Virus record (IMG/VR): IMGVR_UViG_3300037264_002801
Coordinates: 1-25,579 of that record
Origin: a virus
DNA: 25,579 bases
Reading direction: 5' to 3' (one strand)
Position numbers and translations under genes: made by a program. The notes beneath the pieces were generated by a model. That model was not told the DNA's origin. It was given only the letters and a program-made list of their open reading frames with translations, and made no database searches. Below, one piece after another: positions 1 to 25,579 of the stretch (position 1 is the stretch's first letter; each line of letters starts with the position of its first letter).

Positions 1-611
1 CGGAGCGCCGGCTTCATGATTGCCCGGGCGCCCATGGCCAGCGTGGGCACGTCCAGCGCGGCGTTGACGCCGCCGACGGCCAGCATGTTCGCGGTCCTTG
101 CGCCGGGCGTGCCCTCGCCGCGGATGCGCATGGCCTGCTCGCCGGCGTTCGGGACGAAGCTGCCGGCCCCCGCGCCCGCGAACGCGCCACGCGCGCCGCC
201 CAGCTTCGCGCCCACGGCCGCGCCGGCGACGCCCGGCACGAACATGGCCGCGGACTGTCCGGCCGCGCCCAGCACGAACTGCATCAGCGTGTCGAAGTCC
301 TTTACCTCGCGGTAGTCCTTGATCGCCGGGGACACCTCGTCGGCGAAGCGGACGTAGTCCTCGGCCTCCTTGAAGCGGGACGCTGCGAAGTCCGCGAGGC
401 CGAGGGTCTCGCCGATGTTGCCCAGGAAGCCCTCGCCCATCGCACCAAGCTGGTTGAAGCCCGCGCGTGCGCCGCGCTTGAACGCGCCCTGCGTCAGCTG
501 CGTCGCCGCGATGTCAGCCTGCTCTGGCGTGACGGTCGTCGTCTCCGGGAGCGGGGTGGACGTGACGAGGTCGCCGGTCGGGACCGGAGTCTTTGTGACC
601 AGGTCGGCCAT
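1..611 (-). CDS. Large ejection-like virion protein (N-terminal part, runs off edge)
   Basis: The frame starts at ATG 611-609 (TAATG junction) and stays open to the left edge. The visible part is 203 residues: a Thr/Pro-rich opening (MADLVTKTPVPTGDLVTSTP), then AFKRGARAGFNQLGAMGEGF, GETLGLADFAASRFKEAEDY, VRFADEVSPAIKDYREVKDF and a Gly/Ala-rich hydrophobic part (LMQFVLGAAGQSAAMFVPGV, AGAAVGAKLGGARGAFAGAG) with GEQAMRIRGEGTP and a further helix. Alternation of amphipathic helices and Gly/Ala-rich hydrophobic stretches is typical of internal proteins that enter the host membrane at DNA ejection; some carry lytic transglycosylase domains further on. Where it ends, and any enzymatic domain, cannot be seen. 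Confidence 0.82.
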   Translation of the reverse strand, partial: MADLVTKTPVPTGDLVTSTPLPETTTVTPEQADIAATQLTQGAFKRGARAGFNQLGAMGEGFLGNIGETLGLADFAASRFKEAEDYVRFADEVSPAIKDYREVKDFDTLMQFVLGAAGQSAAMFVPGVAGAAVGAKLGGARGAFAGAGAGSFVPNAGEQAMRIRGEGTPGARTANMLAVGGVNAALDVPTLAMGARAIMKPAL

Positions 612-2308
612 TACTTGCTACCTTTCTTGTTCTTCCGGGCAAACTCCACGAGCGCGGTGAGGTCAGTCTTCAGGGGGTCGTTGGGGCTGAACCAGTGGGT
701 CTCGCCGGCCCGCACGCCTGACTTCTCGAGGCGGACCTTGTTCCCCCCGCGCATGATGAGGACCGGGCCCATCGCCGAGCTATCATCCACGCCTTCCGGC
801 GCGTAGTCGTACAGGTTCTCGTGATCGAACTGCTTGTTCCCGGTGAAGCTGCGGAGGAAGTTGTCAAAGCTGGGGCGCTGCGCTCCCAGGCCCTTGCGGA
901 ACTGCTCCAGGGCGCGTAGCTGCGATGTCTCGACGGTACTGAGGTCGCCCAGCTGCTTGCCCTGCGACGCCGCGCTGCGCACGTAGCGCTGCGAGACGTC
1001 TGCCGCGCGCTGGTTGGTCACAGACTCGCGATCTTCCTTGGTCTTGCCGGCGAGGTCGCCGCTGCTGTCGCGAATCACCTCGTTGCGAATCTCGTCCGCC
1101 ACGCCCTTCTCGCGGGCAGTGCGGTCCGCGAGGGCCTGCTGATGAGCAGCTACGGCCAGCCTGCCGCGCTTCACGTTCATGCCGCCCTCGAAGTTGGCCT
1201 GGGACTGGGCCGCCTGCTCGCCCTTGAGCTTCGCCAGGCGGGCGATGTAGCCGCCCAGCATGCCGGCCGGCCCGACCTGGCGCTGCGACGCCTCCACCTG
1301 GGCCTGCTGGTCGCGCAGCATCGCCGGGCGGGAGTCCACGAGCTGCGGCTTGCCTACGTTGCCCGGGGTCGTGCGCTGGAACGCGCCGGTGCCCTCGGGG
1401 ATCGGCGTGGACGAGTCGCGCAGCATCGCGCCGGGGTCGAGCGGGCGCTCCGCGGCCGGCACCTGCACGTCGCCGGGTGCGCCGGGTGCGCCGGCGCGTA
1501 GCTCGGCGTCGAGGTTGTTCGGCGTTACCGCGGCTCCGCGTACGGCGGCCTGGGCGTTCTCCCCGAACTGCGTGGTGCCGAGCGGGTTGCCCTGCGCGAT
1601 GTCGCGGATGCCGCCGACGATCTTGTCCCCCGCGTTCGCGCCGAACGACAGCGCGTTGCCGGTGCGGCGGCCCAGGCTGATGATGTTGCCGTGGAGCGCG
1701 CGAAGAGCGTTGGTCTCGCTCTCGCCAAGTTGCGGCGCGCCCGGTAGCTTGGCCAGGCCGACGTTGGGAGACAGCTCCTGCGCGATGCGGTCGTCCATGT
1801 CCGTCGCGCCGTTCTGCAGCTGGTCCGGCACGCCGCTGGCGGCGGCGAGGGGTCCTGCCACTCGTCCCAGCGTGGTCGCGGCGCCGCGCAGCATGCCCGG
1901 CTTCGGAGCGGAGGGCGGCGGGCTTGCGCGGCCGCCGCCGGCGGAGCGGAACGCCTGGGCCTCTGGCGAGGCCTTGCCGGCGCGGAGGTTCACGTTGGGG
2001 TTCGAGGCTGAGATGCCCGGGGGAATGTTGCGCTCAACTGCGTGGGGCCCGCGGAAGTGTGGCTTGGACAGCGGCTTGCCCTCCGCAGCGGCCTTCGCCG
2101 ACTGGCGGGAGTTCATCTCGTTGGCCATGCGGGCCTGGCGGGCCTCCGGCGTCTCGACGGACGCGTTTACCTTTGGCTCGGCGTCGCGAACGGGGCTGCT
2201 CTTGCCGTGCACGCGGTCGAACAGGTCGGAGGACTTCTCCTTCATGATCTCCATGCCGCGGTTGAAGACGCCCTTGCCCTTGTCAAACAGATCTCGTAGT
2301 CCGGCCAT
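611..2308 (-). CDS. Putative internal virion/ejection-type protein
   Basis: 565 residues with GGAGG 9 bases before the ATG. It starts MAGLRDLFDKGKGVFNRGME, a short amphipathic helix. The rest is largely disordered and polar, rich in Ala, Gly, Gln and Pro (residues about 40-420), with local helical parts (MLGGYIARLAKLKGEQAAQS, KGVADEIRNEVIRDSSGD). The C-terminus has a small globular domain (about 500-565: LYDYAPEGVDDSSAMGPVLI, THWFSPNDPLKTDLTALVEF). No catalytic site is evident. It lies between the long coiled-coil protein and a large Ala/Gly-rich protein, a position typical of podovirus ejection or internal core proteins. Function is inferred from composition and order only. It shares TAATG with the next gene. 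Confidence 0.75.
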   Translation of the reverse strand: MAGLRDLFDKGKGVFNRGMEIMKEKSSDLFDRVHGKSSPVRDAEPKVNASVETPEARQARMANEMNSRQSAKAAAEGKPLSKPHFRGPHAVERNIPPGISASNPNVNLRAGKASPEAQAFRSAGGGRASPPPSAPKPGMLRGAATTLGRVAGPLAAASGVPDQLQNGATDMDDRIAQELSPNVGLAKLPGAPQLGESETNALRALHGNIISLGRRTGNALSFGANAGDKIVGGIRDIAQGNPLGTTQFGENAQAAVRGAAVTPNNLDAELRAGAPGAPGDVQVPAAERPLDPGAMLRDSSTPIPEGTGAFQRTTPGNVGKPQLVDSRPAMLRDQQAQVEASQRQVGPAGMLGGYIARLAKLKGEQAAQSQANFEGGMNVKRGRLAVAAHQQALADRTAREKGVADEIRNEVIRDSSGDLAGKTKEDRESVTNQRAADVSQRYVRSAASQGKQLGDLSTVETSQLRALEQFRKGLGAQRPSFDNFLRSFTGNKQFDHENLYDYAPEGVDDSSAMGPVLIMRGGNKVRLEKSGVRAGETHWFSPNDPLKTDLTALVEFARKNKKGSK

Positions 2309-2312
2309 ATTA

Positions 2313-4169
2313 TTATGCCTCCGATGCTGTCTCCGTGCGAACGCTGAGTCCGTTCAGGCTCGCGAGTGTTGCGGTGAGCGGGTCCATGTAGAACTTTGCC
2401 CCGAACTTGTCGATGTCGATGCGCGCCTGGTGCGACAGCTTCAGCGTCTCCAGGCGCACCTTCACCATATCGACGTTAGCGTTGACGGCGGCGATGTTCC
2501 ACGCGTTGTTCATCTTCTGCCCGTCGATGCGCGTCTGCACCCCGGCCGTGATCGCGTCCACCATCGCGCGGTATCCCGCCACGTTGACGCCCGACGCCGC
2601 CACGATGGCGCGCTGCTGCTCCAGGCGCAGGTCCGCGGACTTCGCGGTCGCGTCAATCGACGCCTTGTACCGGTTGAGCTGCTCGCGGAACTGGGCCACC
2701 CGTACGTCGTTGGACTTCGTGATTGCGCTCACGCGCAGCTCCTCGCCGCGCAGGCGCGACTCGTACGCCGCGATGTCCGTCTTGTAGATCTCTAGCTTCG
2801 CCGTCTCGCCCTGAATGGCGCTGCGGTACATGTCGTACTCGGCCGACTTGGCGCGTACGCGCTCGGCGTACGCCTGCACCCGAGCGCGGAACACCTCGAT
2901 CTTCTGCTGCTGCACCTGGGCCAGCGTGCTCACGGCCTCCAGTCGGGTCTTGTACAGGTTCACGGTGGTCTGGATGCCGTTGAGCTGCGCCTGGTACAGG
3001 TCCACCTTGATCTTGTTGAACTCCCCGCGCAGGTGCTCGGCGGCGATCTGCGCCTTGAACGTCTCGGCCTTGACCAGCTCGGCGCGGATGAGGCTCTCGA
3101 ACACCGCGGCCTCGGTCTTGTACCCGTCCAGCTGCGCGTTGTAGTTGCGCACGGAGGCGTCGAACTTGGAGATGCCCAGCTCGACAGAGGCCTTTGCCGT
3201 GTTGAACGAGCGCTCGGCGATGGCGTTGTACAGGGCGATCGAGGTCTTCTCCAGGTCCTGCACCTGCTGGTAGGTGAACTTGCGGCCCTCCACGTACAGG
3301 TCGGCGCGCTTGAGGGCAATCTCGCGGTTGATGTCGCTCAGCATGTTCGACACGTCGCGGCGTGCACGCTCCATGTCGGCGAACAGCGCGCCCTGGGGCA
3401 GCTCGAACGACATGTTGGCGGCGCGCTTCTTCGCGTCCTCCATGGCCAGGCGGCCCTGGGCCTCGGCGCGGTCGCGGGCGCGGCCCCACAGGGATAGCTC
3501 GTCGGAGGGCTCGATGCCGTACGACCCGTTCTCCAGGTCGTGTAGCAATTTCGCGGTAATCGGGTCACGTAGCTGCGACGTGTAGCCGGCGTCGACATAC
3601 GCGAACTCGGCGGTCGGCGCCACCAGCAGGTTCACCGGGGCCGAAGACATGAACGAGTGGGCAACGAACGACGGCGGCGTCGGGAGGTTCATCTCCTCCA
3701 CGCTGGGGACGTTCGGCAGGATGAAGCTGGGCGCGTCGGGGATCGCTAGCACGTCGATGGACGGCTCGTCCGACGGCGCCACCCCGACGTCCGTGCCCGG
3801 CAGGACCGGCAGCGTGAGCAGCGGGCGCTCGGCGTCCAGGGACGGGATGATGACCTGGGGCAGGTTGAGCGTCGGCTCGGTCGGGGCCACGTGCTGGCGA
3901 ACCGCGTCGATGTCGGCGTCGGTGCCGGCGATGTCGATTACCATCAACGCCGGGCGGGCGTGGATGAGGACCTGGAGCTCGTCGTAGTCCCACTGCAGGT
4001 ACTTCAGGACCGTCGGGTCGCCGGTTTCAGTGTTGTAGTCCAGATCCCGGGCCCCCGCCAGGTCGTTGATGAACCTCTGCGTGGAGGCGTCGAGGTACGC
4101 CGACATCTGCGAGATGTACGTCGAGATGTCGGTCAGGGAGCCGCTCGGCGCTGTCGTCGGAAAGGCCAT
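2313..4169 (-). CDS. Large coiled-coil virion protein
   Basis: 618 residues starting at the ATG within TAATG. Residues 1-85 are mixed. Residues about 90-185 are rich in Pro with short hydrophobic elements (LNLPQVIIPSLDAERPLLTL, then PDAPSFILPNVPSVEEMNLP). From about 215 to 600 the sequence is almost wholly helical, with strong heptad character: SLWGRARDRAEAQGRLAMED, SNMLSDINREIALKRADLYV, VRAKSAEYDMYRSAIQGETA, VAQFREQLNRYKASIDATAK. Few Gly or Pro occur there. Similar long helical proteins in phage structural operons are usually unnamed. They may be internal ejection proteins or tail fibres. Shadow frames inside are long only because of the GC content. The C-terminus (KFYMDPLTATLASLNGLSVR) is non-helical. 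Confidence 0.8.
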   Translation of the reverse strand: MAFPTTAPSGSLTDISTYISQMSAYLDASTQRFINDLAGARDLDYNTETGDPTVLKYLQWDYDELQVLIHARPALMVIDIAGTDADIDAVRQHVAPTEPTLNLPQVIIPSLDAERPLLTLPVLPGTDVGVAPSDEPSIDVLAIPDAPSFILPNVPSVEEMNLPTPPSFVAHSFMSSAPVNLLVAPTAEFAYVDAGYTSQLRDPITAKLLHDLENGSYGIEPSDELSLWGRARDRAEAQGRLAMEDAKKRAANMSFELPQGALFADMERARRDVSNMLSDINREIALKRADLYVEGRKFTYQQVQDLEKTSIALYNAIAERSFNTAKASVELGISKFDASVRNYNAQLDGYKTEAAVFESLIRAELVKAETFKAQIAAEHLRGEFNKIKVDLYQAQLNGIQTTVNLYKTRLEAVSTLAQVQQQKIEVFRARVQAYAERVRAKSAEYDMYRSAIQGETAKLEIYKTDIAAYESRLRGEELRVSAITKSNDVRVAQFREQLNRYKASIDATAKSADLRLEQQRAIVAASGVNVAGYRAMVDAITAGVQTRIDGQKMNNAWNIAAVNANVDMVKVRLETLKLSHQARIDIDKFGAKFYMDPLTATLASLNGLSVRTETASEA

Positions 4170-5251
4170 TATCCCACCCGTCTAGTTGTCTGGGTCATCG
4201 GCGCCGTCATGTTGGCGAACTCGGCGTGGGTGTTGTTCAGGCCAAACACCTCGATGCGGAAGAACCTGGAGCGCAGCCCCTTGCCGAGCTTCGCGCGCAC
4301 CTGATGCAGCACGTTAGCGCGATGATTTGCCACATTATAGTCGAAATACGTGATCTCGTCCGTCCAGACGCGCAGGCGCATGGGGCCGTCGAAGCGGGTG
4401 GAGAACAGCACCTCCTCCATGCGCTTGAGCTCGCCCCTCTTGTCGTCGTGGAAACCGGTGCGGAACGCCCAGTTGATCGGGAGCCCCAGGTCGTCGTCCC
4501 CGTCCAGCAGGTGCAGCCCGGCGGGGCCCGCCGCGTAGTACGCGTCGCCGGACTTGGCGAAGCTGTTGTAGGAGAAGCCCTGGTACTCCGTCACGGCCTC
4601 GTTCGCCACGTTCATGGCGTGCGTGCGGTAGGTAGTCTGCGTCGCGGTGCCGCGCGAGTACGGCACCAGGCGCTCGAAGGTGGCGGCGCCAAGCGAGAAC
4701 GACGGCTGCCCGCCGGTGGCTGCCATCTCCAAGATGGCGAACACGCCAGCGCCCGCGGCGGCGGTGCCGACCAGGTTCGTGGCGCGGCCCAGCAGGGCGC
4801 GCAGCGCGGCGTCGCCGACGGCGAAGGTCGGCACCACGCCGGTCGACGTGACGACGAAGGGCTGGAACACGCCGGCGCCGGTCGCCAGGCCTGCGGCCAC
4901 CGACGTCACGACGTTGTCGAACGTCTGGAACGTGCCTACTCCGACCGCCGCGCTGCCAGCGACCGCGGTGGCCAACCCGGCCAGGGTCTCGAACGCCACG
5001 TCGGCGTACGTCGGGCCGAAGCCCGCGCCTACCAGCTCCTCGAAGACGGCGTCGCCGACGGCGGCGCCGCCCACCAGCGTGTCGCCTGACGCGTCCAGGA
5101 CCGAGAAGGTGGCGGCGCAGGCGGCGACGGCCCCGGCGGAGCCCTCAGCCGCGGCAGTGGACAGCGCGAACGTGGCGAGGCCGTACGGGTCACCGGCACC
5201 GGTGGCCGTTAGCTCTTTGAATAGGCCTGCGCCTACGTCGCTAGAGGACAT
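4169..5251 (-). CDS. Virion protein with N-terminal ~20-residue repeats
   Basis: 360 residues with GGAGAG 5 bases before the ATG. Residues 1-195 are about ten degenerate repeats of 19-23 residues, each with a Gly-x-(Ala/Gly)-x-Phe-x-x-Leu core: GAGLFKELTATG, GDAVFEELVGAG, GVGTFQTFDN, GAGVFQPFVVTSTG, GAGVFAILEMAATG, GAATFERL. From about 196 to 360 is a distinct domain: TTYRTHAMNVANEAVTEYQG, FSYNSFAKSGDAYYAAGPAG, LHLLDGDDDLGLPINWAFRT, then DKRGELKRMEEVLFSTRFDG and a C-terminal RSRFFRIEVFGLNNTHAEFA. I recognise this latter domain as a recurrent phage structural module beside coiled-coil and ejection proteins. The repeats may be a stalk. Its TAA overlaps the next ATG (TAATG). Confidence 0.82.
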   Translation of the reverse strand: MSSSDVGAGLFKELTATGAGDPYGLATFALSTAAAEGSAGAVAACAATFSVLDASGDTLVGGAAVGDAVFEELVGAGFGPTYADVAFETLAGLATAVAGSAAVGVGTFQTFDNVVTSVAAGLATGAGVFQPFVVTSTGVVPTFAVGDAALRALLGRATNLVGTAAAGAGVFAILEMAATGGQPSFSLGAATFERLVPYSRGTATQTTYRTHAMNVANEAVTEYQGFSYNSFAKSGDAYYAAGPAGLHLLDGDDDLGLPINWAFRTGFHDDKRGELKRMEEVLFSTRFDGPMRLRVWTDEITYFDYNVANHRANVLHQVRAKLGKGLRSRFFRIEVFGLNNTHAEFANMTAPMTQTTRRVG

Positions 5252-5260
5252 CTACTCTCC

Positions 5261-5300
5261 AAAAGAAACGGCCCCGCCCCTTTGCGGGAATGCGGGGCCG
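5261..5300 (-). terminator. Rho-independent terminator
   Basis: On the minus strand a 9-bp perfect stem (CGGCCCCGC at 5300-5292 with GCGGGGCCG at 5277-5269) encloses a 14-base loop that can itself pair CCC with GGG, followed by TTTCTTTT (5268-5261). It stands 20 bases after the stop of the upstream structural gene. The following gene starts just after the T tract with its GGAGAG site, so partial read-through is needed to express it. Confidence 0.85.
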
Positions 5301-5319
5301 GCTACCGGACCGTAGCTCG

Positions 5320-6096
5320 TTATGCCGTCGGCAGGGTCACGGTGAAGGCTGTGATTGTCTGCGTCGCGGCTGCCGCGATGCTCGTCGGCGTCATGTTCAT
5401 TTCCGCGCCGGACGTCGCAACCGCGCCGTCTACCCTGATGATGGACTCGGTGGAGTCCGTGCCGCCCGCGTCGTTGACCGCCGACTCGATGCGGAACCAG
5501 CCGGCCGTGCCAGCCGCGCCGGCCACGCCGGACCATGTCTGCGAGGCCAGCTTGATCAGCACGCCGGCCGCGGAGTCGCCCCACTGCATGCCGTTGACGG
5601 CGTCAACGCCGCCGGCCATGTTGGCATCGGTCTTCGTGATTGTCGTCACGGTCGATGCAACCGTCCAGGCGTTGGGCAGCGTGCCCAGGCCGCGCTTGCC
5701 GCGGATGTTGATGACGTCGGTCGCCGTGACGTAGGACTCGTACAGGTGGTTCTTCGGGTTGTTGTTGATCGCGTCGGCGACGAGCTGCGCGGTGACCGCC
5801 AGCGACGTCGTGAACGGCACCGACGCGGGGAGGATCGCGATCGAGTTGACCGTGATAGTGTCGACCGATCCCGAGGCGCCGCCGGTCAGGTCGACGGAGC
5901 CAACCGACTGCACTTCGCGGGTCGGCGCGCCGGATGCCAGCGAGTAGGTGCACAGCAGCGTGCCGGACGGTGCCGTCTCGGCGGCGGCGGGCTGCGCGCC
6001 CGTGTACAGCTTGATGAAGCAGTTCGACAGGGCGTGCTTCAGCGACCCGCCCTCCAGGATGTAGTTGCGAAGAGCTTTCGAGGGGCGCCAGGTCAT
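5320..6096 (-). CDS. Conserved phage structural protein (RPSKALRNY family)
   Basis: 258 residues. The start MTWRPSKALRNYILEGGSLK, with HALSNCFIKLYTGAQPAAAE following, is a common virion protein opening (Arg-Pro-Ser-x-x-Leu-Arg-Asn-Tyr, then Tyr-x-Gly-x-Gln-Pro). Residues 60-175 carry what looks like an inserted domain: VDTITVNSIAILPASVPF, LVADAINNNPKNHLYESYVT, VINIRGKRGLGTLPNAW. The C-terminal part (about 175-258) has WGDSAAGVLIKLASQTWSG, WFRIESAVNDAGGTDSTE and a final strand. The protein is all-beta with a central helix. A terminator follows its stop by 20 bases, so it ends a transcription sub-unit. A tail or neck role is plausible from order, but not shown. Confidence 0.82.
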   Translation of the reverse strand: MTWRPSKALRNYILEGGSLKHALSNCFIKLYTGAQPAAAETAPSGTLLCTYSLASGAPTREVQSVGSVDLTGGASGSVDTITVNSIAILPASVPFTTSLAVTAQLVADAINNNPKNHLYESYVTATDVINIRGKRGLGTLPNAWTVASTVTTITKTDANMAGGVDAVNGMQWGDSAAGVLIKLASQTWSGVAGAAGTAGWFRIESAVNDAGGTDSTESIIRVDGAVATSGAEMNMTPTSIAAAATQTITAFTVTLPTA

Positions 6097-6107
6097 GGGT
6101 CAGTCTC

Positions 6108-7322
6108 CTAAAATGCGTTGGGCAGGGCGGTCTCGCCCTGAACCGTTGTCACGTACGAGGTGTATCCTCGCGACGACCGGAGTAGCGCCGCTCCGCGGAC
6201 CCCCGCGGGGACGTTGAAGTCGCCCGACGTGAGGTTTCGGATGGCACCACCCGGCATGCCCAGTATAACACCTTCCGGGCTCATCCACAAGGCAGCTACC
6301 ACGGTGGAGGATGCCTGCTCCTCCTCTGTGGCCTCCAGCGACACGTCCATCCTTGCCGCGGTTCCCGGGGTGGCGCCGTGGTCCGCCACGCGGGCCGACT
6401 TCATGCCTGCGGGGTCGTTGCCGCCCAGGTAGTAGGTGGCCTTGTCCGTGCCGACGTACAGGCCGTCCGTGACCGAGGCCATCATCGTGACCTCGCCGGG
6501 GAAGGCGAAGAAGCGGTGGCGCTGGCGGAAGCGCTCGAAGGCGTACTGGTCCGAGATCCAGACCGTCGAGCCCGAGGCCACCAGCAGGCAGCCGGCGTGG
6601 ACCTCCAGGACGGTCCCGGCCGGGGCCGGTGCCACGTAGTCTGGGTCCATGACCACGCCGCCCTCCAGGCCAGCGTTGCGGTAGGAGTATGAGCCCTCCG
6701 AGGCCGTAAATACCGCAGCCATGTAGAGCTCGGTGCCGTTGGGGGCCGAGATGTACAGGGCGCGGTGGGTCACGTCGGGGTCGCTGGACGTCGGGATGTT
6801 CGAGAAGGCGATGCCGCCCGGCTCGGTCAGCTCGATGACGGAGGGCGCGGAAGCGCCGCTCTCCAGGCCGTCTCGGCGCACGTACGCTAGGGCGTACAGG
6901 TAGCGGCCGACGGGCAGGTACCCGTCGGTGGGCGCGGCGGCGGGGTTCCCGGTCGGGACGCGGACGCCCCACTCGGCGGCGACGCCCTGCACGATGCGCC
7001 CGGTGTCGATGCCGTTGGTGAAGTAGACCACGCCGTTTCGCTCGGCGTAGACCAGTGGCTCGGGGCTGGTCAGGCGGCGCAGAGTGGTGATGGTGCTGGG
7101 CGGGACGAAGCGCTTGAGGTCCAGGCCCTGCATCAGCAGGGTCAGGATACCGCTGTCGTACAGCGAGTGCGACGGCGTGGCGGTGACCAGCATGCGCCCG
7201 CGGCGCGTGCGGATGGCCCCGGCGTCGTCGATGTCCACGTCAAGGGCGCGCTCCAGCCCGCCGGGCCTGATGGCCTCCGGCCCGACCGTGTTGCGCAATC
7301 CGAGCCACTTCTTAATCTCCAC
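6108..7322 (-). CDS. Putative tail hub/stabilisation-type structural protein
   Basis: 404 residues from a GTG with GGAGG 7 bases upstream. It begins EIKKWLGLRNTVGPEAIRPG, then LERALDVDIDDAGAIRTRRG. That N-terminal pair (Asn-x-Val-x-Pro-Glu then Asp-Val-Asp-Ile-Asp-x-x-Gly-x-Ile-x-x-Arg-x-Gly) is shared by podovirus virion proteins grouped loosely with P22 gp10-like tail stabilisation or nozzle proteins. The rest is beta-rich with several similar blades: YLPVGRYLYALAYVRRDGLE, THRALYISAPNGTELYMAAV, CLLVASGSTVWISD and MASVTDGLYVGTDKATYYLG. It looks like a beta-propeller or tail nozzle and ends QGETALPNAF. It is followed by the structural gene after 11 bases. The general role is probable; exact homology was not checked. 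Confidence 0.75.
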   Translation of the reverse strand: MEIKKWLGLRNTVGPEAIRPGGLERALDVDIDDAGAIRTRRGRMLVTATPSHSLYDSGILTLLMQGLDLKRFVPPSTITTLRRLTSPEPLVYAERNGVVYFTNGIDTGRIVQGVAAEWGVRVPTGNPAAAPTDGYLPVGRYLYALAYVRRDGLESGASAPSVIELTEPGGIAFSNIPTSSDPDVTHRALYISAPNGTELYMAAVFTASEGSYSYRNAGLEGGVVMDPDYVAPAPAGTVLEVHAGCLLVASGSTVWISDQYAFERFRQRHRFFAFPGEVTMMASVTDGLYVGTDKATYYLGGNDPAGMKSARVADHGATPGTAARMDVSLEATEEEQASSTVVAALWMSPEGVILGMPGGAIRNLTSGDFNVPAGVRGAALLRSSRGYTSYVTTVQGETALPNAF

Positions 7323-7473
7323 GGTTTGCCTCCACCCAGTACTGGACCCAGTGCGTCACGCAGAACCATCCATTCATGTGCCCGTAGTACGCCGGCTCCT
7401 GGCACACCTTGCACGGCATGCGGCAGGCTTCGGTGTGCCCCTGCGGGTGCCCGACGACGCAGTTACTCTCCAT
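7312..7473 (-). CDS. Small Cys/His-rich protein (zinc-binding-like)
   Basis: 53 residues. The ATG lies 8 bases before the Rz stop, and the TAA lies 11 bases inside the hub-like gene. The sequence begins MESNCVVGHPQGHTEACRMP and contains CKVCQEPAYYGHMNGWFCVT followed by HW. Cysteines at 5, 17, 21, 24 and 38, with His41 three residues after the last, suggest a zinc site (CxxC...CxxH). The rest is aromatic-rich (VQYWVEANRGD). Codon content, low Ala/Arg shadow character and overlaps on both sides support it as a real gene. I recognise no named family. It may be a small regulator or a virion-associated factor expressed after the spanins. Confidence 0.65.
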   Translation of the reverse strand: MESNCVVGHPQGHTEACRMPCKVCQEPAYYGHMNGWFCVTHWVQYWVEANRGD

Positions 7474-8044
7474 AGCAGACTTGCTCGGCCGTGCGGTACG
7501 CGGACAGGAGGCGGTTGTAGCGGAACGCCTCCAGGTCGGCCAGCGCCGTCAGTTCGAGAAGAAATTCCGCAGCCTTTGCTGAAAGTCCGGCACCGCCTGA
7601 CGGGCCAGCTCCGGGTCCAGCGGCTCGATCTGCGCCCGCGGGGCCTCGATCACCGACGGCGGGGCCGGCGGCAGCGGCTCCTGGGTCGCGCAGGACGAGA
7701 GCGCCAGCGCGAGCGGCAGCAACAAGTTCCTCAGTGACTTTTTCAGCATCTTCCTTCTCCTTTGTGTGCCTGGCGCGCTGCGCGGCCATCTGCTCGCGGG
7801 CCCGCTTCTCCGTGGCATTGACCTTGGCCTCCGCCGCTAGGCGGTGCGCAAGCAAGGCCTCTAGCTGCCTGTTGTCGCGGATGGCGACCTCAGCGCGGAC
7901 CTCCGCCGTGCCGCGCTCGTAGCCCTCGGTCACGAGCCCGTCAGTGTACCGGGTCCACGCGAAGATGATCGCCGCGACGGCGCCCAGCACCGCGAGGTAC
8001 TTGAACAGCCTGCCCCCGAAGAGGCCTACGATTGTGCTCAGCAT
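7463..8044 (-). CDS. Rz: Inner-membrane spanin (Rz-like)
   Basis: 193 residues from the ATG at 8044, chosen because AGGAG lies 7 bases upstream; an in-frame TTG two codons earlier is less likely. A single N-terminal transmembrane segment (residues 15-30, FKYLAVLGAVAAIIFAW) is followed by a long charged coiled coil (about 45-110, AEVRAEVAIRDNRQLEALLA onward). Next comes a Gly/Ala/Pro linker that is the shadow of the overlapping o-spanin gene. The helical end (AKAAEFLLELTALADLEAFR) is typical of i-spanins. The protein is expected to sit in the inner membrane with its coiled coil in the periplasm and to join the outer-membrane spanin to fuse the two membranes at lysis. It overlaps the small Cys/His gene at its 3' end. 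Confidence 0.85.
   Translation of the reverse strand: MLSTIVGLFGGRLFKYLAVLGAVAAIIFAWTRYTDGLVTEGYERGTAEVRAEVAIRDNRQLEALLAHRLAAEAKVNATEKRAREQMAAQRARHTKEKEDAEKVTEELVAAARAGALVLRDPGAAAAGPAVGDRGPAGADRAAGPGAGPSGGAGLSAKAAEFLLELTALADLEAFRYNRLLSAYRTAEQVCYGE
7549..7749 (-). CDS. Rz1: Outer-membrane lipoprotein spanin (Rz1-like), nested in Rz
   Basis: 66 residues from an ATG with GGAGAAGGAAG upstream, wholly inside the Rz gene in the +1 frame. The N-terminus is a lipoprotein signal (MLKKSLRNLLLPLALALSSC) with the lipobox Leu-Ser-Ser-Cys20, giving a 47-residue mature protein. The mature part is proline-rich (ATQEPLPPAPPSVIEAP), characteristic of Rz1 proteins, and ends DFQQRLRNFFSN. A nested Rz1 is classical for lambda-type spanins. 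It should be lipid-anchored in the outer membrane and reach the i-spanin across the periplasm. The longer in-frame start is shadow. This is strong evidence for a Gram-negative host. Confidence 0.9.
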   Translation of the reverse strand: MLKKSLRNLLLPLALALSSCATQEPLPPAPPSVIEAPRAQIEPLDPELARQAVPDFQQRLRNFFSN

Positions 8045-8139
8045 ACGCAATCTCCTGCAACTATATCATGTCCGCAGACCGGGCATGCCGGCGCTACGTC
8101 AGCTTCTTCGCCAAGTGGAAGAAGCCGCAGTACCCGCAC
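8038..8139 (-). CDS. Possible small Cys-rich peptide
   Basis: A 33-residue frame from a GTG inside the zinc-ribbon gene ends with ACPVCGHDIVAGDCVC (CxxC-x8-CxC), a zinc-knuckle pattern. It runs into the spanin's start (its TGA overlaps codons 1-2 of the spanin). The start has no good ribosome site, and the GC-rich DNA makes CxxC runs easy, so this may be chance. Most of it overlaps an accepted gene in another frame; only the last 18 or so codons are in otherwise non-coding DNA. Confidence 0.25.
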   Translation of the reverse strand: MRVLRLLPLGEEADVAPACPVCGHDIVAGDCVC

Positions 8140-8255
8140 TTGTAGACCAGCAGCGGCGGCGCGCCGCTTGCCTCTCTCTTCCTCGCGATCACCATCGCCG
8201 AGATCTCCCCCAAAAAGGGAATCTTCGTCTGACAGCCCCTCTCCTGGTGATTCAC
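8094..8255 (-). CDS. Small zinc-ribbon-like protein
   Basis: 53 residues, GTG start in a GTGA junction; the longer frame upstream is shadow of the membrane-protein gene. The sequence is VNHQERGCQTKIPFLGEISA, then MVIARKREASGAPPLLVYKC, ending GYCGFFHLAKKLT. A Cys at residue 8 with Lys-x-Pro-Phe after it and a terminal YKCGYCGFFHLAKK (CxxC...H) give the pattern of small phage proteins with one zinc site (Cys, Cys, Cys, His). I associate C-x2-K-x-P-(F/Y) plus Y-x-C-x2-C-x3-H-(L/I) with such a family. It may bind nucleic acid or a host protein. Small size and overlap with a lysis-region gene say little about its function. Confidence 0.7.
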   Translation of the reverse strand: MNHQERGCQTKIPFLGEISAMVIARKREASGAPPLLVYKCGYCGFFHLAKKLT

Positions 8256-8494
8256 GTCGCATTCTTTCCGAACCGGCGCCACGCACCGACTCCCCAGTAG
8301 TATGTCCACCACGCCGTGAGGAGCAGAATTCCCCACTGTCCGGTGGTCCACGAGGCGTACAGGAATCCGGGCTCGCTTGCCAGCCCGAACACGTAGCCCC
8401 ACTTGTGCCACTTGTCCGTGCGCGCCACGGCCCACACGGCGGCCATGGACGGCACGAGGATCACCAGCTGGGCCAGATGGTCCATCCAGTTCAT
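8252..8494 (-). CDS. Small membrane protein in the lysis cluster
   Basis: 80 residues starting in the ATGA junction with the endolysin; the longer frame is shadow. Hydrophobic segments lie at 6-24 (HLAQLVILVPSMAAVWAV) and 53-70 (QWGILLLTAWWTYYWGVG), with a semi-hydrophobic, Trp-rich segment between (WHKWGYVFGLASEPGFLYAS). It is very rich in tryptophan and tyrosine. The WG...GL...P...Y..W..GQWGI arrangement is one I have seen in small phage and prophage membrane proteins with no defined role, sometimes called PnuC-like halves. It could be a third holin-type protein, an antiholin or a membrane transporter-like accessory. Its TGA overlaps the zinc-ribbon gene (GTGA). Confidence 0.75.
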   Translation of the reverse strand: MNWMDHLAQLVILVPSMAAVWAVARTDKWHKWGYVFGLASEPGFLYASWTTGQWGILLLTAWWTYYWGVGAWRRFGKNAT

Positions 8495-8916
8495 GACGGG
8501 AGCTCGAAATGAGGGAACTCCTTGAACGTCGTCCAGTCGCCGGCCCACGCGAGGCCCACGTCCTTGCCGTGCGCCCCGATCATCTGCCAGATCTCCCCGT
8601 CCTCGCCCTCCGTGCCCCACACTGGCTTGCCGTGTCGCAGGGGCACCACGTCATAGGCCCTCGAAGCTGGCTTGCCCTGCGGAGTCTTCGCGTTGTGCTT
8701 CGACTTGCCCGGCTTCGCGTTCGTCACGATCCTGCCCGGCGCCGTCCTGCCCTGCGCGTAGAGCTTCGCCTGCTCCTCGTCCGACCGAAAAGTGCAGGTC
8801 AGCAAAATCGAAACTGAGTTGCGTACCATCCATGTGTCTCTCCTGACTCTGTCGTTATGCTTGTTGAAAAGGACCTGTAGCTCCGGGTCTAGGTCTGCGA
8901 TCGCTCTGCTAGCCAC
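8491..8916 (-). CDS. Endolysin, M15 L-Ala-D-Glu-type peptidase
   Basis: About 141 residues from GTG at 8916, chosen because AGAGG lies 6 bases upstream; an in-frame TTG at 8922 would add two residues. The D-Ala-D-Ala carboxypeptidase/L-Ala-D-Glu peptidase signature is complete. It has SKHN (His74), then ASRAYDVVPL (Asp89), and GDWTTFKEFPHFELPS with His136; these are the zinc ligands His, Asp and His. The QAKLYAQGRT and PGRIVTN segments before them are also usual for this group. There is no signal peptide, so export to the cell wall needs a holin. It would cleave the peptide stem of peptidoglycan. It overlaps the next membrane protein by 4 bases (ATGA). Confidence in the family is high; cleavage position is by family analogy. 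Confidence 0.92.
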   Translation of the reverse strand: MASRAIADLDPELQVLFNKHNDRVRRDTWMVRNSVSILLTCTFRSDEEQAKLYAQGRTAPGRIVTNAKPGKSKHNAKTPQGKPASRAYDVVPLRHGKPVWGTEGEDGEIWQMIGAHGKDVGLAWAGDWTTFKEFPHFELPS

Positions 8917-9121
8917 GGACAACCTCTGCGTCCATCATGCGCTGTATGCGGGTTTCGAGCCAATATCCGAGGACCTCTTTCGAGGACTTGATGAACTGAG
9001 CCTCGTCAAAGGCAGGGCCGGTCTCGGACACATTTGCAAAAATGGGCGTGTCCTTGAAGTATACAGCTGCCTCAGCCCTTTCGCCTCGGCGTGTCAGGCG
9101 GAGCGTGAATGGGGTGGTCAC
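8909..9121 (-). CDS. Small hypothetical protein
   Basis: 70 residues from a GTG in a GTGA junction with the exonuclease; the longer frame upstream is shadow. The sequence has a short beta N-terminus (TTPFTLRLTRRG), then AAVYFKDTPIFANVSETGPA and a helical end (FDEAQFIKSSKEVLGYWLET, RIQRMMDAEVV). No cysteine, membrane or catalytic pattern is present. It overlaps the endolysin start by several bases. I do not recognise a family. Coupling on both sides supports it being translated. It might be a regulator or accessory factor of its neighbours, but nothing specific shows this. Confidence 0.65.
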   Translation of the reverse strand: MTTPFTLRLTRRGERAEAAVYFKDTPIFANVSETGPAFDEAQFIKSSKEVLGYWLETRIQRMMDAEVVRG

Positions 9122-9864
9122 GAGAGCCCCACCAGCGAGGCCTTCGCCCTGCTGATGGCCTTCTTGCCCCGGCTCCAGGCCCCGCACGATCCGCACTGGT
9201 AGCGCTGGTAGCGCACGTCTCTTGTCACCGCGGTGCCGCGCTTCTGCAGGTGCTTGCTGCCGCAGTTCGGGCACTTCTCGATGTCCTCGGGGTCGAACGC
9301 GCCCACGTTAGGGTGGTTGCGAACCCAGGGCTTCAGCCTGTCGTACAGCTTTTCGAGGAGCAGCACGTCCTGCCGGTTGTACTCCTCCATCTTCTTCCAC
9401 GCGTCGCGCTTGCGCGCCATGCAGTCCACCCACATCTGGAAGCCCGGGTGCCGCGTCTTCTGGCCGAGGCCGAGGGTCTGCGCGACGTAGTCGAGCTTGT
9501 TGATGGGGAAGCGGAACTTGTCGCGCACCACGCTGAGCAGGTCGACCTGCTTGTACGGCGCGGGTGGCTTCATGTTGTGCGTGATGAACTCCTTGTTCAG
9601 CGTCGGGATGTCGAAGTTCGCGCCGTTGTAGTGGACCACGGCGTCGGCGTCATCCAGCAGGCCGTGCACGGTTACGAGCATTTCCTTGGTGTTGCCGCGC
9701 TGCACCGACTCGAAGTGCGTCCCCTTCTCGCCGTACCACTTCGCGGCGTAGCACAGCACGTGCCCGTTCGCCACGATCTTGTCCATGCTGATGTTCTGCT
9801 GCCACATGCCCCAAACGTACGCCAGATTCGGTGCTGTCTCGATGTCAAGCAGGAGAATCTTCAC
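9118..9864 (-). CDS. DnaQ-like 3'-5' exonuclease with C-terminal zinc ribbon
   Basis: 248 residues, GTG start with GAAAGGAAA upstream. RNase H-like exonuclease motifs are clear: Exo I LLLDIETAP (Asp7, Glu9), Exo II VVHYNGANFDIPTLN (Asp85) and Exo III EEYNRQDVLLLEKLYD (Asp166). The region between holds a WVDCMARKRDAWKKMEEY helix. The C-terminus has a treble-clef/zinc-ribbon with Cys198, Cys201 (CPNCG) and Cys224, Cys227 (CGSCG), followed by a basic helix (SRGKKAISRAK). Such a two-domain protein is found in many phages and may proofread or resect nucleic acid. It lies between the HslV-like and lysis genes, not with replication genes. Whether it acts on DNA or RNA is not settled by sequence. Confidence 0.9.
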   Translation of the reverse strand: MKILLLDIETAPNLAYVWGMWQQNISMDKIVANGHVLCYAAKWYGEKGTHFESVQRGNTKEMLVTVHGLLDDADAVVHYNGANFDIPTLNKEFITHNMKPPAPYKQVDLLSVVRDKFRFPINKLDYVAQTLGLGQKTRHPGFQMWVDCMARKRDAWKKMEEYNRQDVLLLEKLYDRLKPWVRNHPNVGAFDPEDIEKCPNCGSKHLQKRGTAVTRDVRYQRYQCGSCGAWSRGKKAISRAKASLVGLS

Positions 9865-9905
9865 AAGTTTCCTTTCGTTGAGTTATACATCTAGCATACC
9901 ATGGA

Positions 9906-10358
9906 TCACTTCGGCTTGTCCTTCACCGACAGCACCTGGACTGGCAGCCCGCTGTGCTCGTCGACGCGGCACGCGAGCTCGACTGCCTCCTCCGGCGTCT
10001 TGCCGAGCAGCAGCGCCACTCGCGCCGGCTTGCCGCCGGAGCCGATCGCGAAGAACGGCTCGTCCATGCGCTCGGGCTCGGGGTCCTCCTGCGTGAAGAA
10101 GTACAGGCCGTCGTGCTTGAGCACCAGCGCCCACACCGCCTCCTCGCTGCCCGCCTCCTCGTGCCACTTCGGCGCGGGGGCCTTGAAGTCGCGCTCGGCC
10201 CACTCCAGAAGCCTGGAGCAGTCGCCGCCGTTGCCGCACGCGCCCACGATCATCTTCTTGACGCGCACGACCTTCACCGCGCGGTACGACACGCCGAGCC
10301 CGACGGAGACCTTGGAGTCCGAGGCCATCGTCTCCTGGTTCGCCGCGATGGTGGTCAA
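9906..10358 (-). CDS. HslV-like Ntn-hydrolase (proteasome beta-type peptidase)
   Basis: 150 residues from a TTG in a TTGA junction, with AGGA 7 bases upstream. A TTG start gives Met-Thr-Thr-Ile, so removing Met exposes Thr2 as the N-terminal nucleophile required by this superfamily. Supporting features are ASDSKVS with Asp14 (equivalent to the catalytic Asp of HslV), a Lys near 29-35, KMIVGACGNGGDC (35-47, matching the HslV GFAGG region), FAIGSGGKPARVALLLG (103-119) and EAVELACRVDEHSGLPV. Length is slightly below the roughly 175 residues of bacterial HslV. No ATPase partner (HslU) is seen here. It could mature virion proteins, act on a host protein or be a stand-alone peptidase. Family confidence is good; the target is unknown. 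Confidence 0.82.
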   Translation of the reverse strand: MTTIAANQETMASDSKVSVGLGVSYRAVKVVRVKKMIVGACGNGGDCSRLLEWAERDFKAPAPKWHEEAGSEEAVWALVLKHDGLYFFTQEDPEPERMDEPFFAIGSGGKPARVALLLGKTPEEAVELACRVDEHSGLPVQVLSVKDKPK

Positions 10359-10597
10359 GCGGGCTTCCTGCGGTCCAGCCAGACGTACAGCGCGAACGCG
10401 CCGGAGAACGCGGCGTCGGTCCACGTAAAACCCTCGACCCACATGGGCGAGAACGCGTAGGCCATGGCCGCGCCAGTGACCACGGCGACCAGCAGCCGCA
10501 CGCGGTGCGGCACTTCCTTCATGCGGTTGGCGTAGTGGCACATGCCGGCCGCGACTACAACGGCGAAGAACATCGACAGGGCCGCCCAGAGGTTCAC
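10355..10597 (-). CDS. Small membrane protein, holin/antiholin candidate
   Basis: 80 residues from a GTG in a GTGA junction with the preceding membrane protein; the upstream frame is shadow. Three hydrophobic segments can be drawn: residues 4-20 (WAALSMFFAVVVAAGMC), 34-50 (RLLVAVVTGAAMAYAFS) and about 60-74 (DAAFSGAFALYVW). A basic loop lies at 25-33 (RMKEVPHRV) and the C-terminus is DRRKPA. This size and topology match class I holins or their antagonists. Tight overlap with the larger membrane protein suggests they act as a pair. Its stop overlaps the TTG start of the HslV-like gene. No name can be assigned from sequence. Confidence 0.7.
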   Translation of the reverse strand: MNLWAALSMFFAVVVAAGMCHYANRMKEVPHRVRLLVAVVTGAAMAYAFSPMWVEGFTWTDAAFSGAFALYVWLDRRKPA

Positions 10598-10992
10598 TTG
10601 GGGCCTCCCAGGAACTTGTCGCGGACCGCGTCGAAGAGCTTCATGCGGTTGACGGCTAGCCACGGCGCGCCGAACTGCAGGGCGAACCCAGTGACGGCCG
10701 CGGCGGCGATCGTCGCGATGGCGGTGCCGCCGATGTACGACGCGGCGAACGGCGCCAGGAAGCTGGCCAGGGCCGTGGTCAGGGCCACGGACAGGGCCAG
10801 CGCGTACAGCGGCTTGGGCTCGCCGAAGGTCACCCCGTAGCACGTGCCGGCGAACGCGCCGAACACGGCGGGAAGCGGCACGCCGAACAGCGCGAGGGCC
10901 CACTCCTGTACCGCCCCGAGAAGGGCAGCGGCGCCGCTCGTCGCTGCGACGCCCTGGCTGACCGCGTGATCTACTGCTACCTGGGTTGCCAT
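10594..10992 (-). CDS. Putative holin (multi-pass membrane protein)
   Basis: 132 residues; the ATG follows a strong GAGGAGG. Hydrophobic segments lie at about 20-38, 42-58, 62-84 and 88-108 (for example LYALALSVALTTALASFLAP and IATIAAAAVTGFALQFG). A Pro-Leu-Pro turn separates the first two and a basic C-terminus ends DAVRDKFLGGPK. Small size, several helices and a charged tail are holin-like, and the LFGVPLPAVFGAFAGTCYGV stretch recalls the small holin-type proteins of many proteobacterial phages. It is the first gene after a promoter-like sequence, with the endolysin and spanins downstream. An M15 endolysin without a signal peptide needs a holin, so one is expected nearby. The gene directly after it is another membrane protein, so which is the holin or antiholin is open. 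Confidence 0.65.
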   Translation of the reverse strand: MATQVAVDHAVSQGVAATSGAAALLGAVQEWALALFGVPLPAVFGAFAGTCYGVTFGEPKPLYALALSVALTTALASFLAPFAASYIGGTAIATIAAAAVTGFALQFGAPWLAVNRMKLFDAVRDKFLGGPK

Positions 10993-11016
10993 TTAGCGGC
11001 CCCTCCTCAATCCTTG

Positions 11017-11044
11017 ATTATACCTGAAAGTCAGTCCCTGCCCA
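11017..11044 (-). promoter_or_regulatory. Candidate promoter for the lysis region
   Basis: On the minus strand TGGGCA (11044-11039, 4 of 6 matches to TTGACA), a 16-base spacer and an exact TATAAT (11022-11017) lie at the end of the repeat-protein gene. Downstream is GAGGAGGGG and the ATG of a holin-like gene. An AT-rich hexamer is rare in this DNA. A sigma70-type host promoter is inferred. Confidence 0.45.
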
Positions 11045-13775
11045 TTCTCCAGACCGCGTCCCGCGCCTTCTGCGCGAACAGCACTACGCGCCGCGCGGTG
11101 CCCCACACCAGCGAGCCGCCGGCGGCGGCCAGGTCGGCCAGGATGTCCATCAGGCCGGCGAACGTCAGCGACCCGAGGAAGAGCTTGCGCACCTGCTTTG
11201 CGACGCCCCCCGAGAAGCTGAGGGCCGACGACAGCAGGCGGCCAAACAGCGGCACGAAGCCGCCGGCGAAGGCAATTATAGCACCAAGGGACTTGCTGGT
11301 GCGCTTGGTGAGCGCCCCGGCGAAGCTAAGCGCGGCATCGAGCGCCTTGCCAGCTCGGCCGCGCCAGGCGCCGGAGAACGACAGCGAGGCGAGGAGGTCC
11401 TTCAGCCCGGTGCGGACGAGGCTACCGGCGAAGCTCAGGGGCGCGGACAGGGCGCGGATGGTGCGCTTCGTGAATGCCCCGGAGAACGACAGCGCCGAGG
11501 CGAGCACGTGGGCGACGGCGCGGGACTGCGCAGCGCTGAACGACAGCGCCCCCGCCAGGGCTCGGAAAGTACGCTTCGTAAACGCGTCGAAGAATAGGGC
11601 GACAGTTGTAGTCTTAAGGTAGTGACCGAAGGAGGAAGCCTCCTCCAGTTGAGCCCCCCACACCATAAGATCGCCGGTTGCATCGGTAATATTTATGCCG
11701 CCGCCGATCAGGGTGGCCGCAGCGTCCCAGCCTGTCTGACCCTCCCACGTGAAACGCTGTGACGTGGTCGTTGCGACCATCTGGCCGGAATGCTTAGAAA
11801 CATAGAACACATCCGAGATTGCCAAAGTGAAGTCCTTCGTTCCGGACAACGCCTTTACCCAGATCGAAAAGGTATACGTCTTTCCAAACGGCGAGGCCGC
11901 TACGGCCTGTGTAAGCTGCGACCACCAGCTAAGCGTACCGGCGCCGCGCGTCATCTGGTCCATGCTCGTGGTGCCGTCTGGCGCGACCGCCTGGTCGGCG
12001 GTGACGCTAATGCCACCGTCTTTCGTCCATGCCGCGTTGTCCAGCTCCTCGCTTCTCAGGAGTAAATTAGCCCGCCCCAGCGGGCTTACCAGCGCAAGAA
12101 CGGCGGCCAGCGCGCGGGACGAGTGCTTGAAGAACGTACCAGCGAAGGACATGGCGGCGTTCAGGGCGCGGCTGGTGTGCTTCGTGAACTCGCCGGTCGG
12201 CGACAGCGAGGCCACGAAGCTCAGGACGCCGGTCTTCACGAAGGTGGCAGACGATGTCAGAACGGCGGCGAGGCTTCTGGCGGTACTCTTGGTCATCGCC
12301 GCGCTGAACGACAGCGCCGAGTTCAGGGGGAACTGCGAGATCAGGAACCGGCCGGTGAAGGACAGGGCGGAGCCGAACTCTACCAGGAACAGGCCGATCT
12401 TCTGGATGCCTATGTTGCCGGAGAACGACAGGACGCCGCTCAGCACCTTCAGCGTGTGCTTGACCAAGCCGGCAGAGAAGCTCATAAAAGCTGCAAACAC
12501 CAGCGAGACTGCGCGCTGCATGGCGCCTGAGAAGCTGAGCACGCCCGACATAGCGCGGCTGGTGCGCTTGAAGAACGTTCCGGCGAAGGACAGCGTGGCA
12601 GCCAGGGCGCGGCTAGTGAGCTTGGCGAACGTTCCGGCGAAGGACAGCGTGGCAGCCAGGGCGCGGCTAGTGAGCTTGGCGAACGCGCCCGTGAAGCTAA
12701 GAGTGGCGGCGAGCGCTCGGTTCGTACGCTTGACGAAGGCGCCGGAGAAGCTGAGGACGCCGGCCAGGACCTTGTTGGTGCGCTTGACGGAGGCGCCAGA
12801 GAAGGACAGGACGGCGCCGACCAAGCTTCGGAAGGTGCGCTTGGTGAATGCTGCCGCGAAGGACAGGACGCCGGCCAGCGCGCGGTACGTGCGCTTCACC
12901 AGCCCGCCGTAGTTCCACGAGATCTGGTTGGACAGGGTGCCGTGGTTGCCCTCCGGCGACGAGTCGTTGGCCGTCGTGCCCGACCCCTCGTCGAACTTCC
13001 AGTGGCCCACCAGGTTCGCGCTGTCGGTGTGCACGCCGATAAGGTCGTCGGCGATCTCGCCATCGGTGATGTAGCGGCTGTTGATGCGAAGGTCGCCGAG
13101 CAGGAAGTCCGCGAGCCCCTGGGCGCCGGAGTTGAGCGGATGCGAGTTTGAGGCCAGCGCGCCGCTGCCCACGGCGGCACCGCCAGACACTCCGTTCACG
13201 TGCAGCGTCCCGCCGGTGGAGGAGTTGTAGCGCCACACGATGCGGTGTGGCTTGCCAAGGCTCAGCTGGACCTGCGGGGACACGGCCTTCCACACGCTGC
13301 CGGCGTTGGCATACACGCCCATGTACTCTGGCGCGGCCCCGAACGAGTCCCCGAAGAAGTAGACGACGAACTGGTCGTCGATCGTGTCGACGATGCCCTT
13401 GCGCAGCGGATGGTACGCGTACTGCGTCACGGCCCGGCCCAGCGGCGTGAACCAGAAGCGCACGGTGATGTCGCTGGCGATGTCCAGCGAGGCGTCGTCG
13501 GGGATGGACAGGCTGCCGAAGGTGTTGAGGCGGACGGCGTGGCGCGGGTAGTTGCCGGAGCCGAAGCCGAGGAAGTACGAAAGAGACCCGAGCAGCGCGC
13601 GGGACGTGCGCTTCGCGACCGCGCCGGAGAAGCTAAGGACGCCGGCCAGCGCCTTGTTAGCCCGCTTAGTGAATGCCCCGGCGAACGACAGCGCGGCCGT
13701 CAGGCCCTGCGTGATCACGTTGCGGGGGATGAACCCGAACGGACCCCTTCCGTACGGGCCGGACCCGTATGGCAC
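11031..13775 (-). CDS. Large 18-residue-repeat protein with LamG-like and second binding domain
   Basis: 914 residues. The start is Gly/Tyr-rich (YGSGPYGRGPFG). Residues 28-75 hold about three 18-residue repeats. Residues 76-286 are a concanavalin/LamG-like domain (HAVRLNTFGSLSIPDDASLD, VWKAVSPQVQLSLGKPHRIV, LVGHWKFDEGSG). Residues 290-565 hold about fifteen further repeats such as VLSFSGAFVKRTNRALAA. Residues 569-725 are a beta-sandwich, carbohydrate-binding-like domain of the type seen in phage head-spike proteins (NLLLRSEELDNAAWTKDG, YTFSIWVKALSG, LMVWGAQLEE). About nine repeats follow to residue 875, then a helical tail. The repeats match those of the protein at 19296-20222. I infer a virion fibre or adhesin carrying two carbohydrate-binding domains on a repeat scaffold. 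No catalytic motif is evident. Confidence 0.85.
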   Translation of the reverse strand: MPYGSGPYGRGPFGFIPRNVITQGLTAALSFAGAFTKRANKALAGVLSFSGAVAKRTSRALLGSLSYFLGFGSGNYPRHAVRLNTFGSLSIPDDASLDIASDITVRFWFTPLGRAVTQYAYHPLRKGIVDTIDDQFVVYFFGDSFGAAPEYMGVYANAGSVWKAVSPQVQLSLGKPHRIVWRYNSSTGGTLHVNGVSGGAAVGSGALASNSHPLNSGAQGLADFLLGDLRINSRYITDGEIADDLIGVHTDSANLVGHWKFDEGSGTTANDSSPEGNHGTLSNQISWNYGGLVKRTYRALAGVLSFAAAFTKRTFRSLVGAVLSFSGASVKRTNKVLAGVLSFSGAFVKRTNRALAATLSFTGAFAKLTSRALAATLSFAGTFAKLTSRALAATLSFAGTFFKRTSRAMSGVLSFSGAMQRAVSLVFAAFMSFSAGLVKHTLKVLSGVLSFSGNIGIQKIGLFLVEFGSALSFTGRFLISQFPLNSALSFSAAMTKSTARSLAAVLTSSATFVKTGVLSFVASLSPTGEFTKHTSRALNAAMSFAGTFFKHSSRALAAVLALVSPLGRANLLLRSEELDNAAWTKDGGISVTADQAVAPDGTTSMDQMTRGAGTLSWWSQLTQAVAASPFGKTYTFSIWVKALSGTKDFTLAISDVFYVSKHSGQMVATTTSQRFTWEGQTGWDAAATLIGGGINITDATGDLMVWGAQLEEASSFGHYLKTTTVALFFDAFTKRTFRALAGALSFSAAQSRAVAHVLASALSFSGAFTKRTIRALSAPLSFAGSLVRTGLKDLLASLSFSGAWRGRAGKALDAALSFAGALTKRTSKSLGAIIAFAGGFVPLFGRLLSSALSFSGGVAKQVRKLFLGSLTFAGLMDILADLAAAGGSLVWGTARRVVLFAQKARDAVWRMGRD
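11601..12071 (-). other. Lower-GC domain cassette inside the repeat protein
   Basis: This stretch encodes residues 569-725, the second binding-like domain. By hand count, three 60-base lines within it hold 32, 30 and 30 G+C (lines from 11641, 11761 and 11821), against 42 in a flanking repeat line (12601). Boundaries coincide with the ends of repeats on both sides. I infer that it was acquired separately and inserted between repeats. Confidence 0.65.
12573..12685 (-). repeat. Perfect 54-bp tandem duplication within the 18-residue repeat array
   Basis: Positions 12573-12626 and 12627-12680 are identical base for base, and five further bases match at the right end. The unit encodes exactly 18 residues (SRALAATLSFAGTFAKLT in one register), so it adds one repeat without a frame change. 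Other repeats in the gene differ at many silent and coding positions, which makes this copy recent. Confidence 0.9.
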
Positions 13776-13777
13776 GG

Positions 13778-14344
13778 CTACTCCCGCCCCAGCTTCTTGT
13801 CGCGCTCCACCTTGCGCTTCATGGCTCGCAGGCGCTTGTCAACTCTGGCCAGCAGCTCGGGCGTCTCCTGGTGGTACCCCGCCAGGCCACCCTTGTCGAG
13901 CTCGTCCGCCTTCGTGCGGGTTAGGACACCGCCCGTCTTGGTGGCGAGGAAGTGCGCGTCGCGGAACTGCGGGCCGACGACGAACATGGTCCACGTGTCG
14001 GGCTGGGTGTCCTTGACGTTGTGCCACTCGTCGGGGCGCAGCAGCGCCACGCTTCCGGGGCGGCGCACCACCTCGCCGAACTCCCGCACCTCGGTGTACC
14101 CGCCGTGCAGGATGATCGACATGACCCATCGCCCGTGGTTATGCGACATCTCGTCGCGGAAGCGGTGGAGGATGTTGTGCAGCAGCACGTTCGGCCAGCG
14201 CTGGCGCACGCCGCGCCCAACGAGGAGCGGGTAGTAGCGGACGAACAGCGTGACGCCGTTGCGCAGGACGCGCAGGTCCTTGCGGCCCCTGCTGGCCAGG
14301 AACGCCGCGAACTTCTCGATGACGCGAAGCCACAGTCTTCTCAT
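13778..14344 (-). CDS. Cupin-fold protein, copy 3 (no Cys cluster)
   Basis: 188 residues from an ATGA junction with copy 2; the longer frame is shadow. It has an N-terminal helix (LWLRVIEKFAAFLASRGRK), then the barrel: WPNVLLHNILHRFRDEMSHN with His68 and His70 in SHNHGRWVMSIILHGGYTEV, RRPGSVALLRPDEWHNV (His108 third ligand) and TWTMFVVGPQFRDAHF. The cysteine cluster of copies 1 and 2 is absent. The final part is a lysine/arginine-rich helix (RLRAMKRKVERDKKLGRE). The RRPGS...RP-(D/E)-WH pattern is what I associate with common phage and bacterial cupin proteins. It ends 3 bases before the LamG repeat protein, so the trio may act on that protein or on a glycan it recognises. That is inferred from order only. 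Confidence 0.82.
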   Translation of the reverse strand: MRRLWLRVIEKFAAFLASRGRKDLRVLRNGVTLFVRYYPLLVGRGVRQRWPNVLLHNILHRFRDEMSHNHGRWVMSIILHGGYTEVREFGEVVRRPGSVALLRPDEWHNVKDTQPDTWTMFVVGPQFRDAHFLATKTGGVLTRTKADELDKGGLAGYHQETPELLARVDKRLRAMKRKVERDKKLGRE

Positions 14345-14964
14345 GCGATCCTCTTTCTGTACTCGGCGCTGGCCGCGTCTCTTGGCGGCGGGCGAATCCC
14401 CTTGCGCTCCAGCGCCCTCTGCAGGACGCGCAGCTTCCTCGTGGACTCGGGCGTGGCCCTGATCCACTGCAGCGCGTCGCCGCCGCGCTCGAATAGCTCG
14501 CCCAGCTCCATGGTCGGGTTGCGCACCTTGAAGCACGACGCGCCCTTCTCCTCGCAGGCGCTGCACAGCTTCGCGCACGGCTTGAAGTGGAACGTCCACG
14601 GCTGCCTGCGGAACCAGTGCGAGAACAGCGACCAGGTGCCCTTCTTCACGGAGTCCAGGCGGTGGTTGTCCTTGTGCGACAGGAACGAGAACCAGCGCAC
14701 CGTGCGCCTCGCAGCCCAGTTTACCACCTCGACGTACCCGCCGCGCAGGACGACGGCCAGCGTGGACCACGGGTGCTGGTGCGGGTCCTCCTTCGCGTCG
14801 GGGCTCTCGTCCATCGGGTAGTGGTGTAACCACACGTTGGGCCACGGCCTGCCGTCGCGCTCCTCCTCCTTCCACAGCAGGTCGTAGCGCTCCATGCGGA
14901 CGCGGCCGTAGCCGTCCACGAGCATGCTCTTGCGCCCTAGCCTCTCCAGCAGCGCCAGGATCAT
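14341..14964 (-). CDS. Cupin-fold protein, copy 2 (with Cys cluster)
   Basis: 207 residues from the ATGA junction with copy 1; a longer frame upstream is shadow. The layout parallels copy 1: an N-terminal LLERLGRKSMLVDGYGRVR, then WPNVWLHHYP, the HxH pair (His62, His64) in PHQHPWSTLAVVLRGGYVEV, His101 in KDNHRLD, the strand GTWSLFSHWFRRQPWTFHF, then Cys130, 134, 137 and 144 with exactly the spacing of copy 1. The C-terminus (about 150-207) is helical: an ELFERGGDALQWIRATPEST segment followed by basic residues. Strong similarity in the barrel and Cys cluster marks it as a duplicate of copy 1. It is probably soluble and cytoplasmic. The substrate is unknown; the cluster may bind zinc or iron. 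Confidence 0.82.
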   Translation of the reverse strand: MILALLERLGRKSMLVDGYGRVRMERYDLLWKEEERDGRPWPNVWLHHYPMDESPDAKEDPHQHPWSTLAVVLRGGYVEVVNWAARRTVRWFSFLSHKDNHRLDSVKKGTWSLFSHWFRRQPWTFHFKPCAKLCSACEEKGASCFKVRNPTMELGELFERGGDALQWIRATPESTRKLRVLQRALERKGIRPPPRDAASAEYRKRIA

Positions 14965-15611
14965 CCGCGCTCCGAAGCCATGCGCGACCTGACTTCCTCC
15001 GTGGACAGCTGCTTGACGCGCACGTCGGCGCTGGCCCTGCGTCGGCGCTCTATCATGGCGCGGAGCCCCGGCGTCTTGCTGAGGAACCAGCGCGCCGTGC
15101 GCCACTTGCCCTTGGAGCCGAAGAACGTGGCGTGCGGGACGGTGCTTACCTCGTTGTAGCACTTTCCGTACTTCTCGTCGCACGACGGGCACACGGCGGC
15201 GCAGGGCGCCAGCCTGAACAGCCACGGGCCGCGGCGCCAGCCGTGCATGAACGCGGTGACCGTGCCGGGGCGCACCTGCACCACGCGGTGGTAGTCGGTG
15301 TGCCTCAGCCTAGCGACGGTGCCCGTCTCGTGGAAGCGGTACTTGCCGTTGACCTCCTCCAGGTAGCCGCCGCGAATCATGTAGGAGTACGTGTTCCACG
15401 GGTGGCGGTGCGTGTCTGGCCCGTCGGGCGTGTTGAGCTCGACGTTCACGTGGATGTAAATGTTCGGGAGGCGCCCGATGAGGCGCGTGTCCTCGTCCTC
15501 CTCCATGAAGAAGACGTAGTAGCGGTAGGCGCGCACGTTGCCAGCGAAGTCAACCAGGACCTTCTTGCGGCCCATCCACTCCAGCAGCCTTAGGAACAAG
15601 TCTAGCAGCAT
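14961..15611 (-). CDS. Cupin-fold protein, copy 1 (with Cys cluster)
   Basis: 216 residues; ATG preceded by GGGAGG. After an N-terminal helix (LLDLFLRLLEWMGRKK), residues 50-130 form a single cupin barrel. It has the metal-type HxH (His68, His70) in THRHPWNTYSYMIRGGYLEE, the glycines of the cupin turn (GGY, 81-83), HETGTVARLRH and the third ligand candidate His108 in TDYHRVV. Residues 137-151 carry C-x3-C-x2-C-x6-C (PCAAVCPSCDEKYGKC), not part of a standard cupin. The helical, basic tail ends TEEVRSRMASERG. Known cupins include dioxygenases, epimerases and isomerases; which of these this is cannot be read from the motif. Two paralogues follow directly. A role in modifying a sugar or amino acid on the virion is inference. 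Confidence 0.82.
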   Translation of the reverse strand: MLLDLFLRLLEWMGRKKVLVDFAGNVRAYRYYVFFMEEDEDTRLIGRLPNIYIHVNVELNTPDGPDTHRHPWNTYSYMIRGGYLEEVNGKYRFHETGTVARLRHTDYHRVVQVRPGTVTAFMHGWRRGPWLFRLAPCAAVCPSCDEKYGKCYNEVSTVPHATFFGSKGKWRTARWFLSKTPGLRAMIERRRRASADVRVKQLSTEEVRSRMASERG

Positions 15612-15613
15612 AA

Positions 15614-16138
15614 TTACCTCCCGTGCACCAGCGCGAGGCTCCCGCTAGACAGCGTCACGTCGGTGTCGTTCGCGAAGGTCGCGATGGCTGGGGCGGCGAT
15701 CGTTCGCGCGCCAGCTGTCATCGTGCCCATGGCCAGGAACACCCGCGCGCCGGCGGGCACGGCGGCGCCCGCCCTCAGTGCGTACCTGTCTGGCATGCGC
15801 GTGCGATGCGAGGCCACGCAGTAGTAGCGGTTGCGTCCGGCGCCAGTGGCGGTGAACACGGTGATGCCGGGGCTCGCCACCGGGTACTCCGCGACTTCGA
15901 ATGACACCATGCCCGCTGTGCGCAGGAACGGCATGGGGAAGTCGGGGCGCAGCGGTCCCCCGACCCTGCTGATGGCGAACGATCCCTCCACGAATACGAG
16001 CGCCCCCGCTCTATCGGCCTCCGCCACGGCGTCCTCCGACTCGTAGGCGATGGAGTCGCCCGCGTTGCCGCTGAACTCGATCACGAGCAGCGGCGAGTTC
16101 TTCGGCGAGATGGTGCGCGCGGTGATGTGGCTCGTCAT
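15614..16138 (-). CDS. Hypothetical structural-type protein
   Basis: 174 residues, starting in an ATGA junction. It is beta-rich with alternating hydrophobic segments: LLVIEFSGNAGDSIAYES, ALVFVEGSFAISRVGGPL, ITVFTATGAGRNRYYCVASH and a C-terminal ATFANDTDVTLSSGSLALVH. Its arginine-rich middle (SHRTRMPDRYALRAG) may be a surface patch. No signal peptide, membrane segment or enzyme motif is seen. I do not recognise a family. It is followed by only 2 bases and then the first cupin gene, whose ribosome-binding site GGGAGG lies within this gene's last codons. It is therefore probably co-translated with the cupin trio and may be either the last virion protein of the fibre block or a partner of the cupins. 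Confidence 0.7.
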   Translation of the reverse strand: MTSHITARTISPKNSPLLVIEFSGNAGDSIAYESEDAVAEADRAGALVFVEGSFAISRVGGPLRPDFPMPFLRTAGMVSFEVAEYPVASPGITVFTATGAGRNRYYCVASHRTRMPDRYALRAGAAVPAGARVFLAMGTMTAGARTIAAPAIATFANDTDVTLSSGSLALVHGR

Positions 16139-16509
16139 AGCCTGTCGATTGACAGAATGACGCCGGGCACGTCGTCGCTTCCGTCGCCCAGGTCGATTGT
16201 TGCACCAGCGTCCATCCAGTTGCGCAGCGTCTGGCCGCTCACCCCGTCCGACGCCGCCCAGCGGGCGAACATCTGCCGCGGGGCGGCCCCCTTCACGATC
16301 GCGCGAAGCCCGTCGGCCGCCGGAAGCGGGATCGGCATGTCGATGGCCACGTCGCCGCTGCAGCGCTCTGGCTCGCCGTTCGGCAGCATCTGCGCCGACG
16401 CGACCTGGCTCGGGTGGTTCGGCGGGTACGAGCTTGTCCAGTAGCGCACCACGATGCCGTGCGCCCGCTCGTTGACCTCGATGATCTTCGCGAACACTAC
16501 CTCGCTCAT
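16135..16509 (-). CDS. Hypothetical protein, tail-associated by context
   Basis: 124 residues starting at the ATGA junction with the glycine-rich gene; the longer frame is shadow. The N-terminus is MSEVVFAKIIEVNERAHGIV followed by VRYWTSSYPPNHPSQ. There is a Cys-containing strand (ERCSGDVAIDMPIPLP) and a second, more helical part (LRAIVKGAAPRQMFARWAAS). The end is DVPGVILSIDRL. The composition is ordinary and soluble. I do not recognise a named family. The first half resembles small beta-sandwich proteins encoded near fibre genes that describe query-like Tyr/Trp-rich strands, but this is weak. Coupled overlaps on both sides place it in the same expression unit as the adhesin-like protein, so a chaperone or base protein for it is possible. 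Confidence 0.7.
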   Translation of the reverse strand: MSEVVFAKIIEVNERAHGIVVRYWTSSYPPNHPSQVASAQMLPNGEPERCSGDVAIDMPIPLPAADGLRAIVKGAAPRQMFARWAASDGVSGQTLRNWMDAGATIDLGDGSDDVPGVILSIDRL

Positions 16510-17222
16510 CCCGTGGTGCCCCCTTGGAGTGTCCCTGCGTTGACGATCAGGTTGAACTTCGAGTAGCCGTTGATGGCGTAGCCCTGCGTGCCGGTGGCGC
16601 CAGCCGCGCCGCCGGAGCCGCCCGGGCCGCCGCCCTTGCCGGAGCCGTTCTGGCCGGCGCCGCCGGCGGCGCCAGCCGCGCCGCCGTGGCCGCCCTGGCC
16701 GCTGGCGCCGTCCCAGCCGCTGTTCCATGAGGCGTCCGTGATGCCGTTGCCGCCCCGTCCGCCAACGGCACTCTTGATGGCAACCGCGCCGCCGCCGCCC
16801 CCGCCCCCGCCCCCGCCAAGGCCCCCGCTGCCCCCGATGATGGTCGCGTTGTCCAGGATGCACACGGTGCCGGACGGCACGATGTGGCAGGTCAGCGCCA
16901 CCCCGCCCTGGCCGCCGGTGCCGCCCGCCGAGCCGGAGGAGCCGCCGCCCCCGGAGCCGGCGCCGCCGGCGCCCCCGGTGCCGCCCGCGCCTGTGGAGCC
17001 GGCGACGGGGGACTGGATGACGTTATTGTTGCGCAGGAGGATCTCGGTCCCCGGGCCGAAGTTGCTGCCGAACTCCATTGTGTTGATCGTGAAGCTGTTC
17101 TCGATCACGACGCGAGCCGAGTACGTCGGGTTGCTGAGCTGGGTGTCCACGACGAACGGGCTCGGCGGCGAGGCCGAGGCCACGAGCACGAGCACCGGGC
17201 GAAGGTACGGCATGAGCATCAT
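16506..17222 (-). CDS. Glycine-rich adhesin-like protein
   Basis: 238 residues from the first of two adjacent ATGs (ATGATG). The second, 3 bases on, or a third Met at residue 4 are alternatives. Residues 1-15 are hydrophobic. Residues about 16-75 form a beta-rich head (RVVIENSFTINTMEFGSNFG, TEILLRNNNVIQSP). From about 76 to 215 long glycine-rich tracts (GGAGGAGSGGGGSSGSAGG and an unbroken run of about ten Gly near 130) alternate with short beta strands (VALTCHIVPSGTVCILDNAT). The end is YAINGYSKFNLIVNAGTLQG. This layout resembles phage glycine-rich tail tip adhesins with polyglycine II bundles (Salmonella phage S16 gp38 is the known example), though homology is not claimed. It overlaps the next gene by 4 bases (ATGA). 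Receptor binding is a reasonable inference. Confidence 0.78.
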   Translation of the reverse strand: MMLMPYLRPVLVLVASASPPSPFVVDTQLSNPTYSARVVIENSFTINTMEFGSNFGPGTEILLRNNNVIQSPVAGSTGAGGTGGAGGAGSGGGGSSGSAGGTGGQGGVALTCHIVPSGTVCILDNATIIGGSGGLGGGGGGGGGGAVAIKSAVGGRGGNGITDASWNSGWDGASGQGGHGGAAGAAGGAGQNGSGKGGGPGGSGGAAGATGTQGYAINGYSKFNLIVNAGTLQGGTTG

Positions 17223-17584
17223 GCCTGCCCCCTCACGAACAGGCCGCCGACCATGTACTGGCCGTCCCACAGGAACGAGATCTTGTCCCTGGCCAGCGAG
17301 GCGGTGGACAGCACCGGCGCCACGCCGGCGTGCCACTGGAACTGGCCCACGCCGGAGCCCCACGTCACCGTGCTGCCGCCGCCGCCGACCACCTGCTGCA
17401 GCTCAAGGATGTACGACCCGCGCTGGATGCGCCCGGTGGCGAGCCTCAGCGTGCTGGCGCCCCCGAGCAGTTGGAAGTACCCGACTTGGTGGGCGACCGG
17501 GTTCCACACCATGTTCACGCTCGTGGGCAGCAGCGCCATGCCTCCCGGCAGCTTGTCGGGATACCCGTACAGGCCGGAGTTCAT
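17219..17584 (-). CDS. Structural protein of unknown role
   Basis: 121 residues, starting at the ATG that overlaps the preceding TGA. The much longer frame upstream is shadow of two other genes. The protein starts MNSGLYGYPDKLPGGMALLP and has beta-rich stretches (GYFQLLGGASTLRLATGRI, GSYILELQQVVGGGGSTVTW) and a C-terminal ISFLWDGQYMVGGLFVRGQA. The first half repeats a pattern of alternating hydrophobic residues with Gly turns, and no helix or membrane segment is evident. It overlaps the glycine-rich gene by several bases (ATGATG), so the two are likely to be made in coupled amounts. It could be a short tail-tip or fibre-base protein; there is no direct evidence for that. Confidence 0.72.
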   Translation of the reverse strand: MNSGLYGYPDKLPGGMALLPTSVNMVWNPVAHQVGYFQLLGGASTLRLATGRIQRGSYILELQQVVGGGGSTVTWGSGVGQFQWHAGVAPVLSTASLARDKISFLWDGQYMVGGLFVRGQA

Positions 17585-17988
17585 CAGTAGTCTCCGCCCC
17601 GCATCACGTTGGCGTGAAACACCTCCGCGTTGTGGGTGGACACGCCGATCAAGTTCGTGGTGCCGCCCGTGCCGGCGGCGAGTATCCAGCCCATGTCGAC
17701 CAGCAGGCCCTCCCACGAGGCCACGGAGGCCGACACTGTGATGGCCTGCACGGGCAGCTCCTTGAGGAGCCGCCAGGTGGTGCCGTTGTCCTGCGACTTG
17801 AAGAAGCGGACCATGCCAGCGGTGGTTGTGACCGTGGCCTTTACGCTGATGTCGTCGACGCGGCTGCCGGCCGCCCCGCCCGTGTAGAGCGTGGCGATCG
17901 TACCGGTGCCGTCGCGGTTCGCGTTCGCCGTGCCGAACGACACGTACGGCGACTTCGGTGTGGAGATGAACAGCGCCTGCGAGCCCAT
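17584..17988 (-). CDS. Conserved phage structural protein (NANRDGTG family)
   Basis: 134 residues, ATG preceded by AAGGATAA. Key segments are FGTANANRDGTGTIATLYTG, GSRVDDISVKATVTTTAGM, VRFFKSQDNGTTWRLLKELP and the ending NAEVFHANVMRGGDY. The Asn-Arg-Asp-Gly-Thr-Gly opening, the Thr-Thr-Thr-Ala-Gly-Met-Val-Arg-Phe strand and the Gly-Gly-Asp-Tyr end recur together in phage genomes, commonly adjacent to the VRDRV-family gene as here. It is an all-beta protein with no catalytic motif. Its TGA overlaps the ATG of the next gene (TGATG). A tail or fibre accessory role is inferred from recurrent neighbourhood, not from demonstrated function. Confidence 0.85.
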   Translation of the reverse strand: MGSQALFISTPKSPYVSFGTANANRDGTGTIATLYTGGAAGSRVDDISVKATVTTTAGMVRFFKSQDNGTTWRLLKELPVQAITVSASVASWEGLLVDMGWILAAGTGGTTNLIGVSTHNAEVFHANVMRGGDY

Positions 17989-17997
17989 GGGTTATCC

Positions 17998-18351
17998 TTA
18001 GACGAAGGACTTGGCCGCGTAGATCGGGTCGTAGATCGGCGCTCGTGCCGGCAGCCCGATGAACACGTCCTTGGTCCCAGACCCGAAGTTTACCAGTGTT
18101 CCGGGTCCGCTGCCGCCGTCCATGACGGCGGCTGCGCTGCGCACCAGCGTGCCGCCGGTGTACACGGCGATGCCAACCTCCCACTCGGTGGAGGGGGCGG
18201 CCTGGTTGATGGCGAAGTAGAACGTCTCGTCGCCGTCAGACAGGGCCGCGGAGAACAAACGGTAACCCGTGACTGCGCCGGCGAGCGTCAGCGTGCCCGT
18301 TCCGGTTGTGGTACTGGTCTCCCAGACGCGGTCGCGTACCTTGAAGGCCAT
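17998..18351 (-). CDS. Conserved phage structural protein (VRDRV family)
   Basis: 117 residues with CGGAGG upstream of the ATG. The sequence opens MAFKVRDRVWETSTTTGTGT and continues with LTLAGAVTGYRLFSAALSDG, FYFAINQ, WEVGIAVYTGGTLVRSA and VNFGSGTKDVFIGLPA. This ordered set of phrases is a well-repeated signature of small phage virion proteins encoded near tail or fibre genes: Arg-Asp-Arg-Val, then Thr-Gly-Thr-Gly, Glu-Trp-Glu-Val-Gly and Lys-Asp-Val-Phe. The fold is evidently all-beta. The gene is followed by a 9-base gap with AAGGATAA serving the next gene. The structural role is fairly secure; whether it decorates the head or forms part of a tail fibre is not determined. Confidence 0.85.
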   Translation of the reverse strand: MAFKVRDRVWETSTTTGTGTLTLAGAVTGYRLFSAALSDGDETFYFAINQAAPSTEWEVGIAVYTGGTLVRSAAAVMDGGSGPGTLVNFGSGTKDVFIGLPARAPIYDPIYAAKSFV

Positions 18352-18365
18352 TCAGCCTCCGAGGC

Positions 18366-19184
18366 TTAGCCGCCGGCGTTGATCGTCAGCGTGTATGTGA
18401 ACTGGATCGAGTCGCCGTTGATGACGTTGATGGCCGAGAACACCTTGTGGTCCCACAGGATGGGACGGAACGTGTACGCTTCCGTGCCGCCCGGGGTCGA
18501 GCCCGAGGCGCCGGTGGAGGTCACGTACCACGCCGGGATCGTTACGACCGAGGTCGAGTTCGAGGTGATGAAGCCCCAGCGCGGGGTGGTCGTCGTCTCG
18601 ACGATGTTCTGCTGCTGGCCCTGCACCGTCGACGAAGACGCCGTCAGCGGGGTGCCGGTGACCGTGCCGGTGGTCGCCGAGGTCGCCGTGAAGGGCGAGC
18701 CCGTGGTCGAGGACACCGTGCCGGACGTGATCAGGCACCACTCCGTCACCGCCTCCGTGCCCGTGTATGGCACGGTGGCAACGGTCTGGTACGTGATCGT
18801 GGTGGAGTTCGCCGCGCCGAGCACCTGCGTGCCGGCGACGGGCGTCTGTCCGCCTACGGTCGAAATCGTCTGGACCTTGATGTCGGTGGCCGCGGCCGCC
18901 GTGCCGCCCGTGCCCGTGAAGTGGTTCTTCGCCAGGAACAGCGCGTTGATGCGCGCGCCAGAGGGCGCCGCGAGAACGACGGCCTCGCTGGCCAGCGACA
19001 GGACGCCGACGTTGGTCACCAGGCCGGAGCCCAGGTCCATCGTGCCCTGGTAGCGGCCCTTGTGGAACATGGACGCCTTCAGGTTGGTGCCCATGTACAG
19101 GCCGCGGGCGTGCAGGGCGCCGTGGCGCTCCATGCCCATGTGCAGGCGGGTCGCGAAGGGCAGGGGTACGCTGAGCTGTTTCAT
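18366..19184 (-). CDS. Conserved phage structural protein (beta-rich)
   Basis: 272 residues, with AGGAGA 6 bases before the ATG. The N-terminus is MKQLSVPLPFATRLHMGMER. The core includes LYMGTNLKASMFHKGRYQG, INALFLAKNHFTGTGG, a Ser/Thr-rich middle and the C-terminal LWDHKVFSAINVINGDSIQF followed by TYTLTINAGG. The final (Asn/Gly)-Asp-Ser-Ile-Gln-Phe-Thr-Tyr-Thr-Leu ending is one I associate with a widespread phage structural family usually left as hypothetical. That is recall, not a search. No membrane or catalytic features are visible. A longer frame on the same strand, shifted by one base, is shadow. It sits with three further small structural genes, all beta-rich, which probably form tail or head-surface parts. 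Confidence 0.82.
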   Translation of the reverse strand: MKQLSVPLPFATRLHMGMERHGALHARGLYMGTNLKASMFHKGRYQGTMDLGSGLVTNVGVLSLASEAVVLAAPSGARINALFLAKNHFTGTGGTAAAATDIKVQTISTVGGQTPVAGTQVLGAANSTTITYQTVATVPYTGTEAVTEWCLITSGTVSSTTGSPFTATSATTGTVTGTPLTASSSTVQGQQQNIVETTTTPRWGFITSNSTSVVTIPAWYVTSTGASGSTPGGTEAYTFRPILWDHKVFSAINVINGDSIQFTYTLTINAGG

Positions 19185-19288
19185 GCAAATCTCCTGAGGA
19201 AGTCGATCACGCGTTGCAGTAGCGAGGGGCGGAGGCGCTTGACTGCTGAGCGCAGATCTCCCCTGAATCCTACGTTGCCGTTTGACAT
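19181..19288 (-). CDS. Small basic amphipathic peptide (35 aa)
   Basis: This 35-residue ORF (MSNGNVGFRGDLRSAVKRLR, then PSLLQRVIDFLRRFA) fills the space between the repeat-protein gene and the next structural gene. Its TGA lies in an ATGA junction with that gene, the same coupling used by many genuine pairs here. The peptide carries six arginines and one lysine, with hydrophobic residues spaced as in an amphipathic helix (about 11-34). It has no strong Shine-Dalgarno; translation could depend on re-initiation after the upstream stop 7 bases away. Without it there would be an unusually long gap for this genome. I recognise no family. It might be a membrane-active or scaffolding peptide, or merely a coupling ORF. 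Confidence 0.5.
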   Translation of the reverse strand: MSNGNVGFRGDLRSAVKRLRPSLLQRVIDFLRRFA

Positions 19289-19294
19289 CTACCC

Positions 19295-19300
19295 ATTATA
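19295..19300 (-). promoter_or_regulatory. Candidate extended -10 promoter element
   Basis: The minus strand reads TGGTATAATGGGTAGATG: an exact TATAAT preceded by TG plus one base (extended -10), in otherwise GC-rich DNA. No convincing -35 is present 16-18 bases upstream. A start 7 bases downstream would fall on the ATG of the 35-residue ORF, giving a leaderless message. The TATAAT also contains the upstream gene's TAA, so chance is possible. Confidence 0.3.
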
Positions 19301-20222
19301 CCACCGACTTCGGCGACCTGCGCGTAATGCTCGTCCAGCGGGTCCCGCGCTGCGCCCCGTCCTGCGGGAAGTCCGCGCTGCGCTGGCTCAGCGACCAGCT
19401 GTGGGTGCGGGCCTCGCCGGCCTCGTGCCACGTGAACAGGCGGGAGAAGAACTCGGCGAAGCGGGCCGGAAGCTTCAGCCCGACGTCGCCGGCGGTCATG
19501 AACAGGCTGGCCACGAAGCTCATGAACCGGCCTCGGCCAAGGGCGGCCGAGAAGGACAGGACGGCTGTCATGGCGTGCTCGAACACGACGTTCGGGTTCA
19601 GCTCGGCGAACAGGTCGCCGACGAACGACAGGGCGGCGGCCAGGGCGCGGAACGTGCGCTTGACGAAGGCCGCCGAGTAGCTCAGGGTGGCCGCGAGGGC
19701 CGCCTGGGCGCGCCTGGCGAGGCTCCCGGCGAAGGACAGGGCGCCGGCCAGGGCGCGGCTGGAAAGCTTGCCAAGGGCTCCCACGAAGCCCAGGGAGGCC
19801 GTCAGGACGTGGCTGGTGAACTTGGCCTGGGAGCCGGCGAAGCTCAGGGCCCCGGTCAAGAACTTGACCGAGAACCTGACGCTTGAGATGGCCCCGACGA
19901 AGGACAGGACCCCGGCCAGGACAGCGGGGAAACGCTTGTTGAGGGCCCCGACGAAGCTGAGGACCCCGGCCAGGGCGCGGTTTGTGCGCTTGACGAACGC
20001 CCCGGAGAAGGAAAGGACCCCGCGCAGCGGCAGGGCGCTGACGAACATTCGGCCGGCGAAGCTCAGGGCGCCGGACAGTACCTTATTGGCGCGGCGGGCC
20101 AGCGCCCCGGCGAAGCTCAGCCCGGCCGTGAGCTCCGACGTGAACGTCGTGCCCCCGCTGGCCGCGCGTCCAATCTGGAACGCGTTCGGCTGGAACGCAT
20201 TGGGCTGGAACGCGGCGGTCAT
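19296..20222 (-). CDS. 18-residue repeat protein, fibre-like (LSF-repeat)
   Basis: 308 residues. The start has a short tandem motif (FQPNAFQPNAFQIG). Residues about 35-250 are 11-12 imperfect repeats, mostly 18 residues long, with consensus (A/V)LSF(A/S)GAFxKRTxRALAG. Examples are VLSFSGAFVKRTNRALAG and ALSFAGSLARRAQAALAA. One copy is stretched to 20 residues and one to about 24. The last 45 residues are non-repetitive and polar. The same repeat builds the 914-residue protein at 11031-13775. Alternating hydrophobic strand and basic turn suggests a solenoid or stacked beta structure, and the location among virion genes suggests a fibre or appendage. No enzymatic domain is present. I know of no defined function for this repeat family. 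The stop TAA is part of a TATAAT sequence. Confidence 0.82.
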   Translation of the reverse strand: MTAAFQPNAFQPNAFQIGRAASGGTTFTSELTAGLSFAGALARRANKVLSGALSFAGRMFVSALPLRGVLSFSGAFVKRTNRALAGVLSFVGALNKRFPAVLAGVLSFVGAISSVRFSVKFLTGALSFAGSQAKFTSHVLTASLGFVGALGKLSSRALAGALSFAGSLARRAQAALAATLSYSAAFVKRTFRALAAALSFVGDLFAELNPNVVFEHAMTAVLSFSAALGRGRFMSFVASLFMTAGDVGLKLPARFAEFFSRLFTWHEAGEARTHSWSLSQRSADFPQDGAQRGTRWTSITRRSPKSVV

Positions 20223-20225
20223 AGC

Positions 20226-20828
20226 TCATCGCTTGTGGAGGGTGACGGCCAGGTCCTGCGCCGCCTCCTTGAAGAACGACACGGCGTGCTGCTGGTACTC
20301 CGCGTTCCGGGACGCGACCATCGGGTGCAGGCCGTACCCTACGCCCGGCGGGTCGAAGTCGCACGTGAAGCCGGACACGTCCACGAAGTTCTGCGCGTCC
20401 CGCCAGGCCTTGTTCAGCTGGAAGAACCAGGCCTCGGACACCGGCGGGTGACGCGGATCGAGGTGCGCCTTGGAGGTGCACCAGTGGGGGACCACGACCA
20501 CCGCGGCGCCGTCCGGCTGCAGCACGCGGAACAGCTCGTTCATGAAGTGGGTTCGCGCGTCGACCGAGAGCAGGTGCAGCAGGTAGTCGCAGTTGACCGC
20601 GCCCACCGTCCCGTCCTCCCACGGCCAGGGCTTCGCCAGGTCCGCCACGACGTCGACGGACTCGTGCGGGACGACGTCCACGCGCTTGAACGTGCCCTTC
20701 GCCCACTCACCGGAGGCGTCGCCCACGCCCTTGCTGCCCTTGCCGGACCCTAAGTCCAGGCGCAGCAGGTCCGCCACGTCCTTCTTCACGTGCTCGGTGA
20801 ACTTCAGCTTCTTCGTCTTCTTCACCAT
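20226..20828 (-). CDS. Class I SAM-dependent methyltransferase
   Basis: 200 residues. The ATG lies 7 bases inside the glycosyltransferase gene; the longer frame upstream is shadow. The lysine-rich start (MVKKTKKLKFTEHVKK) leads into motif I LLRLDLGSGKGSKG (residues 21-34), an acidic-loop Asp51 (FKRVDVVPH), then DLAKPWPWEDGTVGAVNCDY with the LLHLL helix that matches the usual LEH-type region, and the strand after FRVLQPDGAAVVVVPH. The C-terminal third has a His-Leu-Asp-Pro-Arg-His phrase (122-127) and FTCDFDPPGVGYGLHPM. It is distinct from the other methyltransferase in the cluster: there is little similarity outside the fold motifs. No DNA-methylase catalytic motif is seen. Together with the glycosyltransferase it probably modifies a sugar or protein; the substrate is unknown. 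Confidence 0.88.
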   Translation of the reverse strand: MVKKTKKLKFTEHVKKDVADLLRLDLGSGKGSKGVGDASGEWAKGTFKRVDVVPHESVDVVADLAKPWPWEDGTVGAVNCDYLLHLLSVDARTHFMNELFRVLQPDGAAVVVVPHWCTSKAHLDPRHPPVSEAWFFQLNKAWRDAQNFVDVSGFTCDFDPPGVGYGLHPMVASRNAEYQQHAVSFFKEAAQDLAVTLHKR

Positions 20829-21544
20829 ACCGTGTCGTCCTCCAGGGAGTAGTGCCCAACCTTCACGCTGCAGTCCACGGCGCAGCGGTAGCCGTGCTTT
20901 CTCGCGTCCATCCAGAAGTACAGGTCCTGGGTGGCGACGCCGCCCTTCGTCTGCGTCTCGAACCACGGCCTGCGCAGGCGCTTGTCCTTGAACATCTCGA
21001 GGCGCCACAGGTTGAAGCCCATGCCCGTCCCGCAGCACTCGACCAGGCCGCCTGCCGGGTCTGGCATCTGGGGCCTGAAGTTTAGCACGGGGTCCTTCGG
21101 GTCGCCCCAAATCTGCGGCACTCCGCCCTCGCCCTTCGTGTAGTACAGGCCGCCGATGCACGACAGGCGCGGGTTCGCCTCCATGCGCTCGGTCAGCCGC
21201 ATCACGCCGTCGTACGGCGGCATGTTGTCGTGCTCGATCGTGAGCAGGTACTCCCACGTCGAGAGTTCGGCGTGCGCCAGGATGTTCTCAATGGCGAGCG
21301 AGTACGCCTTCCCTACCTCGGTGCCGACGGCGAGCAGGCGCGCCACCCCGTTGTTGGGCGGGTAGATCAGGTTCTCGTGGGTGTCGGCGACCTTCGCCGA
21401 GATGCTCGCGCCGGTGGGCTTCAGGCGGATGATGCGCTGGCGCTTCCAGGAGGCGGACTTAGCCAGCCTGGAGCGCGTCCTCTCGGGCGCGCCGTTGTGC
21501 ACGCCCTCCGTGTGCATCGGCTGGATCAGCAGCTGGGGCTTCAT
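20822..21544 (-). CDS. GT-A fold glycosyltransferase (GT2-like)
   Basis: 240 residues from the ATG overlapping the preceding stop (TGATG). The open frame upstream of it is shadow of the fibre-like gene. The DXD-type metal/nucleotide-sugar site is WEYLLTIEHDNMPPYDGVM, with Glu104-His105-Asp106. It is followed by GGLYYTKG, GTGMGFNLWR, an acidic QDLYFWMDARKHGY (Asp207 as candidate base) and a closing VGH (229-231). That order is typical of GT-A enzymes with a C-terminal metal-binding His. There is no signal peptide or membrane helix, so it should act in the cytoplasm. It lies between a fibre-like protein and a methyltransferase and overlaps the latter by 7 bases. The acceptor could be a virion protein, host lipopolysaccharide precursor or modified DNA base; the context favours the first, without proof. 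Confidence 0.88.
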   Translation of the reverse strand: MKPQLLIQPMHTEGVHNGAPERTRSRLAKSASWKRQRIIRLKPTGASISAKVADTHENLIYPPNNGVARLLAVGTEVGKAYSLAIENILAHAELSTWEYLLTIEHDNMPPYDGVMRLTERMEANPRLSCIGGLYYTKGEGGVPQIWGDPKDPVLNFRPQMPDPAGGLVECCGTGMGFNLWRLEMFKDKRLRRPWFETQTKGGVATQDLYFWMDARKHGYRCAVDCSVKVGHYSLEDDTVW

Positions 21545-22554
21545 CAGTACGTGGTCTTCTGGTAGTTGAGGTACAAGCGTCCTCTCCCGGTGGTTGTGAC
21601 GGGGCGAATGTCTGACGTCCCGAGCGACGCGAACGGCGCCGACGACGTGGTGTTGACGAAGCCGTGCCAGCGCTGCGCGTCGCTCGACGTGTTCGACACG
21701 GACTGCCCGAACAGCTTGTACGCCGCCAGCGGCGCCTCCATCAGGTGCATGCGCGACTGCGTCGAGAACATCGTGCCGGCGGAGTAGTTCGTGCCGGTCG
21801 AGCTCGAGGTGCTCCACATGGCGTGGGCGAGCCAGTACTGGTCTGGCTCCACCGAGATGTTGAAGCCGAACGGCATGAACCTGCTGCCGGAGACGCGCGC
21901 GATCGCGCCCGTGATCAGCGTGTCGGCGAACGTCGAGTTGAACGTGCCAGAGGTAGTCGTGCTGGTCGACCGCGTGCCCGAGGTAGTGATCGTGCCGTAC
22001 GTCACTCCGCCGGCCGCGTCCCACTGGGACGGGTAGGACAGCGTGAGGTAGTTCGACACCGTGACCGTGCTGCCGCCGCTTACGCGTCTCTCCCAGGTCG
22101 CCAGGATCGAGAAGTTCGAGCTCCAGATCGTGTCGAGGCGCGTGGAGCTCGCGCCCGAGCCGCGCTTGTACAGCGCCAGCATGTTGTGAAGCGTCTGGTA
22201 CCGCGAGACCGACCCGGAGGTGTTGTACGAGTACGGCGTGCCGCCCAGGAACCCCGCGGCGTCGGCCATGACGATGTTCAGCTGCCCGGAGTCCAGGCCG
22301 TGCGGGAAGTGCATCGGGTGCAGGTACCAGGTCCCGATCCCGTTCGTCGACAGCGACGAGTTCGAGTGGATCGGCATGACCGGCTCCCAGAACCCGGTCT
22401 CCACCCCGAACTTGTGGACGGAGTTCCAATCCGACGGACGCGCGAGGTCCGAGCCGTTGGCCGTGGTCGTGCCGCCGGTCGAGTTGGCGACCGTGACCAC
22501 GCCGGCCCAGTCGGCGACGGTGACGCTCTTTACGTGGGAGACCGCGAAGCCCAT
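21544..22554 (-). CDS. Fibre-like virion surface protein
   Basis: 336 residues, Ser/Thr/Gly-rich and beta-prone, with no long helices. The N-terminus carries NGSDLARPSDWNSVHKF (residues 33-49). This Pro-Ser-Asp-Trp-Asn-Ser-(Ala/Val)-His type motif recurs near the start of phage tail and fibre proteins. Downstream are aromatic-rich strands such as GIGTWYLHPMHFPHGLDSG and MPFGFNISVEPDQYWLAHAM, with a repetitive Ser/Thr tract (GTRSTSTTTSGTFNSTF). No catalytic motif or transmembrane segment is evident. It sits one base after a methyltransferase gene, and its TGA overlaps the ATG of a glycosyltransferase (TGATG). Because of that intimate linkage the Ser/Thr-rich protein could be a target of decoration. 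That last point is inference; the structural role rests on composition and the N-terminal motif. Confidence 0.78.
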   Translation of the reverse strand: MGFAVSHVKSVTVADWAGVVTVANSTGGTTTANGSDLARPSDWNSVHKFGVETGFWEPVMPIHSNSSLSTNGIGTWYLHPMHFPHGLDSGQLNIVMADAAGFLGGTPYSYNTSGSVSRYQTLHNMLALYKRGSGASSTRLDTIWSSNFSILATWERRVSGGSTVTVSNYLTLSYPSQWDAAGGVTYGTITTSGTRSTSTTTSGTFNSTFADTLITGAIARVSGSRFMPFGFNISVEPDQYWLAHAMWSTSSSTGTNYSAGTMFSTQSRMHLMEAPLAAYKLFGQSVSNTSSDAQRWHGFVNTTSSAPFASLGTSDIRPVTTTGRGRLYLNYQKTTY

Positions 22555-22555
22555 G

Positions 22556-23122
22556 TCAGAGCCCCAGCGCCTTGCGCTGCGCCTTCGTCGGCTTGCCCAC
22601 GAAGGCGAAGGCCTGCAGGTTGGCGTAGCCGTCGCGGGCCGTCAGCACCGTGGCGAAGCCCGCCTTAGTGAGGGCCTTGGCGAGGGACTTCTCGGAGAAC
22701 CCGGTCTTGTGGCAGTAGTGCATGTTGTCCTCCGACACGTAGAGGCCCCAGCCGTACAGCACGTCGTGGAACGTGATCGGGTTCGCCCCGGCCATGTACC
22801 ACACGTCGTCGATGTCCCTGTCCGCCGCGAGCTCGAACAGGCGCTGCATGTCCGGCACGACGACCTCGGCGAAGCCGTCCTTCTTCAGCACGTGCCCGAA
22901 GCCGCGCAGCACGCCGTCCACCTCGTGCTTGTGGAAGTGCTCCAGGTTATGCGAGCACAGGACAGCGTCATACCCGCCGGGCGGCAGCGTCCCCATTTTC
23001 CTCGCGTCGCACAAGATGTCCGGGTTCACGTCTTTGTCGATGTCCAGTAGGTCCTGCGCCCACCCCTTGTAGTGAGCCGGCAGCTGGCGGATTGGTCCGC
23101 CCCCCACGTTAAGTACTCTCAC
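22556..23122 (-). CDS. Class I SAM-dependent methyltransferase (methyltransf_11-like)
   Basis: 188 residues from a GTG start inside the GTGA junction with the preceding gene. AAGGA lies just upstream and no upstream alternative reads as protein. The SAM-binding motif I is RVLNVGGGPI (residues 2-11). A motif II-like acidic segment follows (LLDIDKDVNPDILCDARKM), then the characteristic YDAVLCSHNLEHF (51-63), and a post-motif strand GFAEVVVPDM after the helix that ends HVLKKDG. The C-terminal half (about 95-188) includes ITFHDVLYGWGLYVSEDNMH and a final GFATVLTARDGYANLQAFAF strand pair. The fold is that of small-molecule or sugar methyltransferases rather than DNA methyltransferases, because no DPPY or PC motif is present. 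Its neighbours are a fibre-like protein and a glycosyltransferase, so glycan methylation is an attractive but unproven role. Confidence 0.88.
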   Translation of the reverse strand: MRVLNVGGGPIRQLPAHYKGWAQDLLDIDKDVNPDILCDARKMGTLPPGGYDAVLCSHNLEHFHKHEVDGVLRGFGHVLKKDGFAEVVVPDMQRLFELAADRDIDDVWYMAGANPITFHDVLYGWGLYVSEDNMHYCHKTGFSEKSLAKALTKAGFATVLTARDGYANLQAFAFVGKPTKAQRKALGL

Positions 23123-23403
23123 AGGTCCTTCACCTGCAGGATTCCCTCTCCCTCCAGGATGTTGCTCTGGTTCGTCGTCACGCGGATCGTGATCTTGTAG
23201 CGAATCCCGGCGGTGCCGCCCAGGATGCGCTGCTGCGCCAGCGGGCCCACGATGGTGGGGCTGCCGCTGAACGTCAGGCCGGCGACGTCCGCGGTGACGG
23301 AGTCGACCGTCGCCAGGTCCTCGTTCACGGCCAGCAGCGCCGAGAAGTCGAAGGCGTACAGGCGGCTCTCGGCCGGCTGCTTGATCAGGGTCTCGATGGC
23401 CAT
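23119..23403 (-). CDS. Small virion structural protein
   Basis: 94 residues, starting at the ATG that shares a base with the adaptor gene's TGA. The open frame extends further upstream, but that extension overlaps the adaptor gene and is low-complexity shadow sequence. The sequence runs MAIETLIKQPAESRLYAFDF at the start, a GLTFSGSPTIVGPLAQQRIL strand region in the middle and a GGTAGIRYKITIRVTTNQ strand near the end. This is a small all-beta, Ig-like layout seen in many phage structural operons, where it usually carries no specific name. It overlaps the following methyltransferase by 4 bases (GTGA). The likely role is a tail or head surface component. There are no catalytic residues. Confidence 0.78.
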   Translation of the reverse strand: MAIETLIKQPAESRLYAFDFSALLAVNEDLATVDSVTADVAGLTFSGSPTIVGPLAQQRILGGTAGIRYKITIRVTTNQSNILEGEGILQVKDL

Positions 23404-24113
23404 CAGATTCCACCGTACTGCACGGTGCGGACCTTGTAGCGCTGGCGCTCGACCTCGGCCCTGGCCTGGTCCGCGTACGCCATGAACGACGCGCGGAACG
23501 TCGCGGCCTGCTTGTCGTTGCGCGCCTCCGCGTCCTGCTTGGAGTAGCCGAGGTACTTCATCCAGTCCAGCAGGTGGGCGTGGTACTGCGCGTCCACCTC
23601 CAGGTCGTCCTCCTGCTCCTCGATGCGCGGGTACGGCAGGCGCATTACGTGCAGGCGGCACGTGTCGGCCGCGTTCGGCACGCGGACCCAGCGGATGAAC
23701 TTGTCGCGCACCCCGAGGACGCCGTACTGCACGTCTCCCTCGTCGGCGTCATCGAACGACAGCCCCTGCGAGAACCCGTAGTCGCGGACCATGACCTTCC
23801 CCATGTCCGCCTCCTGGATGAACGTCACGTCCCGGGCGACAGTAAGGAGCCGGCCGGAGCGGATGCGCAGGATGTACGGGCTGAACGCCGTGTACGGCGA
23901 GCCGTCGGCGAGGACCAGGTCCGCGAGCCGGGTGGGCGGTGCGCCCACGTCGGCCGCGGCGACCGTCACGTCGCGGATGCCGCCGGTGAGGCGCACCAGC
24001 ATGTCCTGCGCCTCGATGGCGTACTGAAGCACGTCCGGGTCGCTCCAGAGGTAGGGCTGGTCCTCGTCGCTAACCTCGGAGCGGAACCGCGCGATCAGGT
24101 CCTGTAGCTCCAT
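23403..24113 (-). CDS. Putative head-tail adaptor (DUF6682-like)
   Basis: This 236-residue protein begins MELQDLIARFRSEVSDED and continues with LWSDPDVLQYAIEAQDML. Such a two-helix opening is typical of phage neck proteins of the DUF6682-like or connector type, which attach beneath the portal. The middle (about 60-150) is beta-rich (ILRIRSGRLLTVARDVTF). The end is helical and polar (EVDAQYHAHLLDWMKYLGYS, then DKQAATFRASFMAYADQAR), a C-terminal arrangement often seen in these adaptors (Tyr-His, Asp-Trp, Lys-Tyr-Leu). Its TGA overlaps the ATG of the next gene (TGATG). The position after head proteins and before tail or fibre genes fits an adaptor. The family assignment is from recall, and the neck role is inferred from pattern and position. 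Confidence 0.82.
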   Translation of the reverse strand: MELQDLIARFRSEVSDEDQPYLWSDPDVLQYAIEAQDMLVRLTGGIRDVTVAAADVGAPPTRLADLVLADGSPYTAFSPYILRIRSGRLLTVARDVTFIQEADMGKVMVRDYGFSQGLSFDDADEGDVQYGVLGVRDKFIRWVRVPNAADTCRLHVMRLPYPRIEEQEDDLEVDAQYHAHLLDWMKYLGYSKQDAEARNDKQAATFRASFMAYADQARAEVERQRYKVRTVQYGGI

Positions 24114-24116
24114 GCG

Positions 24117-24545
24117 TTACTCCTTGATGGCACGTTCCTGCTTCACCTTGTCCCAGATGGGGCGGATCTCCTTCGCGTCGACCTTCCAGCCGAGGGCCGC
24201 GGTAACGGCGCTGGCCGAGGGCACGCCGCCGGCGGAGAAGTCGTTGGAGCTGTTGCGCTTCACGATCGCGTCGATGACCCCGCGAATCGCGGGGGCGCGG
24301 TCCTCTGCCTCCTCCGGCGCCAGGAGGACTTTCGCCTCTGGCGTCGCCTCGATGTCAGCGACGTCCAGCGCCGCGCCCCTGATGTCGCAGGGCACGATTC
24401 CCTTCTCCATCACCGTCGCGTGCATGCGTCTCGGCACGTGGGTGGGCTCGCCCTTCTTGAACTCGATGGCGTAGCCGAGGATGGAGGAAATCACGACGTT
24501 GCGGTTCGAGACGAAGTAGTACTGCTTGGGCATTGCCTGTGTCAT
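24117..24545 (-). CDS. Conserved phage structural protein (head-proximal)
   Basis: A 142-residue protein whose ATG sits 5 bases after GAGGAG. The N-terminal 60 residues (KQYYFVSNRNVVISSILGY, then IEFKKGEPTHVP and MEKGIVPCD) form a compact mixed segment. I recognise this segment from small proteins encoded between capsid and neck genes in podovirus-type phages. The middle (about 60-105) is acidic and helical, and the C-terminus (SAVTAALGWKVDAKEIRPIW) looks like a small helical domain. No membrane segment or catalytic motif is seen. It is separated by 3 bases from the adaptor gene downstream. It directly follows a terminator, so it may start a sub-operon of neck and tail genes. The specific function is unknown. 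Confidence 0.78.
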   Translation of the reverse strand: MTQAMPKQYYFVSNRNVVISSILGYAIEFKKGEPTHVPRRMHATVMEKGIVPCDIRGAALDVADIEATPEAKVLLAPEEAEDRAPAIRGVIDAIVKRNSSNDFSAGGVPSASAVTAALGWKVDAKEIRPIWDKVKQERAIKE

Positions 24546-24554
24546 GCGAACTCC

Positions 24555-24585
24555 TCAAAAGGAAAGGGGCCTACTTGAGGCCCCT
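24555..24585 (-). terminator. Rho-independent terminator after the head-protein gene
   Basis: On the minus strand an 8-bp perfect stem (AGGGGCCT at 24585-24578 with AGGCCCCT at 24572-24565) encloses a 5-base loop CAAGT and is followed by TTCCTTTT. It lies 26 bases after the stop of the upstream head-type gene and just before the GAGGAG ribosome-binding site of the next gene. It probably reduces rather than ends transcription of the downstream structural genes. Confidence 0.8.
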
Positions 24586-24614
24586 ATTCTACATGCTTTT
24601 GGTTTGCGCGTCAG
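24586..24614 (-). promoter_or_regulatory. Candidate sigma70-like promoter overlapping a terminator
   Basis: On the minus strand CTGACG (24614-24609, 4 of 6 matches to TTGACA) is followed by a 17-base spacer and TAGAAT (24591-24586, 5 of 6 matches to TATAAT). Start would be expected near 24580, inside the first arm of the adjacent terminator hairpin. Transcripts starting here would lack a complete stem and escape termination. This is inference from matches to consensus only. Confidence 0.35.
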
Positions 24615-25141
24615 GCGACGCGGTATAGCGAGTAGAGCGATGCGCCGGTCTTGCGGACGCGGAAGTGGCCGTTGGAGCCGGCCGGGTTGCCCGCCGCGGA
24701 CTCGATCACGAGCATGTTGCCGACCAGCGTCCAGCCGGTGTTGGTCGTCATCGTGATGTCCTCGGCCGCGACCGTCGACAGGTTGATGACGAAGAAGTCG
24801 AACCCCTCGTCGACCTGCAGGCTCGGGAACGCCGTGTCCATCGCGGAGGCCAGCGGAAGCGTGTACGCCGCCGCGCCGGACGCGCCCTGGTTGCCCGTGA
24901 CGATGCCGGCCAGAAGCTCCGCCGCCGTCAGGGTTACCGAAGTCGTCTTTGCCGCCGGCGCGCCCTGCGGCACGTTCGGTACGGCGGTGAACATCGCGTT
25001 CTGCGGGTTTGCGCCCGCGCCGTCGGCCATGCCACCTTTGACGCACTTCCACTTCGTGTTCGCGCCGTCGGTGACCACGTCGCCGACCAGGTAGCGCCCG
25101 CCTTCCGGCGGCCCTACGCGTGTGCGTGCGAATGCTGTCAT
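24611..25141 (-). CDS. Structural protein, head decoration-like
   Basis: This 176-residue protein starts at an ATG preceded by a purine-rich stretch (GGATGGAGCAGAC). The N-terminal part (about 1-60) has a beta-rich element with YLVGDVVTDG and KWKCVKGG, reminiscent of a small carbohydrate-binding or Ig-like surface domain. The larger C-terminal part (about 65-176) contains VTLTAAELLAGIVTGNQG, then a FDFFVINLST strand, a TGWTLVG strand and a final FRVRKTGASLYSLYRV. That C-terminal arrangement recurs in phage structural proteins encoded beside capsid genes. I know the family by pattern only, and its role is not firmly established. It lies between another head-type protein and a terminator, which fits expression with the capsid transcription unit. 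Its stop codon lies within the -35 element of a candidate promoter. Confidence 0.8.
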   Translation of the reverse strand: MTAFARTRVGPPEGGRYLVGDVVTDGANTKWKCVKGGMADGAGANPQNAMFTAVPNVPQGAPAAKTTSVTLTAAELLAGIVTGNQGASGAAAYTLPLASAMDTAFPSLQVDEGFDFFVINLSTVAAEDITMTTNTGWTLVGNMLVIESAAGNPAGSNGHFRVRKTGASLYSLYRVA

Positions 25142-25163
25142 GTCTGCTCCATCCGACCTAGAA

Positions 25164-25579
25164 TCAGGTCGTCTTCAGGTTTTCGGACTGGCGGCTTTCC
25201 ACGACGAACAGGACGGTCGTGCGGACCCTGCCGGTTGTCGCGTTGGCGTTCTGGTTCGCCATCGTCAGGCGAATCGCCTCGCCGAGGCCCTGGTAGCCAG
25301 TGGGCACCAGCGCCGTGCGGCCGCCTGTCTTGATGGTCGTCGCGGCCAGGTAGCGGGCGGCCGAGGCCGAGTCGCCGACCGACATCGTCGCCGTGCCGGT
25401 GTCGTTGGAGACCACCTGGACGTTGATGTCGCCGCCGACCACGTGCGAGCCATGCGGCAGCGGGATCACGTCGTACACGCCCGCGGCGGCCGAGAAGGCC
25501 GTCAGGACGCCCGACGTGTTCAGCATTGCGTCAGCCGTGGCGATGTTGAACTCGAACGTCGCCAGAAGCGGCCACTGGG
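25164..25579 (-). CDS. Head decoration-type structural protein (5' partial)
   Basis: The frame is open to the right edge, so the true start lies outside the window. The first in-frame ATG visible is at 25526, but the 17 codons upstream of it also read as a sensible protein (ending FNIATADA). At least 137 residues are visible. The protein is Gly/Ala/Thr/Val-rich and beta-prone, with phrases such as VIPLPHGSHVVGGD, MSVGDSASAARYL and RTALVPTGYQG. These resemble a small family of virion proteins encoded near the capsid gene in many podoviruses. That match is from memory and was not searched. There are no catalytic motifs, signal peptide or membrane segments. It is the most upstream gene seen and is followed by another head-type protein after 22 bases. 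I infer a head surface or stabilising protein; the structural category is more secure than the exact role. Confidence 0.8.
   Translation of the reverse strand, partial: QWPLLATFEFNIATADAMLNTSGVLTAFSAAAGVYDVIPLPHGSHVVGGDINVQVVSNDTGTATMSVGDSASAARYLAATTIKTGGRTALVPTGYQGLGEAIRLTMANQNANATTGRVRTTVLFVVESRQSENLKTT

Follow-up and report, generated by a model that had tools for sequence, protein, structure and literature searches.

Bacterial 3-hydroxyanthranilate dioxygenase is a cupin that carries a C-terminal rubredoxin-like iron site of four cysteines (Cys4). In 3-hydroxyanthranilate 3,4-dioxygenase, the cysteines are arranged as two CX2C pairs and the metal ligands are His/Glu/His. Three-His metal sites occur beyond the thiol dioxygenases. 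The thiol dioxygenases themselves also have such a site (PMC8503633). Cupin sugar isomerases and cupin-like hydroxylases of cyanophage sugar clusters are named in one review (PMC7824862). A search of papers on phage cupins yielded nothing about the PHROG 4786 family. Here, we describe three genes of this family that stand in tandem in a 25,579-nucleotide stretch of viral DNA (hereafter the window, meaning the whole stretch analysed), two of which encode a cupin followed by four conserved cysteines.

A cupin trio in a virion-gene region

The phage of the window is distantly related to MW202615 and to Pseudomonas phages of the KPP25/LKA5 type. In MW202615, the nearest known phage, the capsid gene and the head-closure gene lie within ~2 kb; in the window, fibre and accessory genes fill the ~16 kb from the neck genes to the head-closure gene. 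The features that bear on the trio are as follows.

11031 to 13775, minus strand: LSF-repeat / LamG-like fibre protein, downstream of the trio and 2 bases past copy 3 (ORF; only weak PHROG and Pfam matches)
13778 to 14344, minus strand: copy 3, a 188-aa cupin without cysteines (ORF; PHROG 4786, E = 4.5e-17)
14341 to 14964, minus strand: copy 2, a 207-aa cupin with a Cys4 tail (ORF; PHROG 4786, E = 2e-16)
14533 to 14577, minus strand: CX3CX2CX6C of copy 2 (Cys130, 134, 137 and 144), invariant against copy 1 and a homologue on contig L010
14961 to 15611, minus strand: copy 1, a 216-aa cupin with a Cys4 tail (ORF; PHROG 4786, E = 3.2e-15)
15159 to 15203, minus strand: CX3CX2CX6C of copy 1 (Cys137, 141, 144 and 151), invariant against copy 2 and the L010 homologue
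15288 to 15290, minus strand: third putative metal-ligand histidine of copy 1 (His108), invariant in 45/45 relatives
15402 to 15410, minus strand: HxH of copy 1 (His68 and His70), invariant in 45/45 relatives
15614 to 16138, minus strand: 174-aa product of the gene immediately upstream of copy 1, without a family match
20226 to 20825, minus strand: SAM methyltransferase of the fibre cassette (Pfam Methyltransf_11, E = 1.2e-5)
20822 to 21571, minus strand: possible glycosyltransferase of the fibre cassette, a weak call (PHROG 12406, E = 8e-4)
22556 to 23137, minus strand: second SAM methyltransferase of the fibre cassette (Pfam Methyltransf_23, E = 5.7e-7)

From copy 1 to copy 2 to copy 3, every start ATG shares four bases with the preceding stop (ATGA overlap), and the three genes are translationally coupled. 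The G+C content of the trio (67.0%) was close to that of the whole window (67.3%). The motifs given in the original prediction were exact on recomputation: in copies 1, 2 and 3, respectively, HxH lies at residues 68/70, 62/64 and 68/70, GGY at 81, 75 and 81, and the third histidine at 108, 101 and 108. Recomputation also returned the CX3CX2CX6C cluster in copies 1 and 2, where it holds all the cysteines of both proteins, and its absence from copy 3, which has zero cysteines. The tandem arrangement of three cupin genes is unusual. The placement of the trio inside a virion operon held, since profile matches showed that the flanking virion genes are real; the LamG domain assigned to the neighbouring fibre protein did not, as Pfam does not reach LamG at E 0.01 and the label describes appearance only. 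In addition, a Pfam search of the product of 20822 to 21571 gave no glycosyltransferase match. The strand run of virion genes also holds an exonuclease-like protein (9118 to 9864, minus strand; PHROG 403, E = 4.5e-93) and an HslV-like peptidase (9906 to 10427, minus strand; PHROG 1040, E = 2e-29).

Phage and cellular members of the family

All three copies matched PHROG 4786 over the core (E 3e-15 to 5e-17). In Pfam, copy 3 matched AraC_binding, a domain of cupin fold (E = 9e-5), just above the gathering score of that family, and copies 1 and 2 matched zero families. The NCBIfam search of copies 1, 2 and 3 and the defence-gene library search with the trio gave no match. Relatives were found in Mycobacterium, Gordonia, Pseudomonas, Caulobacter, Burkholderia and other phages, and further relatives are encoded on many IMG/VR contigs; the IMG/VR protein-pattern scans, run with one copy at a time as the query, found no relative. 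These results show that the cupin part of each copy does not stand out within this common and uncharacterised phage family. Like the trio, members such as those of Mycobacterium phages Rey and Bongo and Pseudomonas phage vB_PpuP-BotAed have the cupin core, GGY, His54/68/70/108 and Glu85. Unlike copies 1 and 2, they usually occur as one copy near replication genes and end in a short WGF...GW...Y tail, which is typical of the family and stands in the place of Cys4. In other phages, relatives are mostly found close to genes for replication or DNA modification and away from virion genes.

Two phage loci of the family are noted in passing. The cupin gene of Pseudomonas phage SC_8_H2H8_2017 has a reverse transcriptase gene directly upstream (L006:3553-4713; YVDD motif, GLPIGNLSSQ); a simple motif check of the other examined loci found no reverse transcriptase beside a cupin. 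One phage contig encodes two family cupin cores (L012:1-204 and L012:2635-3162), the first at the contig end, and the pair may be either another duplication or an end repeat of the assembly.

The family was also found in cells. Four matches turned up among 385 alphaproteobacterial genomes searched, three of them in small genomes. In the order to which one match belongs, which is probably the Pelagibacterales (SAR11), 92 of 117 genomes had one copy; these genomes are 0.7-1.5 Mb (L213, L214, L215, L232-L241). The neighbourhood in one clade is often acnA-yfgM-bamB-cupin-zapE-yjbQ, with the gene names read from ORFs. The alphaproteobacterial cupin shares the N-terminal GRKK..LD...RYY region and the cupin motifs with the trio but differs from copies 1 and 2 in the absence of the Cys4 tail from the sequences inspected. 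With the family near-universal as a single gene in this probable SAR11 order, assaying any one member would be informative for phages and hosts alike. At L214:5974-9578, the cupin overlaps a nucleosidase-like gene that is followed by aldolase-, IolB- and PfkB-like genes (assigned by eye), and this cluster might be a deoxysugar salvage operon.

The four-cysteine tail and the relationships of the copies

Outside the window, the Cys cluster was found in a single gene, at positions 7992-8681 of contig L010 (L010:7992-8681; IMGVR_UViG_3300035670_000345). Its product is a homologue of copies 1 and 2 (35% and 32% identity, respectively) along almost all of its length, the tail beyond the Cys cluster included. 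The four cysteines occupy an equivalent place and are invariant in the alignment of the three proteins, although the L010 gene is a single copy in an otherwise unrelated phage and its spacing is CX3CX2CX5C, with CX5C where copies 1 and 2 have CX6C. Since a relative at 35% identity keeps the cluster in the same place, the four cysteines are conserved as originally proposed and are not a chance pattern. Furthermore, an exact DNA pattern scan of IMG/VR for H..R..PW-x6-CX3CX2C gave 23 matches, and a family member was encoded only on the L010 contig; the same scan of genome contigs returned no credible family member among the matches listed. The Cys4 subfamily thus looks rare in IMG/VR. A structure from an uncultured Caudovirales phage (BFVD A0A6J5MJJ8; 237 aligned columns, 29% identity) may be a further member. 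Taken together, these results show the Cys4 tail to be a real but rare variant that is conserved within its subfamily, and it offers a handle on the function of one branch of the family. A radical SAM reading of CX3CX2C was considered and rejected, as copies 1 and 2 had no Pfam match and the cupin fold precedes the motif.

The claim that such a cluster has no place in the usual cupin was too strong: a Cys4-tailed cupin is not unprecedented, because bacterial 3-hydroxyanthranilate dioxygenase has a four-Cys tail. The Cupriavidus metallidurans 3-hydroxyanthranilate 3,4-dioxygenase resembles copies 1 and 2 as a monocupin with four C-terminal cysteines, and the enzyme was a top fold match, with a weak sequence match (E = 0.39). 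The two differ in that copies 1 and 2 have CX3CX2CX6C in place of its two CX2C pairs. Nor did the copies appear to belong to this enzyme family, with no match to Pfam (3-HAO) or NCBIfam and no motif-1 glutamate.

The L010 gene lies in a T4-like region between an S74-type fibre gene (assigned by reading) and gp25/gp6 baseplate genes. The cupin is the sole protein common to the window and the L010 stretch examined; an upstream gene was suspected to be shared as well and was rejected. The suggestion that the combination recurs in other phages beside LSF-repeat proteins was borne out in one other phage for a fibre gene, through L010, and not for LSF-repeat proteins, the L010 neighbour being an S74-type fibre. 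The strongest argument for a virion-related role is the presence of a Cys4 cupin in the virion regions of two unrelated phages.

Copies 1 and 2 share 37-40% identity (E = 2e-34), and copies 3 and 2 share 29-32% (E = 2.7e-6). Copies 1 and 2 and the L010 gene formed a clade with a support of 100, in which copies 1 and 2 were sisters with a support of 96. In the best tree, copy 3 was placed on a long branch apart from them, and BLASTP of copy 3 ranked L011, the L010 gene and the phage Rey protein above copies 1 and 2. Homologues from other phages are at least as close to copy 3 as its two window neighbours are. The description of the trio as three paralogues is sound as to homology, and the tree and BLASTP speak against copy 3 as a close sister of the other two. 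These results also bear on whether the trio arose by recent local triplication and forms a heteromer. The genes are adjacent with coupled starts, and monophyly of the three window copies was not rejected by the AU test (p 0.14-0.17, with 0.14 for the trio). However, the position of copy 3 in the best tree and the higher BLASTP rank of proteins from other phages argue against such an origin, as does the 37% identity between copies 1 and 2, which are about as distant from each other as either is from the L010 gene. We consider a recent triplication that yields a heteromer quite unlikely.

Predicted fold, metal site and candidate roles

Copy 1 was modelled with AF2 on a 37-row family alignment, which replaced an alignment of three sequences only (mean pLDDT 39.7); copies 2 and 3 were assigned the fold by homology. 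The model had a mean pLDDT of 77.9, with 92-98 over most of the barrel core and a pTM of 0.70, and the C-terminal Cys region was at pLDDT 39-76. Foldseek searches of the PDB with this model gave nearly all cupins (E 2e-5 to 2e-4), including KdgF, 3-hydroxyanthranilate dioxygenase, phosphoglucose isomerase, quercetinase, oxalate decarboxylase, CENP-C and other cupins. In VIA-align, phosphomannose isomerases scored highest (Z up to 11.2 over ~100 residues) and were closely followed by many cupins. As originally predicted, copy 1 is thus confidently modelled as a double-stranded beta-helix cupin barrel. Matches by fold to many enzyme types do not name a reaction.

His54, His68, His70, His108 and Glu85 (copy 1 numbering, as above) were invariant in 45/45 relatives and GGY was nearly so, and the HxH and third histidine of the original prediction are accordingly a conserved set. 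Cupins usually have a glutamate 4-5 residues past HxH in motif 1; at these positions (74/75), the 45 relatives have mainly F, A, Y, R, I or V rather than an acidic residue. Because this glutamate is missing, the site would be of the three-His type, and the invariant His/Glu set is the pattern expected of an enzyme with such a metal site.

PHROG 4786 carries the label 'cysteine dioxygenase', a name copied to many phage records, and the predicted three-His site is one that thiol dioxygenases also have (PMC8503633), so that the proteins might oxidise cysteine or a protein N-terminal cysteine. However, no cysteine dioxygenase (CDO) model in Pfam or NCBIfam matched the copies up to E 10, and CDO was not among the fold matches listed. 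The second motif of CDO is G...PxG..H...N, and it is absent from the conserved columns. A thiol dioxygenase function is therefore improbable, and a widespread phage cupin family bears an enzyme name that its sequence does not support.

The gene neighbourhoods of the relatives raise another explanation, in which the family is a nucleotide- or DNA-modification accessory and three copies have moved into a virion region. Neighbours of the relatives include DnaB helicases, DNA polymerases, DNA methyltransferases, queuine tRNA-ribosyltransferase and IMP dehydrogenase, and the nucleoside dehydratase Pac13 was among the fold matches. Phage early regions are, however, rich in such genes and the neighbour tally covers the relatives alone; moreover, both phages with Cys4 members encode them among virion genes, and the bacterial relatives without the cysteines adjoin unrelated housekeeping genes. 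We regard this explanation as unlikely. Non-catalytic roles, such as a chaperone, a decoration protein or a sugar-binding cupin associated with the virion or its fibres, with the Cys4 knob as a docking element, were judged no more probable. They would suit the position of the trio directly between the fibre gene and another probable virion gene and that of the L010 gene between fibre and baseplate genes, and non-enzymatic cupins exist, as the match to CENP-C illustrates. Against them stand the four histidines and one glutamate, which are invariant in 45 sequences of varied context and resemble an active site.

We therefore lean, tentatively, towards the trio being PHROG 4786 monocupins of three-His type that tailor groups destined for the virion fibres or the host surface, with Cys4 in a stabilising or docking part. 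Each copy would hold a single predicted metal site formed by His68, His70 and His108, with His54 and Glu85 probably lining the pocket; the metal would most likely be Fe(II), and the site is presumed to be catalytic. The usual tail of the family is replaced in copies 1 and 2 by a longer C-terminal domain, which the four cysteines would nucleate. Cys4 most likely holds structural zinc, or rubredoxin-like iron as in the bacterial dioxygenase, and the domain would give stability or contact with a partner. The substrate may be a sugar, an amino acid or another small group. Tailoring is plausible because the weakly called glycosyltransferase and the two methyltransferases lie nearby, and a fibre cassette of this content is compatible with glycan tailoring. 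KdgF and the cupin sugar isomerases were among the best fold matches to copy 1 but are only 7-19% identical to the trio, showed no subfamily motifs in common with it and lack Cys4. The location of most phage relatives near replication or DNA-modification genes and the weakness of the glycosyltransferase call count against tailoring, and our confidence in a glycan or small-molecule tailoring role is moderate to low. A bolder form of this proposal is a two-metal phage enzyme that would build an undescribed decoration of the virion in concert with copy 3 and the transferases encoded nearby, its three-His catalytic iron drawing electrons or iron from a separate iron or iron-sulphur centre at Cys4; we hold this to be very improbable.

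Among viral structures, the second-best fold match was a Fadolivirus protein named Nudix ADP-ribose pyrophosphatase (BFVD A0A7D3QW33; 25% identity), which is possibly a cupin-Nudix fusion.
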